Assembly (NCBI GenBank): GCA_025358925.1
Contig: JANYHT010000002.1
Coordinates: 1 to 64,000, forward strand
DNA length: 64,000 bases
From: Gemmatimonadaceae bacterium
Lineage (GTDB): Bacteria > Gemmatimonadota > Gemmatimonadetes > Gemmatimonadales > Gemmatimonadaceae
Reading direction: 5' to 3'
Below the pieces are notes generated by a model that saw only the letters and a program-made list of their open reading frames with translations, searched no databases and was not told the DNA's origin. A program made the position numbers and the translations under genes. Below are positions 1 through 64,000 of the stretch, in pieces (the first letter of the stretch is position 1; each line of letters starts with the position of its first letter).

Positions 1-408
1 CAACGGACGAATGGCCGCGCTCGCACGCGTCATCAAACGTGCGGCAAGGGCGCTCGATGCGCGTTCAGGTTCTGGTGTATGCGCTTCCTGCACGGCCGAG
101 ATGAGCGCTTGCTTGAGCTGCGGTGCGCGTTCCTCAACATATAGAGCAAAACGTGCGTCACTCGCGCGACGCAACAATGGCACGAGGAGAAAACGTATCA
201 CCGATGCAACGATCAGCGCGTACCCAAACACGCGTGCGATCAACGGACCACTGTCGCCGCCATCAAACGCGCGGAGCACGACCATCGCCGCGACGATGGC
301 AAGCAACACCGCGAGCACGATCCACACGAGCGACTCAAGCAAAATGCGTTGCCGCCATTGTCGCCGCAGCGCGCCGAGTGTGGTGAGCAGTTGACGATCT
401 GGGCTCAT
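1..408 (-). CDS. Membrane protein N-terminus, DUF4175-like (partial)
   Basis: This is the first 136 codons of a minus-strand gene that runs off the left edge, so it has no stop in the window. The protein begins MSPDRQLLTTLGALRRQW and has two hydrophobic segments, at about residues 23-45 and 58-78, followed by a charged Ala/Glu-rich region. This is the usual start of the large DUF4175-like membrane proteins that follow BatA-type genes. The ATG overlaps the stop of the upstream VWA gene as ATGA, so the two are probably translationally coupled. The family name is inferred from topology and position and is tentative. The reading frame itself is well supported. Confidence 0.6.
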   Translation of the reverse strand, partial: MSPDRQLLTTLGALRRQWRQRILLESLVWIVLAVLLAIVAAMVVLRAFDGGDSGPLIARVFGYALIVASVIRFLLVPLLRRASDARFALYVEERAPQLKQALISAVQEAHTPEPERASSALAARLMTRASAAIRPL

Positions 409-2471
409 GGGGTGCTCCGCTCCGGGACAACCGGACGAGTGCGTCTGGCGATTGCGCGCCAACCGCGGGTGGCCATGAATGTCTCGCCGACGAGCGCGAG
501 CGCAACAACGATCAACAGCCATCGCCAACTGTTTTGGCGACGCTCAAGCTCGTCTGGGGTAGGTGGTGCCGTGCTTGTCGCAGCCGCTTGATCACTCTGT
601 CGTACACCGAGAAGTAGCTCTTTGGGATCGATTGGCGTCAGGTCGGATTCATTGGTTGGCACATTGACCGCAACCAATGCACCCGGTTCGCCGGAGGCAC
701 TGCCCGCGAACGCCGAGTAGAGACCCGCGTCGGCCAACGGAACCGCGCTGCCAAGCGAGTCGCGCTTTGGACGAAGCAGTGCGTCATCGGGCGCACGCAC
801 GACGGGATCTTTCAAGCCTTCTGGCAGCGACCAATTGTCGGCGGTGGTACGCCACAACGGCGTCGCGTCGCGTCCCGATGCATGCAACATCAATTGCCGT
901 ACAAACGGCAAGAATGCAGGCTGCAGCGGGAAATCCCCACTCTGTGCATCGAGTGGCGCAGCCAATAGCACGACTCGTCCGTCGCCGACTCGCCGTTCAA
1001 TAATCGCTGGGAGTCCATCGTCGAATCGCGCTAACACATCCGTGCCCGTCGCTGCATCCAGTCGCGGATACCGAAGAAACCGCGCGCTCGACAACGCATC
1101 GTCACTCCCGTGGAAGGGCGCGAACAGCGCATGCTCCGATCGCACTTGCCGGATACTTCCGCCCCGATCAGTGAGACGCTCTGCTGCACCCGTAATGCGC
1201 GCAGGCACAAATGCGGAAGACGAAGTACGTGTGCTCAGGCGACGGCCTGCAGCAATCACCACACCACCACCTTTCGCCATCCAAGCATCAAGTGCCGGGA
1301 CTGACGCGTCTGTTGGGGCAACGTCCCACAGTACCACCACACCACCACTCTGCATGAAGCGCGCGTCCAATTGCGCGGCGCGCGTGCGCTCAATCTTGAT
1401 TTCCGGAGTGCGACCTATCGTCAACGCTCGCTCGAGAAACATGGTTTCATCGCTTGACGCATCATTCGGCAAGACAAGCGCCACTTTCAGCGCATCTTCG
1501 CGCGGTACCACGAAGAAAAAATGATCGTCGTTACTTAACGAGTCGGCCTCGAGTGACACGGTGCCACTCACCGCGCCGGCAATGGCGGATACAGGTGCAA
1601 ACGTCACCACCGTTTCGCCATTCATCGGCACGCTGACGTTTTGCGTATTGGCCACTCGACCGTTCAGCATGAGCGTCGCTTTCACAGGTCGTGTTGACGG
1701 CAGCTCGCGTGAGGTAATTCGCGCCTTCACCGCCAGCAACGTCCGTGCACCTTTGCTGATGCGACGCGCCTCAACTGCGCGCACCGAGGTATTGGCCCGC
1801 GACTTCGCACCGACCGCGACCGCGCGCAACGTGACACCGCTGGGGAGATCCAGTCCTGCGACACCAATCGTACCAGCCCGTTGCAAATCAGAGATCACGA
1901 CTATCTCGGCGGCGGCGTATGGCGCGTCGAGTAACATCTGTCGCGCGGTACGTAGCGCTGGCGCAAAACGAGTTCCACGTGGCAGCGTGTGCGCACGAGA
2001 CAGGACGGCCAGCGCAGCGCCTTTATCTTCCGTGAGTCGTTGTCCGATCTCCGCGACATCATCAAAGAACACAATTCCAACGCGATCACGCGCGCGGAGT
2101 GCTGCAATCACTCGACGCGCAGAGTCGATCGCCACCGGCCACACGGCTTTGTGCGCCATACTGAGCGAACGATCAAGTAAAATGACGACGGCTTTGGTTC
2201 GCGTATCGCTGCCGAGTACCGTTTTCTTTGTGAACACAGGTCGCGCAAAGGCCAGTACAAGCAACGCCAACGCCAACAGTCGCAGCAGCAGCAATGGCCA
2301 ATCCGTGATGCGCTGCCGTTGCGACGTGCGAATGGGCAACTGCTCGAGAAACATCAGTGACGGGAATCGATACGGCCGATCCTTATCGCGATGTCGCAAA
2401 TGCACGAAGATTGGAATGACAAGTGCCGCCAATCCCGCCAAAAATGCCGGCACCAAGAAAGTAAATCCCAC
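405..2471 (-). CDS. BatA-like VWA membrane protein
   Basis: A 688-residue inner-membrane protein. Residues 1-80 match the BatA (aerotolerance regulator) N-terminal domain, with two transmembrane helices around 5-25 and 58-78. A von Willebrand A domain follows, with an intact MIDAS motif DRSLS at 100-104 after the strand VVILLD. A last transmembrane helix lies near residue 655. The start is GTG and overlaps the DUF58 stop (TAGTG). The family usually works with a MoxR ATPase and a DUF58 protein, both directly upstream here. Such modules are thought to act as metal-dependent chaperones for envelope complexes. The actual client is unknown. Confidence 0.85.
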   Translation of the reverse strand: MGFTFLVPAFLAGLAALVIPIFVHLRHRDKDRPYRFPSLMFLEQLPIRTSQRQRITDWPLLLLRLLALALLVLAFARPVFTKKTVLGSDTRTKAVVILLDRSLSMAHKAVWPVAIDSARRVIAALRARDRVGIVFFDDVAEIGQRLTEDKGAALAVLSRAHTLPRGTRFAPALRTARQMLLDAPYAAAEIVVISDLQRAGTIGVAGLDLPSGVTLRAVAVGAKSRANTSVRAVEARRISKGARTLLAVKARITSRELPSTRPVKATLMLNGRVANTQNVSVPMNGETVVTFAPVSAIAGAVSGTVSLEADSLSNDDHFFFVVPREDALKVALVLPNDASSDETMFLERALTIGRTPEIKIERTRAAQLDARFMQSGGVVVLWDVAPTDASVPALDAWMAKGGGVVIAAGRRLSTRTSSSAFVPARITGAAERLTDRGGSIRQVRSEHALFAPFHGSDDALSSARFLRYPRLDAATGTDVLARFDDGLPAIIERRVGDGRVVLLAAPLDAQSGDFPLQPAFLPFVRQLMLHASGRDATPLWRTTADNWSLPEGLKDPVVRAPDDALLRPKRDSLGSAVPLADAGLYSAFAGSASGEPGALVAVNVPTNESDLTPIDPKELLLGVRQSDQAAATSTAPPTPDELERRQNSWRWLLIVVALALVGETFMATRGWRAIARRTRPVVPERSTP

Positions 2472-3370
2472 TAGCGCACGCGACTGCGCGAAAGGCGCGC
2501 GTTCAGGTAGGCGTGCAACGCGCGATCCAGCGGCTCGTCAGTGTCAACACGGACATAATCGGCGCCCGCAGCGGCAATGCGTTTTGCAATCGCCGCGTGA
2601 TGTGCCGTGAGTAACGCCTGATACTTGCCGCGCAGTTCACCGGGCCGCAGCGGCAATAACGCACCGCTCTCCGCATCTTCAAACGTCGTTGGCAAATCTC
2701 CTGGCAAATCGCGTTCCGCAGGGTCGACGACGTGAAACAAAATCACATCGTTACCCGCCATTCGTAGCGAGTCCACCGCGCGACCAAGCGCATCAGGTTG
2801 CTCGTAACAATCGGAGACGAGCACCACAATCCCCGGACGCGCGGTCACATTGCCGAGCTTCTGAATGCAGTGCACGAGATGCCCGCTGCCACTCGCCTTC
2901 GATTGCGCGAGGGTGTGCAACAATAATTGCAGATGTCGCGCGGACGGCGGAACGATATCCACCAAGTCACCACGTAACGTGGCAAGCCCCACGCGATCAC
3001 CCTGATGTTGCGACAGCCACGCTAACGAAGCGATGAGAAACCGGCCGTAGTCAAATTTGTTGATGTCGCCGCTGCCAAAATCCATCGAGCCCGATGAATC
3101 GAGCGCGAAAATCACGCCCGCATTCGTGTCGGCTTCATACTCCTTGATGTAAAACCGATTGGTCCGTCCATACACCCGCCAATCGATGCGTCGTAGATCA
3201 TCGCCCGGCTGATACGAACGATGCTGCGCAAAGTCGAGCGATGCTCCGCGTCGCATTGAGCGATGCTGTCCATGCATAAACCCGTCAACGACCGTGCGCG
3301 CGAGCAACGCCAAGTCGGAAATGCGGGCGAGCAGTGCCGGCTCAAGGAAGGACGCGGGAGCCGTTGGCAT
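2471..3370 (-). CDS. DUF58 domain protein
   Basis: A 299-residue cytosolic protein of the DUF58 family. The signature YQPGDDLRRIDWRVYGRT lies at about 53-70. A VWA-like fold follows with the metal site DSSGS at 91-95. The start chosen is the ATG (MPTAPASF) that overlaps the MoxR stop as TAATG. The longer frame upstream lies inside the MoxR gene. DUF58 proteins are regular partners of MoxR ATPases. The next gene begins on the last base of this stop codon, so moxR, DUF58 and BatA form one coupled translation unit. Confidence 0.9.
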   Translation of the reverse strand: MPTAPASFLEPALLARISDLALLARTVVDGFMHGQHRSMRRGASLDFAQHRSYQPGDDLRRIDWRVYGRTNRFYIKEYEADTNAGVIFALDSSGSMDFGSGDINKFDYGRFLIASLAWLSQHQGDRVGLATLRGDLVDIVPPSARHLQLLLHTLAQSKASGSGHLVHCIQKLGNVTARPGIVVLVSDCYEQPDALGRAVDSLRMAGNDVILFHVVDPAERDLPGDLPTTFEDAESGALLPLRPGELRGKYQALLTAHHAAIAKRIAAAGADYVRVDTDEPLDRALHAYLNARLSRSRVR

Positions 3371-4419
3371 TAGAGCGAGGAGCGCGGAAGCGGAGCAGCA
3401 TCGAGCAGTTTTGCGATCAGCTGATCGGTGGTCACCTTCTCCGATTGCGCCTGAAAGTTGATCAGAATGCGATGACGTAACACTGGCCGTGCGAGCGCGC
3501 GAATATCGTCGAAACTCGCGTTCGCACGACCCTGCAGCAACGCGCGTGCTTTGGCGCCAAGTACGAGCGCTTGCGCCGCACGCACTGAGGCGCCGTACGA
3601 CACCCACTGCTTGATAAAGTCGGGCGCGCCTTCGCTGGGACGCGACAGTCGCACGAGTTTCACCGCATACCGCGTCACGGCATCGGCAATCGGCAGCCGT
3701 CTCACCACGCGCTGGAATGCAAGGATCTCATCACGCGACACCACCGGCTGAATTGAACTCGACGGCAACGCCGTTGTCGCGCGCACCACCGCGACTTCGT
3801 CTTCTTCAGGCAAATAGTCCAACATCACTTCCAGCATAAATCGATCAAGCTGCGCTTCAGGCAGCGGATACGTGCCTTCGAGTTCGATTGGGTTTTGTGT
3901 GGCAAACACAAAGAACGGCGCCTCGAGATCGTAGGTGCGACCTTGTACGCTCACTTTGCGCTCTTGCATAGCCTCGAGCAGCGCGGCCTGCGTTTTCGGC
4001 GGCGTGCGATTGATTTCGTCCGCCAGCAACACGTTCGTAAACACTGGCCCAGGCATAAACGCCAGCCGCCGATGTCCGGTGATCGGATCATCTTGAATCA
4101 CATCCGTACCCGTCACATCAGAGGGCATTAAATCGGGCGTGAATTGAATACGCGTGAATTTTAGATCGAGCGCTCGCGCCAACGAAGAGATGAGCAGCGT
4201 CTTCGCGAGTCCGGGCACGCCAACCAACAGACAGTTGCCGCCCGCAAACAGCGCAATCAGCGCTTGCTCAACAACAGTCTCTTGCCCCACAATGACCTTG
4301 CGCAGTTCGTGCGTAATTCGTTCGCCGGCACTCTGCAGGCGATCAGCAAGTACGCCATCGTCGAGACGATCAAGGTCGGCAGCCGTATTGGCGACGGCGG
4401 AAAGCGGAGTGGCAGTCAA
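3370..4419 (-). CDS. MoxR family AAA+ ATPase
   Basis: A 349-residue AAA+ ATPase with Walker A GVPGLAKT at 67-74, Walker B LLADE at about 131-135 and an ESEN-type sensor region ending in FATQNP. It is typical of MoxR in length and motifs. I chose the TTG at 4419 because GAGG lies about 8 bases upstream and no ATG precedes the conserved core. A longer frame to 4626 would overlap the upstream gene and adds an unlikely Arg/Cys-rich leader. MoxR proteins are thought to remodel or insert cofactors into proteins presented by their VWA partners. It sits 61 bp after the TPR peptidase gene and overlaps the DUF58 gene by one base. Confidence 0.9.
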   Translation of the reverse strand: MTATPLSAVANTAADLDRLDDGVLADRLQSAGERITHELRKVIVGQETVVEQALIALFAGGNCLLVGVPGLAKTLLISSLARALDLKFTRIQFTPDLMPSDVTGTDVIQDDPITGHRRLAFMPGPVFTNVLLADEINRTPPKTQAALLEAMQERKVSVQGRTYDLEAPFFVFATQNPIELEGTYPLPEAQLDRFMLEVMLDYLPEEDEVAVVRATTALPSSSIQPVVSRDEILAFQRVVRRLPIADAVTRYAVKLVRLSRPSEGAPDFIKQWVSYGASVRAAQALVLGAKARALLQGRANASFDDIRALARPVLRHRILINFQAQSEKVTTDQLIAKLLDAAPLPRSSL

Positions 4420-4480
4420 GCGGTTCCTCGGTTCAGCGGGTGAATATCTGTAGGATGAACGCGCGTGCCTGTGTCTTCGC

Positions 4481-6970
4481 TCACGGCTTCGCTCCAGCGC
4501 TTCCCTTGCCACGCAATTCCAACAACAGCGACTGCGCCTTCTCAAACGACGGCGCCAATTCCAACAGGTGTAGCAGTTCGCGACGCGCGCCTGCGGCATC
4601 ACCCGCCGCAGCGAGCGCTTTTGCAAGCTGGTAACGCGCTTCCATTAAGTCGACGGGATGCACGGCAATCACCGCTCGGCGTTCACGAACGGCCACTACA
4701 AAGTCCGCACGCTTCGCCGCGAGTGTTGCGAGCCGTGCATGCACCGTGTCGTCATACGGAAAAATCCAAATCAGTCGATTGAGCGCCGCCATAGCGCCAA
4801 CATCGTCGCCACGGTGCTCTCGCAAGTCGGCCTCTAAAAGATTGGCCTCCCACGCCGTCTCATTGCGAGACGTAATTTGTGCAAGACTTGCAATAGCCGC
4901 TGCCGTATCGCCGCGATCTTTTGCCAGCGTCGCCAAATACCAATTCGGCCCGTCCGCGCCCGGATACGTCGGAAACATCACGCGCGCCTGCTCGAGCAAC
5001 ACACGCGCGGAGTCACGTTGTGCCGCTGTCCCCTCAACCAACACAATGGCCGCGCGCATGGTAGTGATAAACGTGCCGCCAATAGGCGAATGGCCATCAC
5101 CTGGCGTCACCGCGCGCAATGGCGCAGCAAATCGCACCCGCATCCACGCCTCAAAGCGTTGATCCACTTGCGCGCTGTTCAGGCCCAACACCTTCTGGAA
5201 CACCGCCGCCGTCTCTAACCCATCGCGATACGCAATCAGCATCGCCGGCAATGCCTTCGCACCCTTCAGTTCCTCCACCATCTCGCAAAACAGCGACGCC
5301 TGGTAATAACTGAACATCGTTTCTTCAGGAAAACGCGGTCGCAACAATCCGTCATTCAGCTGACTCATCGGGCGCAGCGAATTGCTGCCAAGCGCCGAGA
5401 TGTACGGGAGCGTTGCCTCTGCACCCCAGCCGCGCTTTGCTCGACGCTCCTCCAACACGGACATTCCTTCGGATAACCATCGCGGCACACGATGCTCCGA
5501 TGCGCCAAGCGTAAATGCATGCGTCAATTCATGCCATGCCGTCGAACCCCAGTTAAATGCGCCACGATCACGCGCACTGGGCGTATCCATAGCTAATAAA
5601 CTGCCAAAGCTTACACCTAACGCGCCAAGTCCCGTCAGCCCAACGCTACGCACCGAAAAATCTGCGTGCTGTCGATAAAACTCCAAACGCACCGGCGTTG
5701 GCGGGGTGTACGAGTACCGAATCGCCAGCGAATCAAACGCCTGTTGCAACAATGGAATGATGTACATGGAGAGCAGATCTGCTTCTTCCGCGGGCGCCAC
5801 GACGCGAAACACTCCCTGATCAATAGTGCGGAAGCCGCGCAGCTTGTCGAGTAAGTCGAGTGTGTTCTTATGCCACAAATTGAACGGATCGAGCGCGAAG
5901 GCACGATCCAGCGCCTGCTTGCCTTCACTCATCAAGCCGACGCGCAACTGATTTGTACCAAGAACGCCCAGCGCGCGAACCGACGACGAATCAAAAGTCA
6001 CCGCTTGCTGTGCAAGACCAATCGCATCCGCGTATCGACGCTGTCGCACCGCGGCTTCAGCCAGCTCCGTATAAAAATCCGACGGACGCGGCTGTAATCG
6101 CGTTGCTGCCGCGCGCGACTGCCGAAACGTTGTCGAATCGCCAGTCAGCCACGCGGTCGCGCCGAGTAGTGACCACGCGGGCATCGACGACGAATCGATC
6201 GCGAGCGCGCGGCGCGCGAACACCGTCGCTGAATCGTACATCTCAGCGTCAAGCTGCATGCGCGCCACCAGCACCAAAGCGTCGGTGAGTGCCGGATTTG
6301 ACGCTAAGCTGCGCCGCACCGTTGCGAGTGCCGTACCCTTTCCTTCAAAGTCTTCAATTCGCGCAATGCCCAGCAACGCGCGTGCATCATTCGGTGCACG
6401 ACGCAAGACGATTTCATACGACGTTCGCGCATCCGGCGCGTTGTACTTTTCAAGGAAGAGATCGCCGGCGCGGCGCAACGCATCGAGGTTTGTTGAATCC
6501 GCAGCTGCCGCCGCATCGAACGCGGCCAACGCACGCCGCGCTGCCTGGGCGTCGCCCGACATGAGCACCACGTACGCGCGACCGACGGCCGAATGTTGAT
6601 CGCTGCTGCGCGTCCGACTGTCGGCAGCAGCGTCGTAGGCGTAGACAATTTCGCGGGCGCGACGCGACGCTTCCGCATGATCGCCACGCGCATCGGCAAA
6701 TTCAGCCAGCGCTGCTTCAGCCAGCGCATGATCTGGTGTGCGCGCGATTATTGCGCGCGTATACGCGGAGTCTGCGGCAAGTAGCTTGCCGCGTGCAGTC
6801 AGTACGTCGCCCAGCGCGACGACTGAGGTGGGGCCGCCAGCACGAGCGACGCGCTCTGCATCTTCATATTGCCCAACGTCGGCGAGTCGACGCGCCTCCA
6901 CGCGCGGATCCTGCGCGCATGCCGTGTCAACGGCAACGCAGAGCGTGCAACAGAGCAGCGCGCGCTTCAC
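4481..6970 (-). CDS. Secreted TPR protein with HExxH metallopeptidase domain (peptidase MA-like)
   Basis: An 829-residue exported protein. Residues 1-19 are a signal peptide ending TACA before QDP. Residues about 20-375 are TPR-like helical repeats. A gluzincin-type domain follows with HELTH at 480-484 and a likely third zinc ligand, Glu501, in WLSEG, which is the peptidase MA arrangement. More TPR-like repeats fill residues about 630-820. The start is GTG, overlapping the stop of the caspase-fold gene as GTGA. Its place in the MoxR operon suggests it handles or senses an envelope substrate. The substrate is not evident from sequence. Many peptidase MA-like proteins have no proven activity. 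Confidence 0.8.
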   Translation of the reverse strand: MKRALLCCTLCVAVDTACAQDPRVEARRLADVGQYEDAERVARAGGPTSVVALGDVLTARGKLLAADSAYTRAIIARTPDHALAEAALAEFADARGDHAEASRRAREIVYAYDAAADSRTRSSDQHSAVGRAYVVLMSGDAQAARRALAAFDAAAAADSTNLDALRRAGDLFLEKYNAPDARTSYEIVLRRAPNDARALLGIARIEDFEGKGTALATVRRSLASNPALTDALVLVARMQLDAEMYDSATVFARRALAIDSSSMPAWSLLGATAWLTGDSTTFRQSRAAATRLQPRPSDFYTELAEAAVRQRRYADAIGLAQQAVTFDSSSVRALGVLGTNQLRVGLMSEGKQALDRAFALDPFNLWHKNTLDLLDKLRGFRTIDQGVFRVVAPAEEADLLSMYIIPLLQQAFDSLAIRYSYTPPTPVRLEFYRQHADFSVRSVGLTGLGALGVSFGSLLAMDTPSARDRGAFNWGSTAWHELTHAFTLGASEHRVPRWLSEGMSVLEERRAKRGWGAEATLPYISALGSNSLRPMSQLNDGLLRPRFPEETMFSYYQASLFCEMVEELKGAKALPAMLIAYRDGLETAAVFQKVLGLNSAQVDQRFEAWMRVRFAAPLRAVTPGDGHSPIGGTFITTMRAAIVLVEGTAAQRDSARVLLEQARVMFPTYPGADGPNWYLATLAKDRGDTAAAIASLAQITSRNETAWEANLLEADLREHRGDDVGAMAALNRLIWIFPYDDTVHARLATLAAKRADFVVAVRERRAVIAVHPVDLMEARYQLAKALAAAGDAAGARRELLHLLELAPSFEKAQSLLLELRGKGSAGAKP

Positions 6971-7896
6971 TTCTTGACTCCGGCAGCGCGAATTGCTTGC
7001 GTCTTTTCCGCGATCGCGAGCAACAAACGTTCCAGTTCGTGATCGTAAGCGCTCGTGTCCATCGACGCCTTCCTCGCGCGCAATGCTGCGACGGACATCT
7101 CAAGCGCTTGCCGCTCGGCGACGAGCGCCGCGATGCGTGGATCGGACGAGGCTTGCACGCCACCAAACGCGACCGTAGCGGCAAGCAGTGAATCGCTGAG
7201 CTGTGCGTGCTCTGTTTGCAATCGGTTGGTGGATTCGTACGCGCGGGTCACCGCCGCTTTAGCGTACCGATACGCCTCGAGCACGGACACGCGTCCATCT
7301 TTATCCGCGTCGGCTTCGTCGCTGACAAGACCCTTGGCAAAGTACTGCGCGAATAAACTTTCATTGCGTTCAACAGCAGACTTTGTCGCAGTGACGACGA
7401 TGCGTGACGGCGCCGCAAGAACCGGCAAGAAATCGCCGCTTCCGCTGGCCGCATTCACAAACACCACGGTCTGTCGCGAAAATCCCGACAGCCACGTGGC
7501 AAAGTCGGACGCGGTGGGATCCGGACCGGGCAAATTCACTTTTGAGCCCGCACCATCGCCACTGCCGTGTCCGATCAGCACGACGAGCAGAACATCGCCC
7601 GGCTGTACGCGCTTGCTCAGCGCAACAAATGCTGCCGCGACATTCACGCGCGTGGATTTGCCATTAGAAACTGCAGAGACGACGGAGTCTTCGGTCAGCA
7701 CAATGAGGCTTGAATCGGCAACGCCCCATTTAGTGTGTGCGGCTTCGCGAATCGTGGCCGCCGCGAGGTCAAACGTGCGCTTAAACGCCGGTTCGCCGGA
7801 CAGTCCACTTACGACCAACACATGCGTGCGTTGGGCGTGCGCGTCGTTCGCGAACAATGCGATGATGATGCATAACGTGAAGCCGCGCATGCGCAT
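6967..7896 (-). CDS. Secreted caspase-fold protein lacking the catalytic cysteine
   Basis: A 309-residue protein with a signal peptide (MRMRGF to AHA, residues 1-21). The core resembles C13/C14 caspase-like domains: the strand LLVVLIGHGSGDG carries the catalytic-position His110. The strand that normally ends in a DAC or NTC motif here reads VFVNAASGSG (145-154), so Ala sits where the nucleophilic Cys should be. An EF-hand-like stretch (DADKDGRVSVLE, 196-207) follows. The start chosen is the ATG three bases after the upstream stop; a longer frame lies inside the neighbour. It is probably a non-proteolytic binding protein. The loss of Cys is seen directly, while the fold assignment is inference. 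Confidence 0.7.
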   Translation of the reverse strand: MRMRGFTLCIIIALFANDAHAQRTHVLVVSGLSGEPAFKRTFDLAAATIREAAHTKWGVADSSLIVLTEDSVVSAVSNGKSTRVNVAAAFVALSKRVQPGDVLLVVLIGHGSGDGAGSKVNLPGPDPTASDFATWLSGFSRQTVVFVNAASGSGDFLPVLAAPSRIVVTATKSAVERNESLFAQYFAKGLVSDEADADKDGRVSVLEAYRYAKAAVTRAYESTNRLQTEHAQLSDSLLAATVAFGGVQASSDPRIAALVAERQALEMSVAALRARKASMDTSAYDHELERLLLAIAEKTQAIRAAGVKK

Positions 7897-7898
7897 GT

Positions 7899-10190
7899 TC
7901 ACGCAAGTCCCTGCCACCGCCGATAGCCCCACTCGGCGCCCAAGAGCAGCGCCAAGATCAGGAATACGGCGGGCATGTCCCACAAATCTTTCGCTTCACG
8001 CACGGTGACACCGCTCTCGGTGTAAATCGCATCCTCAGCAATCTTCTTCGCGTCGGCTAACGGATAGTATCGACCACCTGTTTCCTGCGCGATGCGTTGG
8101 AGTAGTGGCAAACGCAGCTCCGCTTGCGAGACATCGGCACCCAAGTCGTCGACCGGGACGGTGGTGCGTGCGTCGGGCAACAAATCGCGAGAACGCTTTG
8201 ACGTCACGTGAATAGCGTAACGGCCAGAATCTGTCGCGATAAAGCTGCCCGTGTACGAACCATCTTCTCGCAATGACCATTCAAGCGGCACGGTGCTTGT
8301 CGTGCCCGCCGGAGAAGTTGCGGTAGCGGTGACAATGGCATCGTTGATGTCGGTGTAGAGCGCGTCTGCGATGTGTGCGCGCAGTGAAACCACTTCACCA
8401 GGTGCGACACGCGCGGGCGACGCGAGGATCTCCACTGGGTCAGGTGCATCATCCACGAGCCAACGGACAAGTTGCCGCCAGAAGGTTTGATGCGTGTTGT
8501 CTTCAACCGCGATGGACGCATGCATCCGCCACAACCACGAATCCTGCACGGCAAGGACCGCACTCATCCCACGTCCGTAGCGCTGCCACGCGAGGACGGG
8601 AATATCGGCTTTGCCACCATCGACGCTGCCATTCAGCAGCACCGTCGCGCCCGCCCGCAGACCGCCAATACGGTTGACACTGGTGAGCGGCGGCAATGAA
8701 TCCCATCGCGCCACCGAAGCCGCAGGTGTATCGCGCAATTGCAACACCGCAAGCGCCTCTCCCGCGCGCGTTGGCTTTACTTTCAATGTGACGGCAGCAT
8801 CGTCTTCATTGACGGTGCCACGCGTCAGCGTCACGGGCAGTACGTCGGCCAGCGGTGTATCTGCGAAACCGCCTTCGGACAGTGCGGCCCGTCCACCAAG
8901 CGCCAGCAATCCGCCACCGCGCTTACTGACAAAATCCGCGAGCATCCGCAGTTGATCGACGCTGAAAAATGAAGCTTCGACGCTCCCTAAAATGATCGCG
9001 CGATAGCGATACAGTTCTTCACGCGTCGTTGGAAAACCGCCCACCAAATCCAAGCTATCGCGCACGCCGAGCCGCAGAAACTTATGTTCGGCGCTGCGTA
9101 GTAGACCTACGACCTGCACGCCGCTATCGGCTGCAACCGCGCGTCGGAGAAACGCGAATTCTGGACGCGGTTCTCCTTCGATATACAACACGCGATCCGG
9201 ACCTGCGCGCACATCGAGTGTGCCCTGCCATTCGTTGTTCTCGAGCACGAGTTCATCAGGCAGCGGACGCGCGCGGACGCCCAGCCGATACGTACCTGGC
9301 GCCAGTGGTGGCACACGCAAGCGCACGTGCACCATGTCGCCTTTGTCCGGTGTGCGAACAGTCTCAGTCGCCACGACACGTCCATCCGCCTCGGCGGTGA
9401 TTGTCGCGAGCTCTTTACCGATGCCACGCACGCGCACGTCCGCTTCTACGACCACTGTCGCACCGCTAAGTGTCCGGCGCGGCGCACTCACGTGTTCGAT
9501 GGACAGATCACGGTCAAAGCGATCACGTCCAACACCAACGGTGTAGACCGGTACGCGACGGGCGCGCAACGCGAGCAAGGCATCGTCGTACGACGTTGTA
9601 CTGTTGTCGGCGCCGTCGGACACAAGCACAACGCCGGCAAGCGGCATGCCGGCCAGTTCTTCCCGCACGTCGTTCAGCGACTTCGCCAGATCCGATCGCG
9701 TGCCCGACGCGGTCAGGGACGCGACATCTGCTAACGGCGCGGCGCCTGCCGCGAAACGAAATTTGCGCAGCGCAAATTTCTCGCCAAGCTTCCGCGAAAG
9801 CGCGCTAGTGTCATCGAACACGCGTTGTACTGCACGGAGTCGCGTAGTGTCCGCAGCGTCGCGAATGCGCATGCTGCGCGAATCATCCATCACAATTGCG
9901 AGTACGTTGCGCTGCGGGACGGCAGATGCGATGACGAGTCCGGGTCGCAAGAGGCAGCCGATCACGAGCAACACGGCAAGCGCGCGCAACGTGCCTAACA
10001 CGATTCGATCCGCCGGGCGCAGCGTGCGGACGCGCGCGTATGCGAGGGATACGAGGACGACGGCGGTGATGGCCGCGAGTACGACTGCGATGACCGGCAC
10101 GACAGGGGCAATGACTACATCGCCGCGCGCGAATACGCGCAGCGGATACTTAAAGAAAAACGAAACGACGGCGTCGAATGCAGATCCCAC
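7899..10190 (-). CDS. VWA membrane protein with glutamine-amidotransferase-like domain
   Basis: A 763-residue membrane protein and the first gene of the MoxR operon. Two transmembrane helices lie at about 28-52 and 64-82. A VWA domain follows with MIDAS DDSRS at 102-106 after NVLAIVM. A middle region (FVSKRGGGLLALGGRAALSEGGF) resembles the class I glutamine-amidotransferase-like fold often fused to BatA-type proteins. A transmembrane helix near residue 745 closes the protein. The start is GTG with AGGA about 6 bases upstream. It ends 2 bp before the caspase-fold gene. The domain order matches large periplasmic VWA proteins of MoxR clusters. Its precise function is unknown. Confidence 0.8.
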   Translation of the reverse strand: MGSAFDAVVSFFFKYPLRVFARGDVVIAPVVPVIAVVLAAITAVVLVSLAYARVRTLRPADRIVLGTLRALAVLLVIGCLLRPGLVIASAVPQRNVLAIVMDDSRSMRIRDAADTTRLRAVQRVFDDTSALSRKLGEKFALRKFRFAAGAAPLADVASLTASGTRSDLAKSLNDVREELAGMPLAGVVLVSDGADNSTTSYDDALLALRARRVPVYTVGVGRDRFDRDLSIEHVSAPRRTLSGATVVVEADVRVRGIGKELATITAEADGRVVATETVRTPDKGDMVHVRLRVPPLAPGTYRLGVRARPLPDELVLENNEWQGTLDVRAGPDRVLYIEGEPRPEFAFLRRAVAADSGVQVVGLLRSAEHKFLRLGVRDSLDLVGGFPTTREELYRYRAIILGSVEASFFSVDQLRMLADFVSKRGGGLLALGGRAALSEGGFADTPLADVLPVTLTRGTVNEDDAAVTLKVKPTRAGEALAVLQLRDTPAASVARWDSLPPLTSVNRIGGLRAGATVLLNGSVDGGKADIPVLAWQRYGRGMSAVLAVQDSWLWRMHASIAVEDNTHQTFWRQLVRWLVDDAPDPVEILASPARVAPGEVVSLRAHIADALYTDINDAIVTATATSPAGTTSTVPLEWSLREDGSYTGSFIATDSGRYAIHVTSKRSRDLLPDARTTVPVDDLGADVSQAELRLPLLQRIAQETGGRYYPLADAKKIAEDAIYTESGVTVREAKDLWDMPAVFLILALLLGAEWGYRRWQGLA

Positions 10191-10200
10191 GGCGTCCTAG

Positions 10201-10518
10201 GCACAGCGTACGAAGCGAAAGCAGTTCACCGAACGGAGCCGTGCGGTGAGCGATGGGCGGGAGACGACAGTGCATCGGCGCGCAACAGACGTCTACCCCG
10301 TGACGCAGTGCACCGCCAACGCGTTGGAATTAAAAAATCGATGCTCTGACACACGACGGCAGCGACGTCCGGGACGGGTCGTACCGACGAGGGACGAGTG
10401 CGGCTCGGACCTGTTTTTCGAGGAGATATCACTGCTTAACGCCACGTAGGGTGTCTCGTCTAATTGAGTGTCAGTCTGCTGTTCGCATGATGCAGTGTCC
10501 CGTCACGAGGATGCATCC
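10201..10518. promoter_or_regulatory. Divergent intergenic region with a 12-bp palindrome
   Basis: This 318-bp gap separates the minus-strand MoxR operon from the plus-strand Spy-like gene, so it should hold both promoters. The clearest element is the perfect palindrome CCAACGCGTTGG at 10316-10327, a possible operator. No convincing sigma-70 boxes were found. The short frames across it look non-coding. Confidence 0.35.
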
Positions 10519-11208
10519 ATGAAAAAGTTGTTCACGCCTGCTATTGCGCTGATCGCGAGCGCATTGTCCGCGTCGTTGCTCTTTGCGCAAAGTGCGCCAC
10601 CGCGCCCGCCGGTTGTCGGCTCGCCCACAACGTCCCGCCACGGTACGCCACGTCGTGCGCCCGGTGACAGCATGCGCGGTCCTCGCGGGATGGCCGGCAT
10701 CGACGATCCGCGCGGTGGCGGCGAAGCGTCACGTCTGTTGCGCGCCCGTCGTCAACTCGACCTTACCAACGAACAGGTCAAAAAGTTGGAGGCGCTGGCC
10801 GCCGCGGCAACACCGATCGACAATCGGTCCGACATGTTGCGTGCACAGGCCGACATGATGGACGCGACCAAGGGCGACGGCAATCTTGCGGCCGCACGCG
10901 CAGCCCTCGACAAGATGAGCCGTTTACGCAACGACGGAGCCATTGCGCGTTTGAAATCGCGCCAAGACATGCGCGCGATACTCACACCAACGCAGAAAGC
11001 AAAGTTTGACAAGATGCGCGGGATGATGCGTGAACGCATGGGCGCGCGTGGCATGCACAACGGTGGTGGACGCGGTCGTCCAAGCATGGGTCGTCCGCAG
11101 ATGCGCTTCGGCCAACAGATGGGACCGGGCCAGCAAATGGGACGTGGCCAGCAAATGGCTCCGCGCAATCGGCAGGCGCCGCCGATGCGTCCGCCCGACG
11201 GATTATAG
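10519..11208 (+). CDS. Spy/CpxP-like periplasmic protein with Met/Gln-rich tail
   Basis: A 229-residue exported protein with a signal peptide (MKKLFTPAIALIASALSASL, cleaved near LFAQ). The mature part has two LTxxQ-like motifs, LDLTNEQVKKL and ILTPTQKAKF, as in Spy/CpxP and periplasmic heavy-metal sensor proteins. These are small helical chaperones that respond to envelope stress. The C-terminus is rich in Arg, Gly and Met and holds three tandem copies of an 18-bp unit encoding GQQMG-type hexapeptides (11110-11163). The ATG has GAGG 8 bases upstream; an earlier in-frame ATG lacks one. A perfect hairpin lies downstream. A Met-rich tail could bind copper, which is inference only. Confidence 0.7.
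   Translation: MKKLFTPAIALIASALSASLLFAQSAPPRPPVVGSPTTSRHGTPRRAPGDSMRGPRGMAGIDDPRGGGEASRLLRARRQLDLTNEQVKKLEALAAAATPIDNRSDMLRAQADMMDATKGDGNLAAARAALDKMSRLRNDGAIARLKSRQDMRAILTPTQKAKFDKMRGMMRERMGARGMHNGGGRGRPSMGRPQMRFGQQMGPGQQMGRGQQMAPRNRQAPPMRPPDGL
11110..11163 (+). repeat. 18-bp tandem repeat, three copies
   Basis: Three adjacent 18-bp units start GGCCA at 11110, 11128 and 11146 inside the Spy-like gene. They encode repeated Gly-Gln-Gln-Met blocks. The last unit diverges at its end. It is an in-frame coding minisatellite. Confidence 0.85.
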
Positions 11209-11286
11209 ACGAAGTGGTCGTGTGAGTTGAGCGGTTGTGGAGGGGACAGCAGTTTCGACAATGCTGCGCCGCAAGCTTGCACAAAC

Positions 11287-11316
11287 GCCCGGTTAATCGA
11301 CGCTGATTAACCGGGC
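11287..11316. terminator. Bidirectional hairpin terminator
   Basis: A perfect 12-bp stem (GCCCGGTTAATC at 11287-11298 pairing with 11305-11316) closes a 6-base loop between two convergent genes. A clear T tract is missing on the plus strand, and the minus-strand side continues GTTTGT. A role as shared terminator fits its position. Confidence 0.7.
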
Positions 11317-11336
11317 GGCCTTCGTTCACACCACCA

Positions 11337-11834
11337 TCACGTCTCGTCCGCGCTCGGCCCGTAATGGCCAGGCACAGAGACGCCAACCAAGCGATAGTAA
11401 ATGGTGAGCTGCGCGCGATGATGGACCATGTGATTCATCACCATGCTGCGTAACACCGCGATACGCGGCAACGAAAAGATGACGTGATCACCGCTACGCA
11501 ACGTCCACGATTCCATGAGCGCCTCGTCCGTCGTCGATTCGAGCGTTTTGCGAAAATCAGCCAAGCGCTCGTCAAACTGCTGCAGCAGCGCTGCCGCTGT
11601 TCGGCCAACCGGTGGATTTGGTGGCGCGCTTGCGAAGTCCAGTTCCGACGTGTTGATCGTGATCGCACCCCACATGGGCATGTCCGTCAAATGAGCGGCG
11701 AGCCTATACAACGGCCACGATTTCGCGTGCGGCGTGAAGTCGAGATGCGCTTCGGGAAGCCGCGCGAGCATCGTGCGAGTCCCAGCCATCTCGTGGTCGA
11801 GATCACCGAGTGCGGTGTGCGCGAGTTTGGACAT
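11337..11834 (-). CDS. DinB family protein
   Basis: A 165-residue DinB/YfiT-like four-helix protein. Three conserved histidines typical of the metal site are visible: RLAAHLTDM near residue 46 and MVMNHMVHHRAQL near residue 140. The tail LVGVSVPGHYGPSADE is characteristic of the family. Members are often thiol-dependent transferases or damage-inducible proteins of unknown substrate. The start used is the ATG at MSKLAHTAL. A longer frame to 12044 would read through the neighbouring gene and gives an unlikely Arg/Pro-rich leader. It follows the MocA-like gene on the same strand. Confidence 0.85.
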   Translation of the reverse strand: MSKLAHTALGDLDHEMAGTRTMLARLPEAHLDFTPHAKSWPLYRLAAHLTDMPMWGAITINTSELDFASAPPNPPVGRTAAALLQQFDERLADFRKTLESTTDEALMESWTLRSGDHVIFSLPRIAVLRSMVMNHMVHHRAQLTIYYRLVGVSVPGHYGPSADET

Positions 11835-11862
11835 TTGTGGAGTCGGTGTGGGGCGAGGAGGA

Positions 11863-12498
11863 TCACGTGTTGGGCATGGCGCGCCATGCGGCAACGTCGT
11901 CTGGCGTGTCGAGGTCGAAGGTACACTGCGACGACGGAACCGAAAACGTGCCCGTTTCGGCCAAGAGCGCGCGCCCGCCCCGGTCACCAGTGAGTAGCGC
12001 GAGAGCGGGCCAATCACGTTTTGGAAAAATGGCTGGAATACCATACATCATCGCGCTATTATAGACACTTAAAGGCGACATATAAGCCGATGCCACGCGC
12101 ATAGACCCATGGCGCGAAGCACGAATAAGCTCGCCAAAATGCGCCGCACCAACCTCTGGCATATCGCACGCGGCAATCAATACACCGCCTACCCGTTCGT
12201 TATTCGGCACCACGGCTAGCGCGCCCACGCCCCGCGCAATCGATGTCCCCATCCCCGTCGTCCACGCCGCATTGTGCACCAGCGTCACCTCCATACCAAT
12301 GAGCGCATCAGCTACCCCCTCGGCACTTGCGCCCGTCACCACAACGACGGGAACGCATCCCGCCGCGAGCAATTGCGCGGCCACGCGGGCGACAAGCGGC
12401 ACCCCGTCGTGATCGGTCAGGAGTTGCTTCGGTACACCAAGCCGGGACGAACCACCCGCCGCCAGCAAAACGGCCGCGACGTTCGAGATGTCTTGCAT
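11863..12498 (-). CDS. MobA/MocA-like nucleotidyltransferase
   Basis: A 211-residue NTP-transferase. The N-terminal signature LLAAGGSSRLGVPKQLL is that of MobA/MocA enzymes, which join CMP or GMP to molybdopterin. The metal-binding Asp lies in IAACDMPEV. The C-terminus TFDLDTPDDVAAW also fits this group. XdhC, which inserts modified cofactor into xanthine dehydrogenase-type enzymes, is encoded 2.6 kb away and a molybdate transporter at 52 kb, so a MocA-like (CTP) role is plausible. The start is the ATG at 12498; two GTG codons lie just upstream. The specificity for CTP, GTP or a sugar nucleotide cannot be settled here. Confidence 0.8.
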   Translation of the reverse strand: MQDISNVAAVLLAAGGSSRLGVPKQLLTDHDGVPLVARVAAQLLAAGCVPVVVVTGASAEGVADALIGMEVTLVHNAAWTTGMGTSIARGVGALAVVPNNERVGGVLIAACDMPEVGAAHFGELIRASRHGSMRVASAYMSPLSVYNSAMMYGIPAIFPKRDWPALALLTGDRGGRALLAETGTFSVPSSQCTFDLDTPDDVAAWRAMPNT

Positions 12499-12530
12499 CA
12501 CCACTTGGCCTAAAGTGAAAATTTCGGTTG

Positions 12531-12557
12531 TCCCTGGTCCCCAGTCCCTATTCCCTA
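12531..12557. repeat. Degenerate CCCTA-type 7-bp array (site 1)
   Basis: C-rich on the plus strand, with units such as AGTCCCTATTCCCTAAA. It lies 40 bp upstream of the YfhO-family start and is one of six related arrays in the window. The units are degenerate compared with the other sites. Confidence 0.7.
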
Positions 12558-12597
12558 AAACTATCTTGCCGCTTACCCAATTCCCTCGCAGACACGC

Positions 12598-15039
12598 ATG
12601 GCTATAGTAACCGACACCCGTAACGCCACCAACGCGCTCGAGCCGCAGTCATTTGTTGTCGCGACGCTGTTGGCCCTGCTCGTCTTTGCTGTGGGCACGC
12701 TTGTACTCGCGTATCCGGCATTGTCTGGGCAAACGCTGCTGAGCGCCAACAGTGATCAGTACATTGCAGGCTATGCGTTTCGTGATTTTGCGGCGCAGAC
12801 GTTGCGCCAGACGGGCATGTTTCCGTTGTGGAATCCCTATCTGTTTGGTGGGCTGCCATACGTCGCGGCGATGCACGGCGACATTTTCTATCCGACATTT
12901 TTGTTGCGCTTGGTCATGCAAACCGGCGCCGCGATGACCTGGGGAATGATCCTCCACATTTTCTTGTCGGGCTGCTTTACGTGGCTGTTTATGTATCGCG
13001 CGTTGGGCATTGGATACGTTGGCGCGGTCATTGGTGGACTTGCCTACATGATGGGCGGCAATGTGGCGGGACTCGTTTCACCAGGACACGACGGAAAAAT
13101 TTTTGTCGCCACACTGTTGCCACTGACGTTGTTTTTTGTCCATCGCGGTATGCGAGACGGACGACCGTGGGCGTGGGGTGCACTAGCGATATCCATTACA
13201 CTTGCGGTGCTTACACCGCATCCGCAGCTCTTACAATATCTGTTATTGGTGGCCGGTGCGTACGCACTCTACACAGCGTTTTCAGTAGACGCACAAGGCA
13301 CACGACTCGCACGCCCAATCGCACTGCGACGTTTGACGATGGCCGCGGTGGCCGTCGGTGTCGGCATGCTGGGAGGGGCGATTCAGTTTTGGCCGCTCCT
13401 CGAATACACGCCGTGGTCGCCGCGCGCCGGTGGTAAAGGATGGGAGCACGCGATTTCGTATTCGCTGCCGCCGGAAGAAATCATCAATACGTATCTCCCG
13501 CAATTCTCTGGAATTTTGCGCGAGTATGCAGGACGCAACGGCATCCACTTACACAGCGAATACCTGGGCGCCGTCGTCCTCGTGTTAGCAGCGCTTGCGT
13601 TCGGTGCCGGACGTCTGCGACGCTCGGTGATTTGGTTTTGGACCGGCACGCTCGTCATCGCCACACTGTGGGCGCTTGGCGGTTATACGCCGTTTTTCCG
13701 TATTGTGTATGCGCTGGTGCCGGGCACGGATTTCTTTCGTGCGCCGAGCACAATGTTGTACGTGATGTCGTTTTGCACCGCGGTATTAGCTGGTATCGGC
13801 GCAGAGCGCGCGATCGAAGGGCGCGTCAACATGCGCTTTGCCATTGTCGGCGTTGGAATCGCGCTATTACTCGCGGTGATGGCCGGCGGTGGTGTGCTCA
13901 CCAATCTTGCGCTCGCGTTTGTGCCGCAAAACTACGGGCTTGAAGATCGCGTTAACGCCAATGCATCCGCACTCACCGTTGGCGCATGGCGTTCGTTTGC
14001 CGTGGTCTTCATCACGATGGCGTTATGCATTGCCGCTGCTCGTCGTCTCATCGCCCCTCGCGTTGTTGCAATGGCGCTAGCACTGGTGGTGATCATCGAC
14101 CTGTGGTCAATCGAACGATTGTATTTCATGTTCGCACCACCCGCGTCGGAGTTGTACGCCAGTGACGCCGTTATTGATTATCTCACAAAGCAGCCCGAGT
14201 CTGCGCGCGTGTTGGCCGTTGCATCGCAAAATCTGACCGGCACCCGTCGTGATCCGTACTTAGGGAGTGGAGAAGGCAAAGCTACCGGCTTCATGGTGCA
14301 CGGTATTCGCAGCGTGTCGGGATATCACGGCAACGAGCTTGGGCGGTATGACGAACTCACCGGATGGGATACGGACGGCTACCTCAAACAGATGTCCAAT
14401 GCGCAACTGCGACAACTGCTGAATGTGCGCTATCTCTACACGAATAGCACAAAGTCTCCGATTGATGGCGCAACGCTCGTTGCAGGTCCGGTCACAAACG
14501 CCGCCGGTAACACCGTCTCGTTGTTCGAATTGCCTGGTATCCATGCGGGTGCATGGATAACGCCCCTCACGGTGAAGGTGCCCGATCCCAGCGCGTTGGC
14601 CACGTTGCAAAATCCGCAGTTCGATGTGCGCACCGCGATGTTGGTTGACCCATCGTCGACGTTTCCAACGCAACCCGTGCCAACATCACCACCGGCGCCG
14701 AGTGACGTTGCGGTGCACGCAACAACGTGGACGCCTGAGCATATCGTGCTTACGCTCGACAAGCCGGCGCCGACAAATGCGTCGCTCGTCGTGTCTGAAA
14801 ATTTCTATCCAGGATGGCGTGCTACCGTTGACGGAAAAGCAACGACCGTTGAACGCGCGGACTACGTGTTGATGGGCGTCGTACTTCCCGCTGGCGCGAA
14901 GCAAGTCGAACTGACATTCACAAGCCCGCGTTATCAAACCGGAAAACTGGTGACGCTCTTCTCACTCGCGATCGGCGTTGTGTGGATGCTGGCCGGGTAT
15001 GTCTCGGCTCGCCGATTTGGTGCCGTTCCTAATCCCTAA
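12598..15039 (+). CDS. YfhO family membrane protein
   Basis: An 813-residue polytopic inner-membrane protein with at least ten hydrophobic segments, beginning at about residues 20-42. The extracytoplasmic N-terminal region (SANSDQY, PLWNPYLFGG, HGDIFYP) and the C-terminal FYPGWRATVDG motif are hallmarks of the YfhO family. These are GT-C-fold-like proteins linked to glycosylation of lipoteichoic or other surface polymers. The last three residues (Pro-Asn-Pro) and the TAA stop are encoded by the 7-bp CCCTAAT array at 15029. No clear Shine-Dalgarno precedes the ATG; another array lies 40 bp upstream. The donor and acceptor are unknown. Confidence 0.85.
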   Translation: MAIVTDTRNATNALEPQSFVVATLLALLVFAVGTLVLAYPALSGQTLLSANSDQYIAGYAFRDFAAQTLRQTGMFPLWNPYLFGGLPYVAAMHGDIFYPTFLLRLVMQTGAAMTWGMILHIFLSGCFTWLFMYRALGIGYVGAVIGGLAYMMGGNVAGLVSPGHDGKIFVATLLPLTLFFVHRGMRDGRPWAWGALAISITLAVLTPHPQLLQYLLLVAGAYALYTAFSVDAQGTRLARPIALRRLTMAAVAVGVGMLGGAIQFWPLLEYTPWSPRAGGKGWEHAISYSLPPEEIINTYLPQFSGILREYAGRNGIHLHSEYLGAVVLVLAALAFGAGRLRRSVIWFWTGTLVIATLWALGGYTPFFRIVYALVPGTDFFRAPSTMLYVMSFCTAVLAGIGAERAIEGRVNMRFAIVGVGIALLLAVMAGGGVLTNLALAFVPQNYGLEDRVNANASALTVGAWRSFAVVFITMALCIAAARRLIAPRVVAMALALVVIIDLWSIERLYFMFAPPASELYASDAVIDYLTKQPESARVLAVASQNLTGTRRDPYLGSGEGKATGFMVHGIRSVSGYHGNELGRYDELTGWDTDGYLKQMSNAQLRQLLNVRYLYTNSTKSPIDGATLVAGPVTNAAGNTVSLFELPGIHAGAWITPLTVKVPDPSALATLQNPQFDVRTAMLVDPSSTFPTQPVPTSPPAPSDVAVHATTWTPEHIVLTLDKPAPTNASLVVSENFYPGWRATVDGKATTVERADYVLMGVVLPAGAKQVELTFTSPRYQTGKLVTLFSLAIGVVWMLAGYVSARRFGAVPNP

Positions 15040-15060
15040 TCCCTATCCCCTAATCCCTAA
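15029..15060. repeat. CCCTAAT/CCCTATC 7-bp array (site 2)
   Basis: Four to five 7-bp units, C-rich on the plus strand, between two convergent genes. It supplies the TAA stop of the YfhO gene (15037-15039) and the TAG stop of xdhC on the other strand (15057-15059). Confidence 0.9.
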
Positions 15061-16178
15061 TGAATCGCGCTTTGACGCTCCCGCAACGCTCCGCCCGGCC
15101 GACCGTGCATCACGGCTTCGATTTCAGCGATGGCCGCCAGCGCAATGGATTCAGGCGTTTCACCGCCAAGGTCTAAACCGATTGGCGCATACAGCATACC
15201 ATGCATGCGCGGGGTGATCTCAACGCCACGCTCGGCCACTGTTTCAATCAACTTGGCCGCCCGTTGTCGCGAGCCGAGGACACCGAGATAGCCAATGGGT
15301 AGTGGTAGCAATGCTGTCATCCATTCGGTGTCGATTTCAAACATATGCGACAGGAGCGCAACTGCGGTGCGTGCATCGCGCGTGATCAGCGCGGCACCTT
15401 CGTCGGCGCGTACACACGCGGTGCGCACGCTGGTTGGCAACACCAACGATTCGAGTAATGCCGGTCGATGATCGAACAGCGTGACATCCCAACCGAGTGT
15501 CGTGGCGATATGTGCAAATGCCTCGGCGCCGCGGCCAGCGCCGATGAGGTGCAACGCGATCGATGGCATGAGTGGTTCGACAAAGCACTCGTATGCGCGT
15601 TCGTCGACGACAATCGTTTCGAGCACGGGTCGTGCCGTGTGTAGTGCAGCGTCAACCAATCGGCGCGCTTCGTTCAAGAGCGCCGAGGGCGTTGATGACG
15701 AGTGCGCATGCCATGTGCCGTTGTGTGCACCACCGTCGAACAACGCAATCGTTCCTCCGGTAGCGGACGCTTCGATGACCGACACGATGGCGCCGCCTTC
15801 TCGTGCATGACGAATGTCTGCTGCGTGCGCTAACCATACGACGTCGAGCAATGGTTCGAGCAGAATGTGCGCGACGCCATCGCACGCGCTACCAAAACCC
15901 CAGATCGCTTGTAGATCGTCGCGCAAATCGTACGTCAGCTTGAGTGTCACACCTGATGCACAGACCGCCTCCGCGCGCGCCGCGACATCGGCCTCAAGAC
16001 ATCCACCGCTGATCGCCCCCGCCAACACGCGATGCTCTGCGTCGACGAGCATGCGTGCGCCCGGCTGTCGATACGACGAGCCTTCAACGCGCACGAGTGT
16101 TGCAAGCGCGAGCGCGACGTGCGGACGCGCGGCGAGCGCCGCTTGGGCGGCGAATGAAAGTTCGGTGAAGCCGGACAC
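15057..16178 (-). CDS. xdhC: XdhC/CoxI family protein
   Basis: A 373-residue member of the XdhC/CoxI family, which binds and sulfurates molybdenum cofactor before insertion into xanthine dehydrogenase-type enzymes. The N-terminal domain shows ATLVRVEGSSYRQPGARML and the conserved SGGCLE near residue 58. The C-terminal Rossmann domain begins HLIGAGRGAEAF. The start is GTG at 16178. Directly upstream on the coding strand is a C-rich 7-bp array and no Shine-Dalgarno. The stop TAG comes from another array, so both ends of the gene abut repeats. No Mo-hydroxylase gene is in the window. Confidence 0.88.
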   Translation of the reverse strand: MSGFTELSFAAQAALAARPHVALALATLVRVEGSSYRQPGARMLVDAEHRVLAGAISGGCLEADVAARAEAVCASGVTLKLTYDLRDDLQAIWGFGSACDGVAHILLEPLLDVVWLAHAADIRHAREGGAIVSVIEASATGGTIALFDGGAHNGTWHAHSSSTPSALLNEARRLVDAALHTARPVLETIVVDERAYECFVEPLMPSIALHLIGAGRGAEAFAHIATTLGWDVTLFDHRPALLESLVLPTSVRTACVRADEGAALITRDARTAVALLSHMFEIDTEWMTALLPLPIGYLGVLGSRQRAAKLIETVAERGVEITPRMHGMLYAPIGLDLGGETPESIALAAIAEIEAVMHGRPGGALRERQSAIH

Positions 16179-16179
16179 G

Positions 16180-16209
16180 ATAGGGACTAGGGAATAGGGA
16201 ATAGGGAAT
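16180..16209. repeat. TAGGGAA 7-bp array (site 3)
   Basis: Four units (ATAGGGACTAGGGAATAGGG and onward), G-rich on the plus strand and therefore C-rich on the coding strand of xdhC. The array begins two bases from the xdhC start codon. Confidence 0.9.
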
Positions 16210-16302
16210 GACCGGCACCTACAACCTATCGCATCTCGATTGCATTCCTGCGATCACAGAAAACGCGTCGGTCGGCAGAGAAAAATCGTAGACGAAAGGT
16301 TA

Positions 16303-17286
16303 TCAGAACGTCAGCGCAATCTTCCCCACCGTTGTATTCGATTCCATCAGCGCGTGCGCCTCTCCGATTCGCTCCAACGGAAAACTCGCGTCGATGGGGA
16401 TACGCACCGCACCACTCGAGAGCCACGGCATCACTTCACGAGCAAACGCCTGCGTGACCCCGATGCGTTCTTCGAGCGGACGACTGCGCAGCACCGTACC
16501 GCGCATGGTGAGTCGACGCGACAACATATGTCGCAAGTCAATCGTGCTTTCGAGACCCGCCAACGTGCCAATAAGCACCAATCGGCCGCGAGGCGCGAGC
16601 GCCATGATGCTCTCGCGCACGTAGTCACCGCCTAACAGGTCGAGCACCACATCCACGCCGCGGCCATCGGTCCATCCCTTCACCGCGTCCGCCACCCAAC
16701 CCGCGCTCGCCGGTTGCACGCCGGCTTCGAGACCAAACGACATCGCGGCCGCAATCTTCGTTTCACCACGCGCAGTGCCGAAGACTCGAGCACCGAGCTG
16801 CCGCGCGATTTGCACTGCGGTTAATCCAACACCGCTGCCAACCGCGTGAATAAGCACTGTGTCGCCGGGTCGCAACGACGCTTGGGCGACCAACGCATCG
16901 TGCGCCGTAATGCACGCTTCCACCGCCGCCCCACCGGTCTCCCACGAGACCGCGTTCGGCAATGCCGCGACCGCGCGTTCGTGCGTCACGAGGTACTCGG
17001 CGTGCGCACCTCCGCTAACCAATCCGCACACACGCGCTCCAACAGTCCACTGTGCTGCACCGGCCCCGAGTCCAACGATTTCTCCAGCAAACTCAATTCC
17101 TGGGATGTCGGACGGCGCACCTGCGGGCGGCGGATATCGGCCCTGCCGCTGCATCACATCCGCGCGGTTAAGCGCGGACCCGTGCACGCGTACAAGTATT
17201 TCGTTCGCGCTGGGTATCGGTATTGGGCGCGATTCGACCTTGAGGACCGAAGGGCCGCCGTGAGCGGTGATGATGGCGGAGCGCAT
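16303..17286 (-). CDS. NAD(P)H:quinone oxidoreductase, MDR family
   Basis: A 327-residue zinc-free medium-chain reductase. SALNRADVMQRQGRYPPP near residue 37 is the signature of the PIG3/TP53I3-type quinone oxidoreductases. GIEFAGEIVGLG follows, and the nucleotide-binding motif AVGSGVGLTAVQIA lies near residue 148. Such enzymes reduce quinones with NADPH. The ATG at 17286 is preceded on its coding strand by C-rich 7-bp repeats and by no Shine-Dalgarno. It is divergent from the tetR gene across the largest repeat block in the window. Confidence 0.88.
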   Translation of the reverse strand: MRSAIITAHGGPSVLKVESRPIPIPSANEILVRVHGSALNRADVMQRQGRYPPPAGAPSDIPGIEFAGEIVGLGAGAAQWTVGARVCGLVSGGAHAEYLVTHERAVAALPNAVSWETGGAAVEACITAHDALVAQASLRPGDTVLIHAVGSGVGLTAVQIARQLGARVFGTARGETKIAAAMSFGLEAGVQPASAGWVADAVKGWTDGRGVDVVLDLLGGDYVRESIMALAPRGRLVLIGTLAGLESTIDLRHMLSRRLTMRGTVLRSRPLEERIGVTQAFAREVMPWLSSGAVRIPIDASFPLERIGEAHALMESNTTVGKIALTF

Positions 17287-17290
17287 GTGA

Positions 17291-17364
17291 GGGGATAGGG
17301 GTTAGGGAATAGGGGTTAGGGAATAGGGAATAGGGAATAGGGAATAGGGAATAGGGGATAGGGG
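17291..17364. repeat. TAGGGAA 7-bp array (site 4, G-rich half)
   Basis: About ten units, G-rich on the plus strand, running GGGGATAGGGGTTAGGGAAT and then near-perfect GGGAATA copies. Being G-rich here makes it C-rich on the coding strand of the minus-strand oxidoreductase it precedes. Confidence 0.93.
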
Positions 17365-17403
17365 TGTTATGGCACGAATGCAGTTCCTAATCCGTAGTGC
17401 ATG

Positions 17404-17433
17404 GTCCCTAATCCCTAATCCCTAATCCCTATC
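17404..17433. repeat. CCCTAAT 7-bp array (site 4, C-rich half)
   Basis: Four units of TCCCTAA on the plus strand, inverted relative to the block at 17291-17364. Together the two halves could pair as a long imperfect hairpin. It lies about 50 bp before the tetR start. Confidence 0.92.
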
Positions 17434-17434
17434 A

Positions 17435-17468
17435 GCAAGTGTCCGCTTGCGTGAAAGCAATCGCTTGC
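17435..17468 (+). promoter_or_regulatory. Candidate TetR operator with inverted repeats
   Basis: An inverted repeat GCAAG-TGTCCG-CTTGC (17435-17450) is followed by AAGC-AATC-GCTT (17455-17466). It lies directly between the repeat array and the tetR start. TetR regulators that head efflux operons usually bind such sites to repress themselves and the pump. No footprint evidence exists. Confidence 0.45.
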
Positions 17469-17481
17469 ATACTGTTCAGCC

Positions 17482-18135
17482 ATGATCGACGACCACCGCC
17501 ACCGCATCCTCCTCGCCGCCGCACACGTCTACGCCCTCCACGGGTGGAGAGGCGCAACCACCCGACGTATCGCCGAAGAAGCCCGCGTCAACGAAGTCAC
17601 AATCTTTCGACAATTCGGGTCAAAAGAAGCACTGCTCGAATTGGCCATGCGCGAAAACTCGCGTATCGAACTCGCCGTGTTGCCGCGCGTACCCGCGCAT
17701 CCCACGCAAGAGCTCACCGAATGGGTGCGTGCCCATCACGGCTCGTTGTGCGCACGTCGCGACATCATTCGCCAACTCATGAGTGACGCGTCGGAACGGC
17801 CCGATGCGGCGGAATGCGTGCGTCACGGACCAAGCGACGCCGTAGCACAGGTGCGCGAGTACGTCGTGGATTTGCGCCGTCACGGATGGATCTCCGAAAC
17901 ACACGACATCACCCCCGTCGACGTCAGTGCCGCCGTGACCATGTTGATCGGTGCCACGTTTTCTGACGCGATGAATCGTGACATGATGCCGGCCATGTTT
18001 CCACAACCGAAAGACGAAACGCTGCAAGCCTACGTGCGAATATTTCTGCGCGGTCTTGGCATGCGTGCGGAACCGATGTCACTCGCCGCTCGTAAGGTGC
18101 GAGCTGCTCCTTCTACCTCCGCCACCACCGAATGA
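17482..18135 (+). CDS. TetR family regulator of the efflux operon
   Basis: A 217-residue TetR/AcrR regulator. The N-terminal helix-turn-helix reads WRGATTRRIAEEARVNEVTIFRQFGSK in two adjoining pieces at residues about 22-48, which is typical of the family. The ligand-binding C-terminal domain is divergent as usual. It begins a four-gene operon with TolC, adaptor and RND genes and its stop overlaps the tolC-like start (ATGA). It most likely represses the pump until a drug or metabolite binds. Inverted repeats just upstream are candidate operators. No Shine-Dalgarno is obvious. Confidence 0.88.
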   Translation: MIDDHRHRILLAAAHVYALHGWRGATTRRIAEEARVNEVTIFRQFGSKEALLELAMRENSRIELAVLPRVPAHPTQELTEWVRAHHGSLCARRDIIRQLMSDASERPDAAECVRHGPSDAVAQVREYVVDLRRHGWISETHDITPVDVSAAVTMLIGATFSDAMNRDMMPAMFPQPKDETLQAYVRIFLRGLGMRAEPMSLAARKVRAAPSTSATTE

Positions 18136-19715
18136 CGTTCATGTCGCGCCAACCCCTGCCAACGTCAACACAGCGGCAGCATGTTTATCGCATTGCCATC
18201 ATCATGGCTTGGGCGTTGACCTTCGGTCCGCCGTCCGTATTGTCTTCACAACAGGCCACCGCGCCGATAACCGCCGCCGGAACTGCGCTCGCGCTCTCGC
18301 TCGCCGAAGCGCTGCGGTTAGCAACAGGCACCAGCGAAACGATCAGCCTCGCGCGCGCGGGCGTGTTGCGTTCAACCGGCCAGCAACTACAAGCGCGCTC
18401 ACAACTGATGCCGCAGCTCTCGGCCGGCCTCAACTGGCAAAAGACGCTCCAAAATCAATTTCAAGCGATTTCAAAAAAATCCAACAGCGGCAGCAAAACT
18501 GGCGGCGGATCGGACACATCGACCATCGCCAACAATCCGCTCACGAAAATCTTCGCATCGCCGTACACGACGTCATTCGCCGTCACCGCGTCGCAGCCGG
18601 TCTTCACTGGCGGACGCGCGAGCGCAAACATCCGTGCCGCGCGCGTCAATCGCGAATCGGCAGAGATCGGAATCACAACGGCGCAAGCGCAAGTGCAACT
18701 CGATGTGACCGAAGCGTACTACGACGCGCTATTGGCGGACCGCCTCGTGACCATCGCGGAATCATCCCTTGTGCAAACAGAGCGTACACTGCGCCAAGTG
18801 CAGCTGACGAAAAACGTCGGCTCTGCGTCCGAGTTTGAACTCATTCGTGCGCGCGTTACGCGTGACAATCAACGTCCCAGTTGGTTGCAGTCCCGCACCA
18901 ATCGCGACTTGGCGTACGTGCGATTACGACAGTTGCTCAACGTCGCACCCGATCAAACAGTGCGACTCACAGATGATATCGCCGAGTCACCGGCATCCGC
19001 TCCGTTTGTCGAGTCAACCGTGCCGATCACCACCGTGAATGTGTCAGCGGCAGAGGTGTTGCGCGCCGATCCGCGCGTCGGTGCGGAAGTGAGCAAAGTG
19101 CTGGCGAGCGCGGACACGTCGGTGCCCGTACGCGCGCCCGTGCGACAGGCGGTGAAGAGTGTTGAGGTGGCCAAGCTGCAACTGAAATCCACAAAGGCGC
19201 AGCGATATCCAACGGTCTCGCTTTCGACCAATTATCAGCGCTTGGCGTATCCGAACGACGGACTACCGCGCAGTCTCGGTGATTTCTTTCCAAATTGGAC
19301 CGCAGGCTTCGGTGTTTCATTCCCATTCTTCACTGGTGGACGCGTCCATGGCGAAGAACTCGCAGCGCAGGCCACCGTGCTAGAAGCCGAACAGCGCTTG
19401 AAGCAAACGGAAGAAGGCGCGGCACTCGACGCGCGGCAGACCATCGCACAACTCGAACAGGCGCAGGCGTCGTGGCAGGCCACGGTTGGCACAGCCGAAC
19501 AAGCCACACGCGCGTATGACATTGCGGAAGTGCGTTTTCGCGAAGGGATCTCCACCCAGCTTGAACTCGCGGAAACGCGTGTGCAGTTGCAGCAAGCATT
19601 AGCGAACCGCGCCAAAGCAGCACGTGACGTTCAGGTCGCGCGCATTCGCCTACAACTGCTGCGCGATTTACCGCTCGCTCCGTCACGCCCCTCCACGACA
19701 GGCAACACGCCATGA
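18132..19715 (+). CDS. TolC family outer-membrane efflux protein
   Basis: A 527-residue outer-membrane efflux factor. A signal-like N-terminus is followed by the duplicated OEP domain: LSLAEALRLATGTSE near residue 55, and the second-half coiled coil around residues 340-510 (EAEQRLKQTEEGAALDARQ, FREGISTQLELAETRVQLQ). It forms the trimeric exit duct of the RND pump encoded downstream. The start overlaps the tetR stop; a second in-frame ATG three codons later is equally possible. A low-complexity Ser/Gly insert (SKKSNSGSKTGGGSD) lies near residue 116. Confidence 0.9.
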   Translation: MTFMSRQPLPTSTQRQHVYRIAIIMAWALTFGPPSVLSSQQATAPITAAGTALALSLAEALRLATGTSETISLARAGVLRSTGQQLQARSQLMPQLSAGLNWQKTLQNQFQAISKKSNSGSKTGGGSDTSTIANNPLTKIFASPYTTSFAVTASQPVFTGGRASANIRAARVNRESAEIGITTAQAQVQLDVTEAYYDALLADRLVTIAESSLVQTERTLRQVQLTKNVGSASEFELIRARVTRDNQRPSWLQSRTNRDLAYVRLRQLLNVAPDQTVRLTDDIAESPASAPFVESTVPITTVNVSAAEVLRADPRVGAEVSKVLASADTSVPVRAPVRQAVKSVEVAKLQLKSTKAQRYPTVSLSTNYQRLAYPNDGLPRSLGDFFPNWTAGFGVSFPFFTGGRVHGEELAAQATVLEAEQRLKQTEEGAALDARQTIAQLEQAQASWQATVGTAEQATRAYDIAEVRFREGISTQLELAETRVQLQQALANRAKAARDVQVARIRLQLLRDLPLAPSRPSTTGNTP

Positions 19716-20887
19716 TGACGATGACGCGCCGCACGGCGGCGCCTTTGATGACAATGCTCGCGCTTTCGCTTTTGACGAACGCGTGCGGCAAGAAACCTGG
19801 CGCATCAGCCACAGCAACCACGCCCACCGCTCAAAACATTGGGCCGGACAACATTGCGGTGGCGCGCACCGACACCTTGCGCAGTGGTCCGCCAATTTCC
19901 GGCACGCTGGTCGCTGAACGTGAAGCGCGGATTCGCGCGGAAATTTCTGGCGCCGTACTTCAGACGATGGTGGAGCAGGGACAGCGGGTCTCAACGGGTA
20001 CGGTGCTCGCGCGCCTTGACGATAGTAACGTGCGCGACGCGGCCATCTCCGCCAAGTCTGCGGTCACACAGTCCACCGTCGTCGCGGAACAAGCAGCGCG
20101 CGAACTGCAGCGGGCGAAGACGTTGGTCGCTGCTGGCGCCATTGCGCAACGTGACGTTGAGTCGGCCGAACGAAGCAATCTCGCTGCACAAGCAGGGCTC
20201 GCTGATGCGAACGCGCGATTGGCGACCGCAGAAAAAAATGTGCGCAACACCATTATTCACGCACCGTTCGCGGGCATCGTCTCCGAGCGTTCGGTGAGTC
20301 CGGGCGACATCGTATCGCCGGGTGCTGCGTTGTTCACCGTGATCGATCCCAGCAGTTTGCGCCTCGAAGCGTCTGTGCCAACGTCGGCCCTGGCCGATGT
20401 TCGCATCGGTGCGCCCGTCACGTTCACCGTGAATGGGTTTGGCGACCGCACGCTGGAAGGACGGATCACGCGCATCAACCCGACGGTGGATCCTCAAACA
20501 AAGCAAGTGCGTTTACTCGCCAGCATTCCAAATGTCAAAGGCATGCTCGTTGCCGGTTTATTTGTGGAAGGACGCGTCGCATCAGAGAAGCGCGTTGGCG
20601 TCATGGTGCCGGAACAAGCGATCGATCAAACCGCGGTCCGACCGTACGTCGTACGACTGAAGGGCGGAAAAGTGGAAAAAGTAGACGTGCAGCTAGGCGT
20701 CCGAGATGAGGCGGCCGGCGCATTCGAAGTGAAGTCCGGCGTCGCAAGCGGCGACACGGTATTGCTCGGTGCCGCACGCGGAATTTCCGTCGGCACCACC
20801 GTGATTGTTTCCGCACCAGCAGACGCAGCGACAACCTCGGCAACGGCGCCCGCCGTCACGCCGAGTGCGCCCGCGAAGAAAAACTGA
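19712..20887 (+). CDS. RND efflux membrane-fusion lipoprotein
   Basis: A 391-residue HlyD/AcrA-type adaptor. The signal peptide ends in the lipobox LLTNACG, so the protein should be anchored to the inner membrane by lipid. The order is barrel-sandwich half (ERIRAEISGAV region), alpha-hairpin (about 110-180), second half motif IHAPFAGIVSERSVSPGDIVSPG, then beta-barrel and membrane-proximal domains. It links the RND permease to the TolC-like duct. The ATG overlaps the tolC-like stop as ATGA. A Thr/Ala/Pro-rich tail ends the protein. Confidence 0.9.
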   Translation: MMTMTRRTAAPLMTMLALSLLTNACGKKPGASATATTPTAQNIGPDNIAVARTDTLRSGPPISGTLVAEREARIRAEISGAVLQTMVEQGQRVSTGTVLARLDDSNVRDAAISAKSAVTQSTVVAEQAARELQRAKTLVAAGAIAQRDVESAERSNLAAQAGLADANARLATAEKNVRNTIIHAPFAGIVSERSVSPGDIVSPGAALFTVIDPSSLRLEASVPTSALADVRIGAPVTFTVNGFGDRTLEGRITRINPTVDPQTKQVRLLASIPNVKGMLVAGLFVEGRVASEKRVGVMVPEQAIDQTAVRPYVVRLKGGKVEKVDVQLGVRDEAAGAFEVKSGVASGDTVLLGAARGISVGTTVIVSAPADAATTSATAPAVTPSAPAKKN

Positions 20888-20908
20888 TCCTTAGCAGAGG
20901 CACTACGC

Positions 20909-23900
20909 ATGTTTATTTCAGACTTCGCGATCAAGCGCCCGCTGGTCACCGTTGTCGCCGTGCTGACACTGGCGGGATTCGGTCTTGTGTCGCTGTTCCA
21001 GTTGCAAACCGACGAGTTTCCAGAGGTGCAGCCGCCGATCGTGCTCACCACCATCGTGTATCCTGGCGCATCACCGGAGCAGGTGTCGCGAGAGATTTTG
21101 GAGCCGGTCGAAGAGGCGATTCAGTCAATCTCGGGTGTGAAATCGATCAACGGTGAAGCGCGCGACGGCTTCGCACAGATTACAACACAGTTCGTATTCT
21201 CCAAGAACTTGCAGGAAGCCACGCAGGAAATCCGTGACGCAATCGGCACCAAGCGTCAGGACCTGCCGCAAGAAATGGAGGAGCCCATCCTCAAGAAGTT
21301 CAGTCCGACCGATGCGCCGATCGTCACGCTATCGCTGTTCTCTACCACGCTCTCATCGCCGGAGCTCACGCAAATTGCCGATCCTGGGATCACGCGCGAG
21401 CTGCGTTCAATTCCAGGGGTCGCTGATGTGAGCGTGACTGGTGGTGTGAAACGCGAACTCACCGTCAATCTCGATCCACAGCGGTTGCAAGCGGCCGGCG
21501 TGAGTGTTCCGCAAGTCGTGCAGGCGCTGCAGAGCGGCAACTTGGCCGTGCCCGTCGGACGCGTGACGGGTGCGCTCGACGAACGCACAATTCGCTTGCA
21601 GGGGCGACTCAATAGTCCCGCCGACTTCATGCAACTTGTCGTTGCCGAAAAGGGCGGCCGCGTTGTGCGACTCGGCGACGTGGCAACGGCAACGGATGGT
21701 GTGGAAGAGCAACGTACGTTGGCGCTGTACAATGGTAAGGATGCGGTGGGCATCGAGATCAAGAAAACCAAGGGCTACTCTACAACGGCTGTCGCGGCCG
21801 CGATCTTCAAAAAGGTTGAGCAGCTACGACCAACCTTGCCAAAAGGTGCACAGTTTGACGTCGTAAAAAACAAAGGCCTACGTGTCGAGAATTCGGTTGA
21901 CAATGTGCAGGGCGCGTTGATTGAGGGCGCACTGCTCACCGTGCTCGTGGTGTTTTTGTTTCTGAATTCATGGCGCTCCACGGTGATTACCGGCTTAGCG
22001 TTGCCGGTGTCGGTACTGGCCAGTTTCATTGCGGTGTGGGCCTTTGGCTTTACGCTCAATACAATGTCGTTGCTCGGACTCTCGTTGGCCATTGGTATTC
22101 TGATTGACGACGCCATCGTGGTGCGAGAGAACATCGTTCGACACGTGGAGATGGGTAAAGATCATTACACAGCGGCGCGCGAAGGCACAGATGAAATCGG
22201 CCTTGCCGTTGCTGCAACAACATTTTCGATCATCGCGGTCTTTGTACCGATCGCATTTTTGCAAGGCGAATCTGGCCAGTGGTTCAAACCGTTTGCGCTC
22301 ACTATCGCGTGCTCGGTCCTGGTGTCCTTGTTCGTCTCATTTTCGCTCGACCCGATGCTTTCGGCATACTGGCCCGATCCGCATCTCGAAGAGCACGAAA
22401 AGTCGTGGCTGACCAAGCTGCTCGATCGGTTCAACCACTGGTTTAATGGCCTCGCGCACGGGTACCGCGGCGTGATTGGATGGGCGCTTGATCATCGCCT
22501 GGCGATGGTCGGGTTGGCCGTGCTGAGTTTCGCAGGCGCGCTCGCTCTTCCGGCCACTGGGTTGGTTGGCGGCGGGTTTTTCCCGCTCGAGGACAACGCC
22601 GAAGTTATGATGACGGTGGAAACACCGCCGGGCGCGAATCTTGATTATTTGCGCCAAAAGGTGACGGAAACGTTGCGCACGGTGAGCAAGCATCCCGAGG
22701 TGCGGTACACCTTTGTCACGGCCGGTGGTGCGAGTGGTGCGGTCGACAAAGCCGGCGTATACGTCAAACTCTTTACGAAAGCCGAGCGTCGCGAACGAGG
22801 CCAGCTGGGCGCAGAAGATTTGGCCGCCGCGATGCGCGATGATGTAAAAGCAATTGGCGGCGCGGCCGTATCGGTGTACACCAACGATTTCGCCGGACAG
22901 CAGAAGCAGATATCGCTTGAACTGCGCGGCAACGATAAGGTGGCGCTACAAGTTGTGGCAGATCAGTATCTCGCGGCGATGCGATCGACTCCGGGCGCCG
23001 TGGACGCGGCGCTGAGCACCAAGGGGCAAAAGCCCGAACTCACGGTGCAGTTAGACCGTGGCCTTGCCGGTGCGCTTGGACTAAGCGTGGGTCAGGTGGC
23101 GCAGGCCATTCGTCCGGCGTTTGCGGGGCTACACGCTGGAGATTGGGTGGACCCCACCAACCAGACACGCAAAGTGATGGTGCGTTTGTCAGACGAAGCA
23201 CGCGCGCGCGGAAGTGATCTTGCACAACTGCCGATTGGCGTGGGCACGGGGCCGAATGCGCAGCTTATTCCGCTACTACAAGTCGCGAAGATCACGAGTC
23301 AACTGGGTCCGGCCATCGTCAATCATCTTGATCGCGACAACGTGATTAAAGTCGAAGGCAACATCGCAGGTCGCTCACTCACCGAAGTGATGAAGGAGCT
23401 TGATGACAAAACGGCAAAGATCGCAATGCCGCCGGGTATACACTTGTCGACGGGCGGGCAAGTGCAGCAGCAGCAAGAAGTATTTTCGAGCGTCTTTATC
23501 GCGCTCGGCGTCGCCGTCGCACTGATGTATTTGATTTTGGTTGTGCAATTTGGATCCTTCCTCGATCCGATCGCGATTCTTATTTCGCTGCCGTTGTCGC
23601 TGATCGGTGTCATGGGTGCGCTCGCCATCACGGGCAACACGATCAATATTATGAGCTTGATCGGTGTCATTCTGTTGTGTGGTATCGTGGCAAAAAACGC
23701 GATTCTGCTCATCGACTTTGCGAAGTGGGCGCGCGAGAAGAACGGTATGCCGTTGCGTGAGGCGTTGATTGAAGCGGGCGCGATTCGCTTGCGTCCCATT
23801 CTGATGACGACGTTCGCGCTGATCGCCGGCATGATTCCGGTGGCGCTGGGCCGAGGGGAAGGGGCGCAGTTTCGCGCGCCGCTTGGGGTGGCGGTGATTG

Positions 23901-24064
23901 GTGGTGTGATCACGTCAACGGTGCTCACGTTGTTGGTCATCCCAACGTTTTATGAAATTTTCGACAACATGCGCTCGTGGTTCGCGCGTCGGGTCGGACT
24001 CACGCCGCCGCACACAGGCCAATTCAAGACGTTCGAGCTGCCGGTCCCGAGCGTTGGTGACTGA
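20909..24064 (+). CDS. RND efflux permease, HAE1 family
   Basis: A 1051-residue RND proton antiporter of the HAE1 (AcrB-like) family. The proton-relay aspartates in TM4 are seen in GILIDDAIV at residues 400-401. The two-fold repeat of a TM helix, a large periplasmic loop and five to six TM helices is intact. The start ATG has AGAGG about 9 bases upstream, 21 bp after the adaptor gene. It uses the proton gradient to expel hydrophobic or amphiphilic compounds through the adaptor and TolC-like duct. The short N-terminus ([12 protein letters not shown]) is standard. Confidence 0.93.
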
Positions 24065-24172
24065 TCGGTCTGTGCGGGGTAGATTGACGTCGGCCTCCCC
24101 CGCCCGACACTAAACTGGGGGTCCGTGGCGTTCATCGCTCGGGCCCCTCGTTGTCACTTTTCTTCGCTCGCG

Positions 24173-24898
24173 ATGACGTCAATTCTGTCGCTTCTTCCAG
24201 TACTGCTTGCTGTGGCTGCCAAGGCGAGTGTGTTCGGATTTTCAGCGCAAGATTTTTTCGACACGTTGTCGGACGGTTTTTGGACATATGTCGCGCTCGC
24301 GGCGACGGTCATTGTGGTCGAAGAAGTGACACCGATTTTTGGTGGTATTGCCGCGAATCAGGGGGATCTACAGCTGGACCGTGTGGTCCTCGCGATCACG
24401 TTGGGCGGGTGGATTGCGACCAGTATTTTGTATGTGCTCGGACGACTCAAGTGGGAGTGGATTCGTCGACGTTTCCCACGTGTGCGAGCCACTGGGACGG
24501 TGGCATTGCGGGTGGTGGGTCGCAATCCGCTGAAGGCCTCACTCCTTGTGCGTTTTCCCTTTGGACTGCGCCTCGTGCTGCCGATGGTGTGTGGTGCGGC
24601 GCGAGTTCCTTTAGCGGTGTTTTTGCCAGCATCGTTGGTCGGTTCGTTGCTCTGGTCAGTGCTGTTTACGCTCATTGGCTATGGTGCAGGCGAAGCGGCC
24701 ATGCAGGTGATGGGCAAGCTCGGTCGCGTTGGTGAGATTGTTGGTGCGGTGTTGCTCACGGCGGCCGTGGTCGTGTTTGTGCGTTGGAATCGGCGGCGAA
24801 CGGATCTTAAGTGCGCGAAGCGTGAGGCTGCAGCGCTACGCGTGGCGACGCGTGAGTTTGATGTGCCGACGCCATCAGATGTGGTAAGTCGGGACTGA
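24173..24898 (+). CDS. DedA/VTT-domain membrane protein
   Basis: A 241-residue integral membrane protein with about five hydrophobic segments. The central region (WIATSILYVLGRL, RNPLKASLLVRFPFGLRLVLPMVCG, SLLWSVLFTLIGYGAGE) matches the VTT/DedA family, whose members flip phospholipid or polyprenyl carriers and support membrane homeostasis. The start taken is the ATG at MTSILSLLP. A GTG at 24125 preceded by a G-rich stretch would add 16 residues and cannot be excluded. It stands alone between the RND operon and a convergent decarboxylase gene. Confidence 0.75.
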   Translation: MTSILSLLPVLLAVAAKASVFGFSAQDFFDTLSDGFWTYVALAATVIVVEEVTPIFGGIAANQGDLQLDRVVLAITLGGWIATSILYVLGRLKWEWIRRRFPRVRATGTVALRVVGRNPLKASLLVRFPFGLRLVLPMVCGAARVPLAVFLPASLVGSLLWSVLFTLIGYGAGEAAMQVMGKLGRVGEIVGAVLLTAAVVVFVRWNRRRTDLKCAKREAAALRVATREFDVPTPSDVVSRD

Positions 24899-24913
24899 AC
24901 ACCGTAGTTACCG

Positions 24914-26359
24914 TCACATAGCGCTTACGATCGCCGCCGCGTCGCGCAACTCCCGCCATGCAAGCTCAACGTGTTCGCGCGCCGTCCGAATATTGCCAAT
25001 CGCCAACCGCAACGTATACTTGCCCGCGAGCTTTGTATGCGACAGGTACGTCAGCCCGCGCGCATTGACGCGCTCCATAATATCGGCGTTGAGTTGTGCG
25101 ATGCGATCTTCACTCGCGCCATCCGGTGCGTAGCGAAAACACACGAGCGACAAAGGCACCGGCGCGGTGAGTTCCCAGCCGCCTTCGTAGTGCACCATTC
25201 CTGCAAACTCTCGCGCCAGTTCGCAGTGGTTCCGAATACGCTCGGCAATACCATCGGCACCAAAGGCGCGCAGCACCATCCACAATTTGAGTGAGCGAAA
25301 GCGTCGACCAAGTTGAATACCGTAGTCCATCAAATTGACCACGTCGTCCTGACCGCGCGTAACCAGATATTCCGGCAATAACGCGAACGCTTGTCGCAAG
25401 GCCTCGGGTCGCTTCGTGTACAACACGGAGCAATCGACCGGTGTGAACAGCCACTTGTGCGGATTCACCACGATCGAGTCGGCGTCATCAACACCATCGA
25501 GGATATGGCGCAACTCTGGTACGATTGCCGCGACACCACCATATGCGGCGTCGATGTGCAGCCAACAGCCGTGCATTTTCGTAACGGCAGCGATTTCCGG
25601 AACGGCATCGATACTCGTGATGCTCGTGGTGCCAACGGTCGCCACAACCGCGATCGGGCGATACCCCTTTACAATGTCGGCACGAATGGCGGCGTCGAGC
25701 GCACCCGCACGCATGCGAAAATCTGCATCGGCCGGAATCTTCACCAAATTATCGTGGCCGAGTCCGAGGGCGATCACCGCTTTATCGATGGACGAGTGCG
25801 CATGTTCGGAGCAGTACACGCGCAGTGTTGGCATGTCGGAACGCCCCGACATACCGCGCGCGCGAACATCAAGTCCGGCCGCTTCGCGTGCTGCCGCGAG
25901 CGCGTAAAATGTGCTGATCGATGCGGTGTCGGTGATTTGACCAAACCAGCCATCACCCATGCCCATTAATTGTCGCAACCAATCGAGCGTCACTTGCTCA
26001 AGTTCAGTCACCGCCGGACTCGTGACCCAGAGCATGCCGTTCGCGTTGATCGCGGCAGTCAGCAACTCACCGAGAATGCCTGGATACGAACCGGAGTTTG
26101 CGAAGTACGCAAAAAATGCGGGATGATTCCAATGCGTAATGCCGGGCAGCAGCGTTTGCTGTACGTCACGCAGCATGGCATCAAGCGATTCCCCGTGTAT
26201 CGGTGCGGAGGTTGGGAGTGCAGCGCGAATATCGCCGGGCGCCACACGACTTTTCACCGGAACGCGTTCCGGATGCTCGAGATATTCGGCAATCCAGTCG
26301 ACGGCAGCGTGAGCGACAGCGCGAAACTCGTCGGGGGAGACGTCGCCGGTATGTGTCAT
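24914..26359 (-). CDS. PLP-dependent aromatic amino acid decarboxylase
   Basis: A 481-residue group II decarboxylase. The motifs HWNHPAFFAYFANSGSYPGI, WLHIDAAYGGVA and the PLP-binding lysine in VNPHKWLFTPVDC are those of the aromatic-L-amino-acid decarboxylase/tyrosine decarboxylase group. The product would be an aromatic amine such as tryptamine or tyramine. The substrate cannot be read from sequence. The ATG at MTHTGDVSPDEF is the family-like start. A longer frame to 26419 adds 20 residues with little resemblance to the family. It is monocistronic and convergent with the DedA-like gene. Confidence 0.9.
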   Translation of the reverse strand: MTHTGDVSPDEFRAVAHAAVDWIAEYLEHPERVPVKSRVAPGDIRAALPTSAPIHGESLDAMLRDVQQTLLPGITHWNHPAFFAYFANSGSYPGILGELLTAAINANGMLWVTSPAVTELEQVTLDWLRQLMGMGDGWFGQITDTASISTFYALAAAREAAGLDVRARGMSGRSDMPTLRVYCSEHAHSSIDKAVIALGLGHDNLVKIPADADFRMRAGALDAAIRADIVKGYRPIAVVATVGTTSITSIDAVPEIAAVTKMHGCWLHIDAAYGGVAAIVPELRHILDGVDDADSIVVNPHKWLFTPVDCSVLYTKRPEALRQAFALLPEYLVTRGQDDVVNLMDYGIQLGRRFRSLKLWMVLRAFGADGIAERIRNHCELAREFAGMVHYEGGWELTAPVPLSLVCFRYAPDGASEDRIAQLNADIMERVNARGLTYLSHTKLAGKYTLRLAIGNIRTAREHVELAWRELRDAAAIVSAM

Positions 26360-26676
26360 GTGCGGTTGGTGCGAAAGTGAGGGGCACGCGAGACTGGAAC
26401 GATGCGCTGGCGCGTGCATCGGTCCAACGGTAATCCTACCTAGATGAAAACGCTTTAGTTATATCACGTCGATGTGACCGCAATCGAGCAAGTCGGTAGT
26501 TCGCTGGTTCGCACCCACACGAGAATTCGAATTTTAAACGGCGGCAAGTGCTCAACGTCGATCTACGTCGTCAATCGCGTTCGATCTGACAAAGTGTGGC
26601 GCAACGGTATTGTAGCGCCGCTGTTCGAAGCAGGATGTCAGCCAGAGATGTAAGCTGACCGCGCGCGGTAAATCTC

Positions 26677-27915
26677 CTAAGGTGCTGCGAGCCGAATTCC
26701 CCAATGCACGCGCAGGTATTCTTCGAGCACGATCGCCGTTACGTCACTAAAGCGATCACGATTGGCCGCATTGTCTCGCACACCCGTGAAGTTGGTTTCA
26801 ATCTGCACGCCGCAAATATTCCCACCCGTAACACCACCAAACGCGGTGGCACTGCCACCGCACGTATGCCGACGAGTGTTATCACCTCCGTCGAAGTAGT
26901 CGGCGCCGTTCGGCTTTGGGTCAGACGTGCTCGGAATTGCCGGGAATCCATTATTCGCGTACAACGTGCCCAAACTACTCGCGCCGCGCAGCAACGCCGA
27001 GAATGTGAGCGGAGAGAAGAGAGACACTGTGCGCATGCTGGCCGCACTTTCGTACGCGGTCGATGCATCGAGCGTCGTGTCCGACAAATTCAACTGCGCG
27101 TCCGTGAGCAAATACCCGAGCTCGAGTCGTTGCACGGAATGGCCGTGACCGTGCATATCCATGTACCATCCTTTGCCCGTCGTCTTTAGCACCGCGCTCT
27201 TTGCCGTTTCGATGAACGCGTGCCATTCATCGAGAGCCACTGCGGCTTCTGCATTTCCACACGCCGCTTCGGGCTGCACTCGATTGGGGTCAAGCTTACG
27301 TCGCGACAAATGTGAAATCACCACGTGCGGATACGTACCAAATCGCGCGAAGAATCGCTGTTGCATGGCACGAGCAAGTTCGGCGGTGTTGCCATCCGTC
27401 ACGGTTGTTGCCGCACCACCGCACGCCGCCGCCGTACGATCCACAATCGTACTCGGCGCTAACGCACCACCATGCGGCGCCGTCAAGATTACCGGTGCGT
27501 TGCCGGCGACATACTCGATGTAACTATTGCGACCGAAATACGACTGCCCCGCCACGAACGAGGTCGGACCAGTGACCGAGATGGCATAAGTGCCGACCAC
27601 CGCGCCCGCACTGGCCGTGATTGTCGCACCACCAACCGCCACTGCGCTCACCAATCCAAGCGACGAAACGCTGGCAACGGATGGAGTATTCGACGTCCAA
27701 ATAAGCGTGGCCGACATCGCCCGCCCCTGCGCGTCGCGCGGCGTGGCCGTGAGCGGCAACGTATTACCGATGTTTATCGAAGTCACAGCGGCCGAAACAA
27801 CAATGCTTGCCACGGTGGGCGTTATAACAGGTGGCGTGACCGGTGAGGACGTGCCGTTCCCCCCACACGCCAGTGCCGCAAGCATTGCAAACAGGAGTAT
27901 CCGGCTTCGAATCAT
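26677..27915 (-). CDS. Lipoprotein with Ig-like domain and N-formylglutamate amidohydrolase-like domain
   Basis: A 412-residue lipoprotein (lipobox LAALACGG). Residues about 35-120 form a bacterial Ig-like (BIG2) domain, with PTVASIVVSAAVTSINIGNT and WTSNTPSVASVSSLGLVSAV. The rest shows VILTAPHGGALAPS, SHLSRRKLDPNR and DMHGHGHSV, which recall N-formylglutamate amidohydrolase metal-binding motifs. It is the last gene of a three-gene operon, 6 bp after the esterase. It is probably a surface-tethered amidohydrolase acting outside the cytoplasm. The natural substrate is unknown, and the histidine utilisation role of the classical family is unlikely for a lipoprotein. Confidence 0.7.
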   Translation of the reverse strand: MIRSRILLFAMLAALACGGNGTSSPVTPPVITPTVASIVVSAAVTSINIGNTLPLTATPRDAQGRAMSATLIWTSNTPSVASVSSLGLVSAVAVGGATITASAGAVVGTYAISVTGPTSFVAGQSYFGRNSYIEYVAGNAPVILTAPHGGALAPSTIVDRTAAACGGAATTVTDGNTAELARAMQQRFFARFGTYPHVVISHLSRRKLDPNRVQPEAACGNAEAAVALDEWHAFIETAKSAVLKTTGKGWYMDMHGHGHSVQRLELGYLLTDAQLNLSDTTLDASTAYESAASMRTVSLFSPLTFSALLRGASSLGTLYANNGFPAIPSTSDPKPNGADYFDGGDNTRRHTCGGSATAFGGVTGGNICGVQIETNFTGVRDNAANRDRFSDVTAIVLEEYLRVHWGIRLAAP

Positions 27916-27921
27916 CTCGCG

Positions 27922-29061
27922 CTACCGAACCAACGCTTTATCAATAAACGGAAGCACGACGGTAGGCAGTCGCTGTGCGATGCGATTGCCGTGATCACCG
28001 TCATACAACTCGAAACGATGCGTAATCTTTCGCGCTATCAACATCGAATCGACAATTGACGTAAGTATCGGAATGTCCCGAAAATTATCACTGCGGCCAG
28101 CATCGAAACCAAATGCACGCAACGTTTTCAAGTTGTTACTCAAGCTGTCAAGCAGATGCAGTGGCGCTTGCGCTTTCCATCGCGCAACGATCGACGGTAC
28201 CGCAACGACGCGGTCACCGACGAGTTGTGCCGGCATATCGATATACAGCGGTGGCTTTGCAGAATTCGGCGCATACGCCGAGCCAAGCGCGACAAACGCC
28301 TGTCCAAGAAACCCCGCGTTTATCACGGCCGGGCGATCGGGCGCCGCAAGAAGGACCTTCCAGATCGACGCGTTCTCACCAGGGTTTTCGTCAACGGCGA
28401 TGCAACACGGGCTCATGGCGTACGCCGCGCCAAACACGTCAGGATGTTTGAGCACCAGCGACAACGTGCCATACCCACCCATCGAATGTCCGATCAATCC
28501 GCGGGATTCACGTTTGCGAATCGTGCGAAATGTCGCGTCGATCGTGCCGACAAGTTCTCGCACAATGTACGTCTCCCAATTACCGGCAACGGGCGAATCC
28601 CGATAGAACGCACCGCCGTAAAAGTTGGACGCATCTGGCGCGATCATAATGAGATCCTTCACAGCGCCCGCGACGCCGAGCGAATCCATCGTGTGACCGA
28701 GGTGGAAGCCTTTGTACCCCGTGAGCCACGCATTCTGACCGTTGCGACGCTGACCAAAACCGTGCAGCATGTACACGGTGCGATAGCGTTTGCCGCTCGT
28801 GGCATAATCGGGCGGCAAGTACACGAGCACCGTACGCATCGCCGTATCGCCCAACAAATTGCCAGCGAGCGACTTCGGCGCAATGCGCAAACGCAATACG
28901 CGACTGGTATCACCGGCCGGAATTGTCGCGGCCGGATACGTTACCACCAACGACGACGTGACTGGCATGCTCGGCGTGACAACGTGCCCGCTCTTGCATG
29001 CAGAAAGCGCGAACAAGAGTGGGCCGCAGCGAAGGACCGATCGCATCACCCGTGTGCTCAT
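27922..29061 (-). CDS. Secreted esterase D-like lipoprotein
   Basis: A 379-residue alpha/beta hydrolase of the putative esterase (esterase D/Fes) family. The signal peptide ends in the lipobox LFALSACKS. The nucleophile elbow is GHSMGGYG, the oxyanion region VYMLHGFGQ, and a likely catalytic His lies in YDGDHGNR near the C-terminus. The ATG overlaps the stop of the upstream amidohydrolase (ATGA), so the pair is translationally coupled. The substrate could be a feruloyl, siderophore or other ester. Nothing in the sequence decides this. Confidence 0.85.
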   Translation of the reverse strand: MSTRVMRSVLRCGPLLFALSACKSGHVVTPSMPVTSSLVVTYPAATIPAGDTSRVLRLRIAPKSLAGNLLGDTAMRTVLVYLPPDYATSGKRYRTVYMLHGFGQRRNGQNAWLTGYKGFHLGHTMDSLGVAGAVKDLIMIAPDASNFYGGAFYRDSPVAGNWETYIVRELVGTIDATFRTIRKRESRGLIGHSMGGYGTLSLVLKHPDVFGAAYAMSPCCIAVDENPGENASIWKVLLAAPDRPAVINAGFLGQAFVALGSAYAPNSAKPPLYIDMPAQLVGDRVVAVPSIVARWKAQAPLHLLDSLSNNLKTLRAFGFDAGRSDNFRDIPILTSIVDSMLIARKITHRFELYDGDHGNRIAQRLPTVVLPFIDKALVR

Positions 29062-30785
29062 TCGTTGTTGTCTCCTTTCGGTTTTGCCTCAAGCGGACGC
29101 ACCGTGGGGTACGTAATGCCCAACTGCTCGAGATACGTTTTGTACTTCGACGGATCGTAGTAAAACTTTTTCATCTGCGGCAGAAATCGCGCCATAATTT
29201 CGGCGTTCAGTTCGATGGGCGGCATGTCCTGCGGCCGGATAAACGGCTGGTACTTCACGTCCTTGGTCTGCACATCTTTAAAGTATGTCCAGGCATCCGC
29301 GACAACTTTCGGCTGCAAGAAAATATCGAGCATGGTGAGTGCTTGCACTTTCGCGCCAGCTAACGCGCCTTTGTGCGCAATTGGCGTCGCCATCGAAATG
29401 GCATTTGCCCAATTGTGCCCCGGCAAACCCGGAATATTGGACGGATACCGCAACGTGACTGTCGGCACGTTCCACGACACGTCACCGATGTCGTCCGAAC
29501 CTCCACCCATCCAGTTCAGCGGCAACTCTGCACCGCGTAATTCCTTGTTGACCTGCTCCTGCAACCCAAAATCCGGCGAACCCAATTCTTTCTGAATACC
29601 CTTCGCTAATGTTTGATCTTTGTCATCCCACTTCGGCATACCAACCTGCTGAATGTTCGCGTGCATCGCTTCGGCGATCGGCTTACTAAAATGTCCGCTC
29701 CATCCCGAACCAAGAATACGAATCGTGTCCAACTTCGTATCCGTCATCATCGCTGCGCCCTCGGCGACCTTCTTACCAATTTCGAATAAGGCCATGGTTC
29801 GCGGATAATCTTGCTCGCGAAAATAGAACCAAATACTCGCGGTACTCGGCACAACATTCGGCTGATCACCACCGTCCTTAATCACATAGTGCGAGCGCTG
29901 CTGCAGTCGTAAATGCTCTCGACGATATTCCCAGCCGGTGCCCATCAGCATGGCGGCATCCAGCGCGCTTTGTCCACGCCACGGTGCAGCGGCGGCATGT
30001 GCACTCGAGCCTTTGAATTTAAATTCGGCAGAGATCAGCGCGCTCGACCCACTCGCGCCCCACGAGACGCCGAGGTCGTTGCCAACGTGCGTGAACAGCG
30101 TGACGTCGGTGTTTTTGAACACGCCCGCCCGCACGAGAAACGCTTTGCCGGCCATCTGTTCTTCAGCAATGCCAGGCCACAACATGATCGTGCCCGAAAT
30201 TTTGTCGCGGATCATGAGTTGCTTCACAACAATAGAGGCTACCACGTTGACGGCTTGGCCGGAGTTATGGCCTTCGCCGTGACCTGGTGCACCCGAGATC
30301 ATCGGATCTTTGTACCCGACACCAGGCTTCTGTCCGGCCTGGGGAATGCCGTCCACGTCAGAGCCAAGTGAAATTTCTGGTTTGCCCGATCCTTGGCTCC
30401 ATCGCGCGGTCCATGCCGTTGGAATGCCGGCCACGCCGCGCTCGATTTTAAATCCTTCCTTTTCGAGAATACCGGTCAGGTATTTGGTAGACTCAAACTC
30501 CTGAAAGCCGAGTTCTTGAAATGAAAACAGCATGTCGACCATTTCTTGGACTTGCTTCGCGCGCCCTTCGACCAGTACGAGCGCTTCGGCCTTAAGTTTG
30601 GCGAGTCGCGGATCGACGGCGACCGTGGACGTCGCGGCTACGGGCGCCCCCTGCGCGCGGAGTGGCGACCCATTTGGTGTTAGGCCCAGGAGGGCAATGA
30701 TCGCGACGGCCAAGTCGAGAGGTCGAGCAATGAGGCGGCGAACGTTCTGATGCACGGCGGACTCCGGAGACGGATGTTGCGGCAA
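29058..30785 (-). CDS. M20 family amidohydrolase (AbgB-like), exported
   Basis: A 575-residue M20/amidohydrolase with a signal peptide that ends near LRAQGAP. The metal-binding motifs include GHGEGHNSGQAV and PGIAEEQMAGK, with FKGSSAHAAAAPWRGQSALDAA in the lid domain. It resembles AbgB, which cleaves p-aminobenzoyl-glutamate, and indole-acetyl-amino acid hydrolases. It is the first gene of an operon with an esterase and a formylglutamate amidohydrolase-like lipoprotein. All three are exported hydrolases, which suggests joint breakdown of an amide- and ester-linked nutrient. The start at MPQHPSPES is supported by the signal peptide but could lie a few codons downstream. Confidence 0.85.
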   Translation of the reverse strand: MPQHPSPESAVHQNVRRLIARPLDLAVAIIALLGLTPNGSPLRAQGAPVAATSTVAVDPRLAKLKAEALVLVEGRAKQVQEMVDMLFSFQELGFQEFESTKYLTGILEKEGFKIERGVAGIPTAWTARWSQGSGKPEISLGSDVDGIPQAGQKPGVGYKDPMISGAPGHGEGHNSGQAVNVVASIVVKQLMIRDKISGTIMLWPGIAEEQMAGKAFLVRAGVFKNTDVTLFTHVGNDLGVSWGASGSSALISAEFKFKGSSAHAAAAPWRGQSALDAAMLMGTGWEYRREHLRLQQRSHYVIKDGGDQPNVVPSTASIWFYFREQDYPRTMALFEIGKKVAEGAAMMTDTKLDTIRILGSGWSGHFSKPIAEAMHANIQQVGMPKWDDKDQTLAKGIQKELGSPDFGLQEQVNKELRGAELPLNWMGGGSDDIGDVSWNVPTVTLRYPSNIPGLPGHNWANAISMATPIAHKGALAGAKVQALTMLDIFLQPKVVADAWTYFKDVQTKDVKYQPFIRPQDMPPIELNAEIMARFLPQMKKFYYDPSKYKTYLEQLGITYPTVRPLEAKPKGDNNE

Positions 30786-30951
30786 AGCGAGCAGAGGGCT
30801 TCGCGAAGTTAAGAGCTGGTTGCTGTGAGTCCAGCGGTGCGGAACTCCAGTTCAGGAAAAGGCGGAACTCCGGTTGCCAAAACGGGCTCTATCTTGGAAA
30901 CCGTCGCGTTGGCGAACGCGTACGGAGGCGAGCCCTCGCACACCGGAATTC

Positions 30952-33537
30952 ATGATCGCTGCGTCTTTCTCCCAATTCTGCCGTTCGTTTGCGCTCATCG
31001 GAGCCGTTGTGCCCGCACTCACGTCGGCGCAACAGCGCACGACCAAGGCGCCTCCGCGTGACACCATCACGTCACAGGAGCGCACAACGTTGCGTCAAAC
31101 AGGGCGCGACGCTCGCTCTATCGCGCGCCGAAGACTGTCGGGCGATAGCGTCCTCCGTCGAGCGAAAGCCGACTCCGCAGTGGCCAGCGCGTTCGGCAGT
31201 CCCGAAGCGCGCAATATTTTAGAGAAGGCGAGGGAGGCACGCACGCGACAGGACAGCGCGCTCACGGCGTATCGCGCCACCACCACGCAACGCATTTCTG
31301 TTGGCCTTGGCGTGCGTCATGTGGGTTTAGAAAAATTGTTGTTCCGTTCGGACAATGTGGCGCAGATCGCGTGGAAGCGAGGTGTTGGCGTGTGGGTGAC
31401 ACCCATCGGCTCGCGCATGACGATACCGATGGCGCAGCGAGTTGACGGGGATATCGCGAGCGCGGTCTCCATTCCGTATTTCCCCGGTCGCGAGTCGCTA
31501 TGGTTTCCGTCGTCAAATTTTGGCGTTGTGAAAACGGACGTGGACGAGCGCGAGCAAATTCATCCGCTCGCTATTGGCGCCGAGGCGTACTACCGATACG
31601 AAACGGGCGATTCGGTGGATATCAAACTTGAAGGAGGTCGCGTGATCAAGCTGCGCGAATTGCGCATCACGGCGCGACGGCCCGAGTGGCGATTGTTTGT
31701 CGGATCGTTCTGGTTTGATCGCGACGGTGGACAATTGGTGCGCGCTGCATACCGACTTGCCGCGGACATAGATATTTGGGACGTCGCGAAGGACGAGAGC
31801 GTGCTTGACGCCGTCGAAAATAAAGAAGCCACGCGACTCAGGGACTCACTCACGCGCGCGAATCTGCCGCGCGAACTCTATGTGAAAGACTCGGTCCAAC
31901 GCGCCGACCGTCTCGCGCGACGCGGCAAGAGCAGCAACGATGATGCCCCGCCATCGTGGGTGACGTCCACGTTTCGTCCGGCAAAAGCGAAGCTTGACGT
32001 TATTACGGTAGAATATGGATTGTACCAAGGCAAATTCTGGCTGCCGAAATCCAACAGCGCGACCGCGTCGGCGCAGCTGGGATTTATGCGAACGCCCGTG
32101 CAAATCGACGAGAAATTCACGTACGAAGCCGTGAACGGCGATTTCAGCTTGCCGGCGTTACCCGCGATTCGAGGTGCGTCATCTGATACTGCAGTAAAGC
32201 TCGATTCTATCGCCCCCGGTCAGGTTCAGGTGACGATGGGCTTCGGCGGTAAACCCGACACCACGCGCGCACGCACACAGCGTCGCGACTCGTTGCTCAA
32301 CGCACGCAGTGGCGGCGCCAAAGCCGCGCAGTGTGCCACCGACTCCACATGGACGCGCATCGAAACACGGTACGAAGGCGCATTGCGCGTCGCGTATGCG
32401 CTGCCATGCGATATGAAGAAACTTGCGCAGTCAAAGGCGCTGCCGCCCGAGTATGCGGCGGATGAAAAGCTGTTCGATACGAAGAGCCGTGATGAACTGA
32501 TGGCGGCGCTCGACCTGTCGTTACAACCGGCGTTTGCGCCAACCCCGATCCGCATCAACAGCGGTGTCTCGCAAATGCGCTTCAATCGCATCGAAGGGCT
32601 GAGTGTCGGCGCAATGGCAACTGAAGCCCTCGGTGCAGGCTACACGTTGAGTGCGCTTGGACGCATTGGATACGCCGATTGGCATGCAAACGGTGAGCTC
32701 TCGTTAGCGCGCTCAAATGGCATGCGCACCGTCACTGCCACTGCGTATCATCGCCTCGCTGCGATGAATCCTGAATGGAGCGGGGCACTGTCGCTTGGTC
32801 CGTCCATTCCGGCATTTCTATACGGCCGCGACGAAGGGTTTTACTATCGTACGTACGGCGCCGAATTAGGCGAGCATCGCGAGATGCGACATGGATCGTT
32901 GGACTATCGTGTGTTTGTTGCGCGTGAGTGGAGCGCGGGCGATTCCAGTGTCGTGAATACTTTCTCGCTTGCCAAAGCGTTCGCGAACCGGCGTTTCATA
33001 CAGAACTTTGGGTCGGAGCCAGTCACGCTCACCGGTGTATCCGGTCAATGGTTGCACGCGATTGGCGACAATCCGCGCGGACTTCGTCTGACAACCACCA
33101 CGCGTGTTGAAGCGGCGACTGGCACATTCGAATTTGCGCGCGCCGCGCTTGATGCCACGGTGTCGCGTCCCATTGGTCGATTTGCAACAGCGCTGACTGG
33201 CTCCATTGGCAACTCACTCGGCCGAGTTCCCGTGCAACACCAGTGGTACGTGGGCGGATTGCGCACCGTGCGTGGGCAGGTTCCGGGTACGCAGGTCGGC
33301 AACGCGTACTGGCTTGGCCGCGCGGAGATTGGAACGCGTGCAGCGTGGGTGCGTCCCGTCGGGTTCTTTGATGTAGGATGGGCAGGTGCTCGCGACACGT
33401 TCGGAAAAGCACAGCCGCAACGTGGCGCGGGTATCGGTCTCGGATTTTTAGACGGACTGTTTCGTATGGACTTAGCGCGCGGCTTGTATCCCAATAAGCG
33501 GTGGCGTTTTGATCTGTACCTCGAGGCCCCGTTGTAA
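30952..33537 (+). CDS. Outer-membrane beta-barrel protein, DUF5686/surface-antigen-like
   Basis: An 861-residue exported protein with a signal peptide (MIAASFSQFCRSFALIGAVV, cleaved near TSAQQ). The first half is a soluble mixed region rich in charged residues with a DUF5686-like layout. The last 300 residues alternate aromatic and polar residues in barrel strands and contain QHQWYVGGLRTVRGQVPGT, reminiscent of Omp85 surface-antigen barrels. It ends RWRFDLYLEAPL. The first ATG at 30874 would put 26 extra residues before the signal peptide, so 30952 is preferred. The stop abuts the convergent phzF-like stop with no gap. The function is unknown. Confidence 0.7.
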   Translation: MIAASFSQFCRSFALIGAVVPALTSAQQRTTKAPPRDTITSQERTTLRQTGRDARSIARRRLSGDSVLRRAKADSAVASAFGSPEARNILEKAREARTRQDSALTAYRATTTQRISVGLGVRHVGLEKLLFRSDNVAQIAWKRGVGVWVTPIGSRMTIPMAQRVDGDIASAVSIPYFPGRESLWFPSSNFGVVKTDVDEREQIHPLAIGAEAYYRYETGDSVDIKLEGGRVIKLRELRITARRPEWRLFVGSFWFDRDGGQLVRAAYRLAADIDIWDVAKDESVLDAVENKEATRLRDSLTRANLPRELYVKDSVQRADRLARRGKSSNDDAPPSWVTSTFRPAKAKLDVITVEYGLYQGKFWLPKSNSATASAQLGFMRTPVQIDEKFTYEAVNGDFSLPALPAIRGASSDTAVKLDSIAPGQVQVTMGFGGKPDTTRARTQRRDSLLNARSGGAKAAQCATDSTWTRIETRYEGALRVAYALPCDMKKLAQSKALPPEYAADEKLFDTKSRDELMAALDLSLQPAFAPTPIRINSGVSQMRFNRIEGLSVGAMATEALGAGYTLSALGRIGYADWHANGELSLARSNGMRTVTATAYHRLAAMNPEWSGALSLGPSIPAFLYGRDEGFYYRTYGAELGEHREMRHGSLDYRVFVAREWSAGDSSVVNTFSLAKAFANRRFIQNFGSEPVTLTGVSGQWLHAIGDNPRGLRLTTTTRVEAATGTFEFARAALDATVSRPIGRFATALTGSIGNSLGRVPVQHQWYVGGLRTVRGQVPGTQVGNAYWLGRAEIGTRAAWVRPVGFFDVGWAGARDTFGKAQPQRGAGIGLGFLDGLFRMDLARGLYPNKRWRFDLYLEAPL

Positions 33538-34476
33538 TCAGCGCAGCGTCATCACGCCTTCGCTCATCATGACAGTTGCGCCACCAACGCGCACGGCGTC
33601 AATCACACCGCCCGCTTTCGACACTTCAATCGACAGGCGACTCGGCCGCCCCATTTCGATACCCTGCGCAACGTCCCACGAGAGCGTACCATCGCGTGGG
33701 GTTCGCGCGGCGAGATAACCCGCCAAGCACGCATTAGCCGAGCCTGTTCCGGGATCTTCGGGCACAGTTGAACCAGGCACAAACACGCGCGCGCGCACAT
33801 CACATCCGCGAACATGTGACGCCAACGCGAATTCGTCGGCGCCGCGTGATATCGCAAACACCATCGGCCACGATGCCCATGCACCGTGCAAATGTGCCGT
33901 CCATGCATCCATGCGCACGCGCGCGCGCTGTACCGCATCAATACTGTTAAGCGGCGCAATGAGAAATGGTAAACCGCAACTCACACCGGCCGGTGTATGT
34001 GCACCGCCAAGAAAATCTGATTCTGACAGCGATAATACCTCGGCGAGTACAGCAATACTTGGCACATCGTGCCGTTCTTCGGGCAGTTGCGCCGTCGTGA
34101 GTTGCGCATGTACCGGGACGCCGTGCTCAAGTCGCACCCGTACCGGCACAGGTCCAATGTTTTCGCCCAATACCAGCGTTATTTCGTCTCCGCTCGCTTT
34201 CACTTCACCACTCGCGACGAGCGCGTGCGCCGTACCAATCGTGGGGTGTCCCGCAAAAGGCACCTCGAGTTCCGGTGTAAAAATTCGCACGCGTCGCGTA
34301 TGCGATGGATCTTCCGGTGCAAAGACAAAGGTCGTCTCCGCATAATTGAACTCACGCGTAATCGCCTGCAGCGTATCCGTGGGCAATCCTTCGGCACCGA
34401 AAACAATCGCCAGCTGATTGCCTGAAAACGGTGCCGTTGTAAACACGTCTGCGGTGAGGAAGCGAAGCGTGCGCAC
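33538..34476 (-). CDS. PhzF family isomerase/epimerase
   Basis: A 312-residue PhzF-like protein of the diaminopimelate epimerase fold. The motifs TADVFTTAPFSGNQLAIVF, FNYAETTFV with the catalytic Glu, and VPFAGHPTIGTAHAL are canonical. The C-terminal half carries VFVPGSTVPEDPGTGSANACLAGYL. Members isomerise small carboxylated metabolites. In phenazine producers the family member makes the tricycle, but no other phz genes are nearby. The start is GTG. It lies 6 bp after pruA on the same strand, so the two are probably cotranscribed. Confidence 0.9.
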   Translation of the reverse strand: MRTLRFLTADVFTTAPFSGNQLAIVFGAEGLPTDTLQAITREFNYAETTFVFAPEDPSHTRRVRIFTPELEVPFAGHPTIGTAHALVASGEVKASGDEITLVLGENIGPVPVRVRLEHGVPVHAQLTTAQLPEERHDVPSIAVLAEVLSLSESDFLGGAHTPAGVSCGLPFLIAPLNSIDAVQRARVRMDAWTAHLHGAWASWPMVFAISRGADEFALASHVRGCDVRARVFVPGSTVPEDPGTGSANACLAGYLAARTPRDGTLSWDVAQGIEMGRPSRLSIEVSKAGGVIDAVRVGGATVMMSEGVMTLR

Positions 34477-34482
34477 GGCGCG

Positions 34483-36120
34483 CTATTCCTCGTCGAGAAA
34501 CGGGTACTTCCAATCGAGCGGAGACGAAAACGTTTCCTTGATGTTGCGTGCACTGACCCAGCGCATAAGGTTGAGTTTCGACCCCGCTTTGTCGTTCGTG
34601 CCCGAGCCACGCGCACCGCCAAACGGTTGCTGCCCGACCACGGCTCCCGTTGGCTTGTCATTGATGTACAAATTGCCTGCCGCTTGGCGCAACACGCTGG
34701 ACGCCTCACGCACCGCTTGCCGATCGCGAGCGAAGATGGCGCCCGTGAGTGCATACGGAGACGTCTCATCCACGATGCGCAAGGTATCGCTCCACTGCGC
34801 GTCATCGTATGGATGAATGGTGATCACCGGGCCAAAGATTTCTTCGCACAACATGCGATGCTTCGGGTCTTGGGTTTCAACAATGGTGGGCTCTACAAAC
34901 CAGCCCTTGCTGTCGTCGCAATTTCCACCGGCAACAATTGTGGCTGACGTCTTCGCATCGTCGAGATACCCCTTGATGCGCGTGAATGCTTTCTTGTCGA
35001 TGACCGCAGCGACGAAATTCTGGAAGTCACGGACGTCGCCTTGCTTCATCTCTTTCAGCATCTGCACACACATCGCGCGCACCTCGGGCCACATCGATTT
35101 TGGCACGTACGCGCGACTGGCGGCCGAGCACTTCTGTCCTTGATATTCAAATGCGCCGCGAACAATGCCCACCGCAACAGCACGTAGATCGGCGCTCGGA
35201 TGTGCCACGATAAAATCTTTTCCACCTGTTTCGCCAACGATGCGCGGATACGAGCGGTAGTGATTCATATTCTGGCCAATCGTTTGCCACATACTATTGA
35301 ACACCGACGTTGACCCGGTGAAATGCACACCTGCTAAATCACGATGCGTGAGCGCAACACCAGAAATCACCGCGGGATCGCCCGGAAGAAAGTTGATCAC
35401 GCCGGGTGGCAATCCTGCTTCTTCGAGCAGCAACATCAAATACCACGACGACAACATCGCCGTGGCACCCGGCTTCCAAATCACGGTATTGCCCATGAGT
35501 GCCGGCGCCGTTGGCAAGTTGCCCGCGATGGCGGTGAAATTGAACGGCGTGACAGCATACACAAATCCTTCCAACGGCCGATAGTCGAGCTGATTCCACG
35601 CCGCATGATCCGCCAACGGCTGCTCAGCATACAGATCTTGTGCGAACGTCACATTAAAGCGCCAAAAGTCGATCAGCTCACACGCCGCATCGATCTCCGC
35701 CTGATGTACCGTCTTGCCTTGACCCAACATCGTCGCCGCGTTGAGTGTGTCGCGCCATGTCGTGGTCAGCAGTTCAGCCGCGCGCAGAAACACCGCCGCG
35801 CGATCTTCCCACCGCCACGTTGACCATTCTTTGTGCGCGACAGCGGCCGCCGCGATCGCCTCGTGCACCAGCTCCGGCGTGGCCTTATGGAATGTTGCCA
35901 ACACGTGCTTGTGGTCGCAGGGCATCGTGACCGTGCCCGTATTACCCGTATGAATGCGACGTCCGCCAATGACAATAGGAATGTCGACCACCTCGCGTTC
36001 CATGCGAGCGAGGCGCGCCTTCAGTGATTTCTTTTCCGCTGACTTCGGCGCGTAGCTGCGAATGGGCTCGTTGACAGCGGGCGGCACGCGGCGCGTACCG
36101 TCGAACGCGGAATACGACAT
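34483..36120 (-). CDS. pruA: 1-pyrroline-5-carboxylate dehydrogenase
   Basis: A 545-residue aldehyde dehydrogenase of the PruA (delta-1-pyrroline-5-carboxylate dehydrogenase) type. The general base Glu lies in RIVGETGGKDFIVAH and the catalytic Cys in YQGQKCSAASRAYVP. The N-terminus (VPPAVNEPIRSYAPKS) and the C-terminal substrate loop QPFGGARGSGTNDKAG match the stand-alone enzyme. It oxidises glutamate semialdehyde to glutamate in proline breakdown. No proline dehydrogenase (PutA domain) is fused or nearby. A phzF-like gene follows closely. Confidence 0.93.
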   Translation of the reverse strand: MSYSAFDGTRRVPPAVNEPIRSYAPKSAEKKSLKARLARMEREVVDIPIVIGGRRIHTGNTGTVTMPCDHKHVLATFHKATPELVHEAIAAAAVAHKEWSTWRWEDRAAVFLRAAELLTTTWRDTLNAATMLGQGKTVHQAEIDAACELIDFWRFNVTFAQDLYAEQPLADHAAWNQLDYRPLEGFVYAVTPFNFTAIAGNLPTAPALMGNTVIWKPGATAMLSSWYLMLLLEEAGLPPGVINFLPGDPAVISGVALTHRDLAGVHFTGSTSVFNSMWQTIGQNMNHYRSYPRIVGETGGKDFIVAHPSADLRAVAVGIVRGAFEYQGQKCSAASRAYVPKSMWPEVRAMCVQMLKEMKQGDVRDFQNFVAAVIDKKAFTRIKGYLDDAKTSATIVAGGNCDDSKGWFVEPTIVETQDPKHRMLCEEIFGPVITIHPYDDAQWSDTLRIVDETSPYALTGAIFARDRQAVREASSVLRQAAGNLYINDKPTGAVVGQQPFGGARGSGTNDKAGSKLNLMRWVSARNIKETFSSPLDWKYPFLDEE

Positions 36121-36227
36121 CAGCGAATCTCCGAAAAGGTCGATAAACAGTGGTGGCGTTGTATTCGCCGAACAGGAAAGCTAGCGCACGCTTCTCGTTC
36201 GCGCGGTCCGGGCACTACCGTTGGCGT

Positions 36228-37262
36228 ATGCCAGTGCCGTCTGTAGCAAACCGCGTTTCGATCATCACGCTGTTCGCGTGTGGAGTTGCCGTAAGTGTGA
36301 TGGGGTGTGACACATCTGCCGTTTCGTGGATTGACGCGAACGCCGTCCCTGCAACTCGTCCTGTCGCTGAAGCGGCGACATTGCCAATCTCGACCACTCC
36401 CGGCGTGCGCGACACGTCCGTCGCCGCGCTCGAGCGACAACTCCTGCGTGATCTATTGCACGAGGCCAACACGACGACGGCGCTCGCAAGTGTGTTGACC
36501 GAGATGCCAGAGTCGCGCGAATCGGGCCGCGCGCAAGCAGCGCCGCCCCCGATCACGGTGAAAGCCGCCCCCACCAGCGTGCTTGGTGACGATGAGGTAC
36601 CGATCGACGCTGCGCGCTGCGCGCTGTCCTTGCGGGTAGCGCTCGCGCCTGGCCGTGGTCGGGTGGCCGTGTGGTGGTCTCGACGTGAGCGCGACCGAGT
36701 CACGCTGGTTGCTGCATGGCGTGACACCCTCGTGGCTCAGGCTCGCAACGCGCCGTGGCGCGGGCCCATCGTCATCGATTCGGTCGATCAAGGCGCGAGT
36801 ACGCTCGGTGCGTCATTTGACGGTGTCGCGGGCTGCGCACGTCCGGCGCCGAGTATCGCAGTGGACGATGCGCATGGTTATGTGCATGTCGCGTATTCGC
36901 TCACGGGGCCCGAAGGTCCCGGTGTGTTTTACGCGCATCAGATGGACCCGCGCTCCGCATTCGAGCCTACGGTGGCGATCGTGTATGGCGAAGCGCTCGG
37001 TGCCGTTCGTGTGGCCGCGCAAGGTGATGTGGTGGCGGTGGCGTACGAAGAGCCAAATAGTGGCAATCGTCCGCGCGTGTCGCTGGCCGTGTCGCGCACG
37101 TCGGGACATTTATTTGAGGACCGCGTGAGCGCGAGTAGCGCCGTGGTTACGTCGAGCGATCCGTTCGTCGTTGTGCGCGGGCGGGCGATTGTTGTCGGGT
37201 GGAGCGAACTGACGAGCGATAGTACAACGGCTTTTCGGGTTCGTCGCGCACGAGTGAAGTGA
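36228..37262 (+). CDS. Uncharacterised lipoprotein
   Basis: A 344-residue protein with a lipoprotein signal (MPVPSVANRVSIITLFACGV to SVMGC). The mature part has a Pro/Thr-rich linker, two conserved-looking Cys (in ARCALSL and AGCARPAP) that may pair, and beta-rich sequence with repeated strands ending around VYGEALGAVRVAAQGDVVAVAYEE. That stretch suggests a beta-propeller-like or sialidase-like repeat. I do not recognise the family. The upstream ATG at 36150 would precede the signal peptide by 26 residues, so the later start is preferred. It is divergent from pruA. Confidence 0.6.
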   Translation: MPVPSVANRVSIITLFACGVAVSVMGCDTSAVSWIDANAVPATRPVAEAATLPISTTPGVRDTSVAALERQLLRDLLHEANTTTALASVLTEMPESRESGRAQAAPPPITVKAAPTSVLGDDEVPIDAARCALSLRVALAPGRGRVAVWWSRRERDRVTLVAAWRDTLVAQARNAPWRGPIVIDSVDQGASTLGASFDGVAGCARPAPSIAVDDAHGYVHVAYSLTGPEGPGVFYAHQMDPRSAFEPTVAIVYGEALGAVRVAAQGDVVAVAYEEPNSGNRPRVSLAVSRTSGHLFEDRVSASSAVVTSSDPFVVVRGRAIVVGWSELTSDSTTAFRVRRARVK

Positions 37263-37384
37263 AAGGTGACTCGCCAGTGTGCTTGGAATCAGCCACCGGG
37301 ATCCCCAAGTTGTAAGAAAATCGCCGCTGCGCCAACAATTCGTCGCGCGGCGATCTCGTTTGCTGATGGAGGAGTCCGACGACG

Positions 37385-37792
37385 TCAGACCGACGTCGTC
37401 TTAATGAACGCTCGACGTCGAAACCGCAACGCGGACCAGTCGTCATCGATGGACACCATGCGGACGCTGTCGAAGCCCGCCGCACGCAATTCGGCCCATT
37501 CCGAATCGCGGTTAAACTCACCCACATATCGCTTCGACGTTCCCTTGGGATACGCGATCCACAACACGGCATCGCCGATCGCGTTCACTACGAGTGCGCG
37601 TGATGCGCTGTCCAACTGATCCCGCGTCATCGCGAAGGCCAGCGCGAAATGAACTGATGGTGCGTGTGCGATGTCACGCAGTACCGTGACGCCGACGAGC
37701 GTGGCGATCTCCGCTTCGAACGATGGCGGCGCGTTGAGCACAACAATCTCTGATTGCTGTTTCAGGTTGAACTTTTCAAAAATGCTCGGCAT
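37385..37792 (-). CDS. Uncharacterised small protein, DUF3052-like
   Basis: A 135-residue soluble protein. It begins MPSIFEKFNLKQQSEIVVLNAP and contains GDAVLWIAYPKGTSKRY and the ending DDDWSALRFRRRAFIKT. The layout resembles the small DUF3052-type proteins found alone in many Proteobacteria and Actinobacteria. No function is established for these. It is monocistronic and divergent from the Xre-RES pair. The assignment rests on recollection of the motif and is moderate at best. The frame itself is clearly coding. Confidence 0.55.
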   Translation of the reverse strand: MPSIFEKFNLKQQSEIVVLNAPPSFEAEIATLVGVTVLRDIAHAPSVHFALAFAMTRDQLDSASRALVVNAIGDAVLWIAYPKGTSKRYVGEFNRDSEWAELRAAGFDSVRMVSIDDDWSALRFRRRAFIKTTSV

Positions 37793-37854
37793 TCGTTTGG
37801 GGTCGGTGTCGTCGGTACATGATGAGTGAAGTAGTGCCGTAGGACTAAAATGGC

Positions 37855-37890
37855 TTGCAAATGAAAGTTAACATCTATATTATTGCAAAT
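37855..37890 (+). promoter_or_regulatory. Xre-RES promoter with direct-repeat operator, probably leaderless
   Basis: A -35 box TTGCAA (37855-37860) and a -10 box TATTAT (37878-37883) are spaced 17 bp. The octamer TTGCAAAT occurs at 37855-37862 and 37883-37890, bracketing the promoter. Transcription would start about at the ATG at 37892, giving a leaderless mRNA. The octamer is a good candidate for autorepression by the antitoxin. Confidence 0.6.
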
Positions 37891-37891
37891 C

Positions 37892-38269
37892 ATGCCAGCG
37901 CACACCAGTCTTCGCAAGACGCCGGACCCAGCCGCTGTTGTCGCCAGCGCCACCCTCGCCGTGTCAGAACGACTCGGGCTAACCAATCGACATCTCGCAT
38001 CCATCATCGGTCTGAGCGAGGCCTCGGTCTCCCGCATGCAGCGCGGTCGCAACGTCGACCCATCGAGCAAAGAGGGCGAACTCGCGCTGATGTTCCTCCG
38101 GCTCTTCCGGTCGCTCGATGCACTCGTTGGTGGCGATGATGCGAAGTCGCGCGAATGGTTGCATGCCATGAATGATCACGTCGGCGGCGTGCCTGCCGAA
38201 CGGATCCGAACCGTGGAGGGCTTGGTCGATGTCGTCCAGTATCTGGATGCAATGCGAGGGAAACTCTGA
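37892..38269 (+). CDS. Xre/MbcA/ParS-type antitoxin
   Basis: A 125-residue antitoxin. An Xre-like helix-turn-helix (LGLTNRHLASIIGLSEASVSR, in two adjoining pieces) is followed by the C-terminal DUF2384 toxin-binding domain (ALMFLRLFRSLDALVGGDD and WLHAMNDHVGGVPAERIRT). It neutralises the RES toxin encoded next and represses the pair. The ATG at 37892 falls almost exactly at the predicted transcript start, so no Shine-Dalgarno is expected. The toxin frame begins inside the last codons of this gene. Confidence 0.85.
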   Translation: MPAHTSLRKTPDPAAVVASATLAVSERLGLTNRHLASIIGLSEASVSRMQRGRNVDPSSKEGELALMFLRLFRSLDALVGGDDAKSREWLHAMNDHVGGVPAERIRTVEGLVDVVQYLDAMRGKL

Positions 38270-38984
38270 GCTTCGCACGCTGCGCTTGGTCGCGTGGCGC
38301 GTCGTGGAATCACAGCACGAGGTGTCCACGCGAAAGCTGGTAAGTTCCGCCGCCGAGCAGGAATTGCTTGAAGAGTTGATCGACGGGATGAAACCGCCCG
38401 TGCCGGTGGGCGCGCGTCTTCACTACTTGCTCTTCACACCGTTTCGATATCCGCCACTCCGTCGTGGTTCGCGCTTCGGCACGCGGCAAGAGCGCGGTAT
38501 CTGGTATGGGTCGGAGCAACAGCGTACGGCGTTCGCCGAAGTGGCCTACTATCGATTGCTCTTTCTCGAAGGGACGCACGCGGCACTCGACCCAATAACG
38601 ACCGCGCTGACATCCTTCACCGTCCGCATGAACAGCGTGCGCGCGATCGACCTTGATGCGCCGCCCTTTCAAGCGCACCAGGATGCCATCTCTTCACCGA
38701 TATCGTACGACGCTTCGCAATCACTCGGTCGTGCCATGCGCGACGCCAATGTAGAGCTGTTCCGTTCTCGCTCGGCACGCGATGCCGATGGCGGCACGAA
38801 CGTGGGCGTATTTACGCCCGCCGTATTTCATCAAGCCACACCACAACACTTCGAACGATGGCATTGCACGGCGACGCATAGTTTCGTGGATTTCACGCGT
38901 GGCGACCTTACGCGAAAGCCCGAGACACACCTGTTTGAACGGGCACAGTTTCTCTCCGTCGACTCCCTATTCCCTATCCCTTAA
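38247..38984 (+). CDS. RES domain toxin
   Basis: A 245-residue RES-domain protein, the toxin partner of the upstream Xre antitoxin. LRLVAWRVVESQH, GSRFGTRQERGIWYGSEQQ and AFAEVAYYRLLFLEG supply the conserved Arg, Glu and aromatic residues. Members of the RES family deplete NAD. I chose the ATG at 38247, which overlaps the antitoxin by 23 bp. An earlier ATG at 38172 gives a leader unlike the family. The last six residues (SLFPIP) and the TAA stop are encoded by a 7-bp array, so the original C-terminus may have been replaced. Confidence 0.8.
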   Translation: MQCEGNSELRTLRLVAWRVVESQHEVSTRKLVSSAAEQELLEELIDGMKPPVPVGARLHYLLFTPFRYPPLRRGSRFGTRQERGIWYGSEQQRTAFAEVAYYRLLFLEGTHAALDPITTALTSFTVRMNSVRAIDLDAPPFQAHQDAISSPISYDASQSLGRAMRDANVELFRSRSARDADGGTNVGVFTPAVFHQATPQHFERWHCTATHSFVDFTRGDLTRKPETHLFERAQFLSVDSLFPIP

Positions 38985-38992
38985 TCCCTATC
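38963..38992. repeat. CCCTATT/CCCTTAA 7-bp array (site 5)
   Basis: Four to five units on the plus strand fill the whole gap between the RES toxin and endonuclease IV genes. They encode the toxin's last residues and stop. The array runs to the base before the nfo ATG. Confidence 0.9.
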
Positions 38993-39895
38993 ATGCTCCT
39001 CGGCGCCCACACGATCGGCAACGGCGGAATTCCCATGGCCGCGCGTCGCGCTGGACGCAGCGGCATGCAAGCGCTGCAAATTTTCAGTGCCGTCCCGAAA
39101 TACTACAATGACAAAGTTGGCGTAAAGCCCGAACGCGTCGCGCGATTTACCGAAGCGCTTGCCGAGGCGGGGATCAAACCCGAGCACGTGATTGTGCATG
39201 CAGCGTACGTCCTCAACTGTGGCACGCCAGATTCAGAAAAGTGGGCGCGCGCGGCGGGTGGTTTAGCAAAAGAGTTTGAGCGCTCCACGACCCTTGGCGT
39301 TGGCGGCGTCTGCTTTCACCCTGGAGCGGCAACTGACGGCGATCGCGACGCAGCCATCGAGCGCATCGCCGAGGCCATGCGCCGCGCACTCGCGGCGGTA
39401 CCAGAGGGCACGACTCGATTGCTCCTCGAGAACACCGCTGGCGCCGGCACCACGGTTGGTCGGACGCCCGAAGAAGTGGCGGCGATATTGGCCGGTATCC
39501 CAAAGTCGCAGCGTGCTCGCACGGGATATGGGCTCGACACCTGTCACCTCTTCGCCTCTGGCTTTCCCATCGCGACGTCGCGCGCCGAGCAGAAGCGCGT
39601 CCTCGATGCGTTCGAAGATGCGACCGGAGAGCCACCCGCATTTTTCCATCTCAACGACAGTGAAGGTGCGCTTGGCTCCAATCGCGATCGGCACATGCGC
39701 ATTGGTGAAGGCTTGATTGGTGCCGACGCGTTCGGTTGGCTGCTGCACGACAAGCGGACCAAAAATATTCCGCTCATCATGGAAACGCCGCAACAAAACC
39801 CGGAGATTGCGGACGACGATGACACGCCAGACGCGTGGGATGTGGACTCAATTGCACTGCTACGAACGCTGACGGAGCACAGTGCGACGACATGA
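38993..39895 (+). CDS. nfo: Deoxyribonuclease IV (endonuclease IV)
   Basis: A 300-residue AP endonuclease of the Nfo family that repairs abasic sites and 3'-blocked ends. The zinc ligands are seen in order: IVHAAYVLN, FHPGAATDG, LLENTAGAG, GYGLDTCHLFASG, FFHLNDSEG and IMETPQQN. The TIM-barrel start (MLLGAHTIGNGGIPMAARR) is standard. The ATG directly follows a C-rich 7-bp array and has no Shine-Dalgarno. An acidic stretch (DDDDTPDAWD) lies near the C-terminus. Confidence 0.93.
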   Translation: MLLGAHTIGNGGIPMAARRAGRSGMQALQIFSAVPKYYNDKVGVKPERVARFTEALAEAGIKPEHVIVHAAYVLNCGTPDSEKWARAAGGLAKEFERSTTLGVGGVCFHPGAATDGDRDAAIERIAEAMRRALAAVPEGTTRLLLENTAGAGTTVGRTPEEVAAILAGIPKSQRARTGYGLDTCHLFASGFPIATSRAEQKRVLDAFEDATGEPPAFFHLNDSEGALGSNRDRHMRIGEGLIGADAFGWLLHDKRTKNIPLIMETPQQNPEIADDDDTPDAWDVDSIALLRTLTEHSATT

Positions 39896-40132
39896 CGCGC
39901 GAGGTGCGTCGATGCCTTCGCGCGACGAAATGCGCGCTCGTAAAGTGACGTTGTTGGCGATTTCGGTGATTTCAGAGGAGAAATCGCATGAATTCAGAGG
40001 GGAAAATGCAATTACCGCTATTGCGCGACGTATCAGTGATTGTACTTTATGCGCGTCTGCGCATTGACGCGACGCCAACAGAGCCGTTTGAAAATCAACG
40101 CGGCTCGACCGGTCACCCCCTCAGGAGACGCT

Positions 40133-40561
40133 ATGGCCGCTGCGAAGAAGTCTGCAAAGAAAGCTGCGAAGAAGGCTGCCCCGAAAAAGGCTGCCGCACC
40201 AAAGAAGGCTGCTGCGAAGAAAGCGGCTCCAAAAAAAGCAGCGGCACCAGCGAAGGCTGCTGCTCCGAAAAAGGCTGCTGCTCCGAAGAAGGCTGCAAAG
40301 GCCGCGAAGCGTACGCCAAACGCGGCGTTCATGAAGGCCCTCACGCCAAGTCCGGCGCTCGCTGCCGTTGTTGGTGCGACGCCACTCGCGCGCACGGAAG
40401 TCGTGAAGAAGCTGTGGGTGTATATCAAGAAGAACAGCCTGCAAGACGCCAAGAACCGTCGCATGATCAATGCCGACGACAAGCTCAAAGTGGTCTTCGG
40501 TGGCAAAACGCAGGTCAGCATGTTCGATATGACCAAGTTGGTTTCGAAGCACCTGTCGTAA
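40133..40561 (+). CDS. Histone H1-like SWIB domain protein
   Basis: A 142-residue basic protein. Residues 2-60 are low-complexity KKAAP/KKAAA repeats, like the tails of histone H1 and of bacterial H1-like proteins. Residues about 65-142 form a SWIB/MDM2 domain (TPSPALAAVVGATPLARTE, KKLWVYIKKNSLQDAKNRR, DKLKVVFGGK). It probably binds DNA and affects chromosome structure or gene expression. The start ATG has AGGAG 5 bases upstream, and earlier in-frame starts lack one. A strong terminator follows. The repeat codons in another frame create a false Cys-rich frame. Confidence 0.88.
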   Translation: MAAAKKSAKKAAKKAAPKKAAAPKKAAAKKAAPKKAAAPAKAAAPKKAAAPKKAAKAAKRTPNAAFMKALTPSPALAAVVGATPLARTEVVKKLWVYIKKNSLQDAKNRRMINADDKLKVVFGGKTQVSMFDMTKLVSKHLS

Positions 40562-40587
40562 CCTCGGGTCAGTTCCAGCGTATGTTT

Positions 40588-40620
40588 GAGGGGGCGCATT
40601 CCGATGGGATGCGCCCCCTC
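40588..40620 (+). terminator. Strong hairpin terminator after the SWIB gene
   Basis: A 12-bp perfect stem (GAGGGGGCGCAT with ATGCGCCCCCTC), extended by three inner pairs including one wobble, closes a 3-base loop. A run of six T lies about 20 bases downstream at 40642-40647. It separates the SWIB and lepB genes. Confidence 0.75.
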
Positions 40621-40651
40621 TGTGCACCGATCCTCACAGCCTTTTTTACAC

Positions 40652-41437
40652 GTGGCCTCGAACAAGAAGTCGTCCGACGGTGGCGGCAGCGTTGCGGCAA
40701 TGCGCGCCGGCAAGACCAAATCGACCGGGCCCAGTGCCTGGGAAAACATCAAAGCGATCGGAATGACCCTCGCGGTCTTTCTGCTCATTCGGACGTTCCT
40801 CATCGAAGCGTATCGCATTCCGTCGGGCAGCATGATTCCGACTTTGTTGGTTGGCGATTGGCTGTTCGTCAACAAGCTCGCGTACGGCCCCAACGTTCCG
40901 TTTACGAATTTCAATCTGCCGGGCTACACCGACCCGAAGCGCAACGACGTGGTGGTGTTTAAGTCGCCCGATCAAGTCGACCAGCCGGAAGACCCCAATC
41001 CAACGCTCGTCAAGCGATGTGTCGCACTCGCCGGCGACACGATTTGGATGCGCGACGGTCTGCTGTACGTCAATCGCATGCCGCAAAAGCAAGGGTTTCC
41101 TGCCTCGCAGAACGCGAAGGGTGATGGCTCGTATGCGCATCCGTTGTTCGTGTGGCAGCACAAGTTTGAACTCAAAGGTTTGACCATTGGCGACCCACCA
41201 ACCACGCCAACGATCGACAATTGGGGTCCACTCGTTGTCCCCGCCAACCATTTCTTTATGCTCGGCGACAATCGCTACGATTCAAAAGACGGGCGCTACT
41301 GGGGCTTTGTGCCACGTGAAAACGTGCGCGGCCGGCCCGTGTTCGTGTATTACTCTTACAATGCTGATGACAGTGACCGACCGTTGCCATTCCTCACCGA
41401 CATTCGGTGGGGTCGACTCGGCACCATTCTTCGGTAA
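40652..41437 (+). CDS. lepB: Signal peptidase I
   Basis: A 261-residue type I signal peptidase. A Lys/Ser/Gly-rich cytosolic start is followed by one transmembrane anchor (AIGMTLAVFLLIRTFL). The catalytic Ser lies in IPSGSMIPTLL and the catalytic Lys in VKRCVALAGDT. Box E is seen as MLGDNRYDSKDGRYWGFVP. It cleaves signal peptides in the periplasm. The start is uncertain: GTG at 40652, or ATG at 40700 for a protein 16 residues shorter. Frames starting earlier run through the upstream terminator. The esterase gene begins 7 bp later. Confidence 0.9.
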   Translation: MASNKKSSDGGGSVAAMRAGKTKSTGPSAWENIKAIGMTLAVFLLIRTFLIEAYRIPSGSMIPTLLVGDWLFVNKLAYGPNVPFTNFNLPGYTDPKRNDVVVFKSPDQVDQPEDPNPTLVKRCVALAGDTIWMRDGLLYVNRMPQKQGFPASQNAKGDGSYAHPLFVWQHKFELKGLTIGDPPTTPTIDNWGPLVVPANHFFMLGDNRYDSKDGRYWGFVPRENVRGRPVFVYYSYNADDSDRPLPFLTDIRWGRLGTILR

Positions 41438-41443
41438 CGACTG

Positions 41444-42484
41444 ATGCGTCGGCAGTGGGCGTTACGTGCAATGCAGTGGGCGGCGTGTGTCGCGCTCTGT
41501 GCACTCACGGGTGGTGCGTTTCGCCATGCGAGTGCGCAAGCGCCATCGATACGTGGCGTGGTGCACACCGACACTTTGTGGGCGCAGTCGCTCGGCATTC
41601 GGAAAGCGCTCACGGTGTATCTCCCGCCCTCGTACGCAACGTCGCGCAATCGGCGGTATCCGGTGCTTGTGTACTTGCACGGACTTGGCGGCAACGAACG
41701 CAATTGGGTAGAGCAGGGCGCGTTAGATCACACGCTCGATTCATTGATGGCGGCGGGTCAGCCCGAGGCGATTGTTGTCATGCCTGACGGCGATGACGGG
41801 TGGTACACCACCTGGAGTACGCTTATTACCATGACCGCGTGTGCCGCAGATACCACGCGACGCGAGCCAGCGGCGCAGTTTTGCGTACCGTGGCCGCACT
41901 ACGATGACTACATCGCGCGTGACATCGTCTCGCATGTCGATGCGCACTACCGCTCGATTGCTGATCGTGCGCATCGAGGCATCGCGGGGTTAAGCATGGG
42001 TGGGTACGGTGCGCTGTCGTTAGCGCTTGCGTATCCGGCTGTGTTTGGTGCTGCGGCAAGTCACTCGGGCGTCGTGTCACCTCGCTTACTTGGACCGAAG
42101 CCGTATGCAACGCCTTCGCAGTACGCGATCGACACGTTGCAGATGAAAACTGCCACCGGCTGGTTGTGGCGGTCGATGTCGTCGGCATTTGGTAGTGACA
42201 CGATTGGGTGGACGGCACGTGATCCTGGACGTATCGCCGAGCGCGCGGTTCATGCGGCGAATGGCAGCCGTGCGGCGATGCCTGCGTTGCGCTTCGATTG
42301 TGGTGTGAATGATCCGTACATCGATCAAAATCGCGACTTGCACCAAACCCTGCGTCAACTCGGGGTGTCGCATGAGTATGCGGAATGGCCCGGAAAGCAC
42401 GAGTGGCCATACTGGCGCGCTCACGCGGTGCAGAGCGTGGTCTTCTTGTTGGCGCACACGCGTTCACGGGCAGGACGTCCGTGA
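41444..42484 (+). CDS. Exported esterase family alpha/beta hydrolase
   Basis: A 346-residue hydrolase with a signal peptide (MRRQWALRAMQWAACVALCA, cleaved near ASAQAP). The nucleophile elbow is AGLSMGGYGALS and the oxyanion strand VLVYLHGLGG, typical of the esterase D/Fes/antigen 85-like group. The catalytic Asp is probably in FDCGVNDPY and the His in WPGKHEWPYWR. Four Cys in the mature part may form disulfides. The next gene's GTG overlaps this stop (GTGA). The substrate is unknown. Confidence 0.85.
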   Translation: MRRQWALRAMQWAACVALCALTGGAFRHASAQAPSIRGVVHTDTLWAQSLGIRKALTVYLPPSYATSRNRRYPVLVYLHGLGGNERNWVEQGALDHTLDSLMAAGQPEAIVVMPDGDDGWYTTWSTLITMTACAADTTRREPAAQFCVPWPHYDDYIARDIVSHVDAHYRSIADRAHRGIAGLSMGGYGALSLALAYPAVFGAAASHSGVVSPRLLGPKPYATPSQYAIDTLQMKTATGWLWRSMSSAFGSDTIGWTARDPGRIAERAVHAANGSRAAMPALRFDCGVNDPYIDQNRDLHQTLRQLGVSHEYAEWPGKHEWPYWRAHAVQSVVFLLAHTRSRAGRP

Positions 42485-43458
42485 ACACCGAACATTTTCC
42501 CACGGTCAAGCTGCCATCGGCTGGCGCAAGCGACGATCCGCGCGACTTAGGACTCGGCAGCGTTGCTGGGGAGAGCGGGCATCGTCGCTTGCTCAATGTG
42601 GATGGCACCTTCAATGTGCGCCGTACCGGCTTGGGGTGGTCGCAACAGAACACGTTGTATCATGCCGCACTCACGCTCAGTTGGCCGCGCTTTTTTGCGG
42701 TGCTGACTTTCGCGTATCTGTTATTCAATGTGTTTTTCGCGCTGCTTTTTTGGTGCTGGGGTCCAAATGCGATTGCTGGACCCGTGACCGATGTACCGGG
42801 GGGACGTTTTACACGCGATTTTTTCTTCAGTGTGCAAACATTCGCCACGATTGGTTACGGACAGATCGTACCAAATGGTCTCGCAGCAAATCTCACGGTC
42901 ACAGTCGAAGCATTAGCCGGTGTATTGTATCAGGCGCTCGCCGCGGGGTTGTTCATCGCGCGACTGACGCGACCGCGCGCGGCCATTGTTTTCAGCGATC
43001 GTGCCGTGGTCGCACCATTCCATCAAGGCTTGGCCTTAATGCTGCGCATGACAAACACGAGACGCAGCGAACTGCTCGACCTCGAAGCGCGCGTGGTGCT
43101 CAGTCGCATGGTGATGCGCGAAGGCGCACCGGTTCGACAGTACGAAGGACTCACGCTCGATCGCGACCGAGTGAACTTTATGCCTGTCGCGTGGACGATG
43201 GTGCATCCCATCGTGCAGGGCAGTCCACTCTGGGGAGCGACGCCAGAATCGCTTGCGCGCGAATCCGCCGAAGTGTTGGTGCTCACCAGCGGGGTCGACG
43301 AAACCTATGCCCAAACGGTGCATTCGCGAACCTCGTATCAAGCGGCCGAAATATTGTTCGGTTACAAATTCTCGACGATGTTCGATACGCCCAACGCCGA
43401 TGGTGCGCTGATTGTCGACGTGCGACGCATTCACGCGACGGAACCGGTCACGCGGTGA
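42481..43458 (+). CDS. Inward-rectifier (KirBac-type) potassium channel
   Basis: A 325-residue two-TM potassium channel. TM1 is near residues 64-88. The pore helix and the selectivity filter TIGYG lie near residue 122, and TM2 (LAGVLYQALAAGLFIARL) follows. The rest is the cytoplasmic immunoglobulin-like Kir domain (IVFSDRAVVAPFHQGLALML, NTRRSELLDLEARVVLSR). It conducts K+ and in bacteria may respond to lipids or voltage. The start is the GTG that overlaps the esterase stop, with AGGA 6 bases upstream. Earlier in-frame ATGs lie inside the esterase gene. Confidence 0.88.
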   Translation: MNTEHFPTVKLPSAGASDDPRDLGLGSVAGESGHRRLLNVDGTFNVRRTGLGWSQQNTLYHAALTLSWPRFFAVLTFAYLLFNVFFALLFWCWGPNAIAGPVTDVPGGRFTRDFFFSVQTFATIGYGQIVPNGLAANLTVTVEALAGVLYQALAAGLFIARLTRPRAAIVFSDRAVVAPFHQGLALMLRMTNTRRSELLDLEARVVLSRMVMREGAPVRQYEGLTLDRDRVNFMPVAWTMVHPIVQGSPLWGATPESLARESAEVLVLTSGVDETYAQTVHSRTSYQAAEILFGYKFSTMFDTPNADGALIVDVRRIHATEPVTR

Positions 43459-43515
43459 CAACGTGGGCCGGGCCGACGGGTTCCGTCGTTCTGCGCCGCA
43501 GGTAGCTTCTACACT

Positions 43516-44007
43516 ATGTCTCGGTTTTTCCCGCGCGATGTGATTCACTGGGGTGAGGAGCAGTTACATCCGCTTCGCGCATTTGCGGTGCGCACCATTG
43601 AGCCGGCCGGAATTACAGGATTGGTGCTGCGCGTATACCGCGCACTCGTACTTAGCGCGGCGATGGGCACGGGATGGATAGTCTTTGTGAGCGGGCTCAC
43701 ATTCGGCGTCCTCTTTCTCTGCGGTGTGCTCACATGGCACCTCGGCAATTTTCCGATTCGTCGTTGGCCGATGCGCGTGTTGGCATTTGTCATCATTGAA
43801 GTGATGGCGGAACTCGGCATGAGTTCTTTGTTGATTGGATTTAAGCGCGAGCGATTTGGTTCGCGTGTTGCAACGTGGGGCGACTGGTGGCCAATGGCCG
43901 GACAAACCTTGGTAGAGCGGGGCATTGTGTTAGTTCTGTTTGCCGGTGTGCTTGCCGTCACGGTGCAGCTCGTGCGTCGTTCGATGGATAAGCCGACTGC
44001 GAACTAG
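43516..44007 (+). CDS. Small membrane protein of unknown function
   Basis: A 163-residue protein with three or four hydrophobic segments (about 47-75, 86-108 and 136-153) and short basic loops. I do not recognise the family. It begins MSRFFPRDVIHWGEEQLHPL and ends in a basic tail. It lies 57 bp after the channel gene and 29 bp before the M24 peptidase on the same strand, so it may be cotranscribed with either. Confidence 0.55.
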   Translation: MSRFFPRDVIHWGEEQLHPLRAFAVRTIEPAGITGLVLRVYRALVLSAAMGTGWIVFVSGLTFGVLFLCGVLTWHLGNFPIRRWPMRVLAFVIIEVMAELGMSSLLIGFKRERFGSRVATWGDWWPMAGQTLVERGIVLVLFAGVLAVTVQLVRRSMDKPTAN

Positions 44008-44036
44008 CGTCGGTCCAACAACTCCAACCATCTGTT

Positions 44037-45467
44037 ATGTCCCGACTCGTTGCTGTTGCGCTGTTAATGGTTGCCGCACCGCTCACCGCGCAGCCCATCG
44101 TCACACCCGCCACCCCTGGCACGCGCACGTCGGGTTCATCGGCGGCAGATACGCTTCATCCGTTTGGTACACAGCGCGACCAAGCGTTTCGTCAACAGCG
44201 GTGGCTGGAACTCCGCATGGAGCGAACGCTACCCGCACTGATGCGACGGCAAGGCATCGACATGTGGGTGCTTCCGATGCGCGAGTACGCCGAAGATCCC
44301 GTCTTTCTTGCGATCACGTCGCCCACCACGTTTGCGGCGCGTCGTCGCACAATTTACGTCTTCTTTGATCGCGGGGAAAAGGAAGGCGTCGAACGCATCG
44401 CCCTCGGTGGAACGTCGCAAGGCAACGTCTACAAAGCGGTGCGCAGCGAGAAAGCCACGCCTGCCGCCGCACCCGGTGGAAGTACCACGCAACGTACCGC
44501 CGAATTGTGGGGTGATGATCAATGGTCGGTGCTCAAACAGGTCATCGAACAACGCAAGCCGAAGAAGATTGCCATCAACAGTTCGCGCGTGTTCGCGTTT
44601 GCCGACGGTCTGTCCAGCGGTGAACGCGATGGCATGCAGCAAGCCTTGGGCGCCGACATTGTGGCGAAAATGGTACCCGCCGAAGCACTGGCGGTCGACA
44701 TGATCGCGTCGCGTCAACCGGAAGAAGAAGCGGCGTTTCACGAACTCAATCACGTCGCGTGGCAAATCATCGAAGAAGCATTTTCCAACAAGGTTATCAC
44801 ACCGGGCCTAACGAAGGCGGACGATGTGGTGTGGTGGATGCGTCAGCGTCTGAACGATCTCGGACTGTCAACGTGGTTTCAGCCGAGTGTGGAAGTGCAG
44901 CGGCAGTTTGGTGTGGGTGAGTTGGTTGGGGTGAATCCAACCATTCAGCGCGGCGACGTTCTGCATTGTGATTTTGGCGTCACGGCGTTGGGGCTGAACA
45001 CGGACACGCAACACATGGCGTACGTGCTGAAGGTTGGAGAAACCGACGCGCCGGCCGGAATTAGAAACGCCATGCTCGCCTCAAACCGTTTGCAAGACAT
45101 CACGACAACCGAATTACGCCCAGGCCGCACTGGAAATCAGATTCTGTTGTCATCGCTCGCCACCATGAAACGCGAAAATATTGACGGCACCATTTACAGT
45201 CATCCGATCGGCCTGAATGGACATGGTGCGGGCGCGCTGATTGGCCTCTGGGACTACCAAGATGGCGTCCCTGGTCGCGGTGATCACATGGTCATTCCGG
45301 GCATGTGGTATTCGATTGAGCTGCAAGCCACGACCAAGGTGGCGGAGTGGGGCAATCAGCCGGTGCGTTCGATGCAGGAGGAGGACGTAATTGTGGATGC
45401 GTCGGGCAAAGTGCGGTGGGCCTATGGGCGGCAGACGAAATTCCATTTGATAGGGATTAGGGATTAG
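44037..45467 (+). CDS. Exported M24 family metallopeptidase (Xaa-Pro aminopeptidase-like)
   Basis: A 476-residue pita-bread-fold peptidase with a signal peptide (MSRLVAVALLMVAAPLTAQP). Metal ligands appear in order: HCDFGVTALG, LNTDTQHMAY, GLNGHGAGALIG, SIELQ and QEEDVIV. The first half is the creatinase/prolidase N-terminal domain. It would remove N-terminal residues, often before proline, in the periplasm. The last residues (IGIRD) and the TAG stop are encoded by 7-bp TAGGGAT repeats, so the native C-terminus may have been altered. Confidence 0.88.
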   Translation: MSRLVAVALLMVAAPLTAQPIVTPATPGTRTSGSSAADTLHPFGTQRDQAFRQQRWLELRMERTLPALMRRQGIDMWVLPMREYAEDPVFLAITSPTTFAARRRTIYVFFDRGEKEGVERIALGGTSQGNVYKAVRSEKATPAAAPGGSTTQRTAELWGDDQWSVLKQVIEQRKPKKIAINSSRVFAFADGLSSGERDGMQQALGADIVAKMVPAEALAVDMIASRQPEEEAAFHELNHVAWQIIEEAFSNKVITPGLTKADDVVWWMRQRLNDLGLSTWFQPSVEVQRQFGVGELVGVNPTIQRGDVLHCDFGVTALGLNTDTQHMAYVLKVGETDAPAGIRNAMLASNRLQDITTTELRPGRTGNQILLSSLATMKRENIDGTIYSHPIGLNGHGAGALIGLWDYQDGVPGRGDHMVIPGMWYSIELQATTKVAEWGNQPVRSMQEEDVIVDASGKVRWAYGRQTKFHLIGIRD

Positions 45468-45540
45468 GGGGAAGGGATTAGGGGGCAGGGATTAAGGGCA
45501 GAAGCCGACTATTTCCCATCACCCATTTCCCGCACCCTAT
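45449..45540. repeat. TAGGGAT 7-bp array (site 6), G-rich then C-rich
   Basis: Units TAGGGAT and variants, G-rich on the plus strand (45449-45500), are followed by a degenerate C-rich part (45509-45540, with CCC every 6-9 bases). The first units encode the M24 peptidase tail and stop. The second part precedes the GroES-like start by about ten bases. Confidence 0.85.
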
Positions 45541-45549
45541 ATTTCTTCA

Positions 45550-45921
45550 ATGATCCGAAAGAACAAACAGCTGCTTGTCGTCGGTGACCGTGTCCTCGTC
45601 AAAGTGGAAGACGGCGAGCAGCGTACCAAAGTTGGCCTGTATTTGCCGAGTACGGCGGTTGACACGCAGGCGGTGCAGGGCGGGGACATTGTCTCTACGG
45701 GGCCAGGCCTGGCGTTACCCGATTTAACGGATCATGGAGAGGATCCGTGGCGTACTAATGATGCCGGCCCGGATGCGCGGTATGTGCCTATGCAAGCGCG
45801 TGTTGGCGACTACGCGCTGTTCTTTCGTAAAGCCGCTGTCGAAATCACGTTCGAAAACGAGCAGTTTCTTGTGGTGCCGCAGTCCGCTATTCTCGCACTG
45901 GTGCGGGATAAGGATCGCTAG
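45550..45921 (+). CDS. GroES-like co-chaperone
   Basis: A 123-residue protein of the chaperonin-10 fold. LLVVGDRVLVKVEDGEQRTKVGLYLPS near the N-terminus matches GroES, including the region before the mobile loop, and VGDYALFFRKAAVEI matches the last strands. It is longer than classical GroES (about 97 residues) and has an insertion in the middle (PDLTDHGEDPWRTNDAG). It is not beside a groEL gene, so it may be a divergent paralogue. A bacilliredoxin gene follows on the same strand. Confidence 0.75.
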   Translation: MIRKNKQLLVVGDRVLVKVEDGEQRTKVGLYLPSTAVDTQAVQGGDIVSTGPGLALPDLTDHGEDPWRTNDAGPDARYVPMQARVGDYALFFRKAAVEITFENEQFLVVPQSAILALVRDKDR

Positions 45922-45953
45922 CACGTTCGAGACCCACCGAGGACCGTCGTTAC

Positions 45954-46406
45954 ATGTATCCAGAACAGATCGTTTCGCCGATGCGCCAGGAACTCACGCG
46001 CTTAGGGATTGAAGAACTCCGTACGGTCGCCGACGTCGATGCGAAGCTACGGGATCAGAAAGGCACCGCGTTGGTGATCGTGAACTCGGTGTGCGGATGC
46101 GCGGCGCGCAACGCGCGTCCAGCTATCGCGATGGCGATGACCCATGGTGTGAAACCTGACGTCTCCACCACGGTATTTGCTGGGCAGGACACGGCAGCCA
46201 CCGAGCGTGCGCGCCAATATTTCACCGGGTACGCGCCAAGTTCGCCGAGCATTGCGTTGATGAAAGACGGCGACGTGGTGTTCATGTTGGAGCGTTACAA
46301 GATTGAAGGACGCACCGCACAACAGATTGCCGCTGATCTCGTGCAAGCGTTCGACACGTATTGTGCGCCTGCTGCGACTAGCACGACCGTTGGCGCAACG
46401 GCGTAA
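45954..46406 (+). CDS. Bacilliredoxin, BrxA/BrxB family
   Basis: A 150-residue thioredoxin-fold protein of the YphP/YqiW (DUF1094) family. The active site is the CGC motif in VNSVCGCAARNARPA. The start MYPEQIVSPMRQELTRLG and the middle TTVFAGQDTAATERARQYF are typical. In Bacillus these proteins remove bacillithiol from mixed disulfides. Whether this organism makes bacillithiol is not visible here. It follows the GroES-like gene, which suggests a small stress-related pair. Confidence 0.9.
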   Translation: MYPEQIVSPMRQELTRLGIEELRTVADVDAKLRDQKGTALVIVNSVCGCAARNARPAIAMAMTHGVKPDVSTTVFAGQDTAATERARQYFTGYAPSSPSIALMKDGDVVFMLERYKIEGRTAQQIAADLVQAFDTYCAPAATSTTVGATA

Positions 46407-46458
46407 GCGTCACACGCGCACGTCACGCGCGTAGCTGGAATTTTCGCTGTCCCAATCT

Positions 46459-48183
46459 TTGCTTGATCGATTAGATCCGGCAACCGTCTCGCTTGAGCAA
46501 GCGGTCGCCGGGCAGTATGTGCTTGAGAAAGAGATTGGCCGCGGCGGTATGGGCATCGTGTTTTTGGCGGATGACGTGCAGCTCGAGCGTTCGGTCGCGA
46601 TAAAAACGCTGCCGATACATCTCGCGGCAGACGCGCAGGTCCGCAGCCGGTTTTTACGTGAGGCGCGGACGGCCGGGGCGCTTTCGCACCCGAACATCGT
46701 GCCGATTTACGTGGCCGCCGAGCGTGATGGGGTGGTGTATTTCGTCATGCGATACATCGCTGGCGAGTCACTCGCCGACCGCATCGCTCGGCTCGGCACC
46801 GTCAATGCGCGTGATACGGTCGTGTTGCTCCGACAACTTGCATCGGCCTTAAGTCACGCGCATGCGCATGGCGTGGTGCATCGCGACATCAAGGCCGAGA
46901 ATGTGTTGCTGGAAGGCGAATCGTTGCGGGCGATGCTGACTGATTTTGGTATTGCGCGGCTCGCAGAAACGAAAGCGCTCACGGCAACGGGTACGGTGCT
47001 TGGGACCGTGCAGTATATGAGTCCGGAGCAGGTGAATGGAGACACGTTGGATGGACGCAGCGATCTGTATTCGCTTGGCGTGTTGGCCTTTCACATGCTC
47101 ACGGGCTCGTTTCCGTTTGAGCGGAGTAGTGCGAGTGCGATCCTTGTGGCGCATGTGAATGCGAAACCGCCGCGCATGCAGGACGTTGCGCCCAGTGCTC
47201 CCGCAGCATTGTGCGCCATTGTTGATCGGCTGTTGCTCAAGTCGCGCGATGAACGCTTCGCTGATGGTGCCGCTGTGCAGCGCGCGTTGGATGCCGTGCC
47301 GTCGATTGTAGAAGGTGCGGTGCACGCAGTTGTCGCCGCCGCCGCGCCGATCGATGAACCGCGGACTGTGATGTCGAGCGACGACGCACAACAAGTGTGG
47401 GCGCGCGCTGCCGAACTGCAGGCAAACACTGGTGTGCTCACGCCACCGCCTGCGTTCACGCCGCGTGACGATGCTGGTGCGCTCGTCACCACGGGGTACG
47501 ACACCGCACTGGTGCGTAACGCAGCGGTGGACGCGGGGATCGATGCGAAGTACGTGGAGCGCGCGCTAGCCGAGCGCGCGTCTGCAGTACCGGCGACCAT
47601 CGTTCCCGGTCCGCAGATGCAGAAGAAAATCAATCCAGTGCTCGGCGCTCGCGTCAAGCTTTACTATGAAACTGTGATTGAAGGCGAGCTACGCGAGGAT
47701 GGGTTTGAAGAGATTGCTGACGAAGTGCGTCGACTGTTGGGCGAAATGGTGACGGTCAGTGCGGTGGGGCGCACGCTGACCATTACCACAGCGCTCGCGG
47801 CGGCACGTCAAGGCACGAATATGCGCCGACTGCAAGTCAATGTGAGTTCGCGCAACGGTCGCACGACACTTCGCGGTAATGAAGATCTTGGTCAGCAGGC
47901 AATGAGTTGGTTTGTCGGACTCACCATGGGCGGTGGATTTACTGGTGGCACTGCGGTTTTGGGGGCAATCATGGGCACCACACACAATCCGCTGTTGGGG
48001 TTCGGCGCGATGAGCGCGACCTTGATCAGCGCGTTCTTAACCGCACGATTCATGTTTCGTCGAACATCGCTCAAACGCGATGTGGAATTGCGCGACGTGA
48101 TGCAAAGATTAGTGGCGAAAGCGCGCGAGTATGTGGTGCAGCCGGTGGCGTTGCCGCGGGTTATTTCTGACCCACCCATTTGA
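46459..48183 (+). CDS. Membrane Ser/Thr protein kinase
   Basis: A 574-residue Hanks-type kinase. Residues 20-280 are the kinase domain: glycine loop GRGGMG, Lys49 in VAIKT, catalytic HRDIKAEN at 141-148, DFG at 162-164 and SPEQ for APE. A middle region without clear family follows. Hydrophobic segments near 490-540 form one hairpin or two TM helices. The start is TTG at 46459; no ATG lies before the kinase core. The last residues (ISDPPI) are read from the antisense of an ABC permease relic, so the C-terminus overlaps that relic. Confidence 0.88.
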   Translation: MLDRLDPATVSLEQAVAGQYVLEKEIGRGGMGIVFLADDVQLERSVAIKTLPIHLAADAQVRSRFLREARTAGALSHPNIVPIYVAAERDGVVYFVMRYIAGESLADRIARLGTVNARDTVVLLRQLASALSHAHAHGVVHRDIKAENVLLEGESLRAMLTDFGIARLAETKALTATGTVLGTVQYMSPEQVNGDTLDGRSDLYSLGVLAFHMLTGSFPFERSSASAILVAHVNAKPPRMQDVAPSAPAALCAIVDRLLLKSRDERFADGAAVQRALDAVPSIVEGAVHAVVAAAAPIDEPRTVMSSDDAQQVWARAAELQANTGVLTPPPAFTPRDDAGALVTTGYDTALVRNAAVDAGIDAKYVERALAERASAVPATIVPGPQMQKKINPVLGARVKLYYETVIEGELREDGFEEIADEVRRLLGEMVTVSAVGRTLTITTALAAARQGTNMRRLQVNVSSRNGRTTLRGNEDLGQQAMSWFVGLTMGGGFTGGTAVLGAIMGTTHNPLLGFGAMSATLISAFLTARFMFRRTSLKRDVELRDVMQRLVAKAREYVVQPVALPRVISDPPI

Positions 48184-48220
48184 ATACTTCGCGAATGGAA
48201 GGAGTGGTGCCGTAGATCGG
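48161..48220 (-). pseudogene. C-terminal relic of a second ABC permease, cut at the IS30 end
   Basis: The minus strand encodes PIYGTTPSIREVFKWVGQK and a TAA stop. The intact permease 1.5 kb away ends LMYGKRPSIREVFKWVGQK, also with TAA. The last 13 residues are identical and the DNA differs at two of the last 43 bases. The relic ends where the IS30 element begins. The remainder of this paralogue is absent from both sides of the element, so it has been deleted. Confidence 0.8.
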
Positions 48221-48272
48221 TAATCCCCCCCCACGAATCAGCGGTCGGTGAATTCAACCGATGCGTGCAACA
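48219..48272 (+). repeat. IS30 left inverted repeat
   Basis: Starts GGTAATCCCC and includes the 26-bp inner block. It matches the right end in inverse orientation except for a spacer of differing length. Confidence 0.88.
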
Positions 48273-48310
48273 GAGGTTGATTTGTTGCATGCGTACGGGA
48301 GAAAACAGCG

Positions 48311-49465
48311 ATGGCGACGAGAGAGGAAGTGCAGATGCGACCGGCGGAGCACGAGGCGGTGTGGCAGCAGTATCGAGCAGGGGCCACGTGCCCGATGATC
48401 AGCCGCGCTCTTGGTAAACATGTGAGCACGATTTACTCGATCGTGTCCTCGAATGGCGGCATCACTCCCGCTCGTCGCCGACGCGACGTCCGCAGTTTGA
48501 CGGCGGTGGAGCGCGAGATGATTTCGCGCGGTGTCGCAGCCGGCGAGTCGGTGCGTGCGATGGCGCGCGATCTAGGACGAGCGCCATCGACGATCAGTCG
48601 CGAGATTGCCCGTAACGGTGGGCGCCGGTACTATCGAGCGCTTAACGCGGAGACGCAGGCGTGGCAACGCGCACGACGACCCAAGTCCTCGCGTTTCACG
48701 CAGTCACCGATGTTGCGTGCCGCAGTGCATGCGAAGCTGCGCGTGAACTGGTCACCGGAACAGATCAGCGGCTGGTTACGACGGGAGTATCCGGAGGTGA
48801 GCGACATGCACGTGTCGCACGAAACGATTTATCGCAGCCTGTTTATCCAGACGCGTGGCGCGCTGAAACGCGAGCTGACTCAGCATTTGCGTACGCGTCG
48901 TCAGATGCGACGGAGTCAGCGTGCCGGTCAGCTGAGTGAGAGCCGGATTGTAGACGCGGTCTCTATTGCGCTACGACCGCCGACTGTCGAGGACCGCGCA
49001 ATCCCTGGACATTGGGAAGGCGATCTCGTTTCGGGGGCCAAGCAGTCGCACATCGCAACGCTCGTCGAACGCACATCGCGCTACGTGCATCTCGTGCAGG
49101 TGAATGGCAAAGACACCGCCTCCGTCGTCAACGCGCTCATTCGTGAAGTGCAGCGTTTGCCTGCCGGTCTCATGGCATCACTCACGTGGGATCGCGGCAT
49201 GGAGCTGGCCCAGCACGCACGATTCACCGTCGCCACAGACGCGGCGGTCTATTTCTGTGATCCGCATAGTCCATGGCAACGAGGCACGAATGAGAACACG
49301 AATGGCCTGCTCCGCCAGTACTTCCCCGATGGCATCGATCTCTCGATCTTCGATCAACACGCGCTCGACGCGGTCGCGCTGCAACTGAACACGCGTCCCA
49401 GAAAGACCCTCGACTTTCTCACGCCCGCGCACATACTTGCAGCAGGTGTTGCACGCATCGGTTGA
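48311..49465 (+). CDS. IS30 family transposase
   Basis: A 384-residue DDE transposase of the IS30 family. The N-terminal helix-turn-helix regions include RAMARDLGRAPSTISREIARN. The catalytic core shows GHWEGDLVSG (Asp), LTWDRGMELAQH (Asp) and GTNENTNGLLRQYFPDG (Glu). The start ATG has GGGAG about 9 bases upstream. The frame is uninterrupted, so the element may still be active. The stop lies inside the right inverted repeat. Confidence 0.95.
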   Translation: MATREEVQMRPAEHEAVWQQYRAGATCPMISRALGKHVSTIYSIVSSNGGITPARRRRDVRSLTAVEREMISRGVAAGESVRAMARDLGRAPSTISREIARNGGRRYYRALNAETQAWQRARRPKSSRFTQSPMLRAAVHAKLRVNWSPEQISGWLRREYPEVSDMHVSHETIYRSLFIQTRGALKRELTQHLRTRRQMRRSQRAGQLSESRIVDAVSIALRPPTVEDRAIPGHWEGDLVSGAKQSHIATLVERTSRYVHLVQVNGKDTASVVNALIREVQRLPAGLMASLTWDRGMELAQHARFTVATDAAVYFCDPHSPWQRGTNENTNGLLRQYFPDGIDLSIFDQHALDAVALQLNTRPRKTLDFLTPAHILAAGVARIG

Positions 49466-49496
49466 ATTCACCACCACTCAAAGTGGGGGGATTACC
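49447..49496 (-). repeat. IS30 right inverted repeat
   Basis: The reverse complement starts GGTAATCCCCCC and contains the same inner 26-bp block as the left end. It overlaps the end of the transposase gene. Confidence 0.88.
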
Positions 49497-49720
49497 CAAT
49501 ACACAGCCGCTCAAGTTGGGGCTACACGCAGCATCAAATTTCCATTGCAACCGCTGCCAAACAGCGAACTTACTGCGTTGAAGCCCGTTGCCCCTCATGC
49601 GATGGCAGCGGATAACAGCATAGTGCGTGCGCGATCTGCCACGGAGGTACACATGGAACCTACACAGGTGCGAACGAAACAGCATTCTGTCATTCTCGCA
49701 CCCTGCATTTCAGCACATGT
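49497..49720. other. Unassigned 224-bp segment between IS30 and permease gene
   Basis: No supported gene is seen. It does not encode the missing part of the permease paralogue in any minus-strand frame I read. The start (CCGCTCAAGTTGGGG) weakly resembles the inner flank of the IS30 right end, so it could be a fragment of another element. Confidence 0.4.
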
Positions 49721-51004
49721 TTATTTCTGACCCACCCACTTGAATACTTCGCGAATGGATGGACGCTTGCCGTACATCAAAAGTCCAACACGATAAATTC
49801 GCCCCGCTATCCACACGGTGGCACAGGCGCCCAGTGCAACGCTGAGGAGGGCGATAGTGATGTCGAGCGGCGGCACAGGAGCGACCGTCATACGTAGTGG
49901 CATCACGATGGGGGCGCTGAACGGCAGCATGCTGAGAATGCGCGACAACTTTCCGTCGGGTTGCAACAGTACGTTCTGCACAAACATGACACTGGTCACG
50001 AGCAGCAAAACGACCGGCATTTGCGCTTGCTGTGCTTCTTGTTCGCTGTTGACAGTTGCGCCCACTGCGGCGAACAGTCCCGCATAAAACATGAAACCCA
50101 AGACAAAAAATGCGAGCAGCACGGCACCCGTCCCCATTGAAATATCAGGCATGTTGAGCGGCATCTGCGCCGCACCAAACTTCGCGAGAATGGGTTCGCG
50201 CACTTTGTACATCAGGACGCCCATCGACAGCCAGAGCACGAGCTGCGTGAGTCCGACACTACCCACACCAATCACTTTTCCGGCCAGCAAGCGCGTGGCG
50301 GGCAAACTCGAAATGACAACCTCAGCGACGCGCGTTTGTTTTTCTTCCAGCACACCACGCAACACATTCAAACCATAGATAAAGATCGTCATATACAGCA
50401 ACATCGCGACCGCGAGCCCGAAAAAGAAATTGATCTGGCCCGAACCGCCGCGACCCTGCTTGGTGAGACGTTCGGTCGTCACGTTGATATTGAGATCGGT
50501 AATTTGTCGTCCGACGTCCGGATCAATACCGCTTTTTTCCATGCGAATAGTCATGACTTCATGCTGCACCGCGCGCTCGAGTTTCTGCATGTCAAATAGC
50601 GCCGTGGTATTGCTGCCCGCATAACGCGCGCGTTGTCCAGCGAGCGTTGATTCATCGAGCACCAAATATCCCTTCACCCGCTCCGCTATTACGTCTTTCG
50701 TTGCCAGCGACTCAGCGGCAGCGATGCCGCTCTGCGCGACCACGGCAATCTTGGCGGTGCTGGTGCCTCCAGAAATACCGCCGCTGATGCGCGACGCCAC
50801 GCGATCGCCGAGCCCAGCGCCGGTCGCATCAATGATGACGATGTTGGCCGCGTCGGCCGCACCCTTGTCGCGTGACGCGATAAGTGCGGGGAGAAACATG
50901 AGCAGTCCGAAAAACAGCGGACCAAAGAGTGTCGCAATGAGGAACCAGCGCGAGCGTACACGCTCAACGTATTCGCGGCGGATAACCGCCATCAGCTTAC
51001 CCAT
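49721..51004 (-). CDS. ABC-2 type permease, NatB-like
   Basis: A 427-residue ABC exporter permease. An N-terminal TM helix (RWFLIATLFGPLFFGLLMFLP in two adjoining pieces, residues 19-40) is followed by a large extracytoplasmic domain to about residue 190. Five TM helices fill the C-terminal half, including GLNVLRGVLEEKQTRVAEVV. This is the NatB/YhaP layout. The ATG overlaps the stop of the ATPase gene by 8 bp. Substrates of the family include Na+, drugs or peptides. A relic of a close paralogue lies beyond the IS30 element. Confidence 0.88.
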   Translation of the reverse strand: MGKLMAVIRREYVERVRSRWFLIATLFGPLFFGLLMFLPALIASRDKGAADAANIVIIDATGAGLGDRVASRISGGISGGTSTAKIAVVAQSGIAAAESLATKDVIAERVKGYLVLDESTLAGQRARYAGSNTTALFDMQKLERAVQHEVMTIRMEKSGIDPDVGRQITDLNINVTTERLTKQGRGGSGQINFFFGLAVAMLLYMTIFIYGLNVLRGVLEEKQTRVAEVVISSLPATRLLAGKVIGVGSVGLTQLVLWLSMGVLMYKVREPILAKFGAAQMPLNMPDISMGTGAVLLAFFVLGFMFYAGLFAAVGATVNSEQEAQQAQMPVVLLLVTSVMFVQNVLLQPDGKLSRILSMLPFSAPIVMPLRMTVAPVPPLDITIALLSVALGACATVWIAGRIYRVGLLMYGKRPSIREVFKWVGQK

Positions 51005-51962
51005 GACCGCTCATCCCCGCTTCAACGTGAGTGGCACCAACTTTCTCGAGAAAGATTTTGTGCAGCGACGGACGTACGAGTTCGAAGCGTTCGATGGTTG
51101 CACCAGCCGTCATCAATGCCGCGAGCAATTCTTGCGCAACGGCACCAGGTGCAAGTTCGACTTCGAGAAACCGATTGGAGTCGTCCACTTTATTCACGAA
51201 CCGCACATCGTGCAGCACGGCTTGCACCGCTGCTGATGGTGCGCCGTCGAGACCAAGTGCCACCATGCGTGCACCGTGTGCCTCGCGAACCTCAGCCACG
51301 CCACCGTCAAGCACTTTTTGACCGCGCGCAATGATGCACACCGAATCACACATGCGTTCGGCATTCTCCATGATGTGCGTGCTGAAAATGACCGTTCGAT
51401 TCTGCTTCTTGAGATCGACGACGGTGTCTTTCAGCGCCTGCGCATTGATCGGATCGAGACCACTAAACGGCTCGTCGAGAATCACGAGTTCGGGTTCATG
51501 CAGCAGCGCTCCGATGAATTGCACTTTTTGCTGCATGCCGCGAGAAAGCTCGTCGACTTTGGCGTTGCCCCAATCTTCGCTGCCGTTTTTCAGCTGCAGG
51601 CGTTCCAGCCACATCTCGATGCGTCGGTCGAGCTCTTTGCCGCCCAATCCCTTCAGCTCACCGAGAAACCGGAGCACGCGTTTGACCTGCATTTTTCGAT
51701 AGAGGCCACGTTCTTCCGGCAGATAGCCGATGCGATCAACAAGCGCGGGGTCGGAGTGTGGAACGCCGAGTACGCGAATGGTGCCTTCGTCGGGGGAGAT
51801 GATATTGAGCAGCATACGAATCGTCGTCGTCTTGCCCGCGCCGTTCGGCCCAAGCAGGCCGTACACAGCGCCGCGCGGCACGGTGAGCGAGAGCGATTGC
51901 ACCGCGACGTGATGATCGTATCTTTTAACGATGTCCTGAATTTCGATGGCAGGTGTGGTCAT
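50997..51962 (-). CDS. ABC transporter ATP-binding protein, NatA-like
   Basis: A 321-residue ATPase. Walker A is GPNGAGKT at 38-45, the signature LSRGMQQ at 139-145 and Walker B LVILDEP at 159-165. A C-terminal extension after residue 235 is typical of NatA-type exporters. It energises the permease encoded directly downstream, whose gene it overlaps. It is divergent from the molybdate transporter gene. Confidence 0.92.
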   Translation of the reverse strand: MTTPAIEIQDIVKRYDHHVAVQSLSLTVPRGAVYGLLGPNGAGKTTTIRMLLNIISPDEGTIRVLGVPHSDPALVDRIGYLPEERGLYRKMQVKRVLRFLGELKGLGGKELDRRIEMWLERLQLKNGSEDWGNAKVDELSRGMQQKVQFIGALLHEPELVILDEPFSGLDPINAQALKDTVVDLKKQNRTVIFSTHIMENAERMCDSVCIIARGQKVLDGGVAEVREAHGARMVALGLDGAPSAAVQAVLHDVRFVNKVDDSNRFLEVELAPGAVAQELLAALMTAGATIERFELVRPSLHKIFLEKVGATHVEAGMSGHG

Positions 51963-52043
51963 GACGGAAAGATGGTGAGGCGTTCGTGAAATTGTGCAGT
52001 TGTCTACCTCGTGTCTTACGTGCGCACGAGAGATATTCCGTCA

Positions 52044-53222
52044 ATGACTGCGACTCTTTCCGGTGCTGTAACGGCCTCTTCGCTCGTGTCCAGCACCGCG
52101 ATGCGCTTTGATCGACGTGAATTTGCCGGTGCCTTCGGCGACGTAGGCACCGACTTGCCGCTGCTCGTGGGTGTGGTGGTGGCGACCGGCATGGACGCGA
52201 CGGCGGCGTTCGTGACGTTCGGCGTCTTGCAAATCTTGTCGGGCTTGGCGTATCGTCTGCCAATGCCTGTTCAGCCGCTCAAGGCGATGGCGGCTATTGC
52301 GATTGCTGGAAAAATGTCACCACCATTGTTAGCGGCCGGTGGTCTGATTGTTGGTGTGGTGATGTTGGTGCTCGCGAATAGTGGCGCGTTGGCGTGGATT
52401 GCGCGGGTGGTGCCCAAGGCGGTGGTCCGCGGGATTCAGGTGGGGCTTGGGTTGCAATTGGCCAACTTGGCGCTGACGCGTTTTATGCCGGCGGATGGCG
52501 CGCGGGGGTGGGTATTGGCCGCGATTGCGATGACGTTGGTGTTGTGGCTGCGCGAAAATCGTCGCGTGCCAGCAGCGTTGGTAGTCCTCGCGCTGGGATT
52601 TGTGTACGCGGCCGTGTTGTGGCCGGCAAACGTCGCGTTGCCATTTGGGTTTCGTTTGCCGACGTTGCCATCACGCTGGCCCACGAGCGACGAATTTTTG
52701 AAGGCGAGTTTATTACTGGCGTTACCGCAATTGGCGTTGTCGTTGGGCAACTCGGTGCTGGCGACGAAGCAGGTGGTGGCGGATTTATTTCCGCAGCGCG
52801 AGCCCCTTACGGTGCGACGCATTGGCACGACATACGCGTTGATGAATCTCGTTGCAGCGCCGCTGGGTGGATTGCCGGTGTGTCATGGGAGTGGTGGCAT
52901 TGCGGGGCACTATGCATTTGGCGCGCGCACGGGTGGATCGGCGGTGATTTATGGTGCGTTTCTCGTGCTCGCGGGATTTTTCCTCGTGGGCCAACCGGCG
53001 GCGTTTCAACGCATGTTTCCGGGGCCCGTGTTGGGCACGTTGTTGTTGGTCGAAGCGGTGACGGTGTTGTTGTTGGTGCGAGATATTATTGGACAGCGCG
53101 ACGCCTTTGTGCTGGCAATTGCGTGCGGAATTACGGCAGCGTTTGTGCCGTACGGGTATGCGTGGGCGCTGGTGGGCGGGACGCTGGTGTGGTGGGTTCG
53201 TAACCGGCGGGCGAAGCCGTGA
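52044..53222 (+). CDS. MOT1-type molybdate/sulfate transporter
   Basis: A 392-residue membrane protein with about ten TM helices. The two MOT1 signatures are clear: FAGAFGDVGTDLPLLVG near the N-terminus and PVCHGSGGIAGHYAFGART near residue 275. MOT1 proteins import molybdate with high affinity in plants, algae and bacteria. XdhC and a MocA-like gene in the window support a molybdenum role. The ATG at 52044 is taken; a GTG at 52011 would add 11 residues. Confidence 0.88.
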   Translation: MTATLSGAVTASSLVSSTAMRFDRREFAGAFGDVGTDLPLLVGVVVATGMDATAAFVTFGVLQILSGLAYRLPMPVQPLKAMAAIAIAGKMSPPLLAAGGLIVGVVMLVLANSGALAWIARVVPKAVVRGIQVGLGLQLANLALTRFMPADGARGWVLAAIAMTLVLWLRENRRVPAALVVLALGFVYAAVLWPANVALPFGFRLPTLPSRWPTSDEFLKASLLLALPQLALSLGNSVLATKQVVADLFPQREPLTVRRIGTTYALMNLVAAPLGGLPVCHGSGGIAGHYAFGARTGGSAVIYGAFLVLAGFFLVGQPAAFQRMFPGPVLGTLLLVEAVTVLLLVRDIIGQRDAFVLAIACGITAAFVPYGYAWALVGGTLVWWVRNRRAKP

Positions 53223-53567
53223 CGTTTTGTGCGTTGTGTAACGGCCACTGCTGGCCGCGAATTACGCGAATTACGCGAATTTTGACGCCGCAGTCTCGGG
53301 TTGCGTGTCGATCGGTAGTTGGCGTTGCAGTGTTTGAGAAATGAAAAAGTGCGATGCCGTCATCACTCGATCCGTTCAAGGATGGTTCGGAGCAAGTTCG
53401 CGTCATTCATGTAATTCGCGGTCAGCCGTTGCTGTTGAGCGGAAAAGGTGCGTGCGCTCAAGTTCAGTCTTTTTGCCAGAATAACTGCGCCCAATGGGAA
53501 CGAACCGGTTGACGCGACGACAGTCAGCAGGGAGCTTCGATTGGGCCCACTACCTCGGAGCACGAGT
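53223..53567. other. 345-bp gap with a 9-bp tandem repeat and small hairpin
   Basis: No gene is supported. A perfect 6-bp stem CGGCCA-CTGC-TGGCCG (53242-53257) lies just after the transporter stop and may act as a weak terminator. Almost three copies of GCGAATTAC follow at 53257-53281. The promoter of the D-aminopeptidase gene should be in the second half. Confidence 0.5.
53257..53281. repeat. GCGAATTAC tandem repeat, 2.8 copies
   Basis: The 9-bp unit GCGAATTAC occurs at 53257 and 53266, and a third partial copy starts at 53275. It is non-coding and unrelated to the 7-bp arrays. Confidence 0.9.
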
Positions 53568-54470
53568 ATGACGACATCAATGGCGTTCGCGAAGCTGATC
53601 CTGTTGAGCGCATTCTGCACGTCCACACTGAACGCGCAACGCCCGATCAAGGTCTTTCTCTCGGTGGATATGGAAGGGATCGGCGGCGTCGTCACATCTG
53701 AGCAGCTCGGTCCCACCGGTTTCGAGTACGCGAAGTTTCGCGAATATATGACCGCCGAAGCACTGGCCGCCATTGCAGGCGCGCGTGAAGCGGGCGCGAC
53801 GGAATTCGTGGTGGCCGACGCGCATGGCAACATGCAGAATCTGCTTATCGACAAGTTCCCTGTCGGCGTTACCATCATTCGCGGATCACCGCGACCGCTC
53901 ATGATGATGGAAGGCATCGACTCTACGTTCAGTGCCGCGATGTTCATCGGCTACCATTCGGCAACCACCAATCCGCAGGGCGTGCGCGCGCATACCATCT
54001 CCAGCGCGACGTTCGCTGCCGTACGAGTCAACGGTGTGTTGATGTCGGAGTCTAGCATCAATGCGATCATCGCGGGCTCATTTGGCGTGCCGATTGTTAT
54101 GGTGTCCGGAGACGATCAAGCCGTCGGCGAAGTGTTGAAGCTGACCGGCAATGTAGAAGGAGCGGTGGTGAAGCGATCAATCAGTTTCCACGCGGCCGCC
54201 GTCATGACACCGGAGGCATCGCAAGCGCTCATTCGTGCGAAAGCAACAGCGGCAATGCTTCGGCTTAAGGAGTTCAAGCCTCTGTCGGCCCGCGGTCCGT
54301 TCGAGCTGCAACTCACATACAAGAACTACACGCCGGCGGAGATGATGTCGTACTTACCCGGTACAGAACGCGTGGACGCGCATACGATCCGGTTTCGCGC
54401 CGCGACGATCGTCGACATCTCACGATTCGTCGAGTTCGCGATCAGCTATCGGGCAGATCTTACGCCGTAA
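53568..54470 (+). CDS. Exported M55 family D-aminopeptidase
   Basis: A 300-residue DppA-like peptidase with a signal peptide (MTTSMAFAKLILLSAFCTST, cleaved near LNAQRP). The zinc-binding residues appear in SVDMEGIGGV, VVADAHGNM, FIGYHSATT and SESSINAI. DppA of Bacillus cleaves D-Ala-D-Ala type peptides. The exported form here may act on peptidoglycan-derived peptides. The ATG has GGAG 7 bases upstream. Earlier in-frame starts precede the signal peptide and are unlikely. Confidence 0.87.
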   Translation: MTTSMAFAKLILLSAFCTSTLNAQRPIKVFLSVDMEGIGGVVTSEQLGPTGFEYAKFREYMTAEALAAIAGAREAGATEFVVADAHGNMQNLLIDKFPVGVTIIRGSPRPLMMMEGIDSTFSAAMFIGYHSATTNPQGVRAHTISSATFAAVRVNGVLMSESSINAIIAGSFGVPIVMVSGDDQAVGEVLKLTGNVEGAVVKRSISFHAAAVMTPEASQALIRAKATAAMLRLKEFKPLSARGPFELQLTYKNYTPAEMMSYLPGTERVDAHTIRFRAATIVDISRFVEFAISYRADLTP

Positions 54471-54495
54471 GTCCCCATTCATAACGATTTGACTG

Positions 54496-55095
54496 ATGCC
54501 GCCCGTCTTCGTCGACCCAAGCAAGACTCATGAATTTCCCGATTCAGAAAGCTTCTATCGGTGGCTCTCCGCACACCATGAGACCGAAGACGAAATCTGG
54601 ATAAAAATTCATAAGGTAGGCTCTCTCCTTGAATCAATCAACGCGCTGCAAGCCATCGACGTGGTGCTGTGCTGGGGTTGGATTGATGCGATTCGCAAAG
54701 GTTTTGACGACAGCAGTTTTTTGCAGCGCTACACGCCACGCGGTCGAAAGAGCATTTGGAGTCAAAAGAACGTGGACAACGTTGCGCGATTAATCGTCGA
54801 AGCCCGCATGACGGAGTACGGGTTGCGGCGGGTCGAAGCGGCGAAGGCCGACGGGCGCTGGGATCGAGCGTACAAAAGTGGCAAAGACATGAGAATTCCC
54901 GACGATCTACAGGCCGCGATCGATGCCGAGCCGTTCGCGAAGAAAATGTTAGCGACACTGACGGAGCAAAATCGTTTTGCGTTAGCATTTCGGACACACA
55001 ATATGAAAACCGAAGTGGGGCGTAGAAAAAAGATAGAAAGTTTTGTTGGGATGTTAAAGCGTGGCGAAACGATATATCCGCAGAGCAAGAAATAA
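54496..55095 (+). CDS. YdeI/OmpD-associated family protein
   Basis: A 199-residue soluble protein of the YdeI family. SFYRWLSAHHETEDEIWIKI, DVVLCWGWIDAIRKGFDDSS and FLQRYTPRGRKSIWSQKN are the family hallmarks. The C-terminal domain resembles the Omdn helical fold (AKKMLATLTEQNRFALAF). Members have been tied to stress or bacteriocin tolerance but no reaction is known. It lies 25 bp after the D-aminopeptidase gene. Confidence 0.87.
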   Translation: MPPVFVDPSKTHEFPDSESFYRWLSAHHETEDEIWIKIHKVGSLLESINALQAIDVVLCWGWIDAIRKGFDDSSFLQRYTPRGRKSIWSQKNVDNVARLIVEARMTEYGLRRVEAAKADGRWDRAYKSGKDMRIPDDLQAAIDAEPFAKKMLATLTEQNRFALAFRTHNMKTEVGRRKKIESFVGMLKRGETIYPQSKK

Positions 55096-55111
55096 GACGG
55101 CATATACTCAA

Positions 55112-55555
55112 TCAGCCCTGCGCCAACACGCTCAATACCTCACCGGGCGATGCGATCTTCGTCGGCGACCCTTTAAAATCTTTCGCGTTTCGTGTCACCA
55201 GAAAATCAGCACCGCACTTTAGACACGCGGCAACCTGCACAGCATCCTCATAATCAGGCAGATCCATACCTAACGCGCGACGGAAGTCGTTGCCGTCGAG
55301 TGTGACCACCGTCAGCAATTCCAACAAGTCGCTCAACGCACTGTTCGCGATCACACGTCCAGACTGCTTTTCTACGAGGTAGTGCACATTGGATACCGCA
55401 TGTGCGGCGACAAAACCTCGCGCATTGCCGCGCCCAATGGCGTCAAAAAACAACACGGCAGCGCTTATCCACGGCGCGCGATCTAACGCCACGTCAAGAA
55501 TCACATTGGTGTCGACCAGCATGCTCAATACGCGCCGCGTGCTCACAGACGACAC
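55112..55555 (-). CDS. PIN domain toxin, VapC-like
   Basis: A 147-residue PIN-domain ribonuclease. The acidic active-site residues are seen in MLVDTNVILDVAL, SNVHYLVEKQ, PDYEDAVQVA and DFLVTRNAKDF. The GTG at 55555 has GGAG 9 bases upstream and follows the antitoxin stop by four bases. An ATG at 55522 (MLVDTN) is the other candidate start. It would cleave tRNA or other RNA when free. Its partner gene is apparently frameshifted. Confidence 0.87.
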   Translation of the reverse strand: MSSVSTRRVLSMLVDTNVILDVALDRAPWISAAVLFFDAIGRGNARGFVAAHAVSNVHYLVEKQSGRVIANSALSDLLELLTVVTLDGNDFRRALGMDLPDYEDAVQVAACLKCGADFLVTRNAKDFKGSPTKIASPGEVLSVLAQG

Positions 55556-55559
55556 CCGT

Positions 55560-55814
55560 TATGCTCCGCCGTACTTTCGGTGCAGGTGTACGCGATATGA
55601 CGCCCGGCCTGCAACACCGCCGCGCGCGACACCATGAAGGCGCTGCACCACCGGCAGCAAAGATTCGCGTACGACCTGATGCTCCGTGGTTGGCAGAGCA
55701 TAGAGCAAGTCCGTCACGAGCTGTGACAAACTTTTTCCGTGTTGCTCACTGAACTGTTCGCCTTGCGCGATAGCCCGCGCATCCAGCGTCAGATTGGTAG
55801 CCCTTTTTGCTCAC
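55560..55814 (-). pseudogene. DUF6364-like antitoxin, apparently frameshifted near its start
   Basis: The minus strand encodes ATNLTLDARAIAQGEQFSEQ and continues HGKSLSQLVTDLLYAL to KYGGA and a TAA stop. This matches small ribbon-helix-helix DUF6364-type antitoxins that sit before VapC genes. No start codon exists in this frame upstream of the conserved part. A GTG (55814) followed by AGC AAA AAG lies one base out of frame. Removing one base from the AAAAAGGG run would give a normal start. It may be an indel, a sequencing error or programmed +1 slippage. Confidence 0.7.
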
Positions 55815-55840
55815 AGCCCGACAACCCACGAGATTCCATC

Positions 55841-56284
55841 ATGACCTCGCCCACCCCGTCCCACTTCGACCTCCTCGGCGGCGACGATGGCATTCGCACG
55901 CTCGTCGACCGTTTCTATGATCTGATGGACACAGCACCCGAAGCCGCGCACGTGCGCGCGCTCCACGCCACGAGTCTAAAAATGTCGCGCGAAAAACTGC
56001 GATTGTTTATGACCGGATGGACCGGCGGACCGCCTATCTACGTCGAACGATTTGGACATCCGCGCCTACGCCAACGACACTTTCCCTTTGCCATCGGCGC
56101 ACGCGAACGCACGGAATGGTTGTGGTGCATGGACCGTGCGCTCGCCGAGCATGCGATGCCCAACGACACGCGTGACGTGCTCCGTGTGCGGTTGCACGAA
56201 CTGGCCGAGCACATGATCAATCAGCCCGAGTCGAGTGACAACTCGCGCGTACTACACACTCACGAATCGGACCGCACACCGTGA
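55841..56284 (+). CDS. Truncated hemoglobin, group II-like
   Basis: A 147-residue globin. FDLLGGDDGIRTLVDRFYDLM, KLRLFMTGWTGGPPIYVERFGHPRLRQRH (in pieces, with the proximal His region) and the Trp in TEWLWCMDRAL are typical of group II truncated hemoglobins. It binds haem and O2 or NO in the cytosol. An earlier in-frame ATG overlaps the antitoxin region and is unlikely. The stop overlaps the start of the acetyltransferase gene (TGATG). Confidence 0.88.
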   Translation: MTSPTPSHFDLLGGDDGIRTLVDRFYDLMDTAPEAAHVRALHATSLKMSREKLRLFMTGWTGGPPIYVERFGHPRLRQRHFPFAIGARERTEWLWCMDRALAEHAMPNDTRDVLRVRLHELAEHMINQPESSDNSRVLHTHESDRTP

Positions 56285-56718
56285 TGCACATCGCACCCTT
56301 TACCGCGAGCGACCATGATCGATGGCACGTATTAGCGCGCGGTTACAAAACGTTTTACCACACCCCACTCGCCGATGCAGCGTATGACACGGCGTGGGCG
56401 CGCATCCTCACCAACGAAACTGTCTTTGGACTCGGCGCTACCGTTGACGGTGAGCTGGTTGGTATCACGCATTTTCTCTTTCACACCAGCACGTGGACGC
56501 TTACCGTATGCTATCTGCAGGATTTGTTTGTGGATCCCGAGGTGCGAGGCAAAGGCGTGGCGCGTGCACTGATCGAAGGCGTTGCCACCGCGGCGCGAAC
56601 GCACGGCGCTACTCGATTGTACTGGCTCACGCATGACGACAACGCTACCGCGCGCACGTTGTATGACAAAGTTGCACAGTACAACAATTTCATACGGTAC
56701 GACTACCCGATGGAGTAA
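56284..56718 (+). CDS. GNAT family N-acetyltransferase
   Basis: A 144-residue GNAT enzyme. The acetyl-CoA loop reads DLFVDPEVRGKGVARALIEG, and the C-terminal motif WLTHDDNATARTLYDKVA is usual. It transfers acetyl from acetyl-CoA to an unknown amine. The ATG overlaps the globin stop by one base, which implies cotranslation. A GTG one codon earlier is also possible. Confidence 0.9.
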   Translation: MHIAPFTASDHDRWHVLARGYKTFYHTPLADAAYDTAWARILTNETVFGLGATVDGELVGITHFLFHTSTWTLTVCYLQDLFVDPEVRGKGVARALIEGVATAARTHGATRLYWLTHDDNATARTLYDKVAQYNNFIRYDYPME

Positions 56719-56745
56719 CGCGCTCAGCGAACATGCACGATCGGC

Positions 56746-57402
56746 CTACTTGGTATCGCCAAACACAAATGCGAAAAATGGCTGGAGTTCAAATACAAAC
56801 GCGTGGTCTGATCCAGAAAATACGATGTCGATTTGATCGCGCACAATCTCTGGCCGAGTGTCTGCTGGCGCCCATCGCTCAATGAGCCGTGCGTCAAGAT
56901 CGACAATCCAGTACTCGGGCACCGTTCGTTGATACAACGCGCGCTTTCTCCCGCGATCGTGACCGCCACTGCCGGGCGACAATACTTCAATCGCGAGCAA
57001 GAGTTCTTGCGCACGACCGTCCTGGCGCAAACGTATGCTCTCCGCAGTCGAGATCACGTAAACGTCCGGCTGCACGAGCGTTCCGGGCTCGAGCTCTACA
57101 TCGGACGGCGATGTGAGCGGCTGACACGCACCAGTGCGTTTCGCGAAATCGCGCAGCTCGCCCAGAATTTCACCAACAGCAAGCTGGTGAATGCCAGCAG
57201 GTGACGGCGTCACCAGCAACTCCCCGTCAACCAACTCGTAGCGTGGCCAATGCAGCGGCTCCGCTTCCATGAGCGCCAACACTTCCGCGCGTGTCCACCA
57301 CCGACGTTCTGTTGCGGGCATACCCATAGTCTGCTCGGCTCGGCGTTCGAATTGCAAGGTCGCATCAGCGAAATATTTCAATGACGCAGAAATACTCGTC
57401 AT
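56746..57402 (-). CDS. Uma2 family nuclease, copy A
   Basis: A 218-residue PD-(D/E)xK-fold protein of the Uma2 (DUF820) family. YELVDGELLVTPSP, LVQPDVYVIS, AIEVLSPGS and RGRKRALYQRTVPEYWIVD carry the expected active-site residues. The ATG at 57402 overlaps the stop of the RHH regulator as TGATG. MGMPATERRWW (57327) is a second candidate start. Copy B next door shares a nearly identical N-terminal 75 residues, with a diverged middle. The biological role of Uma2 proteins is unknown. Confidence 0.85.
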   Translation of the reverse strand: MTSISASLKYFADATLQFERRAEQTMGMPATERRWWTRAEVLALMEAEPLHWPRYELVDGELLVTPSPAGIHQLAVGEILGELRDFAKRTGACQPLTSPSDVELEPGTLVQPDVYVISTAESIRLRQDGRAQELLLAIEVLSPGSGGHDRGRKRALYQRTVPEYWIVDLDARLIERWAPADTRPEIVRDQIDIVFSGSDHAFVFELQPFFAFVFGDTK

Positions 57403-57605
57403 CAATTCGCGGCGATGATCACCAATCGCATGCGAGGGAAGGAAGGGTGCTCTGCGAGCCGCCGATGCTCCAATCGATCAAGCTGTCCGTTCACCGTAGC
57501 CTCAATAGCTTGGCTCCGATTTGAAAACCGTTCATCGCGTACCAAGCGGTCAATTCGGCGCAGCGTGCGGGTATTAAGTGTGACCGCTACCGTCGTTCTT
57601 GCCAC
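57402..57605 (-). CDS. Ribbon-helix-helix (CopG-like) regulator
   Basis: A 67-residue protein. MARTTVAVTLNTRTLRRIDR and RFSNRSQAIEATVNGQL give the beta strand and two helices of a CopG/ParD-type RHH domain. The GTG start has AGGAG about 7 bases upstream. It overlaps the Uma2 copy A gene by one base. The arrangement looks like a toxin-antitoxin or self-regulated pair. An inverted repeat lies just upstream as possible operator. Confidence 0.83.
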   Translation of the reverse strand: MARTTVAVTLNTRTLRRIDRLVRDERFSNRSQAIEATVNGQLDRLEHRRLAEHPSFPRMRLVIIAAN

Positions 57606-57620
57606 CGGTATCTCCTTTGG

Positions 57621-57637
57621 TATGACAATACATCATA
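57621..57637 (-). promoter_or_regulatory. Candidate RHH operator, inverted repeat
   Basis: The inverted repeat TATGA-CAATACA-TCATA lies just upstream of the Shine-Dalgarno of the RHH gene in an AT-rich patch. Short inverted repeats of this kind are common targets of RHH regulators. Confidence 0.5.
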
Positions 57638-57672
57638 TCAAACCGTTAGTGATAACGCCTTCGATCTCCACG

Positions 57673-58329
57673 CTACGCACGGTCGTCATGCAACCACGCG
57701 AAATACGGAGCAAGCGCGAGACGAAACGGACTCTCCGCGTCGGCAACAACGAATTCAATCGTGTCCGTGACGATGTCTGCTTCCACGCTATTTGACTTCC
57801 AGCGCTCTATGCACCGCGCGCCGATATCAATAATCCAATACTCCGGTACGGTTCGTTGGTACAATGCACGCTTGCGACCACGATCATTTCGCACGCTGCC
57901 GGGCGAAACCACCTCGACCGCCAACATCAACGCGTCCAACGCGGGTTCGATGGACTCACGTCGCATTTCGCTGAGTGAAATCAGATAGACATCCGGTTGC
58001 ACGAGCGTTCCGGCTTCGAGCTGCGTGTCCGACGGAGAGATCCTGGGCCGCGCAACTCCCATCTGCTCCGTAAACAACATGAGCAAATAGTAGAGTCGAC
58101 CCACCGCTTGCTGATGGATATTGCGCGGAGACGGCGTCACCAGTAACTCGCCGTCAACCAACTCGTAGCGCGGCCAATGCAGCGGCTCCGCTTCCATGAG
58201 CGCCAACACTTCCGCGCGTGTCCACCACCGACGTGCTGTTGCGGGCATACCCATAGTCTGCTCGGCTCGGCGTTCAAATTGCAAGGTCGCATGCAACAAA
58301 TATTTCAGTGATGCCAAAATATCTGTCAC
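57673..58329 (-). CDS. Uma2 family nuclease, copy B
   Basis: A 218-residue paralogue of copy A. The motifs YELVDGELLVTPSP, LVQPDVYLIS, AVEVVSPGS and RGRKRALYQRTVPEYWIID are retained. The N-terminal 70 residues are nearly identical to copy A (LMEAEPLHWPRYELVDGE). The middle and the end have diverged. The GTG at 58329 corresponds to the ATG of copy A. Upstream lies a short relic of the RHH gene end, whose stop codon has become TGG. No full RHH gene precedes this copy. Confidence 0.85.
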   Translation of the reverse strand: MTDILASLKYLLHATLQFERRAEQTMGMPATARRWWTRAEVLALMEAEPLHWPRYELVDGELLVTPSPRNIHQQAVGRLYYLLMLFTEQMGVARPRISPSDTQLEAGTLVQPDVYLISLSEMRRESIEPALDALMLAVEVVSPGSVRNDRGRKRALYQRTVPEYWIIDIGARCIERWKSNSVEADIVTDTIEFVVADAESPFRLALAPYFAWLHDDRA

Positions 58330-58353
58330 CAATTTGCGGCGACTGACGTCAAT
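58330..58353 (-). pseudogene. Relic of the RHH gene 3' end before Uma2 copy B
   Basis: The minus strand reads GTCGCCGCAAATTGG just before the copy B start. Copy A has ATCGCCGCGAATTGA at the same place, where TGA is the RHH stop. Upstream of about 58353 the similarity fades. The duplication therefore took the nuclease gene and only the last codons of the regulator. Confidence 0.6.
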
Positions 58354-58402
58354 TGCATGCTATTATATGGCAACATCAACCCCTACCTCAGATCAAACGC
58401 GC

Positions 58403-58894
58403 ATGACTGTTCGCGTCATCGTTACGGGCGGCACTTTCGACAAAGAATACGACGAACTGCACGGCACGCTCAACTTTCGCCATTCACACGTTGAGGAAAT
58501 GTTGCAGCGCGGTCGCTGTCATCTCGACGTGTCGACTTGCGTACTGATGATGGTGGATAGTCTTGACATGTCGGATGCGCAACGAGAGAACATTGTTGAG
58601 GCGTGTCTCTCATGCGCCGAATCGCAGATTGTTATCACGCACGGAACGGACACAATGGTCGAGACGGCACGAGCACTCGCATTCGGGGTGACAGAGAAGA
58701 CAGTAATTCTCACCGGCGCCATGGTGCCCTACGCATTCGGCAGTTCTGATGGCCTTTTCAATTTGGGGAGCGCATTGAGTTTTGTGCAGACACTGCCAAT
58801 GGGTGTATACATCGCGATGAACGGCCGATGGTTCACGTGGGACAACGTGCGGAAGAATCGCGAGGCTGGTGTGTTTGAAGCGCTACATGATTGA
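58403..58894 (+). CDS. Single-domain asparaginase-like protein
   Basis: A 163-residue protein with only the N-terminal asparaginase domain. RVIVTGGTFDKEYDE holds the first catalytic Thr and HGTDTMVETARAL the second Thr-Asp pair. The C-terminal domain of normal asparaginases (about 330 residues) is absent. The ATG at 58403 is taken, since a -10-like TATTAT (58361-58366) lies 37 bases upstream; an ATG at 58367 is possible. The end overlaps the convergent regulator gene by 12 bp. Activity as asparaginase is uncertain. Confidence 0.8.
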   Translation: MTVRVIVTGGTFDKEYDELHGTLNFRHSHVEEMLQRGRCHLDVSTCVLMMVDSLDMSDAQRENIVEACLSCAESQIVITHGTDTMVETARALAFGVTEKTVILTGAMVPYAFGSSDGLFNLGSALSFVQTLPMGVYIAMNGRWFTWDNVRKNREAGVFEALHD

Positions 58895-61800
58895 CTGCGC
58901 GGCACTGTGCTCGCCGGTGCTCAATAACTGCAGCAATGGCGCGTACCCAAGTACCCGCGCCTGGTTGCGAAGTCGCTCGCGCACGATGACGGCGTCCGCA
59001 TCCCACGGTACCAGTAGATCCGCACATGCTGCACCCAGCCACAGTGCCGCATATTGATCATGCGTTTCCACACGAGCCAACGCACTGAGTAGCGTGGACA
59101 ATGTCGTCTCGGCATTCTCGTCGCGCGAGATCAATCGAATCGCGAGCGTTTCCCAAAGCTCACGTCCCTGAAACCACCAATCCGATCGGTCGACAAGTAC
59201 GGCCTGGGCAACGACAAAGTGCGCACGCGCGCCAAGCGGGGCACCGAGATCGAGTTCGCACAGTCCAGCACCGGCGAGTGCGCCGACGTGAACGTCGATT
59301 TGAGCGATTTGCTTCGCGAGCATCGCGCAGGCCCCATACAACTCCAGCGCGCGTGCTGCATCACCCTCGGCACGCGCGACATGAGCCAAATTGTAGAGCG
59401 ACGCGAGTCGATATGGTTCATTTCCGCTTGCCGCAAACAGCGTCAGCGACTCGTCAAATCGCGCACGTGCCGTGCCGTATTGTCCGCATTTTAACAAGAG
59501 CACGCCGAGATTAAGCGCCGCAACGCCCGTAAAATCCCCAGCGCGAATTTCTCGACCAATTTCCAGCGCCGTCAGATATGACGCTTCTGCACCATCATGA
59601 TCGCCGGCCCGATCATACGCGGATCCGATGTTGATTTGGCAGCGCAGTTCACCCTCGCGATCAGCAAGTCGTGTAAAGAGATCGAGCGCGTGTCGATAAT
59701 GCGGAACCGCGTTGGCCGGACTTGCACTAAGCAGCACAGATCCAAGACGCATCGCTGCATCCGCATGCAGCGAACCCTGCGCACTCTTGGCAACGGTGTG
59801 TACAGCGTCTCGCGCGAGTGTTTCTGCAGCCGCCACGTTGCCGACACGTTGCTGTGCCGTTGACAGCATGATGAGCAACGCGACAACCTCTTCTGCGTTA
59901 TCATCGCGCTGCGCCTCAATGAGGAGGGCGCTGCACGCCGTCAATATGTCGTCGGCAGACACGCCGCGCTGCATCCGCAATCGTTCGCGCATGCGACGCG
60001 CAGCGGGAAGAATGCCGAGCGCTGTTGCACCGTTTGCGTGGGCTGTGAGCACGAGGTTGCAGTGGACTTCTGCTTGCGCCGTGCGCCCTCCGGCGTCTTC
60101 AATGTGTGCGAGTTTCCATTCGACAGACGCAATATCAGTCGGTGTTGTCGCGTGTCGACGCGCCATGCGAAAGAATTCTGCGGCGCTCGCGTAGGCGTAC
60201 ACGGACTGCGCGAGATGACCCGCCTCGAGCGACGTTCGATGGGCATCAGGCACGACGCCCGCGAGATCAAAGTGCACGGCAATCGCCGCCGCATCGCGAG
60301 TCGGTCTCGCGTCCAACGCACGCGCCACTTGTAAGTGCATCAGCCGTTGCCGTAACGGATTAATTCCCCGCAACAGTGTGCGCGTGAGGAGCGCGTGCGT
60401 AAACGTCAGCATCGGACGCGCTCGGACGGAGGGCGTCAACACCGCTGTAGCGAGTCCAGCATCGAGCGCATCGTGTACATCCGATTCGTCGCCCGTGTAC
60501 ACGGCTACCAGCACCTCAGGATCGAATTCGCGACCAAGGATTGCCGCCAGCGATAAAATATTGCGACGATTTCGACTCAGACGCTCGATGCGTCGCGCGA
60601 GCAAATCACCAATGGCGCGTGGCACGGGTGTGTCGTTCGTCAGCGCAAATTGCCAGCTCTCACCGTCGTTGAATAGCGCCCCGTCCTCGATGAGCGCACG
60701 TAGTGTTTGGACAGCAAAGAACGGGTTCCCTTCACTCTGTTGTAGCACGTATTCTAATAGCGCTGGCGCTGGTGCTTGGCCGCCGAGTGTTGTGCGTAAC
60801 CACTGCGCGAGTTCTTCGCGTCGTAAGCGTTGCAACGTGAGATCAGAGCATCGCTCTGAGCGCGAGAGACGTCGCAAGCGCGACTCACTCGCGGCGCTGC
60901 AATCTTCAGGACGTACGGTGAGGCAAATCAGCACGCGGTGTTCGCGCAAACGTGCGAGCAAAAACTCTAACGCGTCCCACGTCGCGGGATCTGCCCACTG
61001 TACGTCATCAAGCACCAGGACGAGTGGCTTTGTCGTAGACGCCAGCTGCAAGAACTCCTCAAGCTCTTCCAGTAAGACGCGCTGCGACCCGCCGCTTGCG
61101 GCACTCGCGTGTCGAGATGCGCCGTCTGCGGACTCAAGATCACGCAGTAACTCGGGCACTAACCGCGACAGTTCGCGCCACGACTTCGGTTGCACCAAAC
61201 CCGAGCGATGCGCCGTACGCACGATGTCTGCCCATGATCCATACGGAATACCAACATCCGCCTCAATGCAGTGTCCAACAAGGACTGCACCGCCACGTAT
61301 CGCAACATCTGGACTGAGTTGCTTCAGCAACGCGGACTTGCCGATGCCGGCTTCGCCTCGCAACACGGCAACATGTGGTGCACCAGCCGTCGCGTTCCCA
61401 AGCCACTTGCGTAGTCGCTCGCGCTCCGTCGGACGTCCAACAAAGCAATCGAGCAGCACTTCGTTTTTGCCAGTCCCCATGCGTGCGGCCGAGTTCACCG
61501 CGTTGCGTCCACCACGCTTCGCGCCGTACAACGCATTGTCAGCCGCACCAAACAGCGCTTCCATAGTCTCACCATGCAACGGCGCACACGCGGCACCGAT
61601 TGATAGTGTAACGCGAAGCATTTCGGCGGAACCATCTGTCATCCCAATACCAGCGTTGGCCACCGCTTCTCGGACCCGATCGGCGATGATGCACGCATCT
61701 TCCAAACGCGTGCCAGGCAACAGCACGACAAATTCGTCTCCGGCGTACCGCGCCACGTAGTCGGCGGGTCGCATGTTCGCACGAATGTGCTGCGTGACAA

Positions 61801-63715
61801 GGCGAAGAGCGGCGTCACCCTGTAGATGGCCAAACGTGTCGTTGACGATTTTGAAGTGATCGATGTCGATCACAAGCAGCGACACGGGACGTCCAGATGT
61901 GCGCCGCGCATCCAGCATCTGTTCCGCTGTTTCGCGAAACGCGCGCCGCATGGGCACACCCGTTAAGTCATCAAGTTCGGTGTTCGATGCTGCGCCACGT
62001 ACGCCGCCGTCTGCGGGTGTTGCTGCGTCGGGAGGATCGATGACCGTTCTATCGTCGTTCATTAAATGCGCAATCTTGGTTGGCCATTCTGGCGCAACTG
62101 TTTCAAACCACGCGAAAACCGTGGGGTCGAACATCGTGCCAATATCTTTCCGCAAAATGTCCATCGTTTCTTCGTGCGAGTGGGCTCGTTTGTAGCTGCG
62201 GACCGACGTCAGCGCATCGTAGACATCCGCGATCGTCAGAATACGCGCGATGAGTGGAATGCTTTCGCCCGCCAGCCCGTGCGGATAACCGCGCCCATCC
62301 CATCGTTCATGATGTGACTCGACCATCGGACGTACATCCCACGGAAACTCGATGTCCGCGAGCATCTCAACACCGGCGGTAGTATGGCTGCGCATGAGCT
62401 GCCATTCGGAATCATCCAGCTTTCCTGGCTTGTTAAGCACTTCTTCTGGAATGACGAGTTTTCCGACATCGTGCAAGAGCGCGCCAATTCGAAACCAGAA
62501 CATGGAATGCTCATCAAGTCCGCTCTGTTGTGCGATGGCGCAGGCCAACTCCGCGACGCGTTGGCAATGGCCCTGCGTGTATCGATCCTTTGCTTCAATC
62601 GATTCACCCCAACGTCGCGCGACGTGCAGAAACTCCTGCTCCAAGTCCGACACGCGTTCGTCAACATCCGTGAGGTCGGGTTGCGCGCGCAGAATTGTAA
62701 AGAGCCGATGGGAGCGATTGAGCTGTTGCAGCACTTCGCGATTCTTTCCCATACGCCGCGCAAGGTCGGCGCGTTCGCGTGCAACTTCCGCTTGCAATAG
62801 TAATTCGCCACGAGCAGTTGCGACTTCGTCAGCGCGTTGAAAATGTCGATCCGCGTCATCAAAACTGCCGGTTTCGCGCGCAATCACGCCGAGTAACTTT
62901 GTCGCCTTGCCGATGGCTGAGGCGTCGCCAGTCTGCGTTGCCGCATCGAGCGCTTTGCGCACTGCACCCTGCGCGCGCACGTATTCGCCGCGCCGCACCC
63001 ACAGTTCGGCAAGATTGATATCGAGCTGCGTCCGCGTCATCGGATCACCACTCAATTCGCATATCTGCACGCCTTCTAACAGAACACGTTCCGCACGATC
63101 CCATCGTTGTTGTGCAATATACAGCAGGCCAAGATTATTCAACGCCACGCACACATCGGTGGTGAGACCGAGCGAGCGGTACTCGGCGAGGCTAGTTGTG
63201 TATTGACGTTCTGCTAACTCGAAGTTTCCGCGAATATTTGCGAGTACCCCAAGATTTTGCGCCGTCATTGCCGCGAGTTTTGCATCGCCCGCGTGAATCG
63301 CGCGGCTCCGGGCGAGCAAATACAATCGCTCCGCATCGTCGAGCTCTCCCCGCTGCCAACTCACGATCGCTTGCAAATTGATGGCGTGCCCGGCCGACGC
63401 GCCGTCATTCCACGTTTCGGCAATGGCGAGGGCCGCCTCAAGACAATCGCGCGCCGCCTCAGCGTTGCCATCGACTTGGTGTGTCCGCGCAATCCAACGG
63501 ACCACGTTGGAAAGTTTCGCCGCGTCGTCAACCGTACGTGCGCTATACAGCGCTTGCTCATACGCGCCACGTGCTGCCTCGCGGTGTCCTGCCCGTTCCT
63601 CGTCTTGTGCCAGCGTTACGAGGTCGTCAAACATCAGGCCGCTCCGCGGAGACGCCTCATTGCTGCGCGATGCGGGAGACACGGGGGAAGGCGTGTGTGA
63701 CGTGGACGTGGCCAT
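58883..63715 (-). CDS. Giant TPR/HD-GYP/GGDEF/ATPase/TPR signalling protein
   Basis: A 1610-residue cytosolic protein. Residues about 30-365 are TPR repeats. Next is an HD-GYP phosphodiesterase domain with HDVGK at 415-419 and HHERWDGRGYP at 468-478. A diguanylate cyclase domain follows (FGHLQGDAAL, then YAGDEF at 657-662). After residue 755 comes a STAND/MalT-like ATPase with Walker A GEAGIGKS (787-794) and Walker B LVLVLDDVQWAD (898-909). A long helical TPR-like tail ends it. It could both make and break c-di-GMP. The start overlaps the stop of the upstream permease (TAATG). Confidence 0.9.
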   Translation of the reverse strand: MATSTSHTPSPVSPASRSNEASPRSGLMFDDLVTLAQDEERAGHREAARGAYEQALYSARTVDDAAKLSNVVRWIARTHQVDGNAEAARDCLEAALAIAETWNDGASAGHAINLQAIVSWQRGELDDAERLYLLARSRAIHAGDAKLAAMTAQNLGVLANIRGNFELAERQYTTSLAEYRSLGLTTDVCVALNNLGLLYIAQQRWDRAERVLLEGVQICELSGDPMTRTQLDINLAELWVRRGEYVRAQGAVRKALDAATQTGDASAIGKATKLLGVIARETGSFDDADRHFQRADEVATARGELLLQAEVARERADLARRMGKNREVLQQLNRSHRLFTILRAQPDLTDVDERVSDLEQEFLHVARRWGESIEAKDRYTQGHCQRVAELACAIAQQSGLDEHSMFWFRIGALLHDVGKLVIPEEVLNKPGKLDDSEWQLMRSHTTAGVEMLADIEFPWDVRPMVESHHERWDGRGYPHGLAGESIPLIARILTIADVYDALTSVRSYKRAHSHEETMDILRKDIGTMFDPTVFAWFETVAPEWPTKIAHLMNDDRTVIDPPDAATPADGGVRGAASNTELDDLTGVPMRRAFRETAEQMLDARRTSGRPVSLLVIDIDHFKIVNDTFGHLQGDAALRLVTQHIRANMRPADYVARYAGDEFVVLLPGTRLEDACIIADRVREAVANAGIGMTDGSAEMLRVTLSIGAACAPLHGETMEALFGAADNALYGAKRGGRNAVNSAARMGTGKNEVLLDCFVGRPTERERLRKWLGNATAGAPHVAVLRGEAGIGKSALLKQLSPDVAIRGGAVLVGHCIEADVGIPYGSWADIVRTAHRSGLVQPKSWRELSRLVPELLRDLESADGASRHASAASGGSQRVLLEELEEFLQLASTTKPLVLVLDDVQWADPATWDALEFLLARLREHRVLICLTVRPEDCSAASESRLRRLSRSERCSDLTLQRLRREELAQWLRTTLGGQAPAPALLEYVLQQSEGNPFFAVQTLRALIEDGALFNDGESWQFALTNDTPVPRAIGDLLARRIERLSRNRRNILSLAAILGREFDPEVLVAVYTGDESDVHDALDAGLATAVLTPSVRARPMLTFTHALLTRTLLRGINPLRQRLMHLQVARALDARPTRDAAAIAVHFDLAGVVPDAHRTSLEAGHLAQSVYAYASAAEFFRMARRHATTPTDIASVEWKLAHIEDAGGRTAQAEVHCNLVLTAHANGATALGILPAARRMRERLRMQRGVSADDILTACSALLIEAQRDDNAEEVVALLIMLSTAQQRVGNVAAAETLARDAVHTVAKSAQGSLHADAAMRLGSVLLSASPANAVPHYRHALDLFTRLADREGELRCQINIGSAYDRAGDHDGAEASYLTALEIGREIRAGDFTGVAALNLGVLLLKCGQYGTARARFDESLTLFAASGNEPYRLASLYNLAHVARAEGDAARALELYGACAMLAKQIAQIDVHVGALAGAGLCELDLGAPLGARAHFVVAQAVLVDRSDWWFQGRELWETLAIRLISRDENAETTLSTLLSALARVETHDQYAALWLGAACADLLVPWDADAVIVRERLRNQARVLGYAPLLQLLSTGEHSAAQSIM

Positions 63716-64000
63716 TACGTGCGTGATCGAGCGGAAGGAGTCGATGTCAAGTGATCAGCGACGGTTGCAGCCGCGAGCACCGTCGTCATCAGCAGGACGC
63801 ATGGAACGGCTGCAAGCCACCAGGCCGATCGCAAATAGGGGACGGCGTCCTGTACCATGTTCCCCCAACTCGCTGTCGGGGGACGGACGCCGATCCCGAG
63901 AAACGACAATCCCGACTCGAGCGCGAGCATATCGGCGAAGAGCAAAACGCCTGATGCCGACAGCGGGCCGAGGAGGTGCGGCACGACCTGTTGCCGCAGC
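63715..64000 (-). CDS. Peptide ABC permease, DppC-like, C-terminus (partial)
   Basis: The last 94 codons of a minus-strand gene that enters from the right edge. LALESGLSFLGIGVRPPTASWGNM and AWWLAAVPCVLLMTTVLAAATVAD are the conserved EAA-loop region and final TM helix of DppC/OppC-type dipeptide transport permeases. The TAA stop overlaps the ATG of the 1610-residue regulator by one base, so the two are probably cotranslated. Other transporter genes would lie outside the window. Confidence 0.85.
   Translation of the reverse strand, partial: LRQQVVPHLLGPLSASGVLLFADMLALESGLSFLGIGVRPPTASWGNMVQDAVPYLRSAWWLAAVPCVLLMTTVLAAATVADHLTSTPSARSRT

Follow-up and report, generated by a model that had tools for sequence, protein, structure and literature searches.

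Insertion sequence (IS) copies without a target duplication have precedents both at duplication junctions and at deletions (PMC11708052). The closest described case is SBW25-Dup-IS of Pseudomonas fluorescens, in which an IS of about 1.3 kb lies between two duplicated copies and no target duplication is present (PMC11708052). IS30, which normally makes a 2-bp target duplication, generates deletions and cointegrates (PMC9333248). Here we describe a locus in a Gemmatimonadaceae MAG, G000 (a 72-contig assembly), which is the one MAG of its lineage available for this study, together with one close relative, G018. We refer to the whole stretch of DNA that was analysed, 64,000 nucleotides long, as the window.

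As in SBW25-Dup-IS, an IS in the window lacks a target duplication and has the same sequence to its left and right; the relatives examined here carry this sequence in single copy. The two systems differ in that SBW25-Dup-IS involves IS481 and a duplication of 59,943 bp, with no further DNA described next to the IS, whereas the window has an IS30 element, a visible repeat of 58 bp and 224 bp of additional DNA on one side. On a small scale, the locus is a natural case of a duplication junction marked by an IS copy that lacks a target duplication.

The IS30 element at the kinase-permease junction

The junction is bounded on the left by a Ser/Thr protein kinase gene on the plus strand (46459-48183; Pkinase, PF00069) and on the right by the intact minus-strand gene of an ABC-2 family permease of 427 aa (49721-51004; ABC2_membrane_3, PF12698), whose start is overlapped by an ABC transporter ATPase gene on the same strand (50997-51962; PF00005 and DrrA1-3_C). 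In G018, the closest relative, the corresponding kinase and permease are 88% and 97% identical, respectively, at the amino acid level.

Between these genes lies an intact gene for an IS30-family transposase of 384 aa (48311-49465, plus strand). Its product matched the transpos_IS30 profile (NF033563) with 282.9 bits against a cut-off of 80 (E=3e-84), identifying it as an IS30-type DDE transposase, and the gene is present in single copy in the G000 assembly. Two sets of perfect inverted repeats surround it. The inner set, of 26 bp, has the sequence GGTGAATTCAACCGATGCGTGCAACA (48247-48272 and 49447-49472) and is of the IS30 type, matching the element ends in relatives. In the relatives, canonical IS30 ends begin with GG(T/C)GGATTCAACC and the elements measure 1229-1232 bp; the equivalent in the window is an element of 1226 bp (48247-49472, plus strand). 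The outer set, of 12 bp, corresponds to GGTAATCCCCCC (48219-48230 and 49485-49496). It belongs to two arms located outside the canonical ends: a left arm formed by GGTAATCCCCCC and a spacer (48219-48246, plus strand), which resembles the termini of IS3-family (ISKpn20/ISAs22-like) elements, and a right arm with GGTAATCCCCCC inverted (49473-49496, minus strand). Thus, the element is like other IS30-family insertion sequences in its transposase and its inner repeats, but differs from them in these arms and in the lack of a 2-bp target duplication.

An earlier note on this DNA had described the IS30 element as having no target duplication. In support of this, duplications of 2, 3 or 4 bp were found neither at the outer ends (GATC on the left, CAAT on the right) nor at the canonical IS30 ends (GGTC on the left, ACCA on the right). 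The absence of the 2-bp duplication fits a rearranged copy and leaves the IS30-family membership of the element intact. Note that homologues of the IS in four relatives (G106, G008, G118 and G197) had no obvious target duplications at their flanks, as far as their uncertain boundaries allow.

To the right of the element, 224 bp (49497-49720) separate it from the permease stop codon. This segment has a G+C content of 54%, compared to 59% for the window, and searches of the own genome, 179 genomes of the family, plasmids, Pfam (two overlapping frames) and Rfam returned no match. Folding it as DNA also revealed nothing. The segment has no similarity to the permease or to the rest of the locus, and neither a remainder of a second gene nor its flank was found there. 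The DNA right of the IS is thus not permease, in line with the earlier note, which described the rest of the gene as missing.

The duplicated permease tail and the junction in relatives

The 58 bp immediately to the left of the IS (48161-48218, minus strand) and the 3' end of the intact permease gene (49721-49778, minus strand) form a direct repeat with 51 identical positions and 7 mismatches. By comparison, when 300 random 58-mers of the window were sampled, their second-best match had on average 31 identical positions, with a maximum of 45. The repeat starts exactly at the permease stop codon and adjoins the element at 48218/48219, so that the permease homology ends at the first base of the inverted repeat. 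Read on the minus strand, the left tail encodes 18 residues, IYGTTPSIREVFKWVGQK, followed by a stop, while the counterpart in the intact gene is MYGKRPSIREVFKWVGQK, also followed by a stop. The sequence therefore bears out what had been reported for this tail: a permease end with its TAA stop lies directly left of the IS30 end, its last 13 residues equal those of the intact permease, and the first 43 bp differ at two positions only (48179 and 48200; 41/43 equal).

The left tail also has a second role. The TGA stop codon of the kinase gene (48181-48183) and the last kinase codons fall within it, and its first part doubles as the coding sequence of the kinase C-terminus. Because the left tail encodes the end of the kinase and the right tail completes the permease, both functional genes have been kept.

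We compared the left tail, the right tail and the tail of G018. Changes unique to one sequence numbered seven in the left tail, three in G018 and none in the right tail, and the left tail shared three states with the right tail against G018. Since the left tail has seven changes of its own and the right tail none, the intact gene is the conserved copy. Four of the left-tail changes are contiguous (48204-48207) and convert YGKRPS/T, a motif conserved in most of the permease tails compared among relatives, into YGTTPS, an alteration that would be consistent with loss of function. In the permease frame, each of the three isolated changes affects a third codon position, weakly suggesting that the left tail may have diverged as coding DNA, i.e. 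inside a longer second permease.

The earlier note had proposed looking for two tandem permeases without the IS in close relatives. No such arrangement was seen. At the G018 junction there is a single permease, whose stop falls within the 3' end of the orthologous kinase gene, and the IS, the spare tail and the 224 bp are all absent. The outgroup G007 also has one permease facing the kinase, with the two stops 23 bp apart, and G025 and G020 have one permease each, facing the kinase. In the family as a whole, the permease was present in 159 of 179 genomes, nearly all with one match; among the matches listed, the second matches of the few genomes with two were fragments or unlinked copies, and no close tandem pair was found. 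The opposite outcome proposed in that note, relatives with one permease and the same short tail but no IS30, was not observed either, as the relatives have no short tail. The duplication of the tail is therefore specific to this lineage. Moreover, the single permease in G018, G007, G025, G020 and the family indicates that the single-copy junction is ancestral and that the duplicated tail, the IS and the 224 bp are derived. Since the permease of G018 stops within the kinase 3' end, the left tail in the window occupies the ancestral position of the sole permease 3' end.

Left and right of the insertion, synteny with G018 and divergence from it were similar. At third positions, the divergence was 0.274 for the kinase, 0.226 for the permease and 0.196 for the ATPase, most neighbours ranging from 0.20 to 0.33. 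Both flanks thus look vertically inherited. A distant donor as the source of the G000 permease was also considered, and was rejected because the divergence of this gene at third positions falls within the range seen for its neighbours. The tail-to-tail overlap of kinase and permease seen in G018 exists likewise between the kinase and the left tail in the window (48161-48183) and is absent in G007; this overlap may be recent in origin.

Origin of the rearrangement

Two features, the absence of a target duplication and a repeat that reaches precisely to the IS boundary, speak for an IS-associated rearrangement rather than for a simple insertion. We propose that this lineage probably gained the IS30 element, the 224 bp and a duplicate of the permease 3' end in a Dup-IS-Dup rearrangement without target duplication. 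The ancestor would have had a single permease whose 3' end overlapped that of the kinase tail to tail, as in G018 today. In the lineage of the window, IS30 and 224 bp of foreign-looking DNA would then have been inserted at the kinase-permease junction, leaving the permease 3' end on both sides: 58 bp beside the kinase up to the IS, and the complete 3' end on the intact permease. Later, a deletion beside the IS could have removed more of the second copy. The order of these events and the extent of any former second permease are what we infer from this arrangement. Some features are less easily accommodated. A repeat beginning exactly at the permease stop codon is unexpected for a random duplication breakpoint, the third-position changes of the left tail hint weakly at a longer coding second permease, and the comparison draws on one close relative and one MAG of the lineage.

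The earlier note had attributed the locus to a tandem pair of permeases cut to one by an IS-linked deletion. The IS-linked part of this proposal is likely, since permease homology up to the exact IS end, the missing target duplication and the non-permease DNA right of the IS fit either an IS-linked rearrangement or an adjacent deletion. An inherited tandem pair, however, is not likely to be the source, because the relatives are single-copy and the 224 bp are unmatched, and reduction of such a pair to one is not the simplest account. A modified version appears possible, although we regard it only tentatively: a full second permease would have arisen in this lineage, IS30 would have inserted near its end, and an adjacent deletion would have removed the rest of it, stopping 224 bp short of the intact gene. 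The permease homology and the right-hand junction do both stop exactly at the IS end, as occurs in transposase-started deletions (PMC11708052, PMC9333248), and the single changes of the left tail are at third codon positions. On the other hand, no relative has a tandem pair, and no further piece of a second permease copy was found elsewhere in the G000 genome. In addition, a simple tandem duplication predicts DNA of the locus to the left of the intact permease's tail, yet nothing upstream in the locus matches the 224 bp, which disfavours such a duplication. The present data fit two accounts, and published cases exist for each: a larger second copy, transient and specific to this lineage, may have been truncated by a deletion adjacent to the IS, or the tail may be all that was ever duplicated during the IS-associated insertion.

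Another possibility, which we find unlikely, is that IS30 broke a single permease near its 3' end, after which homologous DNA from another cell repaired the gene, recombining within the permease and being joined illegitimately to the end of the IS; the 224 bp would then stem from the region that follows the gene in the donor. Homology-facilitated illegitimate recombination has been described (PMC3240628), and this scenario would account for the start of the repeat, as a stop codon is the natural end of homology to a donor gene. The difference between the left and right tails, 4 of 19 third positions, is also close to the interspecies permease divergence of 0.226. However, the divergence of the permease and the ATPase from G018 is not clearly unusual, and for illegitimate joining to have hit the precise end of the IS would be a coincidence, unless the transposase made the join.

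We consider it highly improbable that the assembly joined the kinase, tail and IS allele of one strain to the 224 bp and permease allele of another. A 72-contig assembly does carry strain-level uncertainty, and two other contigs of G000 (C34 and C7) start inside IS elements, but the single-copy IS30 transposase gene provides no second copy for a repeat-driven misjoin, and divergence from G018 is similar on both flanks. Duplication of the attachment site of an integrative element was rejected as a leading idea, as there is no integrase or cargo between the repeats and the repeat stops at the IS end.

The Dup-IS-Dup rearrangement proposed here, being IS-associated and lineage-specific, would be a fairly ordinary event. 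The locus shows why a gene fragment beside an IS calls for a comparison with relatives before it is taken as a sign of a deleted second gene. Here, the fragment sits where the permease 3' end was ancestrally, and it also serves as the end of the coding sequence of a kinase gene in convergent orientation.

Termini shared by IS30 and IS3 elements

The least expected part of the locus is the sharing of termini between IS30 and IS3 elements. The 12-bp GGTAATCCCCCC also terminates IS3-family ISKpn20/ISAs22-like elements on Citrobacter and Aeromonas plasmids (L113, L115), where a 4-bp duplication (ATCG, CCGT) lies immediately beyond it; on these plasmids it is therefore the true end of the IS3 element. 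Thus, the window element and the ISKpn20/ISAs22-like elements have an identical 12-bp terminal inverted repeat, but in the latter the transposase is of the IS3 family and target duplications of 4 bp are present, whereas the former encodes an IS30 transposase and has no duplication. A scan of viral contigs for the pattern of shared IS30/IS3 ends found nothing, and a literature search with GGTAATCCCC produced unrelated matches only.

Within G000 itself, GGTAATCCCCCC was present on IS3-like copies at the starts of contigs C34 (L101, 134-169) and C7 (L107, about 134-169). The C34 copy and the left end of the IS30 element in the window were equal at 36 of 38 terminal bases, while the C7 copy had a different spacer. 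The same 12 bp were present on the IS30 copy of G106 (L102), within a near-perfect palindrome. In G000 and G106, the IS30 transposase gene sits in a unit with the outer termini of an unrelated IS3-family group. This unit could be a chimera, or a short IS3 derivative, itself non-autonomous, that IS30 enters repeatedly, and it might be moved by either transposase, a reading that we think very doubtful.

In two relatives, G106 (L102, 808-831 and 2078-2101) and G029 (L072), the IS30 copies are flanked by long palindromic arms of differing sequence, suggesting that these copies may have inserted into palindrome centres, which recalls IS insertion into REP sequences (PMC1525189). Finally, some of the plasmid matches to the IS3 end, at the loci L112 and L114 that were left out of the comparison, adjoin plant-pathogen effector genes.
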